From Phycisphaera sp. (GTDB taxonomy: Bacteria; Planctomycetota; Phycisphaerae; Phycisphaerales; Zrk34), in NCBI GenBank assembly GCA_016125285.1, contig WGMA01000019.1:1-63365 (forward strand): a DNA stretch of 63,365 bases, given 5' to 3'. The notes beneath the pieces were generated by a model. It saw only the letters and a list, made by a program, of their open reading frames with translations. It made no database searches and was not told the DNA's origin. Below are positions 1 through 63,365 of the stretch, piece after piece. Each line of letters begins with the position of its first letter. Position 1 is the first letter of the stretch. Both the position numbers and the translations under genes were made by a program.

Positions 1-1113
1 GACCTGCCAGTTCATCTCACGCTCGACCTCGTCCGACACCCACTCGGTCGCGTTGCCCACGTCACGCGGACGGTTGTTCCAGTCCTTGTCCGGGATCGAC
101 AGCTTGTTGACCAGCAACGGGTACCGGCCGGCCACGAGGAAGATCAGCGAGAAGGCGCGGTCGGCGGGGCTGTTGCCGGGATTGCTGAGGATGTTCTTGG
201 CGCCCTCAGCGTACCAGTCCTTGCCGTTGAAGAAGCGAACGCCCGACGCCAGACCGACGCGTTCCACGCCGACCATGTAGTAGTGGTACGGGCCGCCGTT
301 GATGACGTTGGTGGCCGAGAAGTTCTTGTCGAACCACGCCAGCCCCTTGTCGATGCGCTTCTGCAGCTCGGAGTTGCGGGCCGCGCCGCAGGTCTTGTAC
401 TCCATCGAGTGCAGGTAGTTCTGCGTGACGTAGAGGCACGTCAGACCCGCCGCGGACATCGACCCGCGCGAACCGCCGCCGTGCTTGTCGTTGTAGATCC
501 AGCCGCCGTCGTCCTGCTGACAGTTCAGGAAGTGCTCTTCGACACCCTTCCACAGTCCCTGGCCGACGGGCAGGCCGCGCTTCGCCGCTTCCCAGCAACC
601 CAGCAGGCCGTACTGCGTCACGGAGTTGTCGTACGTCTTCATCTCGGCCGTGTAGTGCCAGCCGATGCCCTTCGTGGTCACCTCGTGCGACGCCTCGATC
701 AGCCAGTAGAGATCCTTTTGGTGGTATGGCTTGAACGAGTCGGGTATGCGGCCCCAGACGTGCGAGCGCAGCGCCACCGCATACGTGCCGGTCAGCTCGG
801 TCTCTTCGAGGAACTTCAGCGCGCGCTGCAGGCGCTCGTCCTGGTAGCTGACGCCGGCCTTGAGCAACGCGTACGTCACCAGCGCCGTCAGGCCGCCGTA
901 GTTCCTCGCCTCGCCGCCTTCGGCCTGGTCCTTGTTGCCCTTGTCCCAGTGGCCATCGGCGTTCTGCTGACTGAACAGGTAGGCGATCAACTTCTTGATG
1001 CCCGCCTGCACCTCGTCATCGGTAACGGCTTTGGCCTGGGGTGTTGAGAAGCACAACGTCGACAACATGGCGAACATGAGGGCGACACTCAGGGTGGCGT
1101 GACTGCGCTGCAT
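1..1113 (-). CDS. DUF4159-type secreted protein, prenyltransferase-like repeat part (3' end outside window)
   Basis: The frame is open to the window edge, so only the first 371 residues are visible. The start ATG (1111-1113) is preceded by GGAG about 7 bases upstream and begins a signal peptide (hydrophobic stretch, then STPQAKA). The mature part reads like alpha/alpha-barrel squalene-cyclase/prenyltransferase repeats (SQQNADGHWDKG, CQQDDGGWIYND, GLTALVTYALLKAG). The visible end (DKDWNNRPRDVGNATEW) is the stretch that, in planctomycetal proteins I recall, leads into a DUF4159 domain. The protein is presumably periplasmic or surface-located and its biochemical role is not known. The domain name rests on memory of the family. 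It is divergent from the sugar isomerase at 1350. Confidence 0.75.
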   Translation of the reverse strand, partial: MQRSHATLSVALMFAMLSTLCFSTPQAKAVTDDEVQAGIKKLIAYLFSQQNADGHWDKGNKDQAEGGEARNYGGLTALVTYALLKAGVSYQDERLQRALKFLEETELTGTYAVALRSHVWGRIPDSFKPYHQKDLYWLIEASHEVTTKGIGWHYTAEMKTYDNSVTQYGLLGCWEAAKRGLPVGQGLWKGVEEHFLNCQQDDGGWIYNDKHGGGSRGSMSAAGLTCLYVTQNYLHSMEYKTCGAARNSELQKRIDKGLAWFDKNFSATNVINGGPYHYYMVGVERVGLASGVRFFNGKDWYAEGAKNILSNPGNSPADRAFSLIFLVAGRYPLLVNKLSIPDKDWNNRPRDVGNATEWVSDEVEREMNWQV

Positions 1114-1349
1114 GTGATCTCCGGTACAAAATGGTCCGGCCCAGGTGGAATCGTGGATGGTTTAATATACCTTATCTGCTGCGTTTGTCACCTTTATTAC
1201 CCCGGATTTTTTCGACGTTCGGCGAGCCGAAAGGTTCCCTATCGGACCGAACATTTTTTCACCTCCGCCGAGCTCTGTAGAATCCCTACGACTTCAGGCT
1301 ATATAGTGCCGCGGTTATCTCATCCTCCTACAGCTTAGGGAATTGCGAT

Positions 1350-2261
1350 ATGATTATTCCGTCTACCGATCGCCGTACGTTTATCGCGGCTTCCGCCGCC
1401 ATACTGACCGCTCCCATGACCCTGCCAACCTTCGCCAACGACGCCCATCCCGCCGACTCACGCCGCATCTACAAGTCGCTGAAGATCGGCATGATCAAGG
1501 TCAAAGGCTCGCTGGCCGAACGCCTCGCCGCGGCGAAAGCGGCCGGTTTCGACGGCGTGGAGATGAACGCGCCGGGGATGAACGTCGACGAGACACGCAC
1601 CGCGATCGCCGAGTCCGGCCTGCCGGTCGACGGCACCGTCTGCTCGACCCACTGGGGCGTCCGCCACACCGATCCGAACCCCGACACGCGAGCCAAGGCC
1701 CTGGCGGACCTCCAGACCGCGATCCGCGACACCCACGCCGTCGGCGGACACTCCGTCCTGCTGGTCGTCGGCAAGGGCGAGGACGGCCCCGAAGACGAGA
1801 TCTGGAAGCGGTCGACCGAGAACATCGCCAAGGCCATCCCGCTCGCGGCGTACTACGGCGTCGCCATCCTGTTTGAGAACGTGTGGAATCAGTTCCTCTA
1901 CGACCACAACGCCAAGACGCCGGACCAGACAGCCGACAAGTACGTCAAGTACGTCGATCAGTTCAACTCGCCGTGGGTCGGCGTGCATTTCGACATCGGC
2001 AACCACCAGAAGTACTGCAACCCCGCGGACTGGATCCGCCAACTCGGCAAGCGTGTGGTCAAGCTCGACGTCAAGGGCTTCGACCGCAAGGCGGGCAAGT
2101 TCACCAAGATCGGCGAGGGCGACATCGACTTCCCCGACGTGCGTAAGGCCCTCGGCGAGATCGGTTACACCGGCTGGTGCGCCGCGGAGGTCGGCGGCGG
2201 CGGGGCGGACCGGCTCAAAGAGATCAGCGACAACCTCGACAAACATATCCTCGGGTTGTAA
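1350..2261 (+). CDS. Tat-exported sugar phosphate isomerase/epimerase-like TIM barrel
   Basis: 303 residues. The N-terminus has a twin-arginine leader (STDRRTFIAASAA) ending near TFANDA. The rest matches the xylose isomerase-like AP-endonuclease-2 fold: GFDGVEMNAPG near the start, an acidic residue in ILFENVWN, VGVHFDIGNH as the central metal-site strand, and VVKLDVKGFD and GYTGWCAAEV at the end. These proteins isomerise or epimerise sugars or inositols with a divalent metal. The exported form is common in planctomycetes and its substrate is unknown. It lies 88 bases before the dehydrogenase-cytochrome on the same strand, so co-transcription is plausible. Confidence 0.85.
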   Translation: MIIPSTDRRTFIAASAAILTAPMTLPTFANDAHPADSRRIYKSLKIGMIKVKGSLAERLAAAKAAGFDGVEMNAPGMNVDETRTAIAESGLPVDGTVCSTHWGVRHTDPNPDTRAKALADLQTAIRDTHAVGGHSVLLVVGKGEDGPEDEIWKRSTENIAKAIPLAAYYGVAILFENVWNQFLYDHNAKTPDQTADKYVKYVDQFNSPWVGVHFDIGNHQKYCNPADWIRQLGKRVVKLDVKGFDRKAGKFTKIGEGDIDFPDVRKALGEIGYTGWCAAEVGGGGADRLKEISDNLDKHILGL

Positions 2262-2348
2262 CGCTCTGGCTTATATCGACAATAGAATCCCGTCCCGCCG
2301 ATCGTGACGCGGGTGGATCAAACGTTCAGCAACGAAGGGCACCTTGCT

Positions 2349-4991
2349 ATGCGTTTTGCGACATGCTGTCTGCTAATCGTGTTCAGCCTCGCCGCCGGGC
2401 TCACCGCCGCCGAGCCGTTCGACGCCAGCCGCCTCCAGGTCACCGTGCTGGACACCGGCCTGAATCGGCCGATGGAACTGGAGGTCGCGCCGGACGGGCG
2501 GATCTTCTACGTCGAGCTCGACGGGCAGATGAAGATCTATCACCCCGACACGCGGCAGACCACCGTCGCGGCGGACTTCAAGGTCTTCACGCCGCAGGAG
2601 AACGGCCTGCTCGGCCTGGCGCTCGACCCGAACTTCGCCAAGACCCAGTGGGTGTATATCCATTACAGCCCCACGGACTACGACGGGCAGTACATCAGCC
2701 GCTTCACGATGAAGGGCGACACGCTGGACTTCGGCAGCGAGCTGCTGCTGCTGCAGTTCAACGAGCAGCGCAAGGAATGCTGTCACCACGCCGGCTCGAT
2801 CGAGTTCGGGCCGGACGGCTGCCTGTACATCGGCGCCGGTGACAACACCAACCCGTTCGGCGACTCCGGCGGCTACGCGCCCATCGATCAGCGGCCGGAC
2901 CGCAGCCCGTGGGACGCCGAGGGTTCGGCGGGCAACACGAACGACCTGCGCGGCAAGATCCTCCGCATCCGCCCGATGCCCGACGGCACCGCCGAGATCC
3001 CCGACGGCAACCTGTTCCCGAAGGACGGCTCGAAGGGGCGGCCGGAGATCTACGTCATGGGCTGTCGCAACCCGTGGCGGATCAACGTCGACCAGAAGAC
3101 CGGCTACCTGTACTGGGGCGAGGTCGGCCCGGACGCGGGCAGCGACAACGACAAGCGCGGGCCGCGCGGCTACGACGAGGTCAACCAGGCACGCGAGGCG
3201 GGCAACTTCGGCTGGCCGTTCTTCGTCGGCAACAACTACGCCTATCACCGCTGGAACTTCGCGACGAATGAGTCGGGCGAGGCGTTCGACCCCGCCAAGC
3301 CGATCAACGAATCGCCGAACAACACCGGCGCGAAGGAACTGCCGCCCGCGCACCCCGCGTTCATCTGGTACCCCGGCGGGTCGTCGCCGGACTTCCCGAT
3401 GCTGCAGACCGGCGGGCGCACGGCGTGCGCCGGTCCCGTGTATCACTTCGACCCGAACCTCAAGTCGGAAACGAAGCTGCCCGACCACTTCGACAACTGC
3501 CTGTTCATCTACGAGTGGTCGCGGCACTGGGTGATGGCGGTGCACCTCGACGCGGACTCGCACATCAAGGAGATCGAGCCGTTCATGCCGGACTACAAGT
3601 TCGTGCGCCCGATCGACCTGACGTTCGGCCCGGACGGTTCGCTGTACGCGCTGGAGTACGGCACGACGTGGGGCAAGAACGACAACGCCCGGATGATTCG
3701 CGTCGACTACATCCGCGGCAACCGCACGCCGGTCGCCAAGGCGACGATCGAGAACAACGTCGGCAAGCAGCCGCTGACGGTGAAGGTTTCGGCCGAGGGC
3801 TCGAGCGACCGCGACGGCGACCAGCTGACGTACCAGTGGTTCCGCCAGGACACCGGCAAGGTGATCGACGGCAAGGACGCGACGATGACGTTCGAGAAGC
3901 CCGGGGCGTTCAACGTGCAGCTGATGGTCAAGGACACGCACGGCGCGGTGGGCATCGCGTCGGCCGCGGTGCTGGTGGGCAACGCGCGGCCGAAGGTCGC
4001 GTTCGAGTACCCGCAGGACGGCGACTTCTTCGAGTGGGAAAAGCCGATCGCGTACAAGGTGAAGGTCAGCGACGAGGAAGACGGCGACGGCGCCGCGGCG
4101 GTGGCGCTGAGCGGCCGATACGAGAGCGGCAAGGCGGACAACGACGACGAGCCGCTGGCGCTGAAGATGATGCGGCACAGCGACTGCTTCAACTGCCACG
4201 CCGTCGACCGCAAGATCGTCGGCCCGCCGTTCATCGAGGTCGCCCGCAAGTACCGCAACGACGCGGCCGGCCAGCAGACCGCCGCGGTGCACATCCTCGG
4301 CGGATCGTCCGGCGTGTGGGGCACCGTCGTGATGCTGCCGCACCCGCAGCACTCGCTCGACGAAACGACGCAGATGGTCAAGTGGATCCTGACGCTGGCC
4401 GATCAGCACGGCGACGCGATCGACAAGGCCGAGCACGCCGGTGAGTTCACGATCGGCAAGAAGCCCAAGGACGCGGTCGGCGGCGCGTACACGCTCACCG
4501 CGTCGTACACCGACAAGGGCTACGGCGCCGTGGGCCCGCTGGCCGGGTCCACGGAGATCAAGCTGCGACCGGCGCAGCTCGAGGTCGAGTCCGCCGACGC
4601 GTACGACAAGATGAAGCTCGGCGGCGTCGGCGACGGCGGCCCGGGCCAGCAGAAGTTCGGCTCCATCGAGAGCGGCGCCTGGGCGCGGTTCAACCACGTC
4701 AGCCTCAAGGGCATCACGCGTGTGACCTGCCGCGTCGCGTCGGGCAACACCGGCGGCACCATCTCGTTCCGCAAGGGCGGCGTCGACGGCGAGGTGCTCG
4801 GCACGGCCGAAGTGCCGTCCGGCAAGGACTGGGGCAAGTACTTCGACGTGGCCGGCGCCATCAAGGACCCGGGCGAGCGATTCGACCTCTTCGTCACATT
4901 CACGCGTGAGGGCGGCGGCGGCGGTCTGATGGATATCAACTGGATCCACTTCCACGCCGACGACGCGGCGCAGAAGGTGTCCAAGCGATAG
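2349..4991 (+). CDS. Secreted PQQ-dependent sugar dehydrogenase-like protein with PKD and cytochrome c domains
   Basis: 880 residues from the ATG at 2349, chosen over an in-frame GTG 45 bases upstream because it begins a clean signal peptide (MRFATCCLLIVFSLAAGLTA) and has GAAGGG upstream. Domains in order: glucose/sorbosone dehydrogenase beta-propeller (about residues 30-455; NGLLGLALDPNF, ECCHHAGSIEFGPDG, GCRNPWRIN, FGPDGSLYALEYG), a PKD domain (about 470-555), a class I cytochrome c with heme site C613-F-N-C616-H617 and a downstream VVMLPHPQH segment, and a C-terminal CBM6-like beta sandwich. It probably oxidises a sugar in the periplasm and passes electrons through its own heme. Planctomycete genomes carry many such fusions. 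The substrate cannot be read from sequence. Confidence 0.88.
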   Translation: MRFATCCLLIVFSLAAGLTAAEPFDASRLQVTVLDTGLNRPMELEVAPDGRIFYVELDGQMKIYHPDTRQTTVAADFKVFTPQENGLLGLALDPNFAKTQWVYIHYSPTDYDGQYISRFTMKGDTLDFGSELLLLQFNEQRKECCHHAGSIEFGPDGCLYIGAGDNTNPFGDSGGYAPIDQRPDRSPWDAEGSAGNTNDLRGKILRIRPMPDGTAEIPDGNLFPKDGSKGRPEIYVMGCRNPWRINVDQKTGYLYWGEVGPDAGSDNDKRGPRGYDEVNQAREAGNFGWPFFVGNNYAYHRWNFATNESGEAFDPAKPINESPNNTGAKELPPAHPAFIWYPGGSSPDFPMLQTGGRTACAGPVYHFDPNLKSETKLPDHFDNCLFIYEWSRHWVMAVHLDADSHIKEIEPFMPDYKFVRPIDLTFGPDGSLYALEYGTTWGKNDNARMIRVDYIRGNRTPVAKATIENNVGKQPLTVKVSAEGSSDRDGDQLTYQWFRQDTGKVIDGKDATMTFEKPGAFNVQLMVKDTHGAVGIASAAVLVGNARPKVAFEYPQDGDFFEWEKPIAYKVKVSDEEDGDGAAAVALSGRYESGKADNDDEPLALKMMRHSDCFNCHAVDRKIVGPPFIEVARKYRNDAAGQQTAAVHILGGSSGVWGTVVMLPHPQHSLDETTQMVKWILTLADQHGDAIDKAEHAGEFTIGKKPKDAVGGAYTLTASYTDKGYGAVGPLAGSTEIKLRPAQLEVESADAYDKMKLGGVGDGGPGQQKFGSIESGAWARFNHVSLKGITRVTCRVASGNTGGTISFRKGGVDGEVLGTAEVPSGKDWGKYFDVAGAIKDPGERFDLFVTFTREGGGGGLMDINWIHFHADDAAQKVSKR

Positions 4992-5099
4992 CGAGTCGAA
5001 TTCGGATGTCGGCGCGATTGGATGGACGCCTCGACTCGCGAGCGGCGGCGTCTTGTTCGGCGAACACCACCGCCGCGCCCGGAACGCGGAGTTCGCGCC

Positions 5100-5154
5100 G
5101 ATGGCTGTGACAGCGGCGAAGCCGCTCCAATACAGAATCGAAAAGCCGAAATCC
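5100..5154. repeat. Dispersed palindromic repeat, intergenic copy (AGCGGC-GAA-GCCGCT plus degenerate CGAAATC tail)
   Basis: The core hairpin is AGCGGC(5112-5117) GAA GCCGCT(5121-5126). About 31 bases around it match the copy inside valS at 48055-48086 with roughly one mismatch. A degenerate CGAAATC-like tail follows. It lies between the convergent dehydrogenase-cytochrome and ptsH genes, so this copy could also act as a transcript-end hairpin. Confidence 0.8.
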
Positions 5155-5159
5155 CCGCG

Positions 5160-5456
5160 CTACTGCTCTTCGGGGTCTTTCTGATCAAACTTGCGATCCG
5201 CGAACGCGACCAGGTCGTTGACCGCGTCCTCCGCGTCCGGGCCCATCGCCTCGATGTCCAGCTCCGTGCCCTGCGTCGCGGCGAGCATCATCAGCTGCAT
5301 GATCGACTTGCCGTCCACCGATTCGCGATCGTTGGAGATCGTGATCTTCGACTTGAACTTGCTGGCCCGCTCGACGAACGACATCGCGGGCCGGGCGTGA
5401 AACCCGAGCCGGTTCTTGATCGTGAACTTCGCCTTGATGGGGTCCGCTTCGCTCAT
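5160..5456 (-). CDS. ptsH: HPr family phosphocarrier protein
   Basis: 98 residues, the normal HPr size. The phosphorylated histidine is His20 in NRLGFHARPA. Ser51 in GKSIMQLMML corresponds to the regulatory Ser46 of Gram-positive HPr, a hint of HPr kinase control. HPr relays phosphate from enzyme I to EIIA proteins. It is the last gene of the hpf-ptsN-ptsH run, 74 bases after ptsN. No sugar-transporting EIIB/EIIC component is in the window, so a regulatory PTS is more likely than a transport PTS. That last point is inference. Confidence 0.95.
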   Translation of the reverse strand: MSEADPIKAKFTIKNRLGFHARPAMSFVERASKFKSKITISNDRESVDGKSIMQLMMLAATQGTELDIEAMGPDAEDAVNDLVAFADRKFDQKDPEEQ

Positions 5457-5530
5457 GGCCGTCCGATGTAGGGGCGATGCCTTAGGGATGTCGTGGGTGA
5501 AAGCGTCGTGGCGGGGCGGCGTCGCGCGGG

Positions 5531-6007
5531 TCAGCCCTGGAGCTGATGCGTGTCGGCCTCGTGGATCAGGTCGAGGATCTCTTCGGTCGTGCTGGCCTGA
5601 CGCAGGAAGCGACGGAAGGTGTCCTTCTGCAGGTTGCGGAAGATGTTCTCCATCGCCTGCAGGTGCTCGTCGGGCGACTCGGCGGGGCTCATCAGCAGCA
5701 CGATGCTGAACACCGGCGCCTTGTCCAGCGCCTTGAAGTCCACGCCCTGCGCCGACACGCCGATCGTCGCCGCCATCTTCGTGATCTCGCTGTGCTTGAC
5801 GTGCGGCACCGCCACGCCCTTGCCGAAGCCGGTCGAGCCGTGCTTCTCACGCTCGAGCACCTTCTTGACCACCTCGTCGCGGAGCGATTCGGCCAGCGCG
5901 CCGGCCGCGACGAGCGAGTCGATCAGCTCGGCGATCACGTCGTCGCGCTCCGTCGACTGTAGCTGGGGGACGATCGCCTTGGGTTCGATAAAGTCACCGA
6001 GTTTCAT
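5531..6007 (-). CDS. ptsN: PTS EIIA component, nitrogen-type (fructose/Ntr family)
   Basis: 158 residues, single EIIA type-2 domain. The active-site histidine is His69 in GKGVAVPHVKH. HGSTGFGKG before it and SPAESPDEHL after it are typical family blocks. It would accept phosphate from HPr and act as a regulator. The hpf-ptsN-HPr order recalls the rpoN-hpf-ptsN-npr neighbourhood of proteobacteria, which supports the Ntr-type reading. rpoN itself is not present here. Confidence 0.92.
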   Translation of the reverse strand: MKLGDFIEPKAIVPQLQSTERDDVIAELIDSLVAAGALAESLRDEVVKKVLEREKHGSTGFGKGVAVPHVKHSEITKMAATIGVSAQGVDFKALDKAPVFSIVLLMSPAESPDEHLQAMENIFRNLQKDTFRRFLRQASTTEEILDLIHEADTHQLQG

Positions 6008-6069
6008 TTGCTGCGTTCCTTGCTGACGTCCTCTTTAGACGGACGCATATCTGATCTTTCGATCGCGGG

Positions 6070-6378
6070 TCAGTTGGCTTTGGGATGCTTGCGGTTGCGA
6101 TGCTTTTCCTTGTGGTCGTGCAGCTGCCGCTCGATGCGATCCATCGTCACGTCGATGCCGGCGTAGAGGTCGATGTTCGCACGCTTGGCGACGAACGGGT
6201 CGTGGTGCTCCACGTCCACGATCACCTCGACCTCGAACTCGCGGTCGTGCTGGTCGATCACGACCGAGATCTCCTGAATGCGATCATAGTACCGATGCAA
6301 CCGCTCGGTCTTCTTATGCGCATATTCGTGGATCGCCGGGGTGATATCAAGGTGTCGACCGCTGATCTTGAATTCCAT
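6070..6378 (-). CDS. hpf: Ribosome hibernation promoting factor, short form (HPF/YfiA)
   Basis: 102 residues, so it lacks the C-terminal dimerisation domain of long HPF. Family features are EFKISGRHLDITPAIHEYA at the N-terminus, a central beta strand with VIDQHDREFEVEVIV, and a basic tail (HDHKEKHRNRKHPK). It binds the 30S decoding region in stationary phase. It lies 62 bases upstream of ptsN on the same strand, so co-transcription is likely. Confidence 0.93.
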   Translation of the reverse strand: MEFKISGRHLDITPAIHEYAHKKTERLHRYYDRIQEISVVIDQHDREFEVEVIVDVEHHDPFVAKRANIDLYAGIDVTMDRIERQLHDHKEKHRNRKHPKAN

Positions 6379-6412
6379 AGCCTGCCTTTTCCTTTCCAGA
6401 CAAAGGACTCTC

Positions 6413-7327
6413 TCAGGTTCGGCTCACGTCACGCGCCCGACCGGGCGTGCCGCCGTCACCTTTTTCTCGTTCCAATTGATTGACCGACGGACGAGGCTCC
6501 GGCGCCTCGCCCTCGGGGATCGTCTGACCCGGCGGCACGATCACGCCGCCGCTGACCGTGAAACGCAACGCTTCGTCGATCGTGATCGGCAGCTCGATCG
6601 TGTCGGAGACCGGCACCGTGATCACGTACCCGGTGAACGGCGTCGGCGAGCTCGGCACGAACACTGTGATGCACGCGTCCCGCGCCTCGTCCTGGATGCT
6701 CTGCATCGTGTTGCCCGTCACCAGCCCGACCGACCACAGCCCCTTGCGCGGGTACTGCACCGCGACCACCTTGTTGAACTGGATCTTCTGCTCGTTGCCC
6801 ACCAGGAAGTCCGTCACCTGCTTGACGTACGGGTACACCTGCTTGAACAGCGGCAGCTGCTGCAGCATCCGCTCGCCGCGAGCGTACAGCTTGCGGCCGA
6901 CGAACGAGCCGACCGCCAGACCCGCGAAGTAGATCAGGATCACCGCGACGAACAGGCCGATCAGGTCCAGCACGACGAACGAGCCGATCGACAGGCGGTT
7001 CCAGTGGTTCAGCAGCAGCGTCCGACGCGTCTGATACTCGACCCACTTCGGGTCCGTCAGCTTCGTCTTCCACGCCTGCCGCTGTTCCTCGGTCAGGTCC
7101 TTGCGGAACTCGGAGATGTCGCCCTCGGTCGCCTGAGGCCACGACGTCCACGACAGCACCATCTCCTGGATGCCCTTGTTGATGGGGGTGGCGATCTTCG
7201 TGTCGACGAACTGATAAACGACGACGAGGATCCAGATCGTCAGCACGGTAGGCAGAACGATGCCCAGTCCCCGAAAGAAGAACCGGCGGAAATTCGCGCG
7301 GCCTGCTGATCCCTGCTGTTCGGACAT
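6413..7327 (-). CDS. DUF502 family membrane protein
   Basis: 304 residues. It has a first membrane segment near residues 18-40 (GLGIVLPTVLTIWILVVVYQ) and a second near the middle (SFVVLDLIGLFVAVILIYFAG). Blocks typical of DUF502 follow: QLPLFKQVYPYVKQVTDFL, VVAVQYPRKGLWSVGLVTG, and VFVPSSPTPFTGYVITVP. The insertion of about 60 residues between the two membrane segments is charged. Function is unknown for the family. It is 34 bases upstream of hpf on the same strand. Confidence 0.88.
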   Translation of the reverse strand: MSEQQGSAGRANFRRFFFRGLGIVLPTVLTIWILVVVYQFVDTKIATPINKGIQEMVLSWTSWPQATEGDISEFRKDLTEEQRQAWKTKLTDPKWVEYQTRRTLLLNHWNRLSIGSFVVLDLIGLFVAVILIYFAGLAVGSFVGRKLYARGERMLQQLPLFKQVYPYVKQVTDFLVGNEQKIQFNKVVAVQYPRKGLWSVGLVTGNTMQSIQDEARDACITVFVPSSPTPFTGYVITVPVSDTIELPITIDEALRFTVSGGVIVPPGQTIPEGEAPEPRPSVNQLEREKGDGGTPGRARDVSRT

Positions 7328-7447
7328 CGCTATCTACACAGCGTCAACGTCGCCGTCGACTGAGGCATGGTCGGGTACTACTCACACAACGCTCATTTTA
7401 GGTCATGCCCGCGGGGCTGGCAAAGATCGCCCGCCGGCCATCGCCAT

Positions 7448-7687
7448 TCACGCGCCCGGCGTCGCGCCGAATCGCTCGCGAAACGCCTCCAGCGACTCCA
7501 CCCCGTCGGGCAGCGCCGCCTCACCGGGCAGCAGGACCGCCAGGCCGTCGCGGATCGGATACCGCAGACCGCCCGCCTCGCCGACCAGCACGTCACCCTC
7601 GCGCCGCAACGCACTGCGCGTCACCGGACACACCAGCACGTCCAGCAGGGCGTCGTCGAACTCGGATGTCATTGGTTGGTCAGGCAT
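7448..7687 (-). CDS. Trm112-like small protein with incomplete zinc site
   Basis: 79 residues, or 73 from the internal Met at residue 7. The family pattern is LLDVLVCPVTRSALRRE then GGLRYPIRDGLAVLL, which matches Trm112/YcaR proteins (LL.ILVCP.C...L, Y.IRDGIPVLL). The usual CPxC motif is CPVT here, so the second cysteine is missing and a complete zinc-binding site is unlikely. Trm112 in eukaryotes and archaea is an activator of methyltransferases. The bacterial role is poorly known. It sits between murA and the DUF502 gene on the same strand. Confidence 0.8.
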   Translation of the reverse strand: MPDQPMTSEFDDALLDVLVCPVTRSALRREGDVLVGEAGGLRYPIRDGLAVLLPGEAALPDGVESLEAFRERFGATPGA

Positions 7688-7699
7688 GAGGCGATCTTA

Positions 7700-7741
7700 G
7701 ATTTCGGATTTCGGATTTCGGATTTCGGATTTCGGATTTCG
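7700..7741. repeat. Six tandem heptamers GATTTCG (CGAAATC on the minus strand)
   Basis: Six perfect head-to-tail copies of GATTTCG fill 7700-7741, 13 bases before the Trm112 start on the minus strand. The same heptamer appears three times in tandem inside valS (48088-48108) and in degenerate form at 5127-5154 and 7828-7852, always next to a GCGGC/GCCGC hairpin. It may vary in copy number by slippage. Confidence 0.95.
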
Positions 7742-7791
7742 AGACAATCATAACGCGCACGGGTTACTGATGAAGGCTGAAACAACCTGCG

Positions 7792-7854
7792 GATGCGGCA
7801 GCCGCTCCAGGAATGCGGAGCCCAATTCGAAATCCCAAATCCGCAATCCGAAAT
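7792..7854. repeat. Dispersed palindromic repeat, murA-proximal copy
   Basis: A GCGGC-A-GCCGC hairpin (7795-7805) is followed by degenerate CGAAATC-like units up to the murA stop codon. It is a diverged relative of the elements at 5100 and 48055. It falls immediately after murA and could form part of its transcript end. Confidence 0.6.
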
Positions 7855-9141
7855 CTACTCGGCGACCCGTTCGATCTCCGCGCCGATGCCGCGAAGCTTC
7901 TCCTCCAGCCGCTCGTAGCCGCGGTCGAGGTGGTACACGCGGTTGACCTTCGTCACACCCTTCGCCGCCATGCCCGCCAGCACCAGGCCCGCCGACGCAC
8001 GCAGGTCCGACGCCATCACCGGCGCCGCCGTCAGCTTCTTCACACCGCTGACCATCACCGTCGGGCCCTGCCGGTAGCACTTGGCGCCCATGCGCGCCAG
8101 CTCCGCGACGTGCAGGAACCGCTCGGGGAAGATCTTCTCGGTCACCATGCTGTTGCCGTCGGCCAGCGTGAGCAGCGCCATCAGCTGCGCCTGCAGGTCG
8201 GTCGGGAAGCCGGGGTGCGGCTGCGTCGTGACGCTGATCGGCTCGAGCCGCCGCGCCGAGCCCACCGACACCGTGCACCGCATCGGGTTGTCCGCGTGCT
8301 CGACCGGCTCGGCCGTCACGCCGATCGCGTTGAGCCGATCCATCGCCGCGGTCAGCGTGTCGAGCGGGCAGTTCTCGATCTTCACGTCGCCGTTGGTGAT
8401 CGCCGCGCCCATGATCAGCGTGCCGGCCTCGATGCGGTCGGCGATCACGCGGTGGTCCACGCCCTTGAGCTCCTTGACGCCCTCGATGATCAGCCGCGGC
8501 GTGCCCGCGCCCGAGATGTTCGCGCCCATCGACGTCAGCATGTCCGCCAGGTCCACGACCTCCGGCTCGCACGCCGCCTGCTCGATCACCGTCGTGCCCT
8601 CCGCCAGCACCGCCGCGCTCATCACGTTCGCCGTGCCCAGCACCGTCGAGCCGAACGGCCCGCCGAGAAAGATCCGCGCGCCGCGCAGCTTCTTCGCCTT
8701 CACGTGGATGTCGCCGCCGTCCAGCGTCACCTCCGCGCCCAGCGCCTCCATGCCGCGCAGGTGCAGGTCGACCGGCCGATCGCCGATCGCGCAGCCGCCC
8801 GGCATCGACACCTTCGCCTCGCCGCGCTTCGCCAGCAGCGGGCCCAGCACGCAGATGCTCGCACGCATCGTCCGCACCACGTCGTAACGCGCGTGCGAGT
8901 TCATCTCGTCCGTCACGCGCATCGTCATCACGTGGTCGTCGCCGTGCTCGATCTCGCAGCCCAGCTCGCGCAGCAGGCTCACCATGTTGCCGATGTCCGA
9001 CAGGTGCGGCACGTCCCGCAGCGTCATCGGCTCCTCGGTCAGCAGCGCAGCGGCCATCAGCGGCAGGCTCGCGTTCTTCGAGCCGCTCACACGCACCGTG
9101 CCTTTAAGACGTTTGCCCCCGTGGATCACGAACGCATCCAT
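7855..9141 (-). CDS. murA: UDP-N-acetylglucosamine 1-carboxyvinyltransferase
   Basis: 428 residues, the usual length. MurA transfers enolpyruvate from PEP to UDP-GlcNAc, the first committed step of peptidoglycan synthesis. Visible signatures are GSKNASLPLMAAALLTEEP near the N-terminus, the catalytic Cys117 in MPGGCAIGDRPVDLHLRG (the Cys/Asp position linked to fosfomycin sensitivity is Cys here), PHPGFPTDLQAQ and DLRASAGLVLAGMAA. The start has a strong AGAGGTGA site. A murA gene matters for planctomycetes because they were once thought to lack peptidoglycan. Confidence 0.97.
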   Translation of the reverse strand: MDAFVIHGGKRLKGTVRVSGSKNASLPLMAAALLTEEPMTLRDVPHLSDIGNMVSLLRELGCEIEHGDDHVMTMRVTDEMNSHARYDVVRTMRASICVLGPLLAKRGEAKVSMPGGCAIGDRPVDLHLRGMEALGAEVTLDGGDIHVKAKKLRGARIFLGGPFGSTVLGTANVMSAAVLAEGTTVIEQAACEPEVVDLADMLTSMGANISGAGTPRLIIEGVKELKGVDHRVIADRIEAGTLIMGAAITNGDVKIENCPLDTLTAAMDRLNAIGVTAEPVEHADNPMRCTVSVGSARRLEPISVTTQPHPGFPTDLQAQLMALLTLADGNSMVTEKIFPERFLHVAELARMGAKCYRQGPTVMVSGVKKLTAAPVMASDLRASAGLVLAGMAAKGVTKVNRVYHLDRGYERLEEKLRGIGAEIERVAE

Positions 9142-9234
9142 GCGTCACCTCTTTGACCTGATGTAAGACGGACCTCATGTCCTGTCCCTGCAATGTACGC
9201 CGCCGCGTGCGCCGACTCAAGGACCGGTGTCGAA

Positions 9235-9918
9235 TCAGCGCGGCAGATCCTCCGCCGTCAGCCCCAGATGCTTGAGCACCTCCGGCGGGGGCCCCGCGAA
9301 CTCCGCCTGCGGGACGTTGCCGATGTAACCGATGTCCGCCCAGCCCTCCGGCGTGGTGTAGAACGCGCTCGACGCCAGGTTCCGCATCACCGCGAAGAAC
9401 ACCGCGCCCTGCTTGAACTCCGGCTTCGCCTTCGGCAGGTAACAGATGTCGTCACAGATCGCGTGCTGCTGCTCCTCGCTGAGCGACGCGAAGTCCTTGC
9501 CGAACCGCTTGGCCGACTCGGCCTCCAGCCACGCCAGCCCGCCGATCACGACGCCGCGGTCGTGCCGCTGCCCGTCGTACGGCGCGCTGATCCACTCGTC
9601 GATGAAGTCCGGCACGCCGACCTTCGACGCGGCGGGCGACTTCTCGTCCTCCGGGATGATCACGTCGCACAACGCCGACGTCGTCTTCAGCTGCTCCGGC
9701 GTCATCGTCCGCGGCCAGGTCACCTCGCCCTTGAGCAGGTCGGGGTCCGTGCCGTAGGGCCGCGCCGTGCCGGGGCCCGAGCCGACGGCGTCCGGCCCGG
9801 TGTCCGCGCCGAACGTGTTCGTGTGCATCGCCGCGATGACCGACGACGCCGTGGCCATCCACTTCAGCGCCTCACGCCGGTCGATCGTCAGGTTGACGGG
9901 TTGCTGCTGATCACTCAT
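9235..9918 (-). CDS. Gluconate 2-dehydrogenase subunit 3-like Tat protein
   Basis: 227 residues. The twin-arginine leader is DRREALKWMATASSVIAAM. The body (SALCDVIIPEDEKSPAASKVGVP, then FIDEWISAPYDG) matches the small subunit of membrane-bound GMC-type dehydrogenases. In that family the small Tat-exported subunit helps export or mature a leaderless GMC flavoprotein. A GMC oxidoreductase of the right kind is in this window at 21227-22933, about 11 kb away on the same strand, so the pair is split. The start has a strong GGAGG site. Confidence 0.85.
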   Translation of the reverse strand: MSDQQQPVNLTIDRREALKWMATASSVIAAMHTNTFGADTGPDAVGSGPGTARPYGTDPDLLKGEVTWPRTMTPEQLKTTSALCDVIIPEDEKSPAASKVGVPDFIDEWISAPYDGQRHDRGVVIGGLAWLEAESAKRFGKDFASLSEEQQHAICDDICYLPKAKPEFKQGAVFFAVMRNLASSAFYTTPEGWADIGYIGNVPQAEFAGPPPEVLKHLGLTAEDLPR

Positions 9919-10044
9919 GCGTGCCTCCAGGTCGAGTGTCGCTCGCGTCGCACCGCAGTGTAACGCATTCCGCCCGGTCCGGTCATCGTGCGCCGCTCGC
10001 CACGCGTGCCGACATGCCGCGGCGCACGGTCACGGGTGACCCAT

Positions 10045-10050
10045 TATACT
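10045..10050 (+). promoter_or_regulatory. Possible -10 element before the sulfotransferase
   Basis: TATACT stands 15 bases before the ATG at 10066 in an otherwise GC-rich spacer. No convincing -35 box is visible, and a start near 10057 would leave a leader of only about 9 bases. Confidence 0.3.
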
Positions 10051-10065
10051 GCCGCCGACCAAGCC

Positions 10066-10902
10066 ATGAACACGACCGCCACACCCGACATCACCGTCGT
10101 CAACGTCATCTCGACGTCGTACTCCGGCTCCACCTGGCTCAACCTGCTTCTCGGCGCACACAGCGAAGCGTTCAGCGTCGGCGAGATGACCGTCATCGAT
10201 AAGCACGGCGCTCCCGAGTGCAAGTTCCACGGCGTCGAGTGCCCGCTGTGGACGCAATTCGACAAGACCTCCGGCGAGAACGCCTTCCACCAGATCGCCC
10301 GCATGACCGGCAATCGCTACCTCGTGGTCAACAACTCGCTGGACTACCTCGACCAGCAGGACCGCGACGGCGTAACCTCCACGTTTGTCCACCTCGTGCG
10401 CGACGGACGGGCGATCCTCGCGTCGACCCTCCGCAAGCGCAGCGACGCGAAGGTCTTCAAGGAGTCGCGCAACTGGGCGCGGTCGACCAGGCGCGACCTC
10501 CGCCTGCTGTCGCGCTACGCCGGGCGCCCGCAGACGCGCGTCCTCTACGAGAAGGCCACCGCGGACACGCCCGGCGAACTCCGCCGCGTGTGCGACGCGA
10601 TCGGCATGCCCTTCGAGCCCGAGATGCTCGCCGTGTGGCGCAACGTCGACCACCTGCTCGGCGGGTCCATCGGCCTGCTCAAGACCGTCGCCGACGAACA
10701 GGGGCACGACCAGCTGCACTACCACCAGAAGCCCGGCAAGAAGCGCAAGGACTGGGACTACTACCAGAAGCAGGACATGAACCCGTTCTCCGGCGAACGC
10801 TGGAAGACCGAGCTGTCCGACAGCCAACTCCGCGTATTCGCGCTCGCGGCGGGGCGGCAGAACCGGTACTACGGCTACCCCAGATCGACCGACCGCCCAT
10901 AA
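10066..10902 (+). CDS. Sulfotransferase family protein
   Basis: 278 residues from ATG 10066. An in-frame GTG at 9988 would add 26 unconserved residues. The N-terminal strand and loop VVNVISTSYSGSTWLNLLLG is the 5'-phosphosulfate loop that binds PAPS. FVHLVRDGRAILAS contains the 3'-phosphate motif (RDGRA). It would transfer sulfate from PAPS to a sugar or other hydroxyl group. The acceptor is unknown. A sulfatase is encoded 17 kb away, and no PAPS synthesis genes are in the window. Confidence 0.85.
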   Translation: MNTTATPDITVVNVISTSYSGSTWLNLLLGAHSEAFSVGEMTVIDKHGAPECKFHGVECPLWTQFDKTSGENAFHQIARMTGNRYLVVNNSLDYLDQQDRDGVTSTFVHLVRDGRAILASTLRKRSDAKVFKESRNWARSTRRDLRLLSRYAGRPQTRVLYEKATADTPGELRRVCDAIGMPFEPEMLAVWRNVDHLLGGSIGLLKTVADEQGHDQLHYHQKPGKKRKDWDYYQKQDMNPFSGERWKTELSDSQLRVFALAAGRQNRYYGYPRSTDRP

Positions 10903-11268
10903 CCGGCGCACGCGTGTCGCAGATCCGGCTTGTCGTGCCGTGCGCGCCGCCGCATCGATCACCGCCGCCGACGCGCGCCGCGACGGTCAACACGTGACTT
11001 ACGACGTTTCATCACCCCGTCACGCGCGCAAGTCGTTGTTTTGCGCCGCGGATCGTCCCGCGCGTGCCATTTTGACGGTACATCAATGGGGCGCGAAAGG
11101 GGCGCCTATGGGGCGCGACCCGGTCACCAACGCGCCTAAACGATCATTTTCAGCGCGCGAAAGGGGCAGAAAACAGCGCGTTTCGCGTGTCACGCCGTGC
11201 GCGCGCACGCGGCGTGCGTGTCGCGAAAACCGGCGCGACACAACAAGTCGCCGTGCCGCTACGCGTGT
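10903..11268. other. Intergenic stretch without recognised gene (366 bases)
   Basis: The sequence is rich in CG and GGGGCGC words (several between 11088 and 11122). No reading frame with a convincing start or protein features was found, and no clear terminator after the sulfotransferase. The genes on both sides converge on this stretch. Confidence 0.6.
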
Positions 11269-12477
11269 TCACTTCTCCGTGCCGAACAGCTCGCGGAAGC
11301 GTTTGGCGGCGTTGGGGAACTCCGTGCCTTCGCGGTGGCCGGAGTCGGGGATGCCGGGGGAGAGCTGGTGGCGGAGGTCGTCGGTGTTGACGTCGAAGTA
11401 GCAATGGAACGCCACGTTGTTCGCTGGGTCGGTGATGAACGCGTGCATGCGTTCGATGAACAGCGGGTTGTCGAGGCCGCAGTGCTGGTGGTTGGCGCGG
11501 ACGACGCCCCATTCGGGGATCGCCAGCGGCTTGCCGTGGTCTTTGGCGAACTGTGACCAGAACGCCAGGCCGCGCTTCGAGCCGTAGTGCCAGTCGTTCC
11601 ACGCCTTGAGCCGGCGGCGTTCGATCTCCTCGGCGCTGGCGTCCGCGGGCAGGGGGTACGCGCCGTCGATCCACGTCTCGTCGTAGACGTCGACGCCGAC
11701 GTAGTCGACGTACTCGTCGCCGGGCCAGGCCTCGTCGGCGGAGAACTGCTGATCGCCGAGCGTCGGGTTCCAGCAGAACTTCAGCGCGTCACCGCCCGGC
11801 ACGCTGCGCATCGTCGTGACGATCCGCCGCCAGTAGGCGATGAACGCGTCGGTCCTGCCCTTGGCGCGCCACGCGTACCAGTCGCCGTTGAACTCCCAGC
11901 CGGGTCGGAGGATCGTGTCGCCCAGGCCGTACTTCACGAGGTTGTTCGCCAGGTCGCGGATGTGCTGGTCGTACTCGCCGGCGGCGCCGCGCTCGAGCGA
12001 CACCGGCACGCCGACGCCCTTCGCGCCCTGCGTGGGGCCGCTGCCGTCGACCGGGCCGGCGAGGATCGGGATCGAAAAGATCAGCCGTCGGCCGGGCTTC
12101 GCCTCGACCCACTTCGACCACGCGTCGAGCCACCACGTCGGCCAGCCGACGCTGTCCCACGTCTCGGCGCCGATGAAGTCCAGACCCCACACCGTGTCGC
12201 GGCCGAGCCACTGGCCGAACGCGTCGACGCCCTTCGTGCCGTTCGGCCAGTGGTACGTGCCGATGACCGGGTCGACGATCGCCGGCGGCGCGGGCTGCGG
12301 CTCGGCGGGTGCGGGTGTCGCCGCATCGGGGTTCGTCGACTGCGTCTTCGTCGCCACGGCGTTCGCCGCGGGCTTTGCCGCCGGCTCTTCCCGCGCGCAG
12401 GCCGACAGCGGCATGGCCGTCAGCATCAACATGACGACGTGTAACCCCGCGCGCCGCGCCGTGTGCGTCTGATTCAT
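11269..12477 (-). CDS. GH26-like glycoside hydrolase lipoprotein
   Basis: 402 residues. The lipobox is MPLSAC with Cys27, followed by an Ala/Pro-rich linker to about residue 68. The catalytic domain shows the two GH26-type glutamates: Glu195 in LRPGWEFNGDWYAW (acid/base) and Glu322 in PLAIPEWGVV (nucleophile), with DYVGVDVYDETW between them. GH26 enzymes cut beta-mannans or related beta-glycans. The exact specificity is not visible. It would be anchored in a membrane and act outside the cytoplasm. Confidence 0.82.
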   Translation of the reverse strand: MNQTHTARRAGLHVVMLMLTAMPLSACAREEPAAKPAANAVATKTQSTNPDAATPAPAEPQPAPPAIVDPVIGTYHWPNGTKGVDAFGQWLGRDTVWGLDFIGAETWDSVGWPTWWLDAWSKWVEAKPGRRLIFSIPILAGPVDGSGPTQGAKGVGVPVSLERGAAGEYDQHIRDLANNLVKYGLGDTILRPGWEFNGDWYAWRAKGRTDAFIAYWRRIVTTMRSVPGGDALKFCWNPTLGDQQFSADEAWPGDEYVDYVGVDVYDETWIDGAYPLPADASAEEIERRRLKAWNDWHYGSKRGLAFWSQFAKDHGKPLAIPEWGVVRANHQHCGLDNPLFIERMHAFITDPANNVAFHCYFDVNTDDLRHQLSPGIPDSGHREGTEFPNAAKRFRELFGTEK

Positions 12478-12596
12478 GATCGTGCCCTTCGATCGGTGTC
12501 GTTGAAAGAGGCGCCATCACCGCCCGCCGGGAAGGCGACGGCTCGTGCCCGATGGTGATTGTATCGGATCGCGGGATTACGCGGTGCGCCGCCGGG

Positions 12597-15164
12597 TCAG
12601 GCGGACTCGGGCCGCAGGTAGGGTCGCATGCGTTCGGCGAGTTTGACGGCGTTGTCGCCTCGGAGCATCGCCATGTGTGAACCGGGTGTCGTTTCGACGC
12701 GGCACCCGCCGGCGAACCACCGGCTCCAGCCGAGATCGGGTAGCCAGCGGTAGCCGATGTGCAGGCGTTGCTCTTCGGCGACGAACACCACCGCGCCGCA
12801 GTCGACCGCGCTCGGTTGGTACACCCCGGAGATCTTGTAGAGCCTGCGGCGCCGGGTGAGCGGGGTGTCGGGTTCGTCGTTGTCTGCGGGCTGTCGCAGG
12901 CGATCCCACCGGAGGGCCAGTCGTTGGGGGATGCGGCGGGCTTGCCGGAGGTGATCGACGAACCAGTGTGTTCGGCCGAAGCGCCGGCTGCCGGCGTAGC
13001 AGGTATCGATCAGGCCGAGGAAGGCGACGGTCTGGCCCTGCTGCTGAAGCTGCCGCGCGGCCTCGACGGCGTAGATGCCTCCGGCCGAGTGGCCCGCCAG
13101 TCGGTAGGGTCCGGTCGGCTGTTGCTGGCGGATGACCTCGACGTAGCGGGCGGCGCGTCGCTGGATCGTCGCCTGGGTTGCGGGTTCGGCGGTGTCGCCG
13201 GTCGTCGCCTCGTCGGCGGCGTAGACGCCGTAGACCGGATGATCGGCGCCGAGCGCGCGGGCGAGCTCGCGGTAGGCGTGCAGGCCGGCGAGGCAGAAGA
13301 GCGGCGTGCCAGGGCCCGCGGGTTGCAGCGCCACGGCGCGCACCGCGCGGGACGCGCCGCCGGCGGCCTTCAGCCGCCGCGCCATCTTCGCCACGGTGGG
13401 AGACTCGAACAGGTCGGCCAGCGGCACGGTGGTCCCGAACGTCTTCTCGAGAGCCGTGGCGAGTTCGATGGCCAACATCGAATGGCCGCCGAGTTCGAAG
13501 AAATCGTCGTGAACGCCGAGCTCGCCGACGCGGAGCAGGTCCCGCCAGATCGCGGCGATCAGGATCTCGGCGTCGTCGGACGGCGGGACGTAAGGCTGGT
13601 CGAGCGCGGGGCGATCCTGGAAGGTGATCGGCGTGAGGCGGGTGCGGTCGACCTTTCCGTGTCCGGAGCGGGGCAGGTTGTCCAGGAAGGCCACGTACCG
13701 CGGGATCATGTACGCGGGGATCATCGGCGACAGGCCTCGGCGGATCTGGGCGACCGTGATCGTGCGTCCGGGGCTCGGCACGACATGAGCCGCAAGGACG
13801 TCGTCGCCGTTGTCGTCGACCTGGCCGAGCACGACGGCGTCGGCCACACCGTCGAGCCGCAGCAGCGCAGCGGTGACCTCGGCCGGGTCGATCGTATAGC
13901 CTCGGATCTTGACGCGGTGATCGCGTCGGCCGCGGAGGCGCAGCTCGCCGGTGGCGTCGATCACCCCGAGATCGCCGGTGAGATACACGCGGTTCGGGCC
14001 GCCGTCGGGATCGTCGAAGAAGGCGGCGTCGTTCAGGTCGGGCCGACGCCAATAGCCCTGCATCAGGTATCGGCTGCGTACCCCGACCTGGCCGACAGAC
14101 CCGGCGGGCAGCGGCCGCAGCGCGTCGTCCACGATCAGCACGTCCATGTCCTCGACAGGCAGGCCGACGCCAACGAACTCTTCATCGAAGGCGGTGTCAC
14201 AATTGACAACCGCCTGACGGACCGTCGAGGTCTCGGTGAGCGACAACGCGTGGATCAGTCGCGGGCGATCGGGGAAGCGGCTCAGGAAGCGGCGTGCCAG
14301 TTCGGAGGGCAGTCCGTCACCGGCGACAAACACTTCTCGCAGATCGGCAAGCTCGACTCCGTTCGCCGAGTCGACCAGACGCCGCAGCATATGAACGGGT
14401 GTGTGCAGGATGTTGATCCGCTCGTCGCGCAGGCATTGGGCGAAGTCTTTGAGATCGTCGACGTGCCGATCGGACACCATGGTCATGCCGTTGATCAGTG
14501 CGCAGTACAGCGCGCGCTGGCCGCCGGCGAAGGTGAACGATCCGGGACGGTAGAGGCGGTCGCCGTCTTGGACCCTCAGCGCGCAACTGAATCGAAGCAC
14601 TGCGTGTAGCCAGTTCGCGTGCGACCGCGTCGCCCCCTTGGGTCTCGCGGTTGATCCGGAGGTGTACAGGATCGTGGCCAGGTCGTCGGGATCGTGGCTC
14701 GCGTGGTCCGTCGCGCCGGTTTGGGCGGATTCGAGCGAAGCGAGGTCCGCGGCGGGGAAGCCCCAATCCCGCACCGGGCCGTCGTTCGAACGGATGATCA
14801 CCAGCTGTGGCTCGGTTTCGGCGATGATGGCGCGGACGCGGTCCGGAGCTCGTTCGCCATCAATAGGCACGGCGATCTTGCCCGCGGCCTGGACGCCGAG
14901 CATGGCCACGATCTGATCGAGCGACTTGTCGATCAGCACGACGACCGGCTGATTGCCCTTGCCGATCCGATCGAGGATCTCGCAGCCGACACGGAGCGAT
15001 CTGTCGCGTAGCTGACCGTACGTCAGCTGCTGCCGCCCGATCTGCACGGCGCAGCGTTCGGGGGTCAGCGTTGCCTGTTCGTCGAAGCGCCTCCACAGCG
15101 TGTCCCGGCAGTGGGCCGCGCGCGTCTCGGGGGCGTCCATGATGCTTGAAAGCGCCGACATCAT
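12597..15164 (-). CDS. NRPS-like synthetase: adenylation - carrier - thioesterase (A-T-TE), no condensation domain
   Basis: 855 residues. The adenylation domain (about 20-510) has YTSGSTARPKG (167-177), LYLTGDLG-type A7 at 393-400 and the A10 lysine Lys504 in SGHGKVDR. In the A4 motif, FAGGQRALYCALING aligned to FDxSVWE puts Ala213 where alpha-amino-acid-activating domains have Asp, so the substrate may lack a normal alpha-amino group. The carrier domain (about 530-600) has the phosphopantetheine Ser562 in LGGHSML. The thioesterase (about 615-850) has Ser693 in GHSAGG, a likely Asp720 and His829 in PGSHMAM. A-T-TE enzymes of this layout include atromentin/quinone-type synthetases in fungi. 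The start overlaps the IDO-like stop by 4 bases (ATGA), so the two are translationally coupled. The product is unknown. Confidence 0.9.
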   Translation of the reverse strand: MMSALSSIMDAPETRAAHCRDTLWRRFDEQATLTPERCAVQIGRQQLTYGQLRDRSLRVGCEILDRIGKGNQPVVVLIDKSLDQIVAMLGVQAAGKIAVPIDGERAPDRVRAIIAETEPQLVIIRSNDGPVRDWGFPAADLASLESAQTGATDHASHDPDDLATILYTSGSTARPKGATRSHANWLHAVLRFSCALRVQDGDRLYRPGSFTFAGGQRALYCALINGMTMVSDRHVDDLKDFAQCLRDERINILHTPVHMLRRLVDSANGVELADLREVFVAGDGLPSELARRFLSRFPDRPRLIHALSLTETSTVRQAVVNCDTAFDEEFVGVGLPVEDMDVLIVDDALRPLPAGSVGQVGVRSRYLMQGYWRRPDLNDAAFFDDPDGGPNRVYLTGDLGVIDATGELRLRGRRDHRVKIRGYTIDPAEVTAALLRLDGVADAVVLGQVDDNGDDVLAAHVVPSPGRTITVAQIRRGLSPMIPAYMIPRYVAFLDNLPRSGHGKVDRTRLTPITFQDRPALDQPYVPPSDDAEILIAAIWRDLLRVGELGVHDDFFELGGHSMLAIELATALEKTFGTTVPLADLFESPTVAKMARRLKAAGGASRAVRAVALQPAGPGTPLFCLAGLHAYRELARALGADHPVYGVYAADEATTGDTAEPATQATIQRRAARYVEVIRQQQPTGPYRLAGHSAGGIYAVEAARQLQQQGQTVAFLGLIDTCYAGSRRFGRTHWFVDHLRQARRIPQRLALRWDRLRQPADNDEPDTPLTRRRRLYKISGVYQPSAVDCGAVVFVAEEQRLHIGYRWLPDLGWSRWFAGGCRVETTPGSHMAMLRGDNAVKLAERMRPYLRPESA

Positions 15165-16357
15165 TCGACTCCCGGGTCGGTGGCGCGGATCGTGGCGTCG
15201 CGGTGGTGACGCAGGTAGTCGATCGGCGGCGTGCCCCCGGTTCCGACCGAGGCCGGATTGGAGGCGCTGTCGATCGCGGACCCCTTGTGCGCGTAGACGT
15301 AGTCGTGCGCGATTTTCAGGTGGACGTTGCGGAACTCAGCGAGTTGCCTGATACACGCGCTGTAGGTCGACGTGAGCCCGGCGTCGCCGCGCTCACGAAC
15401 CAGTGTGCGGACCGACGAGGTTTCCATCCACTCCAGGAACTCACGATGGGCCGGCGGCATGTAGTCGCGCATGTCGCGGAGGTGGTCGTTGAGGTGATCG
15501 TTGGGATGCTCGACGCCGACCGCCGCGTCGATAGCCGGAACAACGGTGCTCTGCGCGCCGGTCTCGCCGCGGAAGCTCTGCGGACCGTCGAACGCATCGA
15601 CGCCGTCGTAACGCATGCCGCCCGGCAGCGCGGGGTTGTTCGTCCACCCGTGCGTGAAGGGCCGCACGCGCAGGAAGTAGACCGTCGGATCGCAGCTCGC
15701 TCGCATCTTCTCGAACGTTGCCGTCATCGCGACGATGCCGTCCCCCAACGCCGAGAGCAGCCCGGTTAGCGTCTCGACGTCCGACGCTTCGGCGGCCTGA
15801 TGCAGGCGGACGCACAGATCGAGCAGCCCGCCCGCCTGCGCCTCGACCGCCACGTGGACCAGGATGAACCACGCTTCGTCGGTGCCGCCGTACATGTTGA
15901 TGCGCGTAGCGATATTCGACAGGGTGAAGCCAGCGGCCGGATCGAGCAGCCGCCAGTTGCAAAGCACGTAGTCCGCGTAGCTCATGATCGGCGGCACACC
16001 CAGCGCGTTCGACACGGCGTACAACGGCCGAGCCAGTTGCGGCGGCAGGTGGGTCGTGGTCTGACGCGAACCGAAGACGTAGGTCTGCGTCATGGTGCTC
16101 AACAGCAGCTTCGCACGCCGCAGGTCCGCCGGTGAATCGAGCAGCGGCGTGCAGTCGAGTTCGGGCATCGCCGCGACCGCGTCCCGGACCCCGTCGATCG
16201 CCAGCAGCGACGTCAGTCGTCCGGCGATCATCTCCCACGCAGCGAACTCCGCTGGCAGTCGATCCGTCGCCTCATAAAGAAAGCCGTGACCACTGGACAG
16301 CCCAAACCGCTCGAGGATCGACTCGGCAGAATCTTCCGATTGCAGGTTCGTTGTCAT
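15161..16357 (-). CDS. Indoleamine 2,3-dioxygenase-like heme protein
   Basis: 398 residues, the size of IDO. Family blocks are LGVPPIMSYADYVLCNW, LRVRPFTHGWTNNPALPGGM, FRGETGAQSTVVPAIDAAVG, the proximal heme ligand His346 in EFRNVHLKIAHDYV, and the C-terminal GTGGTPPIDYLRHHRDAT. IDO opens the indole ring of tryptophan to N-formylkynurenine using O2. Fine substrate choice (Trp, substituted Trp or another indole) cannot be read. It is the first gene of a two-gene unit with the A-T-TE synthetase, which suggests it makes or tailors that enzyme's precursor. No kynurenine formamidase or kynureninase is visible nearby. Confidence 0.85.
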   Translation of the reverse strand: MTTNLQSEDSAESILERFGLSSGHGFLYEATDRLPAEFAAWEMIAGRLTSLLAIDGVRDAVAAMPELDCTPLLDSPADLRRAKLLLSTMTQTYVFGSRQTTTHLPPQLARPLYAVSNALGVPPIMSYADYVLCNWRLLDPAAGFTLSNIATRINMYGGTDEAWFILVHVAVEAQAGGLLDLCVRLHQAAEASDVETLTGLLSALGDGIVAMTATFEKMRASCDPTVYFLRVRPFTHGWTNNPALPGGMRYDGVDAFDGPQSFRGETGAQSTVVPAIDAAVGVEHPNDHLNDHLRDMRDYMPPAHREFLEWMETSSVRTLVRERGDAGLTSTYSACIRQLAEFRNVHLKIAHDYVYAHKGSAIDSASNPASVGTGGTPPIDYLRHHRDATIRATDPGVE

Positions 16358-16523
16358 TCTTTCTCCCAGACACCCTAGAGACGCATCAAATCAGCCTCAG
16401 ATTGTAATCGCAAATCGTGCCGTGGCTCAACAGTGTGCCCGACGCCGCGCATTGCGGCGGATTCATCGCACTCTTCGGGCAATCTGCGTTCGAAACCACG
16501 CATGCCGTGCCGCTTTGATCGGG

Positions 16524-19034
16524 TCACACCGGCTTCTGGTCCTTGCGCGTGGTCCACTGGTCCGTGTCCGGGTCGCCGAGCTGGACGGTATAAACGCTGT
16601 CGCCGAAGACCCATGGCTCAACGCTGCTGTCGGTCAGGCGGATCGCGTAGACCAGTTCGTTGGTCGACTGGTCGATCACCTTGAGCACGGGTTGCTTGAC
16701 GCCGTCGGCGGTGATCTTGGGCAGTCGGCCGGTGATCTTGCGGGCGTAGTTGTCGCGCTGGGCGATGGTGTGGGGGAAGCCGGGGTACTGGTCGGCGTCG
16801 CCGGGCTTGTTCAGGTCGATCAGGAAGCGGTACGACTCGCAGGTGTAGGTGCGTTTGGCGCGGTCGACGCGGATGACGCCGAAGCCGCCGGTGCGGTCGT
16901 CGGCCCAGTCGTAGCGGTTGCTCTTGCCGCGGCCGGTGCCTACGGGGTTGCCCACGGCGTACATGTACAGCAGGTTGCCGAAGCCGTCGCGGTACTCGCC
17001 GGTGTTGGGCAGGTTGTGATCGGGGCGGTTGGCGACGGGGCGTTTGATCTCGTCGGTGCGCCACCAGCGCTGGTAGATGTTGCTGATCGCCGGGGAGGTG
17101 AACGACCAGAACGCGTCGTGCTGCTCGTCGACGCCGTACTGCAGCAGGGTGGTGAGGTGCTGGTCGCCGTTGAGGTGGATCGGGAAGGCCTTGCGGATGA
17201 TGCGCAGCGCGTGGTTGCGCGGGGTCTGCGGCCAGCCGCCGGAGTCGAGGTCCGCCAGGAGGAAGTTGTCGTGATTGCCGTGATGCGTGGCGGCGTTGGC
17301 GAAGACGGTCTCGCTGAGCAGGACCTTCATATCCGCGCCGCGCCAATCGCCGACCCAGTGTTCGAGGAACTTGTGCTGACGATCGCCGAGCAGCTCGAGG
17401 CCGGGCTTGTCGAGCGTGGAGGTGTCGAAGTTCGGATCGGGGACCCAGTCGCCGCGGCCCTTGCCGGTGTCGACGAATTCCGGGCCGGACTTGAACTGCC
17501 GGTCGGCGACGATCGCGAAGCTGACGCGTCCGTAGACCATGTCGCCGTAGTAGACGCTGATGTCCTGCTGCACGGGCGTGGGGTCGAAGAAGTCGGGGTT
17601 GTGTCCGCAGTTGGTGCGGTGGACGACGTTGACCATGCGGGCCGGCTCCATGTACCCGCCGTCGCTCGACGTGCTGCCGCCTTCGCGCATCGGCTTGCCG
17701 GCCTCGCCCCAGATGTTGCCCTGAAGCACGTCGTGATCGTCGGGCAGGCAGACGGTCGGCCGGTCGCGCATCACGTCGCCGAACGCCCAGCCGAACAGGT
17801 ACCACTTGCGCAGGTAGTTGAGGATCGCGCGGTCCGCGGGGTTGCGGATGATGCCGTACCCGCCGTTGGGCTCGTAGATCTGATCGCCGGAGAAGTACAG
17901 CATGTCCGGGTCGGCCGTGGCCAGGTTCCGCGCGACCGGCTCGTAAGGAAAGCCGTGGTAGAACTGACACGTCAGCGAACCGATCACCAGCGGGCGGTCG
18001 AGCGGCTCCTTGCGGATCGTGCCGGCGTACTGCGCGTCGCCGTACACCAGGCGGTAGGGCGTGGCGACCGTCGGGTCCCACTTCGCGATGCGGAACGTCG
18101 CGGTGCACGCGTCGGCGTCGACGGGTTGCTCGGCAAGCCGCGTCCACTTGCCGTCGCGCTGCACCTCCAGCGTGACGCTCTGCGGGTCGGTCTTGCCCAT
18201 CGGCGGCAGCTGCGCGGTGATCTTCATCACGTAGCCGTCGTCGCCGCGGCTGTTGCTCAGCGTGTGCAACGCGAACAGGATCGGCCCGAACGCCTGCTGC
18301 GGGTGGTAGTCGAACTTGTCGCCGGACACGGTCCACGCGTTGAACCGGCACTGCGAGCCGTCCTTCGCGTTGCCGTGATTGTTGACCAGCGCGACGTTGC
18401 CGTAGAGCTGGTCCGGCGCGGCCTTGATCTCGGCGTCGACCTGGCCGACCGTTTTGCCCGCGGCGTTCGTGGCGGTGAGCGTCGCGGCGTGCTTGTCGCC
18501 GGCCGGCCTGACCGACAGCTTCAGCGTGATGTCCGCAAGGTCCGCCGCGTCGTCGAGCTTCGCCGTCGCGCCCGCCAGCATGAGCGTGCGGTTGGACTTG
18601 ACCAGCGCGACCCAGCCGCCGCCGAAGAAGCAGTTGCCGCGGTAGTCGTTGACCTCGTCGTGGATGCCGAACCTGAACCCGCCCGAGCCGTTCTTGCCCG
18701 TGTGTGTCATGCCCAGCCGCACGGACATCTCGAACGCCTCGGCGCGTGGCGCCATCTGGTGCTTGAGCAGGTGCACGTTGCGGTCGTCGGCCCGGCTGAT
18801 GCACTCCAGTTGACCGTCGGCGACGCGCCAGTCCTCCATCGGGTTCGCCCAGTACTCGGGCCCGGCCCACACGCGGTCGGGCGTCTTCGCGAAGTCGCCG
18901 CGGAACGCCGCCGCGCCCGCCGAGCCGGCCTCGCCGCGTGTCTCACCCATCGCGCTCAGCGCCATCAACCCCGCCGACGTCACCGCCGCGGACTCCATGA
19001 ACTGCCGACGTGTCGGCCCGTTGTTCTGTGACAT
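16524..19034 (-). CDS. PhoD-like alkaline phosphatase family protein (Tat-exported)
   Basis: 836 residues. The Tat leader is TRRQFMESAAVTSAG. The N-terminal third looks like a beta-sandwich (LamG-like) module; the C-terminal part is a PhoD-type metallophosphatase with MLYFSGDQIYEPN, VCLPDDHDVLQGNIWG, HHGNHDNF, HLNGDQHLTTL and FWSFTSPAIS. PhoD enzymes hydrolyse phosphodiesters and monoesters with Ca/Fe. The long N-terminal module suggests a polymer or surface substrate, which is inference. It is 166 bases upstream of the IDO-like gene on the same strand, so a functional link is possible but not shown. Confidence 0.85.
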   Translation of the reverse strand: MSQNNGPTRRQFMESAAVTSAGLMALSAMGETRGEAGSAGAAAFRGDFAKTPDRVWAGPEYWANPMEDWRVADGQLECISRADDRNVHLLKHQMAPRAEAFEMSVRLGMTHTGKNGSGGFRFGIHDEVNDYRGNCFFGGGWVALVKSNRTLMLAGATAKLDDAADLADITLKLSVRPAGDKHAATLTATNAAGKTVGQVDAEIKAAPDQLYGNVALVNNHGNAKDGSQCRFNAWTVSGDKFDYHPQQAFGPILFALHTLSNSRGDDGYVMKITAQLPPMGKTDPQSVTLEVQRDGKWTRLAEQPVDADACTATFRIAKWDPTVATPYRLVYGDAQYAGTIRKEPLDRPLVIGSLTCQFYHGFPYEPVARNLATADPDMLYFSGDQIYEPNGGYGIIRNPADRAILNYLRKWYLFGWAFGDVMRDRPTVCLPDDHDVLQGNIWGEAGKPMREGGSTSSDGGYMEPARMVNVVHRTNCGHNPDFFDPTPVQQDISVYYGDMVYGRVSFAIVADRQFKSGPEFVDTGKGRGDWVPDPNFDTSTLDKPGLELLGDRQHKFLEHWVGDWRGADMKVLLSETVFANAATHHGNHDNFLLADLDSGGWPQTPRNHALRIIRKAFPIHLNGDQHLTTLLQYGVDEQHDAFWSFTSPAISNIYQRWWRTDEIKRPVANRPDHNLPNTGEYRDGFGNLLYMYAVGNPVGTGRGKSNRYDWADDRTGGFGVIRVDRAKRTYTCESYRFLIDLNKPGDADQYPGFPHTIAQRDNYARKITGRLPKITADGVKQPVLKVIDQSTNELVYAIRLTDSSVEPWVFGDSVYTVQLGDPDTDQWTTRKDQKPV

Positions 19035-19156
19035 TGCCTAAGCTCCTTGACCTCGTCTCGGGATGACGTTCATCGCCTCCCGGTCCAACGCACGTCACCA
19101 TCGTAGGTGACTCGACGTCGGCGGGGGTGAGTATAAAGAATTGCCGGGCCCGCGGA

Positions 19157-20440
19157 CTACCTGCCCAGCACGGGCAGCACGCGTTTCGCGATCGCGCTGG
19201 TGATGATCTCGTACGCCGGGCGGGTCCAGTGGTAGCCGTCGCCCGCGGCGAGCTCGAGCTTCTTCGACAGGATCGAATAGACGTCGATCACCTCGATCTG
19301 CTCCTCGGTCATGACCTGCTTCGAGATCGTGTTGAGGCGGACGACGACGTCGTTCTTGTCGCCGAGGCTGTTGACGGGCTGGTCCTTCGCGGGCTTCGGC
19401 GCGGTGTGGGGCGTGGTCAGCAGGTAGTAGATCTTCGCCTGCGGTGCGCCGGTCTTGAAGCAGCGGGCCAGGTCGCGCATGCGGTCGTGGACGACCTGGT
19501 CGGACACCTTGTCGGGCGTCCAGTGCAGCGAGTGCAGGCCGTTGTTGAAGACGATCGCGTCGAACTTGTACCGGCCGGCCATCTCCGTCAGCGCGGCGAC
19601 CGGCACGTCGCCGCCGACGAAGTGGACGCAGTGGAAGACGTACACGTGGTGCTTGAGCATCTCGGGGATGAACGGGCCGCGATAGCCCATCGAGATCGAG
19701 TCGCCGTAGATCAGCACCTTCGGCCAGTCTTCGTGCTCGACCTTCGGCACGTCCAGCGCCCAGCCCTTGCCCGCCACCGCGCCGCGCGGGTCGTCGCTGT
19801 CGTTCTCCTTGTCCGACACGTATTTGAACGTCGGCCCGTACACCTTCACGCTACGGATCACCGCGGGCATCGGCGTCGCCTTGCCCTTGAGATTGCGCCC
19901 GATCCACATCGGCGCGTCGTTCGGCGTCATCTCCATGAAGCACTTCTTGTACGGCCGACCGTCGAGGTAGAACGTGGCGTACCCGTCGCGGACCGCCAGC
20001 GTGAACGTGTACGGCGTGTCGACCTTCGGCGATTGCGACCCGCCGATGCCGCGGGCGGTCATGAAGATGTTGTTGACGTACGACCCGATCCGCCGCGCGT
20101 AGTACGGCTTAGCCCGGTAGTTCGTGTCCACCGTGAACCCGTCGTCGGCCTCGCCGCCGGTCTGCTTGCTCATGACCGTCAGCAGCGAGTCCTCCACGAG
20201 CTCGGGCAGTTCGATCGTGACCTGCACGACGAAGTTCTTCTGATCCGGAAACGCGCTCGCCGGCACGCCAAACGCCGCGCCGTCTTTGAGGACGACCCCG
20301 CCGTCCGTCTTGGTGATCGCGCCGGACTGCAGTTCCGCCGGGATCGCGTCGCGCGCCAGGTCCCACAGCGGCTTGTCGTCAGCCCGCGCGGTGCCGAGCG
20401 ACGCGGTGATTGCGAGGAGGGTGATGAGGATGGGTTTCAT
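19157..20440 (-). CDS. Secreted SGNH/GDSL hydrolase with N-terminal LamG-like domain
   Basis: 427 residues from ATG 20440, which opens a signal peptide (MKPILITLLAITASLGTARA). An in-frame ATG 24 bases upstream is less likely. The first half resembles a concanavalin-like sandwich (YTFTLAVRDGYATFYLDGRPYK is a typical strand pair). The second half is SGNH: block I KVLIYGDSISMGY, a NGLHSLHW segment, and block V DGYHWTRPAY carrying the Asp and His. It likely de-esterifies an extracellular carbohydrate. It lies 122 bases upstream of the PhoD-like gene on the same strand. Confidence 0.83.
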   Translation of the reverse strand: MKPILITLLAITASLGTARADDKPLWDLARDAIPAELQSGAITKTDGGVVLKDGAAFGVPASAFPDQKNFVVQVTIELPELVEDSLLTVMSKQTGGEADDGFTVDTNYRAKPYYARRIGSYVNNIFMTARGIGGSQSPKVDTPYTFTLAVRDGYATFYLDGRPYKKCFMEMTPNDAPMWIGRNLKGKATPMPAVIRSVKVYGPTFKYVSDKENDSDDPRGAVAGKGWALDVPKVEHEDWPKVLIYGDSISMGYRGPFIPEMLKHHVYVFHCVHFVGGDVPVAALTEMAGRYKFDAIVFNNGLHSLHWTPDKVSDQVVHDRMRDLARCFKTGAPQAKIYYLLTTPHTAPKPAKDQPVNSLGDKNDVVVRLNTISKQVMTEEQIEVIDVYSILSKKLELAAGDGYHWTRPAYEIITSAIAKRVLPVLGR

Positions 20441-20460
20441 GGTGGTGCTCACTTTATAGG

Positions 20461-20850
20461 TCACCTCGTTCGCACGACGTTGCCACGGTTGTCGTAGAAC
20501 TCGGGGGGCGTGTGACCGAAAAACTCTTCGTAGTCATTTCCGCGATTCGTTACCACGGCGTCGTTCTGGAATGCATTCAATCGATCTTTGAAGGTCAGAG
20601 CCCGCGCATTGGCGATCCGGTGGGCCTCTATGACGAACTCCGCAAGAGCCGCTTGTGCCACTCGATTAGCTTCATCCGTAGACAACCCCAAATCCGCGGC
20701 CACTGCTTGCGTGCCTTGGCCTCGCACAAAGCCGTTCATGATCGAAAGACCCATTCTTTCTCGACACTCGGAATCAAAAAGCTCTTCATGATCGGCTGTA
20801 AGGGACTCTAGTCGCTCAAGCAGTCGACCAAGGCACGCTTCAATCGTCAT
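20461..20850 (-). CDS. Hypothetical protein (129 aa)
   Basis: I do not recognise this protein. It is predicted soluble and mostly helical, with an acidic N-terminus (LERLESLTADHEELFDSE) and an Arg/Asn-rich end. Its codon use is visibly less GC-biased than its neighbours, which together with the 94-residue gene upstream may mean later acquisition. It sits 20 bases before the SGNH start and may be in the same transcript. Confidence 0.6.
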   Translation of the reverse strand: MTIEACLGRLLERLESLTADHEELFDSECRERMGLSIMNGFVRGQGTQAVAADLGLSTDEANRVAQAALAEFVIEAHRIANARALTFKDRLNAFQNDAVVTNRGNDYEEFFGHTPPEFYDNRGNVVRTR

Positions 20851-20885
20851 TCGGACCTCCGGATCACATTCGGGCAGTGCGAAGA

Positions 20886-20901
20886 TCCCGCCCTGGCGGG
20901 A
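20886..20901. repeat. Short perfect hairpin TCCCGCC-CT-GGCGGGA
   Basis: Seven-base arms with a two-base loop, between the 94-residue gene and the 129-residue gene on the minus strand. There is no U-run on either side, so it looks more like a REP-type palindrome than an intrinsic terminator. Confidence 0.55.
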
Positions 20902-20945
20902 CAGTTGTACGATTGCGATGTCTTGCCGGGACGGGACCTACGTCG

Positions 20946-21230
20946 CTAGTCGGCACCATAGATGTCTGTGAGAATGCGACTTCGTCCCGATACAACCACG
21001 CTCGTAAGCGGGTTGAGATATCTGAAGATCTTCCGGTCAATCGCATGGAACCCATCACTCGAAGCGAAGTTGATCGTGATATTCATCACCACCTTGTATC
21101 CCTCGCGTCGCCAATCGATGCCCGACACACCGTCAATCTGAAGCAGGGCGGCTTTGACTTCCTCCATAACGGAGGATTCCTCGCCTTCGGGTTTGATGCA
21201 TAGATCGACATCCATAACGGTCGTCTTCAT
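20946..21230 (-). CDS. Hypothetical 94-aa protein translationally coupled to GMC oxidoreductase
   Basis: ATG at 21228-21230 overlaps the GMC stop codon (ATGA), so translation is probably coupled. The protein begins MKTTVMDVDLCIKPEGEE and contains VKAALLQIDGVSGIDWRREGY and a C-terminal SVVVSGRSRILTDIYGAD. The alternating beta-alpha pattern with a conserved-looking IDGVSGIDW turn recalls small ferredoxin-like folds, but I cannot assign a family. Base composition is lower in GC than the GMC gene. No signal peptide is seen. Confidence 0.65.
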   Translation of the reverse strand: MKTTVMDVDLCIKPEGEESSVMEEVKAALLQIDGVSGIDWRREGYKVVMNITINFASSDGFHAIDRKIFRYLNPLTSVVVSGRSRILTDIYGAD

Positions 21231-22933
21231 CCAAACGTCCCCTTCTTCATCTCCGACGCCAGATAATCGCACGCGCGCCAGGCGATGGACATGATGCTGA
21301 GCGTCGGGTTCTTGTCGGCGTTGGAGACGAAGGGGCCGCCGTCGGTGACGAAGAGGTTGGGCACGTCCCAGGACTGGCAGTACTGGTTGAGGACGGACTT
21401 GGTCTTGTCGTCGCCCATGCAGGTGGTGCCGACCTCGTGGATGATCGCGCCGCCGGGGTAGATGGGTTTTTCGCCGGTGACCCGGCCGCCCATCGCGTCG
21501 ATGATTTCCTTGAACGTCGAGACCATGTGCTTGGCCTGGTTGATCTCGTGTTTCGAGAACTTCCAGTGGAACTTGAGCACGGGGATGCCGTACTTGTCCT
21601 TCTTGCCGGAGGGATCGATCTCGCAGTAGCAGTCTTCGTTGGGGATCATCTCGCCGCGGCCGGAGAAGCCGATGAACGAGCCGTAGTAGCGGCGGGCGTC
21701 CTTCTTGAACTGCTTGCCGTACGTGCCCTCGGTGTAGTGTTCGAGTCCGTGGAAGGAGCCCATGCCGGGCATCATGCGGCCGGAGCCCATCTCGATGTGA
21801 TACCCCCGCGCGAAGTCGAGCTTTCCGGCGAGCTGCTCCTTGTACAGCCACCACGGCACGTAGGAGTGCGCGGAGGTGACGCCTTCCTCGTTGTGAGCCG
21901 GGACGTTTTCGAGCGCGGGGACCTGCCCGCTGACGTGCGCGCCGACGGTGTCCATGAGGTATCGCCCGACGAGGCCGGAGGAGTTGGCCAGTCCGTCGGG
22001 GAACATGTTGGACTTGCTGTTGAGCAGGATGCGCGCCGAGGAGCAGCCTGAGGCGCAGAGGATGACGACGCGCGCCTTGGCTTCGACGTCCTTGAGCGTG
22101 GTGCGATCGACGAAGGTAACGCCGGTGGCCTGGCCGTCCTTGTTGATGTTGACCTCGCGGACCATGGCGTCGGTGATGATGTCGAGGTTGCCGGTGGCCT
22201 GAGCGGGGGGCAGCAGGACGGTGGTAGACTGGAAGTTGGCGCGGACGGAGCAGCCGCGCCCGCACAACGTGGCGTAGAGGCACTTGCTGCGCCCGTTGAT
22301 GGGCTGCGTGAGGATCGCCTTGTGGATGGGGACGACGGGGATGCCCATCGGCTTACAGGTCTTGCGGACGAGCAGCTCCCAGCCGCGCATCTTCGGCGGC
22401 GGCTGCAGGACGCCGGGCGGGGAGTCGGGCGTGTTTTCGAGCCCCTCGCGTGAGCCGAAGATGCCGACGAGCTTTTCGGTTTTGTCGTAGTAGGGCGACA
22501 CGTCGTCGTACGTCATGGGCCAGTCGATGCCGAGTCCGTCGCGCGAGCGGGGCTTGAAGTCGTACGGGCCCATGCGCAGCGAGATGCGTCCCCAGTGGTT
22601 GGTGCGGCCGCCGAGCATGCGGGCGCGCCACCACCAGAAGTCGGCCTTCGTGCCGGGGCCGCCCTCGTAGGGTTCGCCGGGCACCTGCCATCCGCCGTCG
22701 ACGGTGGCGTCGTAGTAGCCGAAAGGTTTGTCGTCGGTGCCGGCGCCGCGGAGGGGCGCGTCCTTGGGCGTCTGGAACATCGGGGTCTCTTTGACCGGGT
22801 CGTAGTCGCGACCGGCCTCGAGCATGAGGACCTTGATGCCGTGGTGCGCCAGGACGTAGGCGCTCATGCCGCCCGCCGCGCCGCTGCCGACAATGATCAC
22901 GTCGTACCGCTTCTGGGTTTTGGGATTAGCCAA
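21227..22933 (-). CDS. GMC family FAD-dependent oxidoreductase
   Basis: 568 residues. The FAD-binding motif is VIIVGSGAAGGMSAYVL at residues 12-28 and LEAGRDYD follows. NHWGRISLRMGPYDF and RVVILCASGCSSARILLNS are typical of gluconate/choline dehydrogenase-type GMC enzymes. The C-terminus has GGAIIHEVGTTCMGDD and NPTLSIMSIAWRA. There is no signal peptide, so export would need a Tat-bearing partner such as the subunit-3-like protein at 9235. It probably oxidises a sugar or polyol in the periplasm. Confidence 0.9.
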   Translation of the reverse strand: MANPKTQKRYDVIIVGSGAAGGMSAYVLAHHGIKVLMLEAGRDYDPVKETPMFQTPKDAPLRGAGTDDKPFGYYDATVDGGWQVPGEPYEGGPGTKADFWWWRARMLGGRTNHWGRISLRMGPYDFKPRSRDGLGIDWPMTYDDVSPYYDKTEKLVGIFGSREGLENTPDSPPGVLQPPPKMRGWELLVRKTCKPMGIPVVPIHKAILTQPINGRSKCLYATLCGRGCSVRANFQSTTVLLPPAQATGNLDIITDAMVREVNINKDGQATGVTFVDRTTLKDVEAKARVVILCASGCSSARILLNSKSNMFPDGLANSSGLVGRYLMDTVGAHVSGQVPALENVPAHNEEGVTSAHSYVPWWLYKEQLAGKLDFARGYHIEMGSGRMMPGMGSFHGLEHYTEGTYGKQFKKDARRYYGSFIGFSGRGEMIPNEDCYCEIDPSGKKDKYGIPVLKFHWKFSKHEINQAKHMVSTFKEIIDAMGGRVTGEKPIYPGGAIIHEVGTTCMGDDKTKSVLNQYCQSWDVPNLFVTDGGPFVSNADKNPTLSIMSIAWRACDYLASEMKKGTFG

Positions 22934-23049
22934 GTTGTCGTGCCCTCGGTTGCGCGGAGTGAAACAGGTCGTGCGATGCCGTAAGCGTATCCGTGTCGCG
23001 CGCGGGTCTCAACCGGACGCGTGATCGCGCTGCGGCGGATGGCGGCGTG

Positions 23050-24111
23050 TCAGCGATGCGACCAGTAGCTCATCGTGCCGATCACCACGCCGATGAGCAG
23101 CAGCAGGGCGGTGGCGATGATCGCGCCGATGAAGACGAAGATCGCCGGGTCGCGCGGCGTGCGCGGCGCGCGCATCGCGTCGGGGTCGTTGATCAGGCCG
23201 TCGGCGTCGCGCTCGAATTCTGGCGCGGCGTCGGTGTGCGGTCGGCCCTCACCCTCGCCCTCTCCCGAGGGGAGAGGGGAACGGCGCATGGCGGGTGCGG
23301 CGGGCGCGACCGGCGTTTCGATCGGGGCCGACGGTGTCGGCGTGACGGGCGTTGTCACTTCGACGGCCGGCGTGACCGGCGCGTCGGCGATGCCCGCGGT
23401 GACCGCGTCGAGCAGCGCCGCGTCGTCCGCGCGACGCCAGACGACGAGCATGTGCTCGTACCACGCCCACAGCGCCACGGCGATCATGCCGGACGTGATC
23501 ATCGAGACGTACACATCGCTGAGGTGATGCGCGTGATCGAGCAGGCGTGTGGTCGCGCAGCCCGCGGCGACGAACAGCCACACCGGCGTGGCGCGCGGGA
23601 ACAGCAGGCACAGCATCCAGCACGCGCCGAACGCGATCGACGAGTGGCTCGACGGCATCGACAGGCCGGCGGTCGACAGCACGTGGTCGGCGTCGTCGAA
23701 CCCGATCCAGTGGTACAGGCCGGTCCACTCGCCGTGCGGCGGCTTGGGCGGGCGCTCGCGGCGCAGCACCAGCTTGAGCAGCTCGGACGACAGGCCTCCG
23801 GCGGTCGCCGACACGACGAGCAGCACGCCGCGACGCATCGCCACGCCGAGGCCATCGATCGCCTTGCGGGGCCAGTCCATCAGCACCAGCGCTGCGCCCA
23901 TCAGGAACCACGTCGGCAGGTAGCCGGCGGCCTTGAGCAGGCGGAACTTGTCGGACTCGCGGTACTCGCGTTCGTTGAGCAGGGCCCACACGACGTAGTC
24001 CAGCGCGAAGGCGGCGATCAGGCCGAACGTCAGCGCGCAGGTCACGGCGATGAGGATCGCGTGGCGGTTGTGCGGCTGTCGCCACCAGGGCTGTGCGAGG
24101 GTTGGCGTCAT
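23050..24111 (-). CDS. PAP2 family membrane phosphatase with C-terminal extension carrying a translated repeat
   Basis: 353 residues. The three PAP2 motifs are visible: KLVLRRERP, MPSSHSS (PSGH in most relatives) and TTRLLDHAHHLSD. Several hydrophobic helices surround them. The family removes phosphate from undecaprenyl pyrophosphate or lipid phosphates. After the phosphatase domain comes a Pro/Thr/Ala-rich linker, then RRSPLPSGEGEGEGR, which is the translation of a palindromic repeat at 23246-23279, then a final membrane helix. GGAG precedes the start. It follows the GT39 gene by 22 bases, so the pair may act on one lipid carrier. Confidence 0.85.
   Translation of the reverse strand: MTPTLAQPWWRQPHNRHAILIAVTCALTFGLIAAFALDYVVWALLNEREYRESDKFRLLKAAGYLPTWFLMGAALVLMDWPRKAIDGLGVAMRRGVLLVVSATAGGLSSELLKLVLRRERPPKPPHGEWTGLYHWIGFDDADHVLSTAGLSMPSSHSSIAFGACWMLCLLFPRATPVWLFVAAGCATTRLLDHAHHLSDVYVSMITSGMIAVALWAWYEHMLVVWRRADDAALLDAVTAGIADAPVTPAVEVTTPVTPTPSAPIETPVAPAAPAMRRSPLPSGEGEGEGRPHTDAAPEFERDADGLINDPDAMRAPRTPRDPAIFVFIGAIIATALLLLIGVVIGTMSYWSHR
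23246..23279. repeat. Dispersed CCCTCTCCC-GAG-GGGAGAGGG palindrome inside the PAP2 gene
   Basis: Hairpin arms are 23258-23266 and 23270-23278, preceded by CCCTCACCCT. The same organisation (CCCTCAC then hairpin) recurs in valS at 48561-48593. It lies in the coding region of the PAP2 gene and preserves the frame. Confidence 0.85.
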
Positions 24112-24133
24112 GGGTCTCCACGGAGCGAGCGGA

Positions 24134-25870
24134 TCAGCGTGGCGTGTCGGCGTCGAGACTGTCGGGCTTGTCGGACGGGTCGGCCTTGAGTCCGCCGAAC
24201 TTCCAGATCACGTAGTAGTGGTTGTCCGATTGCCGCCACCGTTGCCCGCGTGTGCTCGACTCGGGCAGTTCGATCGGGTCCATGGTATCTGCAACGAATG
24301 CGCGCTGCCACGCGGCCTGCGACGAGCGCATGACCACCGCCGGTCGACCGATCAGCGCCGGGTCGGCGAGGTTGGTGTCGGCGAAGAAGTCGTACTGGCT
24401 GGCGCGGTCGCCGAAGTAACGCTGCGCGCAGAACACGCGTGGGTGACCGGGCAGGTAGAACGCCAGCAGGCTCGCCTCGCCGTAGCGGTCTGCGATGACG
24501 ATGGGCTCGACGCCGGTCTTCTGTTCGACGCGGTGGATCTCATCGGCGAGCGCGGCGGCGAACGGCTCGGTGCCGTAGAGGCGCCCGATGAGCTTCGTCT
24601 TCTGCAGCATCGGCGACGCGGTGGCGAACGCGATGGCGACGATGACGATCTGCGCGCCGATGCCGAACGCGACGGTCCAGTGCCACGCGACCTGCCACAC
24701 CGTCTCGGGCTTCTGGCGCAGCAGGCCCATCTTCGGCCGCTCGTCCGGCGCCAGGGCGAGCCAGTCGCGCACCATGTCGTGGTAACGCGGCAGCTCGCCG
24801 ACGACGCGCCGCGCCACGAGCACCAGCAGCGTGACGAACCCCGCGACGGGCCAGTTGCCCTGCGTCTCGTGGATGAACGAGATGACGAAGTAGAACACGA
24901 GCACCGGCGTGCCGATGCAGATCATCAGCAGCTCGGCGGGCCAGCCGCTCGGCTCGTCGCGATTCCCGCCGCGGTTCCGCATCGCCCACACGACGGACGC
25001 GACGATGAGCGTGAACAGGGGCGGGCCCATCAGGCCGATCTGCGCGCCGATCAGCTCGAGCGTCCACACCGGGCTGTACGACGCGTGTTCGTTGGCGACG
25101 GCCTGCGACATGTCGCCGCCGGGCAGGCCGATCGCGCCGATGAGGTGGCGGACGGTTGGCCAGCCCTCGCGCGCGTTCCAGATGATCACCGGGCTGATCA
25201 CCGCGGCGAACACGACGAGGGCGAGCAGCACGCCGAGCGCGTTCGCGCCGGTCACGCGGAGGCGGCGTCGGCGGATCAGCAGGTAGATCAACAGGCCTGG
25301 GATCAGCAGCAGGATGGTGTACTTGTAGAGGAATCCGACGCCGAGCGCCGCGGCGAAGGCGATCATCGGGCCGGTCGCGTTGCCGCCTGACTCGATCCGC
25401 CGCGTGACGTGATACGCGGCCCAGCTCGCCAGGGCCCAGCACATGAGGTAGGGCCCGTCGATGGTCATCAGCAGGTTCATCGCGGCGAAGCCCGGCGCGA
25501 GCACGAAGGCGAGCGCGGCGAAGAAGCCGACGCGGTCGTCGCCGTCGGAGCAGTCGCGTCCGAGTTGCGCGAGGACGAGCATCGTGACGGCGCCGCTGAG
25601 GGCCGCGCCGAGGCGCACGGCCCAGGCGGTGTCGCCGAACAGGTGCGTGGTCGCCCAGATCGTCCACGCTACACCCGGCCCCTTGCTGTAGTAGGACAGG
25701 TCGAGGCGGCGCGACCATTCCCAGTAGTGGGCCTCGTCGCCGGTGAGCTCGAGCGGGCTGACGAGCAGGAAGACGACGCGTGCGGCGAGGACGGCGAGCG
25801 TGAGCACGAGCGTGGCGCGCCACGTCGCCCATGCCAGCGGCTTCCCTTCCAGCGTCGTCTGCGCATCCAT
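24134..25870 (-). CDS. ArnT/GT39-like lipid-linked glycosyltransferase
   Basis: 578 residues from ATG 25870. An open frame continues upstream to 27436 but overlaps the FHA gene and is not coding. The hallmark is LTGDEAHYWEWSRRLDLSY with the catalytic Asp-Glu of GT39/GT83 enzymes, then about ten membrane helices and a soluble C-terminal domain (PIVIADRYGEASLLAFYLPG). These enzymes move a sugar from a polyprenyl-phosphate donor to lipid A or protein on the outer face of the inner membrane. It is followed closely by the PAP2 gene. Donor and acceptor are unknown. Confidence 0.85.
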   Translation of the reverse strand: MDAQTTLEGKPLAWATWRATLVLTLAVLAARVVFLLVSPLELTGDEAHYWEWSRRLDLSYYSKGPGVAWTIWATTHLFGDTAWAVRLGAALSGAVTMLVLAQLGRDCSDGDDRVGFFAALAFVLAPGFAAMNLLMTIDGPYLMCWALASWAAYHVTRRIESGGNATGPMIAFAAALGVGFLYKYTILLLIPGLLIYLLIRRRRLRVTGANALGVLLALVVFAAVISPVIIWNAREGWPTVRHLIGAIGLPGGDMSQAVANEHASYSPVWTLELIGAQIGLMGPPLFTLIVASVVWAMRNRGGNRDEPSGWPAELLMICIGTPVLVFYFVISFIHETQGNWPVAGFVTLLVLVARRVVGELPRYHDMVRDWLALAPDERPKMGLLRQKPETVWQVAWHWTVAFGIGAQIVIVAIAFATASPMLQKTKLIGRLYGTEPFAAALADEIHRVEQKTGVEPIVIADRYGEASLLAFYLPGHPRVFCAQRYFGDRASQYDFFADTNLADPALIGRPAVVMRSSQAAWQRAFVADTMDPIELPESSTRGQRWRQSDNHYYVIWKFGGLKADPSDKPDSLDADTPR

Positions 25871-25996
25871 GGCGTTCACGTCCCGATGATATCCCCCGTG
25901 TGATCGCACGCAACGCGGGTGTTGTGCGAAGCTTGCCGCCGCGACGCCCGGGGCTTCGATACCCGCTTCCACTTTCCGCCCGACATTGGGTAAACT

Positions 25997-27658
25997 ATGG
26001 ACGTGCCCATTGCAGAGAAAGTCACAACCGATTTCAAGACGCCCCAGATCGCTGTAGAGATCACCGATCCGCAGAACAAGGTCTCGCGCGTACCACTGCT
26101 GTCGAACAAGGCGTTCGTCATCGGACGTTCGTCCAGCTGTGACATCCAGTTGCGCTCGCAGGAGGTCAGCCGGCAGCACGCCGAGCTGAAACGCGACCCG
26201 TTCGGCGTGTGGTGGCTGCGTGACCTGGACAGCACGACCGGCACGAACGTCAACGGCGTCGTCGCGGAAGACACCGCGATCAAGCCCGGCGACCGCATCA
26301 ACATCGGCCCTTTCCACCTGCGTCTCGTCGAGATGCCCAAGGTCCCGATCGACGAGCGCTCCGCGACGCACATCCGCTCGCTGTCCAATCTCGGCGAGAC
26401 GCTGATCGAGACCACGCACCTGGCGACGATCAAGGAGTTCGGCGAGCGGCTGATGCAGAACCACGACGTCTACGAGCGGCTCAAGTCGCTCTGCCGCCTG
26501 ATGGTCCGCAAGGACTTCCACGGCAAGGCGGCGGTCGCGCTGCGACTCCGCGGGCGCAGCGGCAGCGACCCCGACACCGTCGAGCTCTGCGAGCCGCAGC
26601 TGCCGCCGCGCGGCGGGCACCGCCCCACGCTCTCCAAGGGCCTGCTCCGCGCCGTGTTCCACAGCGGCCTGCCGGTCCTGGCGCAGGGCGATGCCGAGCC
26701 GACCGACCCGGGCGCGTTGAAGCTCACCATCGTCGACTCCGACACCTCGGTCGCCATGGCCGTGCCGCTGGCGCAGCGCGAGGAGTCGATGGACGTGCTC
26801 TACGCGGTCTTCCCGCCGGACTACGGCGACCCCGGCTGGCTGGCGCTGCTCACGCTCGCCGCCCAGCAGTTCCATCAGACCGAGGTCGCGTTCCGCGCCC
26901 AGCACAAGATCGAAGCCGAGGCGGCGATCGCCCAGGAGCTCGAGGAGGGGCAGAAGATTCAGAAACGATTCGCGTCGCACTGGGGCACCGTGCCCGGCCT
27001 GAACGTCGCGATCGAGTTTCATCCGTCGCACTGGATCAGCGGCGACTTCGTCGACGTGCTGGAGCTCGCGGATGGACGTTCGCTCGTCCTCGTGGGCAAC
27101 GTCGCCGGCGGGGGACTGACCGCGTCGGTCAACCTCGCGGTGACGGTGACGATGATCCGCACGCTCGTCGCGGCGGGCTTCGAGCTGGTCGACGTGTTCA
27201 ACCGCGTCGACGATCAGCTCGGCCGCATCCCGCCCGGCGACGTCAAGGCGTCGCTGGCGGCGCTGGCGATCGACACCAGCAGCTTCGAGGTCGAGACGAT
27301 CACCGCGGGCGTGGCGCCGCCGTTCATCGTCGGCGCCGGCGTGCCGCCCACGACGCTCGCGGCCCGACCCGGTCAGCCGCTCGGCGGGCGCGACATGCCC
27401 GTCAAGTCCACGCTCATGACCCTGCAGCCCGGCCAATGGATCTGCGCGATGACCGAAGGCGTATCGTCCATCCGCGACTCGGAGAACCGCGAGCTAGGCG
27501 TGAGCGGCTGGATGACGCAGGTCGCCACGCAGGTCTCCGCAGGCGCCTCGTCCGCCGAGGCCGCGGCCGGCAAGCTCTGCGACTGGACCAACCGCCTGCT
27601 CGGCGAACGCCAGCACACCGACGACCGCACCTTCGTGCTGATCCGTCGCGAGGCGTGA
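25997..27658 (+). CDS. FHA domain - PPM/SpoIIE-type phosphatase with altered metal site
   Basis: 553 residues. The FHA domain (about 18-115) has VIGRSSSCDI, SRQHAEL and STTGTNVNG, the full phosphothreonine-binding set. A GAF-like region spans about 155-300. The SpoIIE/PPM domain (about 315-550) has SGDFVDVLEL with Asp350, but the second motif, usually GDVSGKG, reads GNVAGGG with Asn368, and the usual TDG reads TEG with Glu487. The final DDR (Asp542-Asp543) is kept. It may therefore be a weak phosphatase or a sensor. No kinase or anti-sigma partner is adjacent. Confidence 0.85.
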   Translation: MDVPIAEKVTTDFKTPQIAVEITDPQNKVSRVPLLSNKAFVIGRSSSCDIQLRSQEVSRQHAELKRDPFGVWWLRDLDSTTGTNVNGVVAEDTAIKPGDRINIGPFHLRLVEMPKVPIDERSATHIRSLSNLGETLIETTHLATIKEFGERLMQNHDVYERLKSLCRLMVRKDFHGKAAVALRLRGRSGSDPDTVELCEPQLPPRGGHRPTLSKGLLRAVFHSGLPVLAQGDAEPTDPGALKLTIVDSDTSVAMAVPLAQREESMDVLYAVFPPDYGDPGWLALLTLAAQQFHQTEVAFRAQHKIEAEAAIAQELEEGQKIQKRFASHWGTVPGLNVAIEFHPSHWISGDFVDVLELADGRSLVLVGNVAGGGLTASVNLAVTVTMIRTLVAAGFELVDVFNRVDDQLGRIPPGDVKASLAALAIDTSSFEVETITAGVAPPFIVGAGVPPTTLAARPGQPLGGRDMPVKSTLMTLQPGQWICAMTEGVSSIRDSENRELGVSGWMTQVATQVSAGASSAEAAAGKLCDWTNRLLGERQHTDDRTFVLIRREA

Positions 27659-27716
27659 TCCCCTTCAATGGATTTGCTGCTACGACAAACGGCGGCGCCG
27701 CGCGAGGCGTGCGTGA

Positions 27717-29120
27717 TCACTCGCCCTCGATCAGCTTGAACGTCTCCGACGGCGTGTGCGCCGCGGTCATAATGCTCCGCATCTTCGCCACGACGTCCGC
27801 GTGATCCTTCGCCACGTCGTGCTCCTCGCCGATGTCGGTGCGCAGGTCGTACAGCTCGATCGGCGCGTCGGCGTCCTTCTGCAGGCCCAGCCGCACGGCC
27901 TTCCAGCGATCCATCCGCACCGCCTGTCCGCCGCCGCGCGGGGCGAACTCCCAGTACAGGTAGTCGTGACGCGTCTGCTCGTCGGCCTTGTCGAGCAGCG
28001 TCGGCAGGATGCTGATGCCGTCGAGGTCGGCCGGCGGCGTGACGCCCGCAAGCGCGCAGAACGTCGGCAGCATGTCCCAGTGCGCGCTGGGCAGGTCCGA
28101 CGTCGAGCCCGCCTTCACGTGCCCCGGCCAGCGCACCAGCAGCGGGGCGCGGATGCCGCCCTCGTATAGGTCACGCTTGAAGCCGCGGAACGGGCCGTTC
28201 GAGTCGAAGAACTTCGGGTCGTGCCCGCCCTCGAGGTGCGGCCCGTTGTCCGACGTCAGCAGCACGATCGTGTTGTCGTCGATGTCGAGCGTCTTGAGCA
28301 GCGCCATCAGCTCGCCGACGTTGCGGTCCATGTGCGTCATCATCGCCGCGAACGCCGCGATCGGGTTGCGCACCTGCGGACCGGCGTACTTGCCGATCAC
28401 GCCCTCGAACGCGCTGAACCGCTGACGCCACGGCTTCATGTCCGCCTCCGGCGCGTGCATCGACGCGTGCGGGATCGTCACGCTCAGGTATGCGAAGAAC
28501 GGCCCCCTCTGATTGTCCCTCACGAACTGCAGCGCCTGCTCCATGATCAGGTCGTGCGCGTACGTCTTGCCGTCCAACAGCACCTTGTTGCGATTGGCCC
28601 ACAGGTGACTCGGGTAGTAGTTGTGCGCCTCGCGCTGGCAGTTGTAACCGTAGAACACGTCGAAGTGCTCGACCGGGTCCGACGTCGAGCCCGGCGCGCC
28701 CAGACCCCACTTGCCGAACATGCCCGTTGTGTAACCCGCTTTGTGCAGCAACCGGGGGATCGTCACGATGTCGGCCGGCATCGGCGCCTGCCCCTCCGGC
28801 TGCACCTCGCGGTTGGCGCGCACGTAGCAGTGGCCCGTGTGCTTGCCCGTCATCAGCGAACACCGCGTCGGCGCGCACACCGTCGAGCCCGAGTAGTGGT
28901 CGGAGAACTTCATACCCTCCGTGGCGAGCCTGTCCATGTTCGGCGTCGTGAACTTCTGCTGCCCGTAACAGCTCAGGTCTCCCCAGCCGGCGTCGTCGAG
29001 CAGGATGTAGATGATGTTCGGCCGCGGCGCATCGGCGGCCCGGGCCGCGCCGGTGAGCGCCATCGTGAACAACAACAGCAGGGCGCACCGCAGCATCACG
29101 AATCGTCGCATGGATCGCAC
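27717..29120 (-). CDS. Secreted sulfatase (arylsulfatase type)
   Basis: 467 residues with a signal peptide (ends near GAARAAD). The sulfatase signature is STVCAPTRCSLMTGKHTGH, where Cys82 in CxPxR would be converted to formylglycine. Metal ligands are in IIYILLDDAGWGDL and VLLTSDNGPHLEGGHDP. It would remove sulfate esters from polysaccharides outside the cytoplasm. Planctomycetes often carry dozens of these. It converges with the FHA-PPM gene, 58 bases apart. Confidence 0.93.
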   Translation of the reverse strand: MRSMRRFVMLRCALLLLFTMALTGAARAADAPRPNIIYILLDDAGWGDLSCYGQQKFTTPNMDRLATEGMKFSDHYSGSTVCAPTRCSLMTGKHTGHCYVRANREVQPEGQAPMPADIVTIPRLLHKAGYTTGMFGKWGLGAPGSTSDPVEHFDVFYGYNCQREAHNYYPSHLWANRNKVLLDGKTYAHDLIMEQALQFVRDNQRGPFFAYLSVTIPHASMHAPEADMKPWRQRFSAFEGVIGKYAGPQVRNPIAAFAAMMTHMDRNVGELMALLKTLDIDDNTIVLLTSDNGPHLEGGHDPKFFDSNGPFRGFKRDLYEGGIRAPLLVRWPGHVKAGSTSDLPSAHWDMLPTFCALAGVTPPADLDGISILPTLLDKADEQTRHDYLYWEFAPRGGGQAVRMDRWKAVRLGLQKDADAPIELYDLRTDIGEEHDVAKDHADVVAKMRSIMTAAHTPSETFKLIEGE

Positions 29121-29203
29121 CTCGATAGAGTCGAACGGCTCGCCCGCAGTCTAAGCGATTCGACGCGACGCGTCGCGCGACGAGCCAGCCGGATAACGCC
29201 GCG

Positions 29204-30010
29204 TCAGAGCGATGCGTGACTGGCGCGGCGGCGTTCGATGTGTTCGAGAACGTTCTCGCCCGTCTCCAGCCAGACACAATCCCGCATCGGCACATCACGC
29301 CCGCAGCCCACGCAGAGCATCGTCCGATGCTCGCGATACTCCGGATCCTCGATGCACTGCTGCACCAATGCCTCGCGGACCTTGGTGACCGCGCAGCCAC
29401 GGTGGGCGAAGACGCTCGGCAGGAAGCCCGGTTCGAGTGGCGCATCCACCGGATACGGCGCCATTTTGATTTGCATATTCTTCTCGCCGAGGTGGGCGAC
29501 CCGGCAGACCACAAACGGCTGAGTGAGTATGTTGTCCGGAAGCAGGCTGCGGCGGATCCCCAACGGGCCGTGATAGGCGACAAGCCTGCCGGCGACGCGA
29601 ACCGGAACACGGTGCACTCCGCGGACAGGATCGCCGTGGCGTGTGATGGCGAACAGGATTCTCTCATCGCCGTCGATCGGCTTCCTGTTTTGAAATCGCG
29701 TCGTCTTCTCCGCCAGTTTCTCAAGCTCCGCGATCGCCTGCTCGCGATTGGCTATGAACTTCTCGTACGGTACTGGGTAGAACACCACGTGCGCCAAGCC
29801 GCCCCCTTTGGCCGGCCCCGGCGCGTACAGGTTCGGGTGCGCCTGAACAATCCAACACACCACGTCGACACCCTCGTCAAACGCCCGCTTCTCGCGGATA
29901 AGCAGCGTGGCGACGATCGCGACGAAACCAGCCAAGACTACTCCGGCAAAAAACAGTGGCGCCCAGTGAGGAGTCTCGCCCACCCGTGCTAACAGCTCCA
30001 ACATCTCCAT
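29204..30010 (-). CDS. Hypothetical membrane-anchored protein with C-terminal CxxC
   Basis: 268 residues. One membrane helix lies near residues 18-38 (PLFFAGVVLAGFVAIVATLL). The soluble part has HVVFYPVPYEKFIANREQA and later MLCVGCGRDVPMRDCVW, whose CxxC plus later Cys look like a small zinc or redox site. I do not recognise the family. Base composition is somewhat lower in GC than its neighbours. A 29-codon reading frame with a good ribosome-binding site lies 95 bases upstream on the same strand. Confidence 0.6.
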   Translation of the reverse strand: MEMLELLARVGETPHWAPLFFAGVVLAGFVAIVATLLIREKRAFDEGVDVVCWIVQAHPNLYAPGPAKGGGLAHVVFYPVPYEKFIANREQAIAELEKLAEKTTRFQNRKPIDGDERILFAITRHGDPVRGVHRVPVRVAGRLVAYHGPLGIRRSLLPDNILTQPFVVCRVAHLGEKNMQIKMAPYPVDAPLEPGFLPSVFAHRGCAVTKVREALVQQCIEDPEYREHRTMLCVGCGRDVPMRDCVWLETGENVLEHIERRRASHASL

Positions 30011-30105
30011 GGGAATCCCCTTGTACGCTTGAGTCCCGGGTCACCCGGTCGACACGGACCGAGTGTATCAACGCCGATCCGACGACAACCGCTTTCGCCA
30101 AGAGC

Positions 30106-30195
30106 TCAGTCGTCCTCAACCACCGGCGACTCGTCGCGCACCATAGTCAACGTCGGAAAGACCTGCTTACCCCACAGCGGCATCTTGTTGTACAT
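30106..30195 (-). CDS. Possible small protein (29 aa)
   Basis: The frame begins MYNKMPLWGKQ and ends SPVVEDD. It is preceded by GGGGG about 5 bases before the ATG, and about 24 of 28 codons after the start end in G or C, as in real genes here, although that bias is also weakly expected by chance. It has no recognisable motif. It may be a leader peptide or a chance frame. It lies upstream of, and in line with, the 268-residue gene. Confidence 0.35.
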   Translation of the reverse strand: MYNKMPLWGKQVFPTLTMVRDESPVVEDD

Positions 30196-30248
30196 GGCAA
30201 CCCCCGATTAAATCACCCGTGAACCGACGCGGATTCTAACCGATTCAA

Positions 30249-31022
30249 TCACGATCCGTCACCCGCTTCGACGGTGAACTTTGCGTTGTCCTGCTCGCGG
30301 GCGTACTGGCCGGTGATGTCGAGGTAGTCGGCGTCGGCGGTCTCGTCGGTCGATTTCTTGCCGTGCTCCTTGAGCCACCGCTGCCCCTCGGCGAACAGCT
30401 CGCCGAAGGTCTCACCCTTCATCTCCGTCGCCGGGTAGTCGGCACGCTGCACGGGCACGAGGCGGCACAGCGGCTCGCTTTCGGGGATCACGACCTCCGC
30501 GATGTCCGACTCCTCGATGCGCGGCAGCTCGATCACGGTGTGCCACGGGTGCGCGGGGAAGTACCAGTCGGTCTCGATGAGGCTGGTGACGATGCGCCAG
30601 TCACGCCGCTGATTGGGCACGCCGGTCATGATCAGCATCCAGCCGGGCTCGGTGTGCAGGTAGAGGTACGTGGAGATCTTGCACTGGTGACGGATGAGCG
30701 GGTAGACGTTCGGCGAGATCACGTGCGGCAGCTTCTGGTCGCGTTCCCAGAACCACGCGTTGAGCTGCGGGTGCGGCGTCGTGCCATCGCCGAGGTCGAT
30801 GTCGCTGGGCACCTCGACCGCTTCGTCGATGTCCCACGCGCCGTCGGCGTCGCGCACGAAGCGCATCGTGAAGGGGTTGATGACGTCCCAACCGAACGCC
30901 TGCGCCGCGCGGATGGGCGGGCAGTGGTCGGGCCAGCCTGTGCCGGACTCGGGCTTGCGGTACACCGGCCGCGCAGGCTGCGGCATCGGCAGGTCGGCGT
31001 GGAATCGATAGAAGTTGAGCAT
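30249..31022 (-). CDS. Hypothetical protein, possibly DUF6065-like
   Basis: 257 residues from ATG 31022, which starts MLNFYRFHADLPMPQPARP. An upstream in-frame extension runs through palindromic repeats and is not coding. Blocks such as RAAQAFGWDVINPFTMRF, then CKISTYLYLHTEPGWML and DWYFPAHPWHTVIELP resemble, from memory, the DUF6065 family of unknown function. There is no signal peptide. It sits alone between two repeat-bearing spacers. Confidence 0.6.
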   Translation of the reverse strand: MLNFYRFHADLPMPQPARPVYRKPESGTGWPDHCPPIRAAQAFGWDVINPFTMRFVRDADGAWDIDEAVEVPSDIDLGDGTTPHPQLNAWFWERDQKLPHVISPNVYPLIRHQCKISTYLYLHTEPGWMLIMTGVPNQRRDWRIVTSLIETDWYFPAHPWHTVIELPRIEESDIAEVVIPESEPLCRLVPVQRADYPATEMKGETFGELFAEGQRWLKEHGKKSTDETADADYLDITGQYAREQDNAKFTVEAGDGS

Positions 31023-31066
31023 GTGGGAATTGGAACGCGAAGCGGGGGAGTTGTCGAGGGCGGTAT

Positions 31067-31087
31067 CCGGGATGCAACGCATCCCGG
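31067..31087. repeat. Palindrome CCGGGATGC-AAC-GCATCCCGG
   Basis: Nine-base perfect arms with a three-base loop, 45 bases before the start of the 257-residue gene (minus strand). It resembles the palindrome at 31141 in layout (GGGATnC arms, three-base loop), so the two look like one repeat family. Confidence 0.8.
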
Positions 31088-31140
31088 GTCGTCGAGCGCA
31101 CTGATGAAAGGGATGACGTGTTTGGGCGGCGCGCCAGACC

Positions 31141-31157
31141 GGGATTCGTTGAATCCC
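31141..31157. repeat. Palindrome GGGATTC-GTT-GAATCCC
   Basis: Seven-base perfect arms with a three-base loop, 54 bases from the paired palindrome at 31067. It lies between the TatD-like gene (end) and the 257-residue gene (start) on the minus strand. Confidence 0.8.
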
Positions 31158-31198
31158 AGCTATCGGAAACACATCGCCCTGCGGGCGATCGCTAAACG

Positions 31199-32068
31199 TC
31201 AGCGGACGGTGGCCTCGGCGGCGCGCGTTGCAGTGGGCTTGGCCTCTTCGCCCTCGCCCAGCACCACCGGTTTCACCTTGAAGTTCGGCGACTGGCTGAA
31301 GAACTTCACGGGGTTGTTGTGGAAGATGTCCAGCAGCTGTTGTTCGCTGTGGCCGCGGGCGCGGAAGTCGAGGGTGCAGCGGTGGAGGTTGAACGGGTCG
31401 GACACGCCCCAGTCGGCGGCGGCGTTGACGCACGTGCGCTCGCCGCCGTAGTTCTCCAGCATGTCGGCGGCGCGGTGGGGCGTCATCTTGCTGACGGGGT
31501 ACAGCGTCATGCCGCACCAGAACCCGCGGTCGAGCACGGGGGCGATCGTGTGCTCCTCGACGTGATCGATCAGCACGCGGGACGGGTCGGCGCCGACCTC
31601 CTTGAGCATGTCGAGGATCATCATCGTGCCCTTGTACTTGTCCATCAGGTGGGGCGTGTGGATGAGGATCAGGTGGCCGTTCTTCACCGCGAAGTCCGCC
31701 TGCTCCATGAAGATGATGGACTCGTTCTTCGTGTTCTTGTTCAGGCCGATCTCGCCGACGCCGAGCACGTTGGGCTTGTCCATGAACTTCGGCATCTCGG
31801 CGATGACCTCGCGGGAGAGCGTGACGTTCTCCGCCTCCTTGGCGTTGATGCAGATCCAGGTGTAGTGCTGGATGCCGACGGAGGCGGCGCGGCCGGGCTC
31901 GAAGCCGGTGAGCTGGCGGAAGTAGTCGACGAAGGACTGGGCGCAGGAGCGGTCGTACCCGGCCCAGAACGCGGGCTCGGACACGGCCACGACGCCGGAC
32001 ATGGCGAGGCGCTCGTAATCGTCCATGGTGCGGGAGACGCAGTGGATGTGGGGGTCGATGATATACAT
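31199..32068 (-). CDS. TatD-like metal-dependent hydrolase
   Basis: 289 residues from ATG 32068. Metal ligands of the amidohydrolase/TatD fold are visible: DPHIHC at residues 5-10, GVGEIGLN, LIHTPH, VLIDHVEEH and AADWG. It could be a nuclease or small-molecule hydrolase. The C-terminal tail after FFSQSPNF is low-complexity. It starts 44 bases after an 82-residue gene on the same strand, so the two are probably one transcript. Confidence 0.82.
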   Translation of the reverse strand: MYIIDPHIHCVSRTMDDYERLAMSGVVAVSEPAFWAGYDRSCAQSFVDYFRQLTGFEPGRAASVGIQHYTWICINAKEAENVTLSREVIAEMPKFMDKPNVLGVGEIGLNKNTKNESIIFMEQADFAVKNGHLILIHTPHLMDKYKGTMMILDMLKEVGADPSRVLIDHVEEHTIAPVLDRGFWCGMTLYPVSKMTPHRAADMLENYGGERTCVNAAADWGVSDPFNLHRCTLDFRARGHSEQQLLDIFHNNPVKFFSQSPNFKVKPVVLGEGEEAKPTATRAAEATVR

Positions 32069-32112
32069 GTGGCGAACCGGGGTTGGGGGCTTGGGGTTCG
32101 GGTTGGGGCGGA

Positions 32113-32361
32113 TCAGTCGCGTGACGGCGCAGGGGTCTGGTCGGAGAAGATCATCTGGATCTTCTTGGCGCGGTCGGCTTCGTGGTCGTTGGACGCGAGC
32201 ACCTCGAGGGACTTGTAGAACTGGATGAGGCGTTCGTCTTCGGGCACGGCGTGGGGGCTGCCGGCGGCGCGGTCCAGGCGGTCCATCACGGCGGCGGTCT
32301 GGATCAGCCAGGCGCGGACCTCCGGAAAGTATCGATCTAAGACCTGCTGCGAACTCAACAT
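32113..32361 (-). CDS. Hypothetical small protein (82 aa) upstream of TatD-like gene
   Basis: The start at 32361 was chosen because AAAGGAG stands about 6 bases upstream. A longer frame to 32436 has no such site. The protein begins MLSSQQVLDRYFPEVRAWL and is helical, with no membrane segment. Its function is not recognised. It is divergent from the CARDB surface-protein gene, with 229 bases between them. Confidence 0.65.
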   Translation of the reverse strand: MLSSQQVLDRYFPEVRAWLIQTAAVMDRLDRAAGSPHAVPEDERLIQFYKSLEVLASNDHEADRAKKIQMIFSDQTPAPSRD

Positions 32362-32590
32362 CGGCGGCTCCTTTACCGGCGCGAGAAAACTCGGCGTTGC
32401 CGGAATCATTGTACGTGCACGGTGGATCGCGGCCAACGACGGGGGCGGCGGTCACGAAGCGACACGGCTGGGCGATTTCCCGTTGACCATTGCCAGATGT
32501 GAGGATACCCTCGTCCCAATTATTTCTCCGCCCACGGCAGTTTCAGGTGAACGTGAGGATCAGGGCGGGACCAACTGGAGTCGAGTCGAC

Positions 32591-35500
32591 ATGAAGAATC
32601 GCAGGGGCGAAAATGGGCGGCGCGCAGATTCCGCGCGTCGCGAGGGCACTGTTCACTCCACGAACGCTGACGCCACGGAGCGCGAGCCGACATTCGAGCC
32701 GCTCGAGCCGCGACAACTGCTGTCGGCGGACCTCGTTGTGGGCGTGGCGCCCTTGCGGTTCTCGAACACCGACCCGGGTGTGAACCAGGTCATCGACATG
32801 AGCGTCGGCAATGTCGGCAACAGCCTCAGCGGGCCGAGCCAGGTCGACCTGTTTGCGGTCGCCGAGGGCCAGGCGTTCGATCCCGATACCGCGACGCACC
32901 TGCGCACGCAGCTGTTCGGCACGCTGATCCCGCCGCGCAACGTCCCGTTTTCCCTTTCGGTGACGATCCCGCCGACGCTCACGCCGGGCAACTACCGCAT
33001 CGTGGCGATGGTCGACGGCAACAACCGCGTCACGGAGAGCGATGAGACGAACAACACATTCGAGGCCGGGACGTTCACGGTCAACCAGCTCGACTTCGAC
33101 CTGCAGAACGAGGTGGCGGGCGCGTCGCGGAACCTGACGGACATGGTCGTGGCGGGCACGCCGAAGCGTGCGGCGATCTTCGTGCGTATCGGCAACTCGG
33201 CGTCGAGCACGTCGCGTGCGCCGCGGGCGGCGTACATCCCCGTGATCGCCTGCGCGCGCCCGGTGGACGCGACCGACGATTCTCAGGACGTGATGCTGAA
33301 CCTGCAGCCGGTCTACGTCAACGCGTCGAAGTTCGCGCCGGGTCGGAGCGGCTTCGTGAAGGTGCCGATCGTGTTCCCGCCCGGGCTCGACGAGGGCGAC
33401 TACACGATCGTTGTGAAGGTCGACCCGGACAACACGCTGCAGGACACCGACGAGACGAACACCGAGAGCATGCTCGAGGGCATGGTGATCAGCGTCGACG
33501 ATCCGTTCGTGGACCTGCAGGCGGACATCACCAGCGCGGTGAACCTGCCGAGTTCGGTCGTTTCGGGCGACGGCACGCGGCTGCGTGTGCCGGTGCTGAT
33601 CACGAATCACGGCAACGTGCCGACGTACCGCGCCCAGCGCGTGAACGTGACGGTGACGGCGGTGGCGGTGAGCGGCGGGGCGACGCAGGTCGTCGGGACG
33701 TTCAACAGCGTGCCGGTCGGCAACTTCGCGCCGGGCCGCGGCCGCGTGTACAACTTCGACGTCACGCTGCCGCCGGGCGTTGTCGACGGCACGTACAAGC
33801 TGCAGGTGCACGTCGACTACGACAACCTGCTCGACGAGCCAGACGAGGAGAACAACATCGACACGACGTCGCAGATGGTCGCCGTGGCCGAGGGCTTCGT
33901 GGACCTGAGCCCCGCGATCGTGGGCACGCCGATCATCCCTTCGAGCGTCGTGGCGGGCAACGGTGCGCCGGTGCGGATCCCGGTGGAGATCACGAACAAC
34001 GGCAACGTCGCGATCCCCGCGGGCCAGACGATCGTCACGCGGATCAGCGTGCAGGACACCGGCGGCGGGCCGCTGTTCCTCGTCGACACGTTCGCGGGCG
34101 TCAACGTCGGCGGCGTGCTGCCGGGCCAGTCACGCGTGTTCACGTTCAACACGACGCTGCCGGTCAGCGTGCCCGAGGGCGAGTTCCGCTACATCATCGA
34201 GATCGACTCGACGGACGTGCTCGACGAGTCCAACGAGGGCAACAACACGACGCAGTCGTCGCAGACGACCGGCGTGGCCGAGGGCTTCTACGACCTCGTC
34301 GCGGCGTTCAACACGAACCTCAACCTGCCCAACGCGGTCGTCGCCGGCGACGGCACGAACCTGACGCTGCCGATCGTCATCACCAACAACGGCAACCTCC
34401 GCACGCCGAACAACACGTACATCAGCGTGGAGATCAGCGCGGTCGACGGCGGGACAACGGTGATCGACACGATCGACAACGTCAACGTCAGCGGCATGAA
34501 CCCCGGCCAGGCGCGAGCGTTCAACCTGTTCACCTCGCTGCCGGTGAACCTGCCCGAGGACACCTACAACCTCCGCGTGTTCATCGACTCCGGCGACGAT
34601 CTCGACGAGTCGGACGACACGACCAACAACACAATCACGACGTCGCAGTCGATCGTCGTCGCCGAGGGCTTCGTCGACATCGTGCCGAGCGTCGTGGCCA
34701 ACACGCTGCCCCCGGCGGTGGTGTCCGGCGCGGGCTCCGCGGGCGTGATCACCGTCGATGTCAGGAACGAGGGTAACGTGCGCATGCCCGTCGGCCAGCT
34801 TGTCGACATCGTGGTGTGCCTGCGACCCGTCGGCGGCGGCAACGACGTGGAGATCGGCCGGTACAACAACCGCTCGATCAGCTACGTCGCCCCCAACGGC
34901 GTCGTGCGGACCAACGTGAACGTCACCGTGCCCGGCGGCCTGGGCGACGGCGACTACACGACGGTGGTGAAGGTCAACCCCTCGTCGAGCACGCCGCTGA
35001 CCGAGGACACCGGCAACAACGAGGCGACCAGCAGCAACATCAACGTCGCCGAGGGATTCAACGATCTGACCGTCGCGTTCGGCGCGAACCTCAACCTGCC
35101 CAGCGCGGTCGTCGCGGGCGACGGCACCGCGGTGACGCTGCCGATCGTCATCACGAACAACGGCAACCTCCGCACGCCCAACAACACGCTGGTCAGCGTC
35201 AACGTCAGCGCGATCGACGGCGGGATCACCGACCTCGGCACGATCGCCGGGTTCAACGTCGGCGGCCTCAACCCCGGCCAGTCCCGTGCGTTCAACGTCA
35301 ACACCACGCTGCCGGTCAACCTGCCCGAAGACATCTACAACCTCCGCGTGTTCATCGACTCGACCGACACGTTCGACGAGTCGGACGACACGACCAACAA
35401 CATGGCCACGACGTCGCAGACCATCAACGTCGCCGAGGGCTTCGTCGACTTCGTGCCGAGCGTGTTCAGCAACACGCTACCCCCGGCGGTGGTCTCCGGC

Positions 35501-38500
35501 GCGGGCACGTCGGGTGTGCTCACCGTCGACGTCAAGAACGAAGGCAACGTGCGTATGCCGGTCGGTCAACTGGTCGACATCGTCGTGTGCCTGCGACCGG
35601 TCGGCGGCGGCAACGACGTGGAGATCGGCCGATACAACAGCCGCTCGATCAGCAACCTCGTGCCCAACGGCACCGTGCGAACGAACGTCAACGTGGCGGT
35701 GCCCGGCGGCCTGGGCGACGGCGACTACACGACCGTGGTGAAGGTCTTCGCGAGCGACAACACGCCGCTCGTTCAGGACGAAGGCAACGACGAGGTCACC
35801 GACGACAACATCATGGTCGCCGAGGGCTTCAACGACCTGCTGCTGGCGTTCGGCGCGACGCTGAACCTGCCGAGCGCGGTCGTCGCCGGCGACGGCACCG
35901 GCATCTCCGTGCCGATCGTCGTGACCAACAACGGCAACCTCCGCACGCCCAACAACACGCTGGTCGACGCACAGGTCAGCGCCGTCGATGGCGGCGTGAC
36001 CGTCATCGGCACGATCACCGGCCTGAACGTCGGCGGGCTCAACCCCGGCCAGTCTCGCGCGTTCACGCTCAACACGACGCTGCCGGTCAACCTGCCCGAG
36101 GACGTGTACCAGATCCGCGTGTTCGTCGACTCGGCCGACACGTTCGAAGAGTCCGATGACACGACCAACAACACGGTCACCAGCACGCAGCAGATCAACG
36201 TCGCCGAGGGCTTCGTCGACATCGTGCCGAGCGTGTTCAGCAACACGCTGCCCCCGGCGGTGGTGTCGGGCGCGGGCACGTCGGGCGTCGTCGTGGTCGA
36301 CGTCGAGAACGAGGGCAACGTGCGCATGCCGGTCGGCCAGCTGGTCGACATCGTCGTGTGCCTGCGGCCCGTCGGCGGCGGCAACGACGTGGAGATCGGC
36401 CGCGTGAACAACCGGTCGATCAGCAACATCGTCCCCGGCGGCATCGTGCGGACCAACGTCAACGTCTCGGTGCCCGGCGGCGTGGGTGACGGCGATTACA
36501 CGACGGTCGTGAAGGTCAACCCGTCGTCGACGACGCCGCTGACCGAAGACACCGGCAACAACGAAGCCACCAGCAGCACGATCACGGTCGCGGCCGGCTT
36601 CAACGACCTGGTCGCGTCGTTCGCCGCGAACTTCAACCCGCCGGCCAACCTCATCTCCGGCGCCGGCACCAACCTCGCCGTGCCCGTCGTCGTGACCAAC
36701 AACGGCAACCTCCGCACGCCCAACAACACCATCATCAGCATCGAGCTCGACGGCGTCGGCATGTCCACCGAGGGCGGCGAGATCGGCACGTTCGGCGGCT
36801 TCAACGTCGGCGCCCTGAATCCCGGACAGTCCAAGACTTTCACGATCAACACGACGATCCCGATCGAGGCGGAGACCGACACGTACAACATCCTGGCGTT
36901 TGTCGACTCGCTCGACGTGTTCGAAGAGTCGGACGACGTGGCGAACAACAAGGTCACGTCGACGCAGACGATCAACGTCACGCAGGGCTTCCGCGACCTG
37001 GAGCCGATCAGCCTGTCCGACAACCTCAACGCGAGCCTCGTCGCCGGTTCGGCGCAGTCGTCGGGCACGGTGAACCTGTCGGTGCGTAACAACGGCAACC
37101 TGCCGATCCCGGCGGGGACGACGGTCGACCTCATCGTGACGCTCGAGCCGATCGGCGGCGGGCAGGACTTCGAGATCGGTCGCGTGAGCAACACGTCGAT
37201 CAGCAACCTCGGCGCGGGCGCGTCGATCGCGAAGGCCGTCAACGTGATGGTCAACGCCAACGTGCCGGAGAACGACTACGCGATTACCGTCACGGTGCAG
37301 CTGTCGGCGTCGACACCGCTCACCGAGTCGGACGTGATGAACAACAGCGGCACGTCCGGCAACGTGTCGGTCGACCCGGCGATGAACGACATCCGCCCGG
37401 TCAACTTCGCCGAGAACCTCGCGCCGAACATCGTCGCCGGCGCCACCGGCACCGCGACGCTGAACATCAACAACAACGGCAACGTGCCGGCGCCCGCGGG
37501 CCTGCTCGTGGACATCACCGTCGCGCTGCGGCCGACGGGCGGCGGGTCCGACATCGTGATCGGCACGATCAACAACCTGAACATCGGCAACCTCGGCGTC
37601 GGCGCCAACTCGGCGCAGCAGACGGTCAACCTCACGGTGCCCGGCAACACGCCCGAGGACACGTACGACTTCGTCGTGACCGTCACGCCCGACAGCACCA
37701 CGCCGCTGACCGAGGTCGACACGGCCAACAACGAGGGCCAGGTCGCCGGCGTCGTCGTCGCCGCGCCGTTCATCGACGTCAGCCTGCTGACCGCCGGCAC
37801 GCTCTATGGCACGATGCCCACCGGCAGCACGGCCAGCACCGGCAGCGTGACGATCGCCAACGGCGGCAACGTCGCGGCGACGGGCACGGTCAACGTGCAG
37901 TTCTACTTCACGGTCTCCGGCAACATCGCCACCGACGGCCAACTCATCGGCAGCCAGAACGGCGTGACCCTCAACGTCGCCGCCGGCAACATCCAGACGA
38001 TCAACAACGTCTCGCTCGTCCTGCCCAACCCCGCCGAGCAGACGACCGGCTCGATCATCGCCCGGATCGTCCCGATGGGTCTGAGCCCCGCGGACAACGA
38101 CACCGACGACTACGAGGTGACCACCAACAGCCTGACGATCGTGCCGATCCCGCCGTTCGTCGGCGACGTCATCGGCACGCTGTCGTTCGACACTGAAACG
38201 CTGTACCTGCCGACCAACGTGCCGCCGTTCGGCCTCATCACCGCGTCGGCGCAGGGCCAGGCCAACAGCAATACGAACTACAACACCGGCTACCAGTACA
38301 ACGTCAACTACCAGACGCTGCAGAAGCAGGCGATCATCAACCTCTTCGCCGATAACACGATCGACGGCGGACACACGATCGCTCCGCAGTGGATCCTGAC
38401 CCTGAACTTCACCAACAACGGCGTGCGGCCCGACCACATCGTCGGCCACACCATCCGTATCGTCGAAACCAACCAGGCGGGCGTCGACGGCACCGCGTCG

Positions 38501-38566
38501 ATCAGCGGTCTGCTGCTCGACGGCGCGGCGTATCCCGACTCGACGTTCTTCTTCATGCTCGACTGA
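32591..38566 (+). CDS. Giant CARDB-repeat surface protein with LEPR N-terminal motif
   Basis: 1991 residues from ATG 32591 (GGAG about 10 bases upstream; the frame is open further but unconvincing). Near residue 37 it has FEPLEPRQLLSADL, the planctomycetal LEPR-type motif of large surface proteins. From about residue 50 to 1870 it is a chain of about 14 CARDB-like beta-sandwich repeats, each with N-N-G-N (ITNNGNLRTPNNT, KNEGNVRMPVGQ) and a DESDDTTNN-type turn. The end (about 1880-1991) is a different beta domain finishing in STFFFMLD. Such proteins sit in the cell envelope and likely mediate adhesion or matrix structure. A strong terminator follows. Confidence 0.9.
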   Translation: MKNRRGENGRRADSARREGTVHSTNADATEREPTFEPLEPRQLLSADLVVGVAPLRFSNTDPGVNQVIDMSVGNVGNSLSGPSQVDLFAVAEGQAFDPDTATHLRTQLFGTLIPPRNVPFSLSVTIPPTLTPGNYRIVAMVDGNNRVTESDETNNTFEAGTFTVNQLDFDLQNEVAGASRNLTDMVVAGTPKRAAIFVRIGNSASSTSRAPRAAYIPVIACARPVDATDDSQDVMLNLQPVYVNASKFAPGRSGFVKVPIVFPPGLDEGDYTIVVKVDPDNTLQDTDETNTESMLEGMVISVDDPFVDLQADITSAVNLPSSVVSGDGTRLRVPVLITNHGNVPTYRAQRVNVTVTAVAVSGGATQVVGTFNSVPVGNFAPGRGRVYNFDVTLPPGVVDGTYKLQVHVDYDNLLDEPDEENNIDTTSQMVAVAEGFVDLSPAIVGTPIIPSSVVAGNGAPVRIPVEITNNGNVAIPAGQTIVTRISVQDTGGGPLFLVDTFAGVNVGGVLPGQSRVFTFNTTLPVSVPEGEFRYIIEIDSTDVLDESNEGNNTTQSSQTTGVAEGFYDLVAAFNTNLNLPNAVVAGDGTNLTLPIVITNNGNLRTPNNTYISVEISAVDGGTTVIDTIDNVNVSGMNPGQARAFNLFTSLPVNLPEDTYNLRVFIDSGDDLDESDDTTNNTITTSQSIVVAEGFVDIVPSVVANTLPPAVVSGAGSAGVITVDVRNEGNVRMPVGQLVDIVVCLRPVGGGNDVEIGRYNNRSISYVAPNGVVRTNVNVTVPGGLGDGDYTTVVKVNPSSSTPLTEDTGNNEATSSNINVAEGFNDLTVAFGANLNLPSAVVAGDGTAVTLPIVITNNGNLRTPNNTLVSVNVSAIDGGITDLGTIAGFNVGGLNPGQSRAFNVNTTLPVNLPEDIYNLRVFIDSTDTFDESDDTTNNMATTSQTINVAEGFVDFVPSVFSNTLPPAVVSGAGTSGVLTVDVKNEGNVRMPVGQLVDIVVCLRPVGGGNDVEIGRYNSRSISNLVPNGTVRTNVNVAVPGGLGDGDYTTVVKVFASDNTPLVQDEGNDEVTDDNIMVAEGFNDLLLAFGATLNLPSAVVAGDGTGISVPIVVTNNGNLRTPNNTLVDAQVSAVDGGVTVIGTITGLNVGGLNPGQSRAFTLNTTLPVNLPEDVYQIRVFVDSADTFEESDDTTNNTVTSTQQINVAEGFVDIVPSVFSNTLPPAVVSGAGTSGVVVVDVENEGNVRMPVGQLVDIVVCLRPVGGGNDVEIGRVNNRSISNIVPGGIVRTNVNVSVPGGVGDGDYTTVVKVNPSSTTPLTEDTGNNEATSSTITVAAGFNDLVASFAANFNPPANLISGAGTNLAVPVVVTNNGNLRTPNNTIISIELDGVGMSTEGGEIGTFGGFNVGALNPGQSKTFTINTTIPIEAETDTYNILAFVDSLDVFEESDDVANNKVTSTQTINVTQGFRDLEPISLSDNLNASLVAGSAQSSGTVNLSVRNNGNLPIPAGTTVDLIVTLEPIGGGQDFEIGRVSNTSISNLGAGASIAKAVNVMVNANVPENDYAITVTVQLSASTPLTESDVMNNSGTSGNVSVDPAMNDIRPVNFAENLAPNIVAGATGTATLNINNNGNVPAPAGLLVDITVALRPTGGGSDIVIGTINNLNIGNLGVGANSAQQTVNLTVPGNTPEDTYDFVVTVTPDSTTPLTEVDTANNEGQVAGVVVAAPFIDVSLLTAGTLYGTMPTGSTASTGSVTIANGGNVAATGTVNVQFYFTVSGNIATDGQLIGSQNGVTLNVAAGNIQTINNVSLVLPNPAEQTTGSIIARIVPMGLSPADNDTDDYEVTTNSLTIVPIPPFVGDVIGTLSFDTETLYLPTNVPPFGLITASAQGQANSNTNYNTGYQYNVNYQTLQKQAIINLFADNTIDGGHTIAPQWILTLNFTNNGVRPDHIVGHTIRIVETNQAGVDGTASISGLLLDGAAYPDSTFFFMLD
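34271..36590 (+). repeat. Higher-order tandem duplication in the CARDB gene, period about 770 bases
   Basis: Two CARDB module types alternate. Type A begins VAEGFNDL and type B begins VAEGFVD(I/F)VPS. A units start near 34271, 35040, 35814 and 36587; B units near 34660, 35426 and 36197. Successive A-B pairs are almost identical at protein level (SNTLPPAVVSGAGTSGV, VDIVVCLRPVGGGNDVEIGR), which means whole A-B pairs were copied recently. Confidence 0.9.
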
Positions 38567-38594
38567 TCCACGTCAAACACTCCCTGATTCACCA

Positions 38595-38625
38595 GGCACG
38601 GCTGCGCGGGCAGCCGTGCCTTTTT
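38595..38625 (+). terminator. Rho-independent terminator of the CARDB gene
   Basis: An 11-base perfect stem (GGCACGGCTGC / GCAGCCGTGCC) with a GCGG loop is followed directly by five T's, 28 bases after the CARDB stop codon. It is the clearest intrinsic terminator in the window. Confidence 0.95.
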
Positions 38626-38761
38626 CGTGAGCGAGCATCGCGTTTTCGACGCCGCGCGCCGCCTTGCGAGGCATACACGTGATCCTTATATTGGCTGCTC
38701 CAATGCGTTGATCCTCCCGGTTTCAACCCCGCTAATCTGTCCCCACATAGCTGAGGTTTTC

Positions 38762-39964
38762 ATGGCCAAGAGCAAGACCAGAGACTGCAACGTCGCGATG
38801 ATCGGCACCAAGTTCATGGGCCGCGCCCACGCCAACGCGTACCTGAAGGTCGCCAAGTTCTTCGACCTGCCGGTCAATCCGGTGATGCACACGGTGTGCG
38901 GTCGCAACGCCGAGCAGACGCCGGCGTTCGCCGAGCGGTGGGGCTGGAAGCACGCCTCGCTCAACTGGAAGGACGTGGTCAAGGACCCCGAGGTCGACTT
39001 CGTGGACATCTGCACGCCGAACAACTTCCACGAGCCGATCGCCGTGGCGGCGTTGGAGAACGGCAAGCACGTGGCGTGCGAGAAGCCGCTGGCCGCGTCG
39101 CTGGACGTCGCCCGCAAGATGCGTGACGCGGCGAAGGCGGCCAAGAAGAAGGGCGCCAAGACGTTCGTGTGGTTCAGCTACCGCGGCTGCCCGGCGCTGG
39201 GAGTGGCGCGGGACCTGGTCAGTAAGATGGGCCCGGTGTACCACGTGCGGGCGAACTACCTGCAGGGGTGGGCGGGCCCGGACACGCCGCTGGTCTGGCG
39301 GTTCATCGGCAAGGTCGCCGGGTCGGGGGCGCACGGCGACCTGGGCGCCCACTCGATCGACGCGGCGCGGTTCATCACCGGCCAGGAGGTCACCGAGATC
39401 TGCGGCTCGATCGAGAACACGTTCATCAAGAAGCGCCTGATTCCCGAGGCCGACGCCGGCAACATCAAGGGCGGCCACGTCGCCAAGGGCGCCAAGAAGA
39501 TGGGCAAGGTCACGGTCGACGACGCGGTGGCGTTCCTCGGCCGGCTCAGCGGCGGCGGCATGGCGATCTTCGAGGCGACCCGCTTCGCGATCGGCAACCA
39601 GAACGCCAACTGCATCGAGGTCAACTGCGAGAAGGGCTCGATCCGCTGGAACTTCGAGGACGCCAACATCCTGTGGTACTACAACGCCGAGGACGACCCG
39701 AAGCGCGCCGGCTGGCAGCGCATCATGTGCACCGATGCGGGCCATCACCCGTTCGCCCACGCGTGGTGGCCCGACGCCCACATCATCGGCTACGAGCACG
39801 GTTTCATTAACCTCTCGTCCAGCATGTTCAACGTCATCGGCCGCAAGAAGCCCGAGGTCCCCGTGCCGGACTTCGAGGACGCCTACCAGACCCAGCGCGT
39901 CCTCGAAGGCGCGGTGCTCTCGGCCCGCAACCGCACGTGGATCAACATGAAGGACGTGAAGTAA
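38762..39964 (+). CDS. Gfo/Idh/MocA family oxidoreductase
   Basis: 400 residues from ATG 38762. The dinucleotide-binding strand is NVAMIGTKFMGRAHANAY. DFVDICTPNNFHEPIAVAAL and the catalytic lysine in VACEKPLAAS are family hallmarks. The C-terminal alpha/beta domain has SGAHGDLGAHSIDAARF. The enzyme would oxidise or reduce a sugar with NAD(P). Unlike many planctomycetal homologues it has no Tat leader, so it is cytoplasmic. It sits just after the terminator, as an independent unit. Confidence 0.92.
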   Translation: MAKSKTRDCNVAMIGTKFMGRAHANAYLKVAKFFDLPVNPVMHTVCGRNAEQTPAFAERWGWKHASLNWKDVVKDPEVDFVDICTPNNFHEPIAVAALENGKHVACEKPLAASLDVARKMRDAAKAAKKKGAKTFVWFSYRGCPALGVARDLVSKMGPVYHVRANYLQGWAGPDTPLVWRFIGKVAGSGAHGDLGAHSIDAARFITGQEVTEICGSIENTFIKKRLIPEADAGNIKGGHVAKGAKKMGKVTVDDAVAFLGRLSGGGMAIFEATRFAIGNQNANCIEVNCEKGSIRWNFEDANILWYYNAEDDPKRAGWQRIMCTDAGHHPFAHAWWPDAHIIGYEHGFINLSSSMFNVIGRKKPEVPVPDFEDAYQTQRVLEGAVLSARNRTWINMKDVK

Positions 39965-39991
39965 ACCATCAACGTTTACGGGGGGACTGGG

Positions 39992-40825
39992 ATGAGCGTA
40001 CAGCAGGTGGAGTCCGCGTGGCCACGCATCGGCAAGTGGCTGGCGAAGCATGCGCCCGACGGGCCGGAGCATCTCAAGCCGGGCGCTAGCGCCGATAGCA
40101 TCGCGAAGCTCGAACAGGCGATTGGACAGCCGCTGTCCGATGACCTGAAGGCTTCGCTGCGCATGCACAGCGGTGGCGGCGATCCCGGTGGCCTGCCTTC
40201 GCCCACGCCTCGTGACGCGATGGCGTATGTGCTGCTGAGCATCGAGGAGATTCTGGACGCATACAACACGTGGAAGGAACTGGTCGAGGGTGGCGACTTC
40301 GCGGATCGAAAGGCAGAACCCGACACCTGCATCCGAGGCGACTGGTATCACCTCGGCTGGATTCCCGTCGCGTCCAACGGCGGAGGTGATTACATCTGCG
40401 TCGACATGTCGCCCGCCGGGGGCGGCACGCCCGGACAGGTCATCGCGATGTGGCACGATTCGGAGAAGCGACGGTTGCTGGCGCCGTCGCTTGGTCAGTA
40501 CCTGCACAATCTCGCATCAGATATGGATGCCGGCAGATGCGCGTGGCTTGAGGCAACCGGGATCGTGCTCGTGCCGAAAGAGACGCGAAGGGCGCAAGGT
40601 AGTCCACTCGGCATGGCGATTGCGTACGGTCTGATCGTTGTATTCATTGGCTTCGGCATCGCAACGTGGGTCTGGCCGGACCTGTTAACGGCTACGGATA
40701 AGGACAGCGGGGTATACCGTACGTTTGTTTTCTTGTTCGAATTGGCTTGGTCACGGCCTGTGGGAACACTCGTAGCAATCGTCGGGCTCTTCTTTGCATG
40801 GATCAGTACCTGGGCGGGTCGATGA
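39992..40825 (+). CDS. SMI1/KNR4 (SUKH)-type protein with C-terminal membrane helices
   Basis: 277 residues. The N-terminal 190 residues fit the SMI1/KNR4 pattern: SADSIAKLEQAIGQPLSDDLKASL, RMHSGGGDPGG, WIPVASNGGGDYICVDM and PGQVIAMWHDSEKR. SUKH-family proteins often neutralise polymorphic toxins. Here two hydrophobic helices follow (IAYGLIVVFIGFGIATWVW and VGTLVAIVGLFFAWI), which is unusual for a soluble immunity protein. GC content is lower than its neighbours. No toxin gene is recognisable beside it. Confidence 0.75.
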   Translation: MSVQQVESAWPRIGKWLAKHAPDGPEHLKPGASADSIAKLEQAIGQPLSDDLKASLRMHSGGGDPGGLPSPTPRDAMAYVLLSIEEILDAYNTWKELVEGGDFADRKAEPDTCIRGDWYHLGWIPVASNGGGDYICVDMSPAGGGTPGQVIAMWHDSEKRRLLAPSLGQYLHNLASDMDAGRCAWLEATGIVLVPKETRRAQGSPLGMAIAYGLIVVFIGFGIATWVWPDLLTATDKDSGVYRTFVFLFELAWSRPVGTLVAIVGLFFAWISTWAGR

Positions 40826-40931
40826 CTCGATCGGCGCGACTTTGCGGCTTTGGCGCGCAGATCGCCCGATCGCGAAGCAATCGCGTAAAAAATGCTGGAC
40901 TCGGCACAGATCGGCCGATACCATCTGTGCA

Positions 40932-41657
40932 ATGGCGAAGATGGATCGACGTCATTTTCTGATGGGAAGCTTCGGTCTGTTCGTGGCAGGATGCGAACAA
41001 GCGACGCAGACCGCACGCCTTCCCGACCCCGTCTGGCCTTCGGTTCGACCGGCGCCCGTGATCAGTGGCCGCGCGTCTATTCCGGCCCCCGTCGCCCGTG
41101 TCACACCACCCGCGCAACCCATCACGCCCGTCGCCACGCCCGGGTCCGCCGCCAATCCGATCGACCGCTCCAAATGGGCGCACGCCGGCCCCGATACGTC
41201 TGACATCAACCCGATGGGCGGCGTCAACCGCATCACCATCCACCACGACGGCGACCCGTTCCCGTCCACCGACACCAGCTACGCGTACAGCGTCGCACGC
41301 ATGGAGCACTACCGCGAGGCGCACCGGCAGCGCGGCTGGGCGGACATCGGCTATCACTACGTCATCGACCCCGGCGGCCGCGTGTGGGAAGCACGCGACG
41401 TCCGATACCAGGGCGCCCATGTCAAGGATCACAACGAGCACAACCTCGGCGTGATGGTCATGGGCAATTACAACATGCAGTACCCGACCGACGTGCAGCT
41501 GACCGCGCTGCGCGACGCTGTCCAGTATTTCCGCCGCAAGTACAACGTCTCGCAACGCGCCATCTTCACCCACCGCGAGCTCGGCCCGACCAGCTGCCCC
41601 GGGAACAACATGCAGCCCAAGGTCGAGTGGCTCCGCAGCAACGGCCAGTTCGGGTGA
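40932..41657 (+). CDS. N-acetylmuramoyl-L-alanine amidase, amidase_2/PGRP type, exported
   Basis: 241 residues from ATG 40932. The N-terminus has a twin-arginine motif (MDRRHFLMGSF) and a lipobox VAGC, so it may be a Tat-exported lipoprotein. The amidase domain has the zinc ligand in ITIHHDG, GWADIGYHYVIDPGG with the active Tyr, and IFTHRELGPTSCPG with the second His and the Cys. It would cut the amide between muramic acid and the stem peptide, useful for cell-wall turnover. It fits with murA in the same window. Confidence 0.88.
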   Translation: MAKMDRRHFLMGSFGLFVAGCEQATQTARLPDPVWPSVRPAPVISGRASIPAPVARVTPPAQPITPVATPGSAANPIDRSKWAHAGPDTSDINPMGGVNRITIHHDGDPFPSTDTSYAYSVARMEHYREAHRQRGWADIGYHYVIDPGGRVWEARDVRYQGAHVKDHNEHNLGVMVMGNYNMQYPTDVQLTALRDAVQYFRRKYNVSQRAIFTHRELGPTSCPGNNMQPKVEWLRSNGQFG

Positions 41658-41898
41658 TCGCGTAAATGAGACCGGGGTAGTCGTATCTATAGGCGTGGAG
41701 CCCATGCGGGCCCGCTGTACGAAAAATGTATTGTTTGGGATCGCGGCAATCGGGGTAACCCTTCGGTCGTTTACCTCAATGTCACAGTAACGCCGCTTGG
41801 GATGCCTCACAGGGGTGATCTCGGGCAGGGCGACGGAACGGCGTCCGCGGCGTTGATTGGCACAGGGATTGCTCAATCGTTTAACGGCCCAAGACCAT

Positions 41899-41938
41899 GG
41901 TTCGCAGAGTTTTAGCTCGCGTTAAATGTTTGCGAACC
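41899..41938. promoter_or_regulatory. Inverted repeat GGTTCGCA...TGCGAACC upstream of promoter
   Basis: Eight-base perfect arms (41899-41906 and 41931-41938) separated by 24 bases, immediately before the candidate -35 box of the gene at 42050. It could be an operator for a dimeric regulator or simply a hairpin. Confidence 0.45.
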
Positions 41939-41941
41939 CAC

Positions 41942-41969
41942 TGGACGATTGAAGAGTAAAGACTATAGT
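41942..41969 (+). promoter_or_regulatory. Putative promoter of the 114-aa gene
   Basis: TGGACG (41942-41947) resembles a -35 box and TATAGT (41964-41969) a -10 box, with a 16-base spacer. It would start transcription near 41976, about 74 bases before the ATG at 42050. Confidence 0.4.
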
Positions 41970-42049
41970 TCCGGACCCTCGAAGGAACGAGGTGCATCGG
42001 AGGGATGCAGGAATCAGTGCCCCGAAGGAGCGGAAACGGAGAACCGGAG

Positions 42050-42394
42050 ATGAAAGTGCTCAGTACCCAGGAAGCCAAGATCCGAAACAAGACCATCGGA
42101 TTCGACCTGAATCAGCAGTTCGAAGCGGCGTTGCAGCGTCACACGGAGAAGCGGCTGGTGCCGCTGCGTCGTGACCAGGCCCGCGCGATCTTTAACGCGG
42201 GGGCCCGTTCGTCGCTCGAAGCCGGCGCAGGGCGACTCGAGTCGCTCGCCCAGGCCATCGAGCAGTACGTCACGCAGCACGAGGAGATCGGTTCGGACAG
42301 CGCCGCGGCGATGCTCGAGCGGGCCGCGTGCTACCAGCGCGCCGCGATGCTCGTGGCGAACCCCCAGATGCCGCTGGCGGAGATGCCGATCTGA
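42050..42394 (+). CDS. Hypothetical helical protein (114 aa)
   Basis: The start at 42050 is preceded by purine-rich ACGGAGAACCGGAG. A longer start at 42005 is possible. The protein starts MKVLSTQEAKIRNKTIGF and is almost entirely helical (RLESLAQAIEQYVTQHEE, then AAMLERAACYQRAAMLVA). It has no signal peptide or known motif. A specific promoter and inverted repeat upstream suggest regulated expression. Confidence 0.6.
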   Translation: MKVLSTQEAKIRNKTIGFDLNQQFEAALQRHTEKRLVPLRRDQARAIFNAGARSSLEAGAGRLESLAQAIEQYVTQHEEIGSDSAAAMLERAACYQRAAMLVANPQMPLAEMPI

Positions 42395-42435
42395 GATCGG
42401 CCAAACGGCGAATCACCGACGCTACCTGAGACGCC

Positions 42436-42933
42436 TCACGGGAGAATGCCGCTACCGGTGTGCCCGAGCTTCTTGGGCAACTTCTCCAGCGTCAGCGCGG
42501 TGATCCAGACCTCGCCGCCCAGACCGAACTGAAACGCCATGCTGCCGTCGGATTCGTAGTGGATCGCCCCCGAGTCGCCGCCCAGGTTGAACGGCGCGCT
42601 GCGGGCGACCCACTTGGTCGGCGCGAGTGCTTCGCCGACGTCGATCCGCTCGCCGCCGAGCACGCGGGCCACGACCGGGTCCGCCGTGAACATGTCGACA
42701 TCGTGCGTGTCTCGATAGTCCGGCGCCATCATCGCGTACGCGGCATCGACGTCGCGGGACTGCAACGCCGCCACAAAATCGCGCACCGTGTTCGACGTGT
42801 GCTTGTCGCGTGACCACTCCGCCGTGCCGAATCCAACGAGCACGCCCGGCAGCAATAGCACAGCGATCAGCACCTGCCACCACTTCGGCCTTGCATGTTC
42901 ACCCCGGGACGCGCTATCAGAGCTGACGTCCAC
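42436..42933 (-). CDS. Hypothetical single-pass protein with NTF2-like external domain
   Basis: 165 residues. A membrane helix (WWQVLIAVLLLPGVLVGFG) near residues 18-36 is followed by a domain starting TVRDFVAALQSRDVDAAYAMM, which looks like the first helices of NTF2-like or DUF4864-like folds. The function is not known. It converges with the 114-residue gene. Confidence 0.6.
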   Translation of the reverse strand: MDVSSDSASRGEHARPKWWQVLIAVLLLPGVLVGFGTAEWSRDKHTSNTVRDFVAALQSRDVDAAYAMMAPDYRDTHDVDMFTADPVVARVLGGERIDVGEALAPTKWVARSAPFNLGGDSGAIHYESDGSMAFQFGLGGEVWITALTLEKLPKKLGHTGSGILP

Positions 42934-43063
42934 GTATCCAGTTTACCTGTAAGCCGCCTGCAATGGCATCACAAAATCCCGTAAGATTCCGTCCATCGAT
43001 CCAAGGGTGTAAACGACCGATCGCCACGGGCACGCGGATTCTGCGGGGGGAGTGCGGCTCGGC

Positions 43064-43981
43064 TCAGTCTTCCGGCGCGGCGTTGGTCACCAGGGCGCGA
43101 TACGCCTCGATGAGTCGCAGGGAGATAGGGCCGGGCTGGCCGTCACCGATCGTCTTGTCGTCGATCTTCGTCACGGGGATCGCCTCGGCGGCGGTGCCGG
43201 TGAGGAAGCACTCGTCCGCGGCGTAGAGTTCGTCGAGCGTGAAGTCGGTCTCGCGGACCTCGACGCCCGCGTCACGGGCTAGGTCGATCACGATGCCGCG
43301 TGTGATGCCCGGCAGGATGCCCGCGGACAGCGGCGGGGTGATCAGCACGCCGTCGCACACCATGAAGATGTTGTCGCCGGTGCACTCGGCCACGTTGCCG
43401 CGGTGGTTGAGCATCAGCGCCTCGGACACCTTGGCGCGAATCGCTTCGATCTTCGCCATGATGTTGTTGAGGTAGTTGAGGCTCTTGACCTGCGGGGGGA
43501 TGCAGTCGGCGGGGCGGCGGCGCGTCTTGGCCGTGATGATCGCCATGCCGTGGTCGTACATCTCCTGCGGGTAGAGCTTGATCGTGTCGGCGATGATGAA
43601 CGTGACGGACTTGTCGCACAGGTACGGGTTGAGCCCGAGCGTGCCGCCGCCGCGGGTGACCACGAGGCGGATGTAGCCGTTGGCCAAGCCGTTAGCCTTG
43701 ACCGTCTCGTGCGTCGCGGCGGTCAGTTCGTCGATGTCCTGACGGATCTTCAGGTCAATCAACTCGGCGCCGGCGTAAAGCCGCTTGAGGTGCGTGGCGA
43801 GCTTGAGGATCCGGCCGTTGTAGATGCGGATGCCCTCGAACACGCCGTCGCCGTAGAGCAGGCCGTGGTCGAACACGCTGACCTTCGCCTCGTCGGCGGG
43901 CAGCAGTTGACCATCAACCCAGACCTTCTTGTTGGTCGTGGTGGCTGTGGAGGTCGCAGCGGTGGAAGCCTGCGGATTCAT
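43064..43981 (-). CDS. ilvE: Branched-chain amino acid aminotransferase, class IV
   Basis: 305 residues from ATG 43981. An in-frame start at 44059 would translate two repeat palindromes and is rejected. Class IV PLP features are KVSVFDHGLLYGDGVFEGIR, the PLP lysine in PPQVKSLNYLNNI, ECTGDNIFMV and SAGILPGITRGI. It transfers the amino group of Leu, Ile or Val to 2-oxoglutarate. A D-amino acid or aminodeoxychorismate specificity is less likely given YGDGVFEGIR. Confidence 0.92.
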   Translation of the reverse strand: MNPQASTAATSTATTTNKKVWVDGQLLPADEAKVSVFDHGLLYGDGVFEGIRIYNGRILKLATHLKRLYAGAELIDLKIRQDIDELTAATHETVKANGLANGYIRLVVTRGGGTLGLNPYLCDKSVTFIIADTIKLYPQEMYDHGMAIITAKTRRRPADCIPPQVKSLNYLNNIMAKIEAIRAKVSEALMLNHRGNVAECTGDNIFMVCDGVLITPPLSAGILPGITRGIVIDLARDAGVEVRETDFTLDELYAADECFLTGTAAEAIPVTKIDDKTIGDGQPGPISLRLIEAYRALVTNAAPED

Positions 43982-43996
43982 GTGGTTCTGGGGTGC

Positions 43997-44019
43997 CACT
44001 GGTGGCTGGTCCACCAGTG
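43997..44019. repeat. Palindrome CACTGGTGG-CTGGT-CCACCAGTG
   Basis: Nine-base perfect arms with a five-base loop, just upstream of the aminotransferase start. It is a sequence relative of the palindrome at 44047. Confidence 0.85.
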
Positions 44020-44046
44020 CGTGAACATCCGTTCGCTCATTCGTAT

Positions 44047-44069
44047 CACTGGCGGGCAAGCCGCCAGTG
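44047..44069. repeat. Palindrome CACTGGCGG-GCAAG-CCGCCAGTG
   Basis: Nine-base perfect arms with a five-base loop, 14 bases after the rplT stop codon (minus strand). Together with 43997 it forms a pair of related elements in the rplT-ilvE spacer. This one could also serve as a transcript-end hairpin for rplT. Confidence 0.85.
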
Positions 44070-44083
44070 GCACACGCCGTCGA

Positions 44084-44464
44084 TCACGCGGCCTGCTTGG
44101 CGGCCTTCTGCTCCAGCGCCTTGGTCGCCAGCTCGACGATCTGGTCGTAGCCCGACGGGTCGGCGATGGCGATCTCGCTGAGCATCTTGCGATTCAGCGT
44201 GATCTCGGCGGCCTTGAGACCGGCGATGAACTGGCTGTAGCGGATGCCGCGGGCGCGACACGCGGCGGTGATACGGGTGATCCACAGGGCGCGGAAGTCA
44301 CGCTTGCGCTGGCGGCGGTCGCGGTACGCGTACACACCGGCGCGGGTGACGGCTTCACGGACACGACGCCAGTTCTTCGAACGCGAGCCGCGGTAACCCT
44401 TGGCGGCCTTGAACCAGCGGACTTTGGCTTGACGACGGGCGGCGCCCTTCTTTGCGCGAGGCAT
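44084..44464 (-). CDS. rplT: 50S ribosomal protein L20
   Basis: 126 residues, standard size. The sequence has the conserved basic N-terminus (MPRAKKGAARRQ), KAAKGYRGSRSKNWRRVREAV, AYRDRRQRKRDFRALWI and LNRKMLSEIAI. L20 binds 23S rRNA early in 50S assembly. It is downstream of rpmI with 119 bases between them. Confidence 0.98.
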   Translation of the reverse strand: MPRAKKGAARRQAKVRWFKAAKGYRGSRSKNWRRVREAVTRAGVYAYRDRRQRKRDFRALWITRITAACRARGIRYSQFIAGLKAAEITLNRKMLSEIAIADPSGYDQIVELATKALEQKAAKQAA

Positions 44465-44583
44465 GGCAATACTCCAATTGGCACGCAGGCCTGGGACCCG
44501 TTCGTGACGGGATTTGCTGACCCAGCCCGCAGTGAATGCGATACGCGTCGCTCACGTAAGCGACGGCGGGGCGGCGACGGGCC

Positions 44584-44802
44584 TTAGCCCTGGTCGCGGC
44601 CGATCAGACGCGTGTGCAGCAGCTTCTCGTAAGCCTTCGCTACGGACTTGTGCACCACCACGGCGTTGCGCTTCGAACGGATATCCTTGCCGTTCCACGC
44701 GCTCATGAGGTGACTGGTGCCCGCGGCCTTGTGCTTGAGCTTGCCCTTGGCTGTGATACGGATCCGCTTGAGGATCCCCTTGTGTGACTTCAGCTTCGAC
44801 AT
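44584..44802 (-). CDS. rpmI: 50S ribosomal protein L35
   Basis: 72 residues. MSKLKSHKGILKRIRITAKGK and HLMSAWNGKDIR are the family blocks. It forms the usual rpmI-rplT pair. The usual first gene of this operon, infC (IF3), is absent upstream, where a divergent glycosyltransferase lies instead. Confidence 0.97.
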   Translation of the reverse strand: MSKLKSHKGILKRIRITAKGKLKHKAAGTSHLMSAWNGKDIRSKRNAVVVHKSVAKAYEKLLHTRLIGRDQG

Positions 44803-44999
44803 CGGCTACCGCCTTCGTGTTCGTTTGGTCAATTCGAGCCCAACAGTTTACCGCAGCCGCCCGCGGTTTCAAGTCCCCACCCCGATCCCGCCCGCCGCAA
44901 CGCCCCCCCGGACGCCCGAAACCCGGGCCGGCGCAGGCGAATTCGCGACAGCGGGCCGCGTAACTTGGTCCCCGGCCCAATCTTCTCTAACATCACGCC

Positions 45000-45782
45000 A
45001 TGCCGCCACCGATCACCATCTGCATCGCCGCCAGGGACGAGGAGACGAAGATCCGTCCCGCGCTTCAGTCCGCGAAGGCCTGCTCGTGGTGCGACGAACT
45101 GCTGGTGTTCGACTCCGGGTCGACCGACCGCACCGTCGAGATCGCCCGCGCGTTCACCGACCGCGTCGAGTTCCACGAGTGGGTCAGCTACAGCGCCTCG
45201 AAGAAAAACATGACGATGGCGGCGAAGAACGACTGGGTGTTCATCCTCGACGCCGACGAGCAGATCACGCCGGAGCTGGCCGCGGAGATCGCCGCGCTGC
45301 CCGACGACGCGTTCGAGGCCCACCCCGTGTTCATCATGCCGCGGAAGAACTACGTGCTCGGCCGGCACGTCCGCGCGTGGGGGCCCGACCACCAGAACCG
45401 CCTGATCGACCGCACCCGCGTGCACTGGCCCGAGCGTGCGGTGCACGACGAACGCCTCCCCACAGAGGGCACGGTCGGCAGGCTGCGCGGCGCGCTGCTG
45501 CACAACGCGCACGTCGACGAGTGGTCGGACTACTTCGAGGGCGAGCGCTACGCCGCACGCACGGAGGTCCTCGCCGCGGAGATGTACCGGCAGGGCAAGC
45601 GCACCGGGCCGATCAACCTGCTGCTGCGGCCGTGGATCACGTTCATCAAGTTCTACTTCGTGAAGCTCGGCTTCCTCGACGGCGCGTTCGGCGTGATGAT
45701 CGCACAGAAGGCGGCGTTCAGCGTCCAGCTCAAATACGCGCGGCTCTGGCACATGCAGCAGCGCGGCGGGCCCGACGCCTGA
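45000..45782 (+). CDS. Family 2 glycosyltransferase, WaaE/KdtX-like
   Basis: 260 residues. A GT-A fold is shown by ITICIAARDEETKIRPALQSAK, the strand LLVFDSGSTDRTVEIA, FILDADEQITPEL with the DAD/DXD metal site, and KNYVLGRHVRAWGP. The C-terminal HVDEWSDYFEGERYA and RPWITFIKFYFVKLGFLDG are typical of LPS-core glucosyltransferases. It likely adds a sugar to a lipid-linked glycan at the cytoplasmic face. It ends 3 bases from the DUF6807 stop codon on the other strand. Confidence 0.88.
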   Translation: MPPPITICIAARDEETKIRPALQSAKACSWCDELLVFDSGSTDRTVEIARAFTDRVEFHEWVSYSASKKNMTMAAKNDWVFILDADEQITPELAAEIAALPDDAFEAHPVFIMPRKNYVLGRHVRAWGPDHQNRLIDRTRVHWPERAVHDERLPTEGTVGRLRGALLHNAHVDEWSDYFEGERYAARTEVLAAEMYRQGKRTGPINLLLRPWITFIKFYFVKLGFLDGAFGVMIAQKAAFSVQLKYARLWHMQQRGGPDA

Positions 45783-45785
45783 CGA

Positions 45786-46736
45786 TCACTTCGCCCACTT
45801 CGCGTAAAGCCCCGCGATGTCCGCCGACTTGTAGTCGCCCGTGTGGAACACGAACAGGTATCGGAACGTCAGCGACTCGCCGCTCTTGAGCGTGTATTCG
45901 CCGACGGGTTCCTTCTTCTTCTCGAAGTGGTGAATGCCCCACGGATTCGCCGACAGCAGGCCGTACTCGCGCGCGTGCCACCACGTCGGGTGGCGGAAGT
46001 TCGAGGGGTGATCGAACATCGCGATGCCCACCGCCTTGCCGTCGACCGTGCCCCAGTAGTCGATCCAGTCCGCCCGCTTGCCCCAGATATCGTTCGTCGT
46101 GTCACCCGCGGAGTTGATCGCCTGTCCCGTCGACTTCTGCCCCTTGTTCGGCTTGACCCGCAGCTGCTGGTTCATGCGGATCCCCATCTGGCCGTCCTTG
46201 TCGTCGCCGAACTTGATGTCGCCCTGCGTGGCGTGATACGTGTAGCTGTAGTCGATGAATCGCGTGTCGCCCTCCGCCCAGAAGCGGATCGTGCGCGAGT
46301 CGGTCGCGATGACCTTCTTGCCGTCACGGGCCACCAGCTTGTCTTCCGTCTTGATCGTGTCGCCCTCGGCGCTGACCAGCTTCGTCTGCACCGTCGTGCC
46401 CGCCGTTTCGCCGACGTGCCAGAAGCTCTCGCCGTTGACGCTCATGTGGCCGAACCAGATGCCCTTGTGGTGCGGGTGGTCGTGCGCCTCGGTCGGGTCC
46501 GAATCGTCCACCGGCCAGTTCCGCGTCATCCGCACGCCGTTCGGCCCGATCACCGGGTGCAGGATCGGCTTCTCGTAGCCCTCGTAGATGTACTGCGTGA
46601 ACAGCTGGCCATCGATCTTCACGACGATCCTGCCGTCCTGCTTTTCGAGCGTGACCACCTTGCCCTGCGCATGCACGGGAGCGGCGACAAAAAGCAAGGC
46701 GACAGCGATGACAGCGACGAGTGAGGCGATGCGCAT
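45786..46736 (-). CDS. Secreted DUF6807 (PmoA-like) protein
   Basis: 316 residues from ATG 46736, which opens a signal peptide (MRIASLVAVIAVALLFVAAP). The family blocks are IYEGYEKPILHPVIGPNGV, DHPHHKGIWFGHMSVNG and FDHPSNFRHPTWWHAREYG. These beta-rich proteins are very common in planctomycetes, often wrongly named methane monooxygenase PmoA. Their activity is unknown, perhaps on carbohydrates. Confidence 0.88.
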   Translation of the reverse strand: MRIASLVAVIAVALLFVAAPVHAQGKVVTLEKQDGRIVVKIDGQLFTQYIYEGYEKPILHPVIGPNGVRMTRNWPVDDSDPTEAHDHPHHKGIWFGHMSVNGESFWHVGETAGTTVQTKLVSAEGDTIKTEDKLVARDGKKVIATDSRTIRFWAEGDTRFIDYSYTYHATQGDIKFGDDKDGQMGIRMNQQLRVKPNKGQKSTGQAINSAGDTTNDIWGKRADWIDYWGTVDGKAVGIAMFDHPSNFRHPTWWHAREYGLLSANPWGIHHFEKKKEPVGEYTLKSGESLTFRYLFVFHTGDYKSADIAGLYAKWAK

Positions 46737-46821
46737 GGGTACGTGCTCCAGGTGGGTGGGAATCGCGGACATTGTAGCCGCGCACCGGGGCGCGACAAAT
46801 CGACGCGTGTGATGTTTAGCG

Positions 46822-46838
46822 ACGCCCCGCAGGGGCGT
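46822..46838. repeat. Palindrome ACGCCCC-GCA-GGGGCGT
   Basis: Seven-base perfect arms with a three-base loop in the spacer between the DUF423 stop codon and the DUF6807 start (minus strand). It is the only copy of this type I saw in the window. Confidence 0.7.
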
Positions 46839-46882
46839 GCTGCCTATGTCAGGTACCGTCGCGCCGATCGCATTTCTCTACA

Positions 46883-47281
46883 TCAGTCGCCGGAGATTTG
46901 TTCGCGTTTTCCGCCGCAGCAGCCCGCGACGCCCAGCAGCGCCCAGCCCACGATCAGCGCCAGGCCGCCCAACGGCGTGACCGCGCCGAGCCACTTGATC
47001 CCGCTCAGCGCCAGCGCGTACAACGATCCGGAAAAGATCACCACGCCGACAACGAAAAGCCAGCCCGCGACCGTCGCCGCACGCCCGGGGAACCGTTCGC
47101 ACACCCACGCCGCGCCGAGCAGGGCGATCGCGTGATAGATCTGGTACCGCGCCCCGGTGTTCCACACGTCGAGCATGTGCGCGTCGAGCCGGCCCTCCAG
47201 CCCGTGCGCGCCGAACGCCCCGGCGATCACGCCCGTGCAGCCGAGGATCCCCGCGAGAATCACGAAACGTCGCGTCATCAT
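46883..47281 (-). CDS. DUF423 family membrane protein
   Basis: 132 residues with four hydrophobic helices. The diagnostic blocks are VIAGAFGAHGLEGRL, NTGARYQIYHAIALLG and VGVVIFSGSLYALALSGIK. The E. coli homologue YgdD has no firmly known function. It is divergent from valS, 92 bases apart. Confidence 0.9.
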   Translation of the reverse strand: MMTRRFVILAGILGCTGVIAGAFGAHGLEGRLDAHMLDVWNTGARYQIYHAIALLGAAWVCERFPGRAATVAGWLFVVGVVIFSGSLYALALSGIKWLGAVTPLGGLALIVGWALLGVAGCCGGKREQISGD

Positions 47282-47373
47282 CGTCTCCCGGTGCGACGCG
47301 GTTCACCGCGTCGCACCACATGACAAACCTGATCCGTTACAATCCCGGATTCACCCGAGACCGGATAGAGAAA

Positions 47374-50300
47374 ATGAGTATATCACTCGACAAGACCTAC
47401 GACCCCACAGCCGTCCAGGACGAGATCGCCGCGCTGTGGAAGCGGCACAACGCCTTCCACGCCGAGCCCGACACCTCCTGCGGCGCCAAACCCTACGTCA
47501 TCGTCATCCCGCCGCCGAACGTCACCGCGGCCCTGCACATGGGCCACGCGCTGAACAACACGATCCAGGACGTGCTGATCCGCTGGCGTCGCATGGCCGG
47601 CGACAACGCCGTGTGGATCCCCGGCACCGATCACGCGGGCATCGCCACGCAGACCGTCGTCGACAAGCGCCTCCAGGCCGAGGGGCAGCCCGCGCTCAAG
47701 GAATACAAGCAGCTCGAAGCCGAGGGCAAGGGCGGCCGCGAGCAGTTCATCGGCAAGGTCACCGCGTGGAAGGACGAATACGAGGCCCGCATCACCGAGC
47801 AGCTCGTCCGCATGGGCTGCTCGTGCGACTTCGACCGTCAGCGTTTCACGATGGACGACACGTGCGCCCGCGCCGTGCGCGAGGCGTTCTTCGAGCTGTT
47901 CAAGGCCGGGCTGATCTACCGCGGCAAGCGGCTGGTCAACTGGGACCCGGTCACGCAGACCGCGCTGGCCGACGACGAGGTCGAGATGGAGACCGTCGAC
48001 GGGCACTTCTGGTACATGAAGTATCCGCTCGTCCCCGAAGGGGATGATCAATCCGATGGCTGCGACAGCGGCGAAGCCGCTCCAATCCGAAATCCGAAAT
48101 CCGAAATCGAATATGTCACCGTCGCGACCACGCGGCCCGAGACGATGCTCGGCGACACCGCCGTGGCCGTGAACCCCGACGACCCCGAGCGTGCGAAGTT
48201 CATCGGCCGCCACGTGCGCCTGCCGATCGTCAACCGCGTCATCCCCGTCGTCGGCGACGACTACGTCGTGAAGCCCGACCCGGAGTCGAGCGACGAGAAG
48301 GCAAAGTTCGCCTCGGGCTTCCTGAAGGTCACGCCCGCGCACGATCCGAACGACTACGACATCGGCCAGCGGCATAGTCTTGCGATCATCAATGTGATGG
48401 CGCCGGATGCGAGCATCAGCCGCGATCACGGCTGGCCCGCCGAAGAATGGGAGTCGCAAACTCCTCTCCCCCAACTGGGGGAGAGGTCGGGTGAGGGGGA
48501 TGGATCACCGGATGCGTCACCGTCGCCAGCGGGCGGCGCGCAATCGGCGAACGGTTCACCCTCACCCCAACCCTCTCCCTCAAAGGGAGAGGGGGTCGGA
48601 ACGGTCGATCCCTTCGCCCATGAGCTGCTCGGCATGGACCGCTACGAGGCCCGCGAGGCGATCGTCACGTGGTTCCGCGAGCACGACCTGCTCGCCGACG
48701 TCCGCCCGTACTCGCACAGCGTCGGCCACAGCTACCGCAGCCACGTGGCCGTCGAGCCGTATCTGAGCGATCAGTGGTACGTGAAGGTGACGGACGACCG
48801 CCTCGCCGGCGCGGCGCTTGACGCGATGACGCCAGACCAGCGCAGCGACAGCGCGGGTCCCGCGTGGAAGGACGGCAAGTCGTTCACCAAACAGGACGGC
48901 GAGTTGAAGTTCTTCCCCGCGCGGTACGCCAAGACCTTCCAGGCGTGGCACGAGAACATCCGCGACTGGTGCATCAGCCGCCAGCTCTGGTGGGGGCATC
49001 GGATTCCGGTGTGGACCTATCAGCTGAGCGAAAGCGCAGTCAGGTTTCTAGAAACCGGCGAAGGCGATCCTGCACAAGCACTCACGGCCGGCGATAATGC
49101 AGCCCAGGATTTCATCGCCGGTAACCTACTCGATAAGCCAACCTCACTGGCAGTCCCGATTGAAGACCGGCCGAAGCATGTCAGTATGGGAGAGGGTGAG
49201 AAGGGACGCGCGTTGGGCTTCCCATGGCCCAAAAACGGGCACTTCACCATTTGCATTCGAGATGCAGATGTCGAACGCAAAGCCGAGTCGCTTGGCTTCG
49301 TCCGCGACCCCGACGTCCTGGACACGTGGTTCAGCTCCGGCCTCTGGCCGATCTCGACGCTCGGGTGGCCGGTCGAGGAGGGCAACGACGTGCTGAACAC
49401 GTGGAACCCGTCGTCGACGCTGTGCACGGCTCGCGAGATCATCACGCTGTGGGTGTCGCGCATGGTGATGTTCAACGTGTTCTTCCGCGGGTGCCTGCCG
49501 TTCAGGGACGTGTTCATCCACGCGATGATTCAGGACGGCGAGGGGCAGAAGATGTCCAAGTCGCTGGGCAACGGCGTGGACCCGCTGGACATCATCCACA
49601 GCCACGGCGCGGACGCGATGCGCTACACGCTCGCGGCGATGACGACGCAGACGCAGGACGTGAAGATGCCCGTCGATACCGTCTGCCCGCACTGCTCGCA
49701 CGCGTTTACGCCGAAGTGGATCACGACGAACGCCGGTCACGTCGTGGCCGCGCCGACGCAGGACTGCCCGGAGTGCGGCAAGCCGATGACCACGTCGTAC
49801 GGCGTGGCGAGCGGCACGGTAAAGGCGACCGACGACGCGCCCGCGGCGCGCAACACGTCGAGCAAGTTCGACCAGGGCCGCAACTTCGCGAACAAGATCT
49901 GGAACGCGGCGCGTTTCGTGCTGACGAACCTCGACAACGCCGCGGCGGAGAGCGGCCGCGTGCGCGACGAGGACGTGGCCGATCGCCCGTTCGAGCTGGG
50001 CCTCGACGACCGCTGGATCCTCTCGCGCCTGGCGCGGACGATCAACACGATCGACGAGGCGCTGGCGGCGTACCGCTTCAACGACTACGCGCAGGCGTTG
50101 TACGACTTCATCTGGCGTGACTTCTGCGACTGGTACGTCGAGGCGACGAAGCTGCGCGTGCGGAACAACGACGGCGGGGGGCTCGCGGCCCGGGCCATCC
50201 TCTCGTCGTGCCTCGACGCGGCGCTGCGCCTCATGCACCCCGCGATGCCGTTCCTCTCCGAAAAGCTCTTCGCGGAGCTGAACGCGGTGATCGGCGAGAC

Positions 50301-50853
50301 CGACGCCAACCGCGACGGCGCGCCGAAGCTGTGCATCACGTCGGCCTGGCCCAGCGTGACCAACGCGGCGGTGATCGACCCCGACGTCGAGGCGGCGTTC
50401 GAGCTGCTGCAGGAAACGATCGTGGAGGTGCGGAACGTGCGGAACAAGAACGGCGTCAAGCCGCGCGACCGCGTGACGGTGCGGATCAAGGCCGACGGCA
50501 ACGTCGCGGCGACGCTGCGGATCGGCGCGGACCTGATCGCGACGCTCGCGACGTGCGACGTGGCGGCGATCGGCCCCGACGAGGCGGCGTCCGACGACGC
50601 GGCGACGGCGGTGATGGGCAAGGTGGAGATCTACGTCGAGGGCCTGATCGACGCCGGCGCGGAGAAGGACCGCCTCACCAAGCAGTTGGCCGACCTCGAG
50701 AAGAGCCGCAACGCACTCAGCGGTCGCCTCAACAACAAGGGTTACGTCGACAAGGCCCCACCGCACCTCGTGGAGCAGACCCGCGAGCAGCTGGCGCAGA
50801 CGGAGCGTGACATCGAAAATGTGCGTGCGAAACTCGACGCATTGGGCGTTTGA
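47374..50853 (+). CDS. valS: Valyl-tRNA synthetase with repeat-encoded insertions
   Basis: 1159 residues from ATG 47374, longer than E. coli ValS (951). The HIGH signature is PNVTAALHMGHALN and KMSKS is residues 726-730. The editing domain has VATTRPETMLGDTAVAV, and the C-terminal coiled coil (KQLADLEKSRNALSGRL) is present. Extra material: about residues 222-246 (SDGCDSGEAAPIRNPKSEI) and about 361-411 (TPLPQLGERSGEGDGS... and SPSPQPSPSKGEG) are translations of dispersed palindromic repeats; an expansion near residues 548-630 lies before RDPDVLDTWFSS; a CPHC (771/774)...CPEC (798/801) zinc-ribbon-like insert lies after KMSKS. All catalytic motifs are intact, so it should be functional. Confidence 0.97.
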   Translation: MSISLDKTYDPTAVQDEIAALWKRHNAFHAEPDTSCGAKPYVIVIPPPNVTAALHMGHALNNTIQDVLIRWRRMAGDNAVWIPGTDHAGIATQTVVDKRLQAEGQPALKEYKQLEAEGKGGREQFIGKVTAWKDEYEARITEQLVRMGCSCDFDRQRFTMDDTCARAVREAFFELFKAGLIYRGKRLVNWDPVTQTALADDEVEMETVDGHFWYMKYPLVPEGDDQSDGCDSGEAAPIRNPKSEIEYVTVATTRPETMLGDTAVAVNPDDPERAKFIGRHVRLPIVNRVIPVVGDDYVVKPDPESSDEKAKFASGFLKVTPAHDPNDYDIGQRHSLAIINVMAPDASISRDHGWPAEEWESQTPLPQLGERSGEGDGSPDASPSPAGGAQSANGSPSPQPSPSKGEGVGTVDPFAHELLGMDRYEAREAIVTWFREHDLLADVRPYSHSVGHSYRSHVAVEPYLSDQWYVKVTDDRLAGAALDAMTPDQRSDSAGPAWKDGKSFTKQDGELKFFPARYAKTFQAWHENIRDWCISRQLWWGHRIPVWTYQLSESAVRFLETGEGDPAQALTAGDNAAQDFIAGNLLDKPTSLAVPIEDRPKHVSMGEGEKGRALGFPWPKNGHFTICIRDADVERKAESLGFVRDPDVLDTWFSSGLWPISTLGWPVEEGNDVLNTWNPSSTLCTAREIITLWVSRMVMFNVFFRGCLPFRDVFIHAMIQDGEGQKMSKSLGNGVDPLDIIHSHGADAMRYTLAAMTTQTQDVKMPVDTVCPHCSHAFTPKWITTNAGHVVAAPTQDCPECGKPMTTSYGVASGTVKATDDAPAARNTSSKFDQGRNFANKIWNAARFVLTNLDNAAAESGRVRDEDVADRPFELGLDDRWILSRLARTINTIDEALAAYRFNDYAQALYDFIWRDFCDWYVEATKLRVRNNDGGGLAARAILSSCLDAALRLMHPAMPFLSEKLFAELNAVIGETDANRDGAPKLCITSAWPSVTNAAVIDPDVEAAFELLQETIVEVRNVRNKNGVKPRDRVTVRIKADGNVAATLRIGADLIATLATCDVAAIGPDEAASDDAATAVMGKVEIYVEGLIDAGAEKDRLTKQLADLEKSRNALSGRLNNKGYVDKAPPHLVEQTREQLAQTERDIENVRAKLDALGV
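48055..48110. repeat. Dispersed palindromic repeat inside valS (AGCGGC-GAA-GCCGCT plus three CGAAATC heptamers)
   Basis: Hairpin arms are 48067-48072 and 48076-48081. Three perfect tandem CGAAATC units follow at 48088-48108. The first 31 bases nearly match the intergenic copy at 5100. It adds about 20 residues to ValS without breaking the frame. Confidence 0.92.
48460..48597. repeat. Head-to-head pair of CCTCTCCC/GGGAGAGG palindromes inside valS
   Basis: Copy one is CCTCTCCCCC-AACT-GGGGGAGAGG (48463-48486) followed by GGGTGAGGGG. Copy two is CCCTCACCCC followed by CCCTCTCCCT-CAA-AGGGAGAGGG (48571-48593), so the two are inverted relative to each other, like a BIME pair. The 70-odd bases between them are also translated. 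A single copy of the same family is in the PAP2 gene at 23246. Confidence 0.92.
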
Positions 50854-50911
50854 GCGGCGTACGATGCAGGACCGCAAGCGATGAGGGGAGTTAGCGTGAG
50901 GAGCGCGCCCC

Positions 50912-51430
50912 ATGCGGATCGGCATCCTCAGTGACAGCCACGGCCAGGCCGCGCGCACGCAAGCCGCGACGCGGATGCTGCTGCAGCGCGGCGTCGACCT
51001 GCTGATCCACCTCGGCGACATCGGGACCGACGCGGTGATCGACGCGCTGATCGAGCGCCTCGACGCCGACGGCAGGCCCGACCCACCCGTCCACATCGTC
51101 TTCGGCAACACCGACGCCAACGCCGCGGCGATGCAGCGTTACGCCGAGTCGCTGGGCGTGCACGTCGACCATCCCGCGGGGCGGATCGACGCCGACGGCA
51201 AGGTCGTGGTGTTCACCCACGGGCACCTGCCCGAACCGATGTACCGTTCCCTCGACGAGGTGGATTACCTGCTGCACGGGCACACGCACCTGCGGCGGGA
51301 CGAGCGGTCCGGGCGGACGCGCGTGATCAACCCCGGAGCGTTGCAGCGTGCGGCGGAACACACCGTGGCCCTGCTGGACACGGCGACCGACGAACTGGAG
51401 TTCCTGCGTGTGGACGCCGAGCGGGCATAG
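50912..51430 (+). CDS. YfcE/MJ0936-type metallophosphoesterase
   Basis: 172 residues. The calcineurin-like metal motifs are GILSDSHG, LIHLGDIG, VFGNTDAN, VFTHGHLP and LLHGHTH. This family hydrolyses phosphodiesters in small substrates; the cellular substrate is unknown. It follows valS by 58 bases on the same strand. Confidence 0.92.
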   Translation: MRIGILSDSHGQAARTQAATRMLLQRGVDLLIHLGDIGTDAVIDALIERLDADGRPDPPVHIVFGNTDANAAAMQRYAESLGVHVDHPAGRIDADGKVVVFTHGHLPEPMYRSLDEVDYLLHGHTHLRRDERSGRTRVINPGALQRAAEHTVALLDTATDELEFLRVDAERA

Positions 51431-51553
51431 TCGACCTAAAGGGGTGCGAAATGGCGGCTTACGGGCCTACACGCACCCACGAAACCTTGTTATGATGTGT
51501 GGGGCTCATCTGGTGTTAACCGAGTTACCGGGACAGAGAAACGTAGACGCGTT

Positions 51554-52078
51554 ATGAGCGAAGGATCGCCTGCCATCCCGTCCGAACGGGTGCATGTCCG
51601 TTCGTATCTCCTGGCGGATCAGCCGCGGGTACGCGCGTTGTACGAGCACGGGCGGCTCGCCGGGGAGATCGCCGCGAACGACACCGGGGCCGACATGGAC
51701 ATGATCCACGAGGCGTACCTGCAGTTCGAGCGGGCTCACTTCTGGGTCGCCGAAGTCGACGGCGAAGTGGTCGGCATGATCGGCGTCGCGGAGGACGAGC
51801 CGAACCGTGCGGAGGTCCGCCGGCTGCGGGTCGATAAACGCTTTCACGACGCGGGGCAGGCGATCGCGGTCAAGCTGCTCGAAACCGCCCTGGAGTTCTG
51901 CCGGCACCACGGGTACCTGAAGGTCGTGCTCGACACGCACCTGGACCCCGGCGCGGCGGTCGGGCTGTTCGACCGCTTCGGGTTCCAGCACAACCGCACG
52001 CGTAACCTGGCCGGAAAAGAGCTGTTGGATTTCTACCTCGACCTCTACCGCGACCCGCACCGCGACGATGCTGAATGA
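51554..52078 (+). CDS. GNAT family N-acetyltransferase
   Basis: 174 residues from ATG 51554. The GNAT core is visible: VHVRSYLLADQPRVRALY, HFWVAEVDGEVVGMIGVA, AEVRRLRVDKRFHDAGQAIAVKLLE (acetyl-CoA loop, with the usual RxxGxG replaced by HDAGQA) and VGLFDRFGFQHNRT. The acceptor is unknown. GNAT domains are often linked with C39-like peptidases and RimK-type ligases elsewhere. Here the gene is on the opposite strand, with an unrelated gene between it and that operon. Confidence 0.85.
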   Translation: MSEGSPAIPSERVHVRSYLLADQPRVRALYEHGRLAGEIAANDTGADMDMIHEAYLQFERAHFWVAEVDGEVVGMIGVAEDEPNRAEVRRLRVDKRFHDAGQAIAVKLLETALEFCRHHGYLKVVLDTHLDPGAAVGLFDRFGFQHNRTRNLAGKELLDFYLDLYRDPHRDDAE

Positions 52079-52136
52079 CGCCGACGAATTCGCTATCATG
52101 TGGGCCTTCCACCCCCGGTGACCTGGAGTATCGACG

Positions 52137-52553
52137 ATGAACGAAGTGGCCGTCGCGAAGGTGTACGTCAAGAGTCAGCAGGGCGACCGCACGGTCGTGA
52201 ACCTGCCGGGCACGCAGTACCAGATCCGTCTGTGCGCGACCGGCAAGGTCGAGCCGACGGCTCAGGGACGCGCGTGGGGCGTGATCCGCGTGCCGGTGTG
52301 GAAGCTCGACCTCGTGTCGAACGGCGGGGCGTTCGTCGAGCCGGTGTTCGGTCGGCCGCGCCGCGTACAGGGCGAGGTGATCGCGACGCTGCCGGAGACG
52401 AACAGCGTCGTGGTGCTCGTGGCGGGCCAACCGATCGTCGGCGACCTGCCGGAGCGTTGGCAGGCGTCGCAGATCGCGGTCGGCACGCGTGTCGGCCTCG
52501 ACTGCCCGGACGGGGCGACGTTCAGCCCGGCGCAGGCGCCCGCGGCGGTGTGA
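52137..52553 (+). CDS. Hypothetical protein (138 aa), probably conserved
   Basis: The protein starts MNEVAVAKVYVKSQQGD and is beta-rich without membrane segments. Blocks such as VNLPGTQYQIRLCATGK and RRVQGEVIATLPETNSVVV look like an all-beta single-domain fold. The function is not recognised. It is 58 bases after the GNAT gene on the same strand. AT-rich repeat words follow it. Confidence 0.65.
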   Translation: MNEVAVAKVYVKSQQGDRTVVNLPGTQYQIRLCATGKVEPTAQGRAWGVIRVPVWKLDLVSNGGAFVEPVFGRPRRVQGEVIATLPETNSVVVLVAGQPIVGDLPERWQASQIAVGTRVGLDCPDGATFSPAQAPAAV

Positions 52554-52580
52554 GCGACGTCGGCGCATTCAGCGCCGAGA

Positions 52581-52623
52581 AGAAAATGCAAAATGATAAA
52601 TGGTCAATGCAAAAGGCAAAATG
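52581..52623. repeat. AT-rich repeat words (GCAAAATG/AAATGG type)
   Basis: About 40 bases rich in A, with AATGCAAAATG, TAAATGG and GGCAAAATG words, in strong contrast to the GC-rich surroundings. The same words recur at 63047-63165. It lies between two convergent genes. Confidence 0.65.
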
Positions 52624-52632
52624 CCTGCGTGA

Positions 52633-53361
52633 TCAGCGCGCGCTGAGTGCGGTGCGCAGGGAGTCGACGATCGCGTGTGAAACGTCGGCGGGGAAATGCG
52701 GCGTGCCGCGTGCGTCGGTGAGCAGCAGGCCCTGATTCATTTCCAGTTCGATGCCGAGGTAGGCGTTGGCGGGGTGGACGCGGCGGAGCGCCGTGGTCAG
52801 GCCGTCGGCGATGCCGCGGTACGGGTAGTTCATGCGGACGCGGAGTTGCGGGGCCTCTTGGCGTATCGCGTCGCGCCACGCGTGGCAGATCGCTCGTTCG
52901 GCGCGGCGTGTCGGATCGTACAGCAGGCCGACGTCGGCGTTGCGGGTCACGCCGTTGAGCGACGGCGTGAAGCTGTGCACGCCGATGTGCACGACGCACG
53001 CGCCACCGGCGATCGCGTCGCACACGGCCGCCTCGACGGCGCGCCGGTGCGGCAGGTAATGCTCGTCGACGATCCGCCGCCTGTCGTCCTCCGGCAGGTC
53101 GCGCGTCACAGCGGAGAACAACGCGGGGTGATGCAGCGAACGGTTGGACTCGACAAGCAACCGCGTCACGTCGTGGTGCAACATCGGCGTGTCGAACGCA
53201 CGGGCGAGCACGCGGGCGAGCGGCAATGCGCCCGGGTCCCATCCGCGGTGTGACGCGAGCAGGGCGGCGTGTTTTACAAACAGCGGCGCGTACTTCGCCG
53301 GGACGCGATTGCCCGCGTGCTCACACGTGATCAGCAGGTGACGGGGTCTGTGTTTCGCCAT
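52633..53361 (-). CDS. N-formylglutamate amidohydrolase-like protein
   Basis: 242 residues from ATG 53361. Family blocks are LLITCEHAGNRVP, SHRGWDPGALPLA, VESNRSLHHPALFS, VVHIGVHSFTP and ELEMNQGLL. The family are zinc peptidase-like hydrolases that cut amide bonds to glutamate or similar. In this context the protein probably releases or trims a glutamyl product made by the ligases upstream. It is the last gene of the C39-RimK-GCS2 operon, after a 64-base gap. Confidence 0.87.
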   Translation of the reverse strand: MAKHRPRHLLITCEHAGNRVPAKYAPLFVKHAALLASHRGWDPGALPLARVLARAFDTPMLHHDVTRLLVESNRSLHHPALFSAVTRDLPEDDRRRIVDEHYLPHRRAVEAAVCDAIAGGACVVHIGVHSFTPSLNGVTRNADVGLLYDPTRRAERAICHAWRDAIRQEAPQLRVRMNYPYRGIADGLTTALRRVHPANAYLGIELEMNQGLLLTDARGTPHFPADVSHAIVDSLRTALSAR

Positions 53362-53388
53362 GTGAGATCCGCAGCATTCCGGGCGGCG

Positions 53389-53409
53389 CTGACAAGCTCC
53401 GCTTGTCAG
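53389..53409. repeat. Palindrome CTGACAAG-CTCCG-CTTGTCAG
   Basis: Eight-base perfect arms with a five-base loop in the short GCS2-FGase spacer (minus strand). It could stabilise or attenuate the operon transcript. Confidence 0.8.
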
Positions 53410-53425
53410 GGCCACCCCAGACCGC

Positions 53426-54698
<1,273 letters not shown>

Positions 54699-54709
<11 letters not shown>

Positions 54710-56171
54710 GGCGGTCGCCTCCGTTGCGCAGGTGTTCGATGCGGCGGAGGAACGACTGCATCACGCGGTCGTACAGCTCGCTCTTCAGCACGCGGTCCTC
54801 GTAGCCCGCCTCGAGGTTGGGGTTGTCGTTGACCTCGATGACGACGGCGCGGCTGCCGACCTGCTTGACGTCGACGCCGTACAGCCCGTCGCCCATCAGC
54901 TTCGCCGCACGCACCGCGACGCTGACCACGCGCTTCGGCGCGTCCTCCAGCCGCACGGCCTTGACGCTGCCGTACCGCCCGCCGCTCGCGTGGTCGACGA
55001 TCTGCCAGTGCTTCTTGGCCATGTGGTACTGACAGACGTGCAGCGGCTTGCCGTCGAGCACGCCCACCCGCCAGTCGAAGTCCGTCGGCATGAAGCCCTG
55101 CGCGACGACCAGGTCGGAGTCCGCGAGCAGCGCCGCGACCTTCTCGCGGTACTCGTCGACGGTCTCGGCCTTCGTCACGCCCATCGAGAACGCGCTGTCG
55201 GGCTGCTTGAGCACGATCGGCAGGCCGATCTGCTCGAGCACGGCGTCGACGTTGTCCTTGTGGATGATGCCCGTCGGCGGCGTCGGGATGCCCTTGAGCG
55301 TCAGCCGCTCGGCGAGGAACACCTTGTTGGCGCAGCGGGCGATCGACGCCGGGTCGTCGATCACCGCGAGCCCCGCGGCCTCGGCGCGGCGCGCGAAGCG
55401 GAACGTGTAGTGATCCACCGCGGTCGTCGTGCGGATGAACAGCGCGTCGTACTCGGCGATCGAGCCGTAGTCGTCGCGCGTGATCAGCTCCGCGGCGATG
55501 TCGTGACGCGCGGCGCTGCGGATGAACTTGTCGAGCGCGACCTCGTCGCTCGGCGGCGAGTCCTCGGCCGGGTCGTGCAGGATCGCCATGAAGTAGCGCG
55601 CCTTGCGCCCGGCGCGCCCGGACCACGACTTGTGCGTGAAGTACTTCGTCGCGGACTCCAGCACGGTCGAGCGGTGCGTGTCGGGCACCTCGTCGAAGCC
55701 GATCGCGCGGATGCCCTGCCACGTCCACTTGCCCTCGCGGTACACGAACTGCGCCCGCAGCATCGGGCTCGGGAACAGGTTGAACAGCCGCCGGCCCAGC
55801 GTGCGGTCACGCTTCGTGAGGGTGCGGCCGAAGTAGATGCTCAGCTCGAACCGCTCGGACTTGATCGGCCGGAGCGTCGTCTGGATCAGGTGGTCGAGCT
55901 CTTCGGTGATCACGCGGCTGAGCACCGGCGACTTCATGTCCTGGATGGTCACGATGTCGGGGCGCGGCTTGTGCCCGCGCGCCTCGGCGAGCAGCGACAC
56001 GTAGTAGCCCAGCGTCTGGTAGGCGTACGACCGGCACAGGTTCAGCACGCGCACGCCGCGCAGCTTGTTGTAGTTTGGGTCCGTCAGGTACGCGCGCGCC
56101 GCGACGATCTCGACGCCGGGTATCTGCAGCGGCCAGTTCGTGGGGTTGTTGACGACCAGAAGAAACCGCAT
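54699..56171 (-). CDS. RimK-like ATP-grasp ligase with RLAN N-terminal domain
   Basis: 490 residues from ATG 56171. The N-terminal part (to about residue 190; VVNNPTNWPLQIPGVEIVA, VLNLCRSYAYQTLGYYVSLLA) matches the RimK-like ATP-grasp N-terminal domain. The ATP-grasp core has NKVFLAERLTLKGIPTPPT, LPIVLKQPDSAFSMGV, DFDWRVGVLDGKPLHVCQY and VVIEVNDNPNLEAGYED with the metal-binding Glu-Asn. It should link an amino acid to a carboxyl group. It starts 1 base after the C39-like stop codon and overlaps the GCS2 gene. Confidence 0.92.
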
Positions 56172-56172
56172 G

Positions 56173-56910
56173 TCAGGCTCCGTTGTCCGTTGCGGCATCG
56201 GGGGCCGCCGAGTCGGCGTCGGGTGGCGTGAGGATCAGCAGCTTGGCGTCGTACGTCACGATGCCCAGCAGGATCGCCCCGACGAGGCGATCGATCCCGA
56301 TCTCGTAGTGGTGCCGCCCGGGTTCCGGCTTCTGCAGGAACGGGTCGGCGATGTGCGCCGTGCGGCGCTGACGGTCCAGGCCGTGCACGACGACGAAGTG
56401 CCCGGTCGGCTCGCCGAGCAGGTCGTCGGGCTGCATGTCGTCCTGCCGCTCGCGCACGCACTGATAGAGCCACGTCGCGTTGAGTCCGGCGATGAACGGG
56501 ATACCGCTCGACAGCAGATCGACGAGCAGCTCGTCGGTGATGTCGTTCATGTACAGCTCGCCGCCGGCCTCGAGGAACTCGATGTACGCCTCGGTCGCCG
56601 TGCGGAGCTTGTGCCGCGCCTTGACCGCGGCCTGGGCACGGAGGCGTTCGACGAGGTCGACCTCCGGGCCGAACCACGTGGGGTCGAACGTGCGCAGGTC
56701 GCAGGTATAGATCGTCGCGCCGTATCCGCGCTGCATCGCGTGCAGCGCGAGCATCACCGCGAGCGTGCCGCCGCCGGGCAGTCGGCGCGTCTCGTCGATG
56801 ACCTGCTCCAGCGACAGGTCCACGCCGAAGTGGCGGTACATCGCGTGCAGACACGCGGGCCCGCAGGTCAGCAGGTCGGGCTGCGGCGTGATGGTAAACG
56901 GGATCTCCAT
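56173..56910 (-). CDS. Peptidase C39-like cysteine protease
   Basis: 245 residues from ATG 56910. The papain-like site is ITPQPDLLTCGPACLHAMY (oxyanion Gln10, catalytic Cys16), GHFVVVHGLD (His) and AHIADPF (Asp/Asn position). No bacteriocin-export ABC domains are attached. It has no signal peptide. In other bacteria this type is a neighbour of RLAN-RimK ligases, sometimes fused to GNAT. It may cleave or transfer a peptide bond in the product. Confidence 0.85.
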   Translation of the reverse strand: MEIPFTITPQPDLLTCGPACLHAMYRHFGVDLSLEQVIDETRRLPGGGTLAVMLALHAMQRGYGATIYTCDLRTFDPTWFGPEVDLVERLRAQAAVKARHKLRTATEAYIEFLEAGGELYMNDITDELLVDLLSSGIPFIAGLNATWLYQCVRERQDDMQPDDLLGEPTGHFVVVHGLDRQRRTAHIADPFLQKPEPGRHHYEIGIDRLVGAILLGIVTYDAKLLILTPPDADSAAPDAATDNGA

Positions 56911-56983
56911 AAGCGGAGACAATAGCGACGCTGACCGTGAAAAGAAAAGAAAGCGGATAAAAAAGAGTGGCCGCCGTCGCCGG

Positions 56984-57268
56984 TCAGTGACGACCGGGGT
57001 CGAAATCCTCGTCGTCGTCGTGACCGACCGGATCGTCGTCAACCCGGACACGCTGGGCCGATTCGCTCCAGACGTCGCGGTCGGCGCCGTCGCCCGTCGA
57101 TCCGCCTCCGGCAAGGTAATTGCGTCGCACCGACCGCGTAATCGAGCGGATGACGAGCGTGCCTATTGTGAAGACGATCACCAGCAGGATGGCGCCGAGC
57201 GCCACCATGGCCCAGTGCTGGGTCTTGGGGTCCACGGCGGAAGCGGTTTGGGCCAACAGCTCAACCAT
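56984..57268 (-). CDS. Hypothetical small membrane protein (94 aa)
   Basis: One membrane helix (MVALGAILLVIVFTIGTLVI) near residues 20-39, followed by a basic RSITRSVRRNY and a very acidic tail (DDDPVGHDDDEDFDP). The family is not recognised. It is 73 bases upstream of the C39-like gene on the same strand and may belong to that operon. Confidence 0.6.
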   Translation of the reverse strand: MVELLAQTASAVDPKTQHWAMVALGAILLVIVFTIGTLVIRSITRSVRRNYLAGGGSTGDGADRDVWSESAQRVRVDDDPVGHDDDEDFDPGRH

Positions 57269-57384
57269 ACTATAATTCTAACCGATCGGGTCCCTGCGCC
57301 GAGCTTCGAGGTGTCGGCCGCCCGACAGCCCATCCCGACGGTGCGTACGACGAAGTGACTTCGACTCTATCGAGGCTCCAGGCA

Positions 57385-59697
57385 ATGATCCAACGTAAGA
57401 AACCAGCGTGGCTCGCGATGGCCGCGGCGTTCCTGTGTGTGGCGACCGCGTGCGTGGCGGAGCGTCAGGTCTCCGAGCCTCAGACCGTCGCCGTCAGCGC
57501 CCCGGCCGGACCCTACAGCCAGCTGTCGAACGACGTGTGGGGCCTGGCGTCCGAGGGCAAGCTGGACGACGTGTGGACGCGCGTGCGCGCGCTGACCAAG
57601 GCCGACGACCAGGCCAACCCCGCCGTCAGCACCCTCACCAGGGACCTCGCCCGCCACGACGTGCTCGAGACGGGCCGCCGCGCCAAGGACCAGGAGCAGT
57701 ACGACAAGGCGATGGGCGAGATGCGCAAGTTCGCCGCCGAGGACAAGCTCGTCGACGCGCTGACCGCCGCGGTCCAGGCCACCGACGTGATCGACGACCC
57801 GATGAAGGTCATCAACGACCCGCAGGTGCAGACGCTGGAGAAGAAGGCCGCCGACGCCGCCGCCGGGTTCGAGAAGCAGGGGCGCTGGACGCGGGCGCTG
57901 GCGTTGTACCAGCGGCTGAGCCTGCTGTACGACGACCGCAACACCTACGCCGACCAGGTCAAACGCGTCAGCCAGCACGTCTCGCTGCTCGGGCTGTACG
58001 CGCCCGAGGTGCTGTTCGAGCTCTACAAGAAGGACGCCGCCGAGCGCGGCGACCCCGAGCCCGAGCCGTGGGCCATGGACGCCGACCGCTGGCAGACCCA
58101 GCTCCAGGACATCGACTCGATGCTGCTGACCGACTCGCTGCTCCGCGCCCAGTCGCGGCACGTCGAGGGCGCCACCTACAAGCAGCTCGTCACCGGAGGC
58201 ATCGACGGCCTGCGCGTCTTCTTCGACACGCGCGGCCTCGAAGAGGCCTTCCCCACGCTCAAGGACGCCGCGAAGGTCAAGACCTTCACCGACTTCCTCG
58301 ACGAGACACGCAACACGATCGACAAGCGCGAGCTGCCGATGGGCCTGGCCGACACCACCAGCACCCTCACCCGCATCATGAAGATGAACGAGGACACCGT
58401 GCAGCTGCCCGAGAAGGTCATCGTGCACGAGTTCGGCAACGGCGCGATGCGCACGCTCGACGAGTTCACCGCGATCATCTGGCCCCACGCCAAGATGCAG
58501 TTCGACAAGGCCATCACCGGCAACTTCTCCGGCGTCGGCATCCAGATCACCCTCGTCAACCGACAGCTCACCGTCGTCACGCCCCTCGAGGACACGCCCG
58601 CGCTCAAGGCCGGCATCAAGCCCGGCGACCAGATCGTCACCATCGACGGCAAGTCGACCGTCGGCATCGGCCTCGACCAGGCCGTCGACAAGATCACCGG
58701 CGAACAGGGCTCGCAGGTCAAGCTCGGCATCAAGACGCCCAGCACCGACAAGACCCGCGAGGTCACGCTGACGCGCTCGTCGATCAAGGTCGTGTCGGTC
58801 AAGGGCTGGGAGCGACTGCCCGGCGGCGACTGGAACTGCTACGTCGACAAGGCCGACCGCATCGGCTACGTCCGCGTGACCAACTTCGGGCCCAACACCG
58901 CCGACGAAATCGACGCACAGGTCAAGCCGATGATCGAGGGCGACGGGCTCAACGGTCTGATCATCGACCTGCGGATGAACCCCGGCGGACGCCTCGACGC
59001 GGCCATCGACGTGTCCAACCGATTCCTCGACAAGGGCACCATCGTCTCGACGACGCAGAAGATGCTCACCGGTGACGAGTGGAAGGCCGACGCCGACGAG
59101 TCGCACACCTACCCCAACGTGCCCGTCATCGTCATGGTCAACGGCTCCAGCGCCTCGGCCAGCGAGATCGTCTCCGGGTGCCTGCAGGCGCATCACCGCG
59201 CGTTGATCGTCGGGCAGCGCAGCTTCGGCAAGGGGTCCGTGCAGCACCTGTTCCGCATCGGCTTCGACAAGGCGTACCTCAAGCTCACCACGCAGTACTA
59301 CAAGCTGCCCGACGGCCGCATCATCCACCGCCGCCCCGGCGCCGAGATGTGGGGCATCGAGCCCGACGTGAAGGTCCGCATGTCCGACCGCCAGACCGCC
59401 GCGATCCTCCGCGCCCGCACGTACCTCGACATCCTCCGCGAGAAGGGCGAGAAGATCGATCCCAAGCAGTTCCTCAACGACGCCGCGGCCGAGAAGAAGG
59501 ACGACAAGAACGCCGACCCCGCCGACGCCGAGGAAGCGAAGGAAGAGCCGCTGGCCAGCGTCTCGGAGATCCTCACACGCGGCATGGACCCGCAGCTCGA
59601 AACCGCGCTGCTGCTGCTCAAGACACGCGTGCTGAACCAGGTCGCCACCGCCGCACTCCCGCTCGACAAGGCGCGCGCCGACAAGGCCACGCAGTGA
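57385..59697 (+). CDS. S41 family C-terminal processing peptidase
   Basis: 770 residues from ATG 57385. The N-terminus is a signal peptide (WLAMAAAFLCVATACVAE, possibly a lipobox TAC). A helical repeat-rich region covers about the first 380 residues. A PDZ domain follows (GVGIQITLVNRQLTVVTPLED, AGIKPGDQIVTIDG). The S41 domain has DLRMNPGGRLDAAI, the catalytic Ser in NGSSASASEIVSG and the Lys in GQRSFGKGSVQ. It degrades or matures periplasmic proteins. The long N-terminal helical region is unusual for CtpA-type enzymes. Confidence 0.9.
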   Translation: MIQRKKPAWLAMAAAFLCVATACVAERQVSEPQTVAVSAPAGPYSQLSNDVWGLASEGKLDDVWTRVRALTKADDQANPAVSTLTRDLARHDVLETGRRAKDQEQYDKAMGEMRKFAAEDKLVDALTAAVQATDVIDDPMKVINDPQVQTLEKKAADAAAGFEKQGRWTRALALYQRLSLLYDDRNTYADQVKRVSQHVSLLGLYAPEVLFELYKKDAAERGDPEPEPWAMDADRWQTQLQDIDSMLLTDSLLRAQSRHVEGATYKQLVTGGIDGLRVFFDTRGLEEAFPTLKDAAKVKTFTDFLDETRNTIDKRELPMGLADTTSTLTRIMKMNEDTVQLPEKVIVHEFGNGAMRTLDEFTAIIWPHAKMQFDKAITGNFSGVGIQITLVNRQLTVVTPLEDTPALKAGIKPGDQIVTIDGKSTVGIGLDQAVDKITGEQGSQVKLGIKTPSTDKTREVTLTRSSIKVVSVKGWERLPGGDWNCYVDKADRIGYVRVTNFGPNTADEIDAQVKPMIEGDGLNGLIIDLRMNPGGRLDAAIDVSNRFLDKGTIVSTTQKMLTGDEWKADADESHTYPNVPVIVMVNGSSASASEIVSGCLQAHHRALIVGQRSFGKGSVQHLFRIGFDKAYLKLTTQYYKLPDGRIIHRRPGAEMWGIEPDVKVRMSDRQTAAILRARTYLDILREKGEKIDPKQFLNDAAAEKKDDKNADPADAEEAKEEPLASVSEILTRGMDPQLETALLLLKTRVLNQVATAALPLDKARADKATQ

Positions 59698-59732
59698 TCG
59701 ACTGATCATGACTTTCTCCCCTGGATTTCACG

Positions 59733-59760
59733 CAGGGCCGGGTCACGCGACTCGGCCCTG
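59733..59760. terminator. Bidirectional terminator-like hairpin between S41 and pckG
   Basis: CAGGGCCG (59733-59740) pairs with CGGCCCTG (59753-59760) and the stem can extend into the loop. It lies between two convergent genes, but neither side has a long U-run, so termination is only likely, not certain. Confidence 0.5.
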
Positions 59761-59781
59761 TTGCGTTCGTGCGCCGCGATC

Positions 59782-61602
59782 CTACCCCTTGTCCGACTCG
59801 ACGCGGCGGTGCAGGTCGGCGAGTTCTTCGCGCAGGGCCTGCGGCAGACGGTCGCCGAACTTCGCGTAGTGCTGGTCGATGAGGTCCAGCTCGTGCAGCC
59901 AGCCGTCGTGGTCGACGCGCATCAGTTCTTCGAGGTCGGCGGCGGGCATGTCGAGGCCGTCGACGTCGAGGGCGCCCTCGGCGGGCAGGTAGCCGATCGG
60001 CGTGTCGACGACGTCGGCGTCGCCGGTGCATCGGTCGACGACGAACTTGAGCACGCGGCTGTTCTCGCCGAAGCCGGGCCACAGCCAGCGGCCGTCGTCA
60101 CCCTTGCGGAACCAGTTGACGTAGAAGATGCGCGGCATGTTGCCCCAGTCGCTGTCGGTCGCGCCGCCGCGCTTGCCCATGTCGAGCCAGTGCTGCCAGT
60201 AGTCGCCCATGTGGTAGCCGCAGAACGGCAGCATCGCCATCGGGTCGCGGCGCAGGTCGCCGACGGACCCGGCCGCGGCGGCGGTCTTCTCGCTGCCCAT
60301 CACCGAGCCCATGAACGTGCCGTGGCGCCAGCTGCGCGCCTCGGTCACCAGCGGCACGACGGACGCGCGGCGCCCGCCGAACAGGATCGCGTCGATCGGC
60401 ACGCCGGCCGGGTCTTCCCACTCCGGCGCGATCACCGGGCACTGCGACGCCGGGGCGGTGAAACGCGCGTTGGGGTGCCCGGCCTTGACGTCCGTGCCGG
60501 GCGTCCAGTCGTTGCCCTTCCAGTCGATCAGGTGCGCCGGCGGCTCGTCGGTCATGCCTTCCCACCACACGTCGCCGTCGTCGGTCAGCGCGACGTTGGT
60601 GAAGATCGCGTTCTCGTCGAACGAACGCATCGCGTTGTAGTTAGTCTTGTCGGACGTGCCGGGCGCGACGCCGAAGAACCCGTACTCGGGGTTGATCGCG
60701 TGCAGGCGTCCGTCGGCGCCGAACTTCATCCAGGCGATGTCGTCGCCGACGGTCTCGACCTTCCATCCGGGCAGCGTGGGCTGCAGCATCGCGAGGTTGG
60801 TCTTGCCGCACGCCGACGGGAACGCGCCGGCGACGTACTTCACGACGTTGTCGGGGCTCGTGAGCTTGAGGATGAGCATGTGCTCGGCGAGCCATCCCTG
60901 CTCGCGCGCCATGACCGACGCGATCCGCAGGGCGAAGCACTTCTTGCCGAGCAGCGCGTTGCCGCCGTAGCCCGAGCCGTACGACCAGATCTCCTTGGTC
61001 TCGGGGAAGTGCACGATGTACTTGTTCTCCGAGTCGCAGGGCCAGGTCACGTCGGAGCGGCCGTCGCTCAGCGGGTAGCCGACGCTGTGCACGCAGGGCA
61101 CGAACGCGCCGTCCTCGCCGAGCACCTCGAGCACGTCCTGGCCGATGCGCGCCATGATGCGCATGTTGCACACGACGTAGGGCGAGTCGGTCAGCTGCAC
61201 GCCGACGTGCGCGATGGGCGAGCCGATCGGCCCCATCGAGTACGGGATGACGTACATCGTCCGCCCGGCCATGCAACCGCGGAACAGCTCGGTGAGCTTG
61301 TCCATCATGTCGGCCGGGTCGTGCCAGTTGTTGGTCGGCCCGGCGTCGGCCTCGTCGGCGGAGCAGATGAACGTGCGGTCCTCGACGCGCGCCACGTCCG
61401 CCGGGTCGGACCGGCACAGGTAGCTGTTCGGGCGCAGCTTCTCGTCGAGCCGGATGAACGACCCGGCCTCGACGAGCTTTTCGGCCATCTGGTCGTATTC
61501 TTCTTCCGAGCCGTCGCACCAGTGGATGTCGCGCGGCTCGGTGAGCTCGGCGATGCGGTCCACCCACTGGGTGAGCTTGCGGTGTTGGGTCACGGTCGGC
61601 AT
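59782..61602 (-). CDS. pckG: Phosphoenolpyruvate carboxykinase (GTP)
   Basis: 606 residues from ATG 61602, with AAAGGA upstream. The diagnostic P-loop with reactive cysteine is [12 protein letters not shown] (residues 261-272, Cys265). Further markers are [37 protein letters not shown] and [15 protein letters not shown]. It converts oxaloacetate and GTP to PEP, CO2 and GDP, the entry step of gluconeogenesis. Confidence 0.97.
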
Positions 61603-61745
61603 GGCGGTCGAATCCTTTCTGTGTCCCTCGCGTGAACGGTGTCGCGTCGTCGCGGCCGAGCGATCGGTCGACGGAAACAAACGTATCGTCACGCGGTGAA
61701 GTCTGTGTAGCGGTGATTCCCCAAAAAGCCGCGACGCCCGGGGCC

Positions 61746-62288
61746 TTACTTGCGCTCGGGCAGCTTCAGCTCGACCTTCTTGCCGCGCTCACGGATACGG
61801 ATCGTCACCTCCCGAGCGCGGAGGAACATCAGCGTGAAGGTCTTGGGCTCCTCGGCCTTGATCATCTCAACCCACTTGGGTTTGTCGTAGGTCAGTTCCT
61901 TGTTGTTCAGCTTGAACACCTCGTGGTGCGGCTCGCCGCCGAGGCCGAGGCGGTATCGCTTGTCGGCCTCGAGACGCAGCTCGAAACGCTGGGTGCCCGA
62001 CCGGAAGTAAAACGTCTGCACGTCGGTGACGACCTCGACGGAGACCTCGCCCTCGCGGAACGCTTCCTTGTTGAACTCGATGACCGGCTCGCGGCCAGAG
62101 TCGATGTCGAACGTCAGCTCGTCGCCCTTGTCGTTGACGGTCCACGCCATGTTGGTCGGCGAGTCGGTCAGGTAATTCGACTTGGGATCGGACGCGGCGT
62201 GGAGCACGCCGGTGGTGACAGCGGTGACGATCAGCGCAGCGATCACGGGCAGGATGCGTACGACGGGTTGCCGGTTGGCGTGGCGCAT
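61746..62288 (-). CDS. Hypothetical secreted protein (180 aa)
   Basis: A signal peptide ([25 protein letters not shown]) is followed by a beta-rich, charged domain ([40 protein letters not shown]). Its function is not known. It starts 17 bases after the nuoB stop codon on the same strand, in the place where nuoC would be expected. Confidence 0.65.
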
Positions 62289-62305
62289 TTCTCGCGTGTC
62301 CGTGA

Positions 62306-62881
62306 TTACGAAGCGGCGCCGCCGACGGTCAGCGGCACCGGCTGCGGGCGCGTGGCGTGCGTCGGCTGGACGGCGATGCCCAGCGGCTGACGCAGCCCGC
62401 CCTGCGGCGGCAGGCCGTCGCGGTCGATGATCTTCTGAATGGTCATGACGGCCTCGATCAGCGTCTCGGGGCGCGGCGGGCAGCCGGGCACGTAGACGTC
62501 GACGGGGATGTACTGGTCGATGCCCTGCACGACCGCGTAGGTGTCAAACACGCCGCCGGTCGAGGCGCAGGCGCCCATCGAGATGACCCACTTCGGCTCG
62601 GTCATCTGCTTGTAGATCCGTTGAAGCACGGGCATCATCTTGACGCTCACGCGGCCGGCGACGACCAGCAGGTCGGCCTGACGCGGGCTGAACCGGGCGA
62701 CCTCGGCGCCGAAGCGCGACAGGTCGGTGCGGCTGCACGCCGTGGCCATGAACTCGATGCCGCAGCACGCGGTGGCGAACGGCAGCGGCCACACGCTCGA
62801 GCGGCGACCCCAGTTGATCACCTCGCGCAGGCGCGTCAGCACGTAGTTGTCCGTGTTGGCCGTTGTGATTACTTCCGCCAT
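62306..62881 (-). CDS. nuoB: NADH-quinone oxidoreductase subunit B
   Basis: 191 residues. The N2 iron-sulfur cluster ligands are Cys39 and Cys40 in [10 protein letters not shown], Cys105 in SMGACAST and Cys134 in PGCPPRP. All four are present, so the subunit should be functional. Neither nuoA (upstream) nor nuoC (downstream) is adjacent, so it is isolated from a nuo operon. Confidence 0.95.
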
Positions 62882-63230
62882 CAGATCACTCCTTTGCGGG
62901 ACGCCGGGTCACTAGCGGGGGTCCCAACGGGATTATAACGGCACGCCGCCATGCTTGCTACGCAGGCCGGTGGGGTCGCGTTCGGACCGAAACGGGGCGG
63001 CGGCGGGCGCGTCAGGGGCGCACGGGGGCGGGTAGGGGCATTCAGTTTCCATTTGCCAGTTTCCATTTGTCGTTTTCCATTTTGAGGGGGGGGGAGGGGG
63101 GCGCCGACGCAGAACGCGTCGGCAAGGCAAAGTGCAAAATGAAAAGTGAAAATTGCAAAATGAGGATCTCCCGGCGTCGGCGCGTACGTTGTCTGGCGAA
63201 TTGGTCATGCATCGGCCCTCTATAAGGAGG
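62882..63230. other. Repeat-rich intergenic stretch (349 bases) between nuoB and transposase end
   Basis: There is no convincing gene. It contains a G-run (nine G, A, six G at 63086-63101), a palindrome (63103-63123) and AT-rich words. This looks like debris next to a mobile element. Confidence 0.6.
63047..63165. repeat. Inverted pair of AT-rich word clusters around a G-run and a palindrome
   Basis: The left cluster (63047-63084) has repeated TTTCCATTT words. The right cluster (63125-63165) has GCAAAATG and AAAAGTG words, broadly inverted relative to the left. Between them lie the G-run and GCCGACGC-AGAAC-GCGTCGGC (63103-63123). The GCAAAATG word also occurs at 52581-52623. Confidence 0.6.
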
Positions 63231-63365
63231 TTATGCACGTAGCCTCCGAATCCTGGCGGCGTTGATCAGGAGTTTGGCGTGGACGAACAGTCTGACGCGG
63301 CACAATCCGCGGACCCACGGTGGCAGGTGAGTCAGGCCCGCGCCGAAGCTGGCGAGGTTGCCGAA
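63231..63365 (-). CDS. Transposase C-terminal end (5' part outside window)
   Basis: Only the last 44 residues and the stop codon are visible: a basic tail with GLCRVRLFVHAKLLINAARI and ending IRRLRA. This ending, with Arg-rich helices and an alkyl-rich final helix, is typical of DDE transposases of IS5/IS1182 type. The family cannot be fixed from 44 residues. Confidence 0.6.
   Translation of the reverse strand, partial: FGNLASFGAGLTHLPPWVRGLCRVRLFVHAKLLINAARIRRLRA

Follow-up and report, generated by a model that had tools for sequence, protein, structure and literature searches.

An IDO-family dioxygenase gene overlapping an A-T-TE synthetase gene in a Phycisphaera genome: a candidate two-gene biosynthetic locus

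The window analyzed here is the 63,365-nucleotide stretch of contig WGMA01000019.1 from Phycisphaera sp. (GCA_016125285.1), in which two open reading frames were confirmed on the minus strand: one for an IDO-family heme dioxygenase of 398 residues (15161–16357) and one for an A-T-TE NRPS-like synthetase of 855 residues (12597–15164). At the junction (...GTCGAATGATG...), the TGA stop codon of the IDO gene overlaps the ATG start codon of the synthetase gene, confirming both reading frames and the ATGA stop/start overlap (15161–15164, minus strand) described in an earlier note on this DNA; from this sequence we infer that the two genes are translationally coupled. The synthetase gene begins with two adjacent ATG codons, either of which could be the start. 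A promoter-like site, TTGAGC-18-TACAAT, lies upstream of the IDO start (16401–16430, minus strand) but is weak, with one site of this type observed against 0.6 expected between 9000 and 17500.

The 398-residue protein is, by its sequence, a member of the IDO family. It matches PF01231 at 307.4 bits (E = 1.8e-91, against a cut-off of 26 bits) over profile positions 2–411 of 412, that is, at full length, and matches the solved chains of IDO2 and IDO1 with E-values down to 2.7e-56. Comparison with 98 other IDO sequences revealed that the heme His346, Tyr127, Phe164, His168, Arg232 and the GTGG motif at 372–375 are all kept, and Tyr227 and Phe228 were also located; the roles of these residues toward heme and substrate are those that we assume from human IDO1 numbering. 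The protein departs from the family at sites that are otherwise fixed, for example with Met155 where 98 of 98 other IDOs have Phe and Thr235 where all 98 have Ile or Leu.

A search of genome contigs with the single IDO sequence gave no matches; an alignment-based search gave 200 relatives, of which the best 80 were used. The nearest is a locus in a gammaproteobacterial MAG (L007, 55% identity), and the other 79 of these best 80, mostly proteobacterial, show 37–45% identity. In the tree, the protein groups with L007 in a clade of its own (support 100/100) that branches off on a long stem, separate from the IDOs of the same order. The clade adjoins proteobacterial IDOs, including those of Erythrobacteraceae, with a support of only 89/71 that may reflect a long-branch join. 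Characterized IDOs of the Erythrobacter branch are very slow, according to the excerpted text of PMC4217691. Together with Thr235, this placement would suit an IDO-like protein that has little dioxygenase activity, as in Erythrobacter and Neptuniibacter, and serves some other heme function in the same pathway. We consider this very unlikely: the catalytic residues checked are kept, and the slow rates in that excerpt (PMC4217691) concern tryptophan and O2, not other substrates.

The synthetase displays the Pfam order AMP-binding, AMP-binding_C, PP-binding and Thioesterase, with no condensation domain among its families at E ≤ 0.001. Its adenylation (A) domain extends over approximately residues 27–504 and includes Lys504, and the carrier Ser562 and the thioesterase (TE) triad Ser693/Asp720/His830 are intact, so that in domain order and catalytic residues it is a complete A-T-TE enzyme. 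A position check placed His346, Ser562 and Ser693 exactly where the earlier note had put them. An Sfp-like phosphopantetheinyl transferase ORF is present in the same genome. Relatives of the synthetase reach 30–35% identity at the top of the matches listed from 294 phylum genomes and about 30% on plasmids, and no characterized homologue was identified among these genomes and plasmids. Stand-alone A-T-TE genes occur in five other genomes of the phylum, and a second A-T-TE gene, without an IDO, is present in the Phycisphaera genome itself.

The pocket code of the A domain reads A G R H F A A T V K. On alignment, Ala213 falls at GrsA position 235, the site of the Asp that anchors the alpha-amino group of a substrate; Leu309 falls at the A5 Pro (LgrA Pro483). 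Within a seven-sequence alignment, the two sequences with the Asp also keep the A5 Pro, and the five without the Asp are also without the Pro. The keto-acid domain StsA has lost both residues (excerpt of PMC11253843), and the A domain thus carries the keto-acid hallmark derived from StsA. Ala213 and Leu309 argue against kynurenine or tryptophan as the substrate and would favor an aryl keto acid, with indole-3-pyruvate as one candidate. The same two changes are found in A-T-TEs of three other phylum genomes and in the second A-T-TE of this genome, all without an IDO, and an enzyme with this pocket may therefore act on something other than an indole.

Searches of the Phycisphaera genome, in each of which the positive controls matched, detected no TDO (PF03301), no kynureninase above the cut-off (TIGR01814, best 30 bits against 246.4) and no match to PF04199, the only formamidase family covered. 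The kynureninase and formamidase of a kynurenine pathway to NAD or anthranilate were therefore not found; the 3-HAO search was excluded from this evidence because its positive control matched nowhere. Ordinary kynurenine catabolism was rejected as the main reading on the lack of kynureninase above the cut-off, PF04199 formamidase and TDO. Kynurenine could also serve as a building block, as the earlier note had allowed: the IDO would yield N-formylkynurenine, formate would be lost, and the A-T-TE would activate kynurenine and release an ester, lactam or dimer. The kept active-site residues of the IDO and the same want of a competing kynureninase or PF04199 formamidase are consistent with such a route, and a proposal for fungal NRPSs is that they take up kynurenine that an IDO has supplied and that has lost its formyl group spontaneously (excerpts of PMC7448278 and PMC9598734). 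The replacement of the alpha-amino-binding Asp by Ala213 and the loss of the A5 Pro nevertheless disfavor kynurenine as the activated product, and we regard this route as unlikely. The loss of the Asp is not decisive, because McyG has Val at that position yet is given as Phe-activating (PMC11253843, in excerpt) and the fungal kynurenine-activating A domain has an unlike pocket code (PMC7448278, in excerpt).

Codon usage separates the two genes from their surroundings. The GC3 values of the pair are 0.844 and 0.846, compared with 0.947 and 0.945 for the flanking neighbors (pooled, 1059/1253 vs 1172/1238; Fisher p = 4e-17), and the IDO and A-T-TE genes are indistinguishable from each other (p = 0.93). 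Because this common signature stops at the neighbors on both sides, the pair reads as one imported unit, and on codon evidence the two genes look as if they were acquired together. Codon deviation can also stem from low expression, and among the 44 called ORFs eight deviate more than the IDO gene; six of these have 102–287 codons, and some may be real genes, while the other two, of approximately 420 codons each, overlap one another and look doubtful. Codon usage and intergenic gaps of 166 and 119 bases, respectively, ruled out the PhoD-like gene (16524–19034) and the GH26 gene (11269–12477) as operon members. No aminotransferase was found among the nearest neighbors examined (PhoD-like, GH26 and sulfotransferase).

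The IDO itself is rare. PF01231 matches were found in one of 61 relatives, two of 392 phylum genomes and three of 397 class genomes, samples that overlap and each include the Phycisphaera genome, and in nine of 109 genomes from the order of the L007 genome. A conserved pairing in relatives, which the earlier note had proposed as a check, was not found and was rejected: a search on the DNA level of the retrieved flanks of 85 other IDO loci revealed no A-T-TE at any of them, and at L007 none lies within 5.3 kb upstream or 3.9 kb downstream (to the contig end). An Lrp/AsnC-like regulator ORF occurs in the flank of 36 of the 85 loci. Plasmids gave IDO matches in 10 records, with no second pair in the four neighborhoods examined, and neither phages (protein search) nor viral contigs (alignment search) gave an IDO match. 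Among the loci examined, the pair has been seen only once. Two unrelated genes imported together, an IDO for tryptophan or indole turnover and an A-T-TE orphan common in the phylum, overlapping by an accident of operon packing, would account for this single occurrence and for the stand-alone A-T-TE genes in the five other phylum genomes and in this one. The four-base overlap, the single codon signature bounded on both sides and the failure to find a downstream kynurenine enzyme that would make tryptophan turnover useful speak against it; we hold it to be somewhat unlikely, though a real contender.

The best reading of the locus is a two-gene, translationally coupled biosynthetic unit. The long family matches, intact active sites and shared codon signature indicate that it is not a chance match, and the coupled biosynthetic locus put forward in the earlier note is supported, with the shared codon signature and the failure to detect TDO, PF04199 formamidase or above-cut-off kynureninase adding weight. 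Our tentative explanation, to which we assign a probability of roughly 40%, is a horizontally acquired operon for a small aromatic metabolite. The A domain would activate an aryl alpha-keto acid, with tryptophan-derived indole-3-pyruvate as the likeliest one, and load it onto carrier Ser562, itself presumably primed by the Sfp-like phosphopantetheinyl transferase; the TE would release the product, probably joining two units as in keto-acid A-T-TE enzymes; and the IDO would open an indole ring at one of three stages, in the substrate, in the acid on the carrier or in the product after release, to give a 2-formamidophenyl-ketone unit. In its favor we counted the ATGA overlap, GC3 unity, kept residues, pocket changes, undetected kynurenine enzymes and the presence of the phosphopantetheinyl transferase, as well as the long-stemmed clade with its unusual residues and the RalA/EchA and fungal precedents. 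Against it we counted the single occurrence, L007 without an A-T-TE, the IDO-less A-T-TEs, the lack of a neighboring aminotransferase, the possibility of low expression and the eight more deviant ORFs. A bolder version, to which we give low odds, is that the IDO has switched substrate and, instead of free tryptophan, cleaves the indole ring of an indole acid that the A-T-TE binds or has released. If so, the two genes would form a minimal bacterial pathway that turns an indole acid into a 2-formamidophenyl ketone, which can close to a quinolone or to a kynurenate-like ring; such chemistry was not met in the literature found.

Among known systems, the Erythrobacter-branch proteobacterial IDOs belong to the same Pfam family and form the nearest large clade, at weak support; these and other proteobacterial IDO loci have no A-T-TE in the retrieved flanks, whereas the present IDO gene overlaps one. 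RalA and EchA, which we take to be A-T-TE enzymes with no condensation domain, resemble the synthetase by description, as do aryl-alpha-keto-acid synthetases at large in combining A, carrier and TE domains without a condensation domain. The excerpt of PMC10316625 names RalA and EchA as bacterial counterparts of the fungal quinone synthetases, whose first code position is a Val instead of an Asp; such synthetases are thus not confined to fungi, where the earlier note had placed them. No IDO is described with these enzymes in that excerpt, in contrast to the pairing here. Daptomycin DptJ likewise represents a tryptophan ring-opening heme enzyme feeding a bacterial NRPS (PMC7448278, in excerpt), but as a TDO it belongs to the separate family PF03301, not detected in this genome. 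The closest likeness is the fungal IDO gene beside an NRPS gene, as in terreazepine (tzpA/tzpB), nanangelenin (nanA/nanC) and pseudofisnin (pseA/pseB), where the IDO is considered to serve that product specifically (excerpts of PMC7448278 and PMC9598734). According to the same excerpts (PMC7448278, PMC9598734), TzpA contains three T domains along with two A and two C domains, and anthranilate and kynurenine go into the fungal products, whereas the bacterial genes here overlap and encode a single A-T-TE with no C domain and no alpha-amino Asp; the locus is thus not of the fungal multi-domain type. The novelty claimed in the earlier note was overstated to the extent that these fungal pairs are known, and no bacterial IDO/A-T-TE pair was met within a literature search of limited reach, in which the spelling of enzyme names may miss a printed form. 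The pairing of IDO with NRPS is already known in fungi, and its pairing with an A-T-TE has no second case among the bacterial sequences examined; the proposed operon would extend the dedicated use of IDO in specialized metabolism from fungi to bacteria, in the minimal form of an overlapping gene pair. It would also offer a direct way to learn what is activated by the stand-alone A-T-TEs that recur in the phylum without known function.

On the minus strand of the window, the IDO gene (15161-16357, 398 residues) and the synthetase gene (12597-15164, 855 residues) are joined by an ATGA overlap. The IDO-family protein (P0001) is covered across its whole length by PF01231 (307.4 bits) and matches solved IDO2 and IDO1 chains in sequence searches (E down to 2.7e-56). 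Compared with 98 other IDO sequences, it retains the heme ligand His346 and the checked substrate-site residues, with roles that we assume from human IDO1 numbering. The synthetase comprises AMP-binding, AMP-binding C-terminal, carrier and thioesterase (A-T-TE) domains, the last two in one copy each, with no Pfam condensation domain at E ≤ 0.001; alignment places carrier Ser562 and thioesterase Ser693, Asp720 and His830 as expected. The overlap, His346, Ser562 and Ser693 reported in the earlier note are all borne out.

The adenylation domain was aligned to LgrA and, separately, with six homologues. Ala213 occupies the position of GrsA 235 and Leu309 that of the A5 proline (LgrA 483); across this seven-protein alignment the Asp and the Pro go together, two proteins keeping both and five lacking both. 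The pocket, assigned to GrsA by eye, reads A213, G214, R217, H254, F279, A281, A306, T314, V315 and K504. A 2024 review (PMC11253843) describes loss of the GrsA-235 Asp in domains for hydroxy, keto and aryl acids, with McyG (Val replacing Asp) as an exception, and loss of the A5 Pro in the alpha-keto-acid domain StsA, where restoring the Pro abolished activity. Because both residues are missing, as in the reviewed domains, an alpha-keto acid would be a good fit to the synthetase and kynurenine or tryptophan a poor one. Next to an IDO, indole-3-pyruvate would be the natural choice of keto acid. Of the two candidates previously proposed for activation, the kynurenine product is disfavoured by Ala213 and Leu309.

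The usual kynurenine route was not found in the genome (97.32% complete): searches with positive controls found no TDO, no kynureninase above cut-off (30 versus 246.4 bits) and no formamidase of PF04199, the one formamidase family covered. 3-HAO gave no match, and its control likewise matched nowhere. The single ACPS-family match lies in a 272-residue ORF, presumably an Sfp-type phosphopantetheinyl transferase from its length and motifs.

Stand-alone A-T-TE genes occur in five other phylum genomes (L133-L137), and three of the five share the Asp and Pro changes. A second A-T-TE in the same genome (contig C9, about 53700-56525, minus strand; 8201-11026 of stretch L132), detected with Pfam, likewise lacks the alpha-amino Asp, as judged by eye. 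IDO is rare in the sampled phylum, relatives and class (2 of 392, 1 of 61 and 3 of 397 genomes, this genome counted in each). Their handle numbers put the five genomes within the 392, where IDO is confined to this genome, with one copy, and G377; none was seen in the fetched L133-L137 stretches. Since A-T-TE genes recur without IDO, this family does not have to use an indolic substrate, and the pairing could be fortuitous.

Conservation of the pairing, set as a check on the proposal, was not found. With the synthetase as tblastn query against 86 loci (85 IDO loci, L002-L086, and the window's own), no A-T-TE appeared in the fetched flanks of the 85; three gave weak adenylation-domain matches (21-23% identity, 45-80 bits), one annotated as acyl-CoA synthetase. 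Of the 80 scan loci (best 80 of 200), 63 extend 3 kb or more on each side. At DNA level, no A-T-TE was found at L113-L127, whose flanks reach no further than about 1.6 kb, or in the enlarged IDO neighbourhoods L129-L131. An Lrp/AsnC-like regulator family, which we name from its sequence, flanks 36 of the 85 IDO loci, as expected of tryptophan-responsive genes; none was noticed adjoining the window IDO.

Codon usage bears on whether the two genes form a unit. Third-position GC is 336/398 codons in the IDO gene and 723/855 in the synthetase gene (p 0.93 between them), against 792/836 in the upstream PhoD-like gene and 380/402 in the downstream GH26 gene (p 4e-17, pair versus flanking genes). Leave-one-out codon scores are 0.325 and 0.342 for the pair, 9th and 10th from the bottom of 44 called ORFs, and 0.579 and 0.576 for the PhoD-like and GH26 neighbours; the eight lower ORFs comprise six of 102-287 codons and two mutually overlapping ones of about 420 codons. 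We read this signature as suggesting import of exactly these two genes; the other reading is that low expression caused the deviation. Past the GH26 gene and convergent with it lies a sulfotransferase-like gene (9988-10902, plus strand; PF13469, 45.4 bits) of intermediate codon score (0.457 or 0.46), whose protein might act on the pair's product.

The IDO phylogeny places P0001 with L007, from a gammaproteobacterial MAG (55% identity, the closest among the best 80 of 200 retained from the genome_contigs scan; the remainder share 37-45% over the best segment). They form one clade on a long stem (support 100/100) and, at several sites that are fixed or nearly fixed in the other IDOs, share a different residue, such as Met155 and Thr235. 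The clade joins proteobacterial IDOs weakly (89/71), possibly through long-branch effects; on the related proteobacterial branch, the characterised Erythrobacter litoralis and Neptuniibacter caesariensis enzymes are very slow with tryptophan (PMC4217691). The two other class IDOs, both of the same order, share 37% and 33% identity with P0001 and are placed elsewhere. At L007 3817-5160 (minus strand), the IDO gene is divergent from an ORF that by eye resembles an ATP-grasp ligase and gives only a sub-threshold EF-hand match in Pfam, so that this IDO may again adjoin a carboxylate-activating enzyme. A gene on another contig of that genome (L138, 9111-10958, minus strand) specifies an A-T protein that stands alone and shares the pocket changes of the window synthetase. 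In a same-order genome (L130, 7956-10620, plus strand), a multicopper oxidase gene is followed 7 bases on by an IDO gene, another unusual arrangement.

The novelty claimed for the pair was set too high. At the top of open-access literature listings, where one query may have been hampered by spelling, no IDO from bacteria was recognised together with an adenylation domain or an NRPS-like enzyme. In fungi, however, IDO beside an NRPS is already known, in the terreazepine, nanangelenin and pseudofisnin clusters (PMC7448278, PMC9598734), and IDO is reported in 118 of about 38,000 fungal clusters (PMC7448278). Among bacteria, RalA and EchA are described as counterparts of fungal quinone synthetases (PMC10316625), and a TDO, DptJ, serves the daptomycin pathway (PMC7448278). 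Because of these precedents, the bacterial IDO/A-T-TE pair ranks as a variant form rather than a new kind of system.
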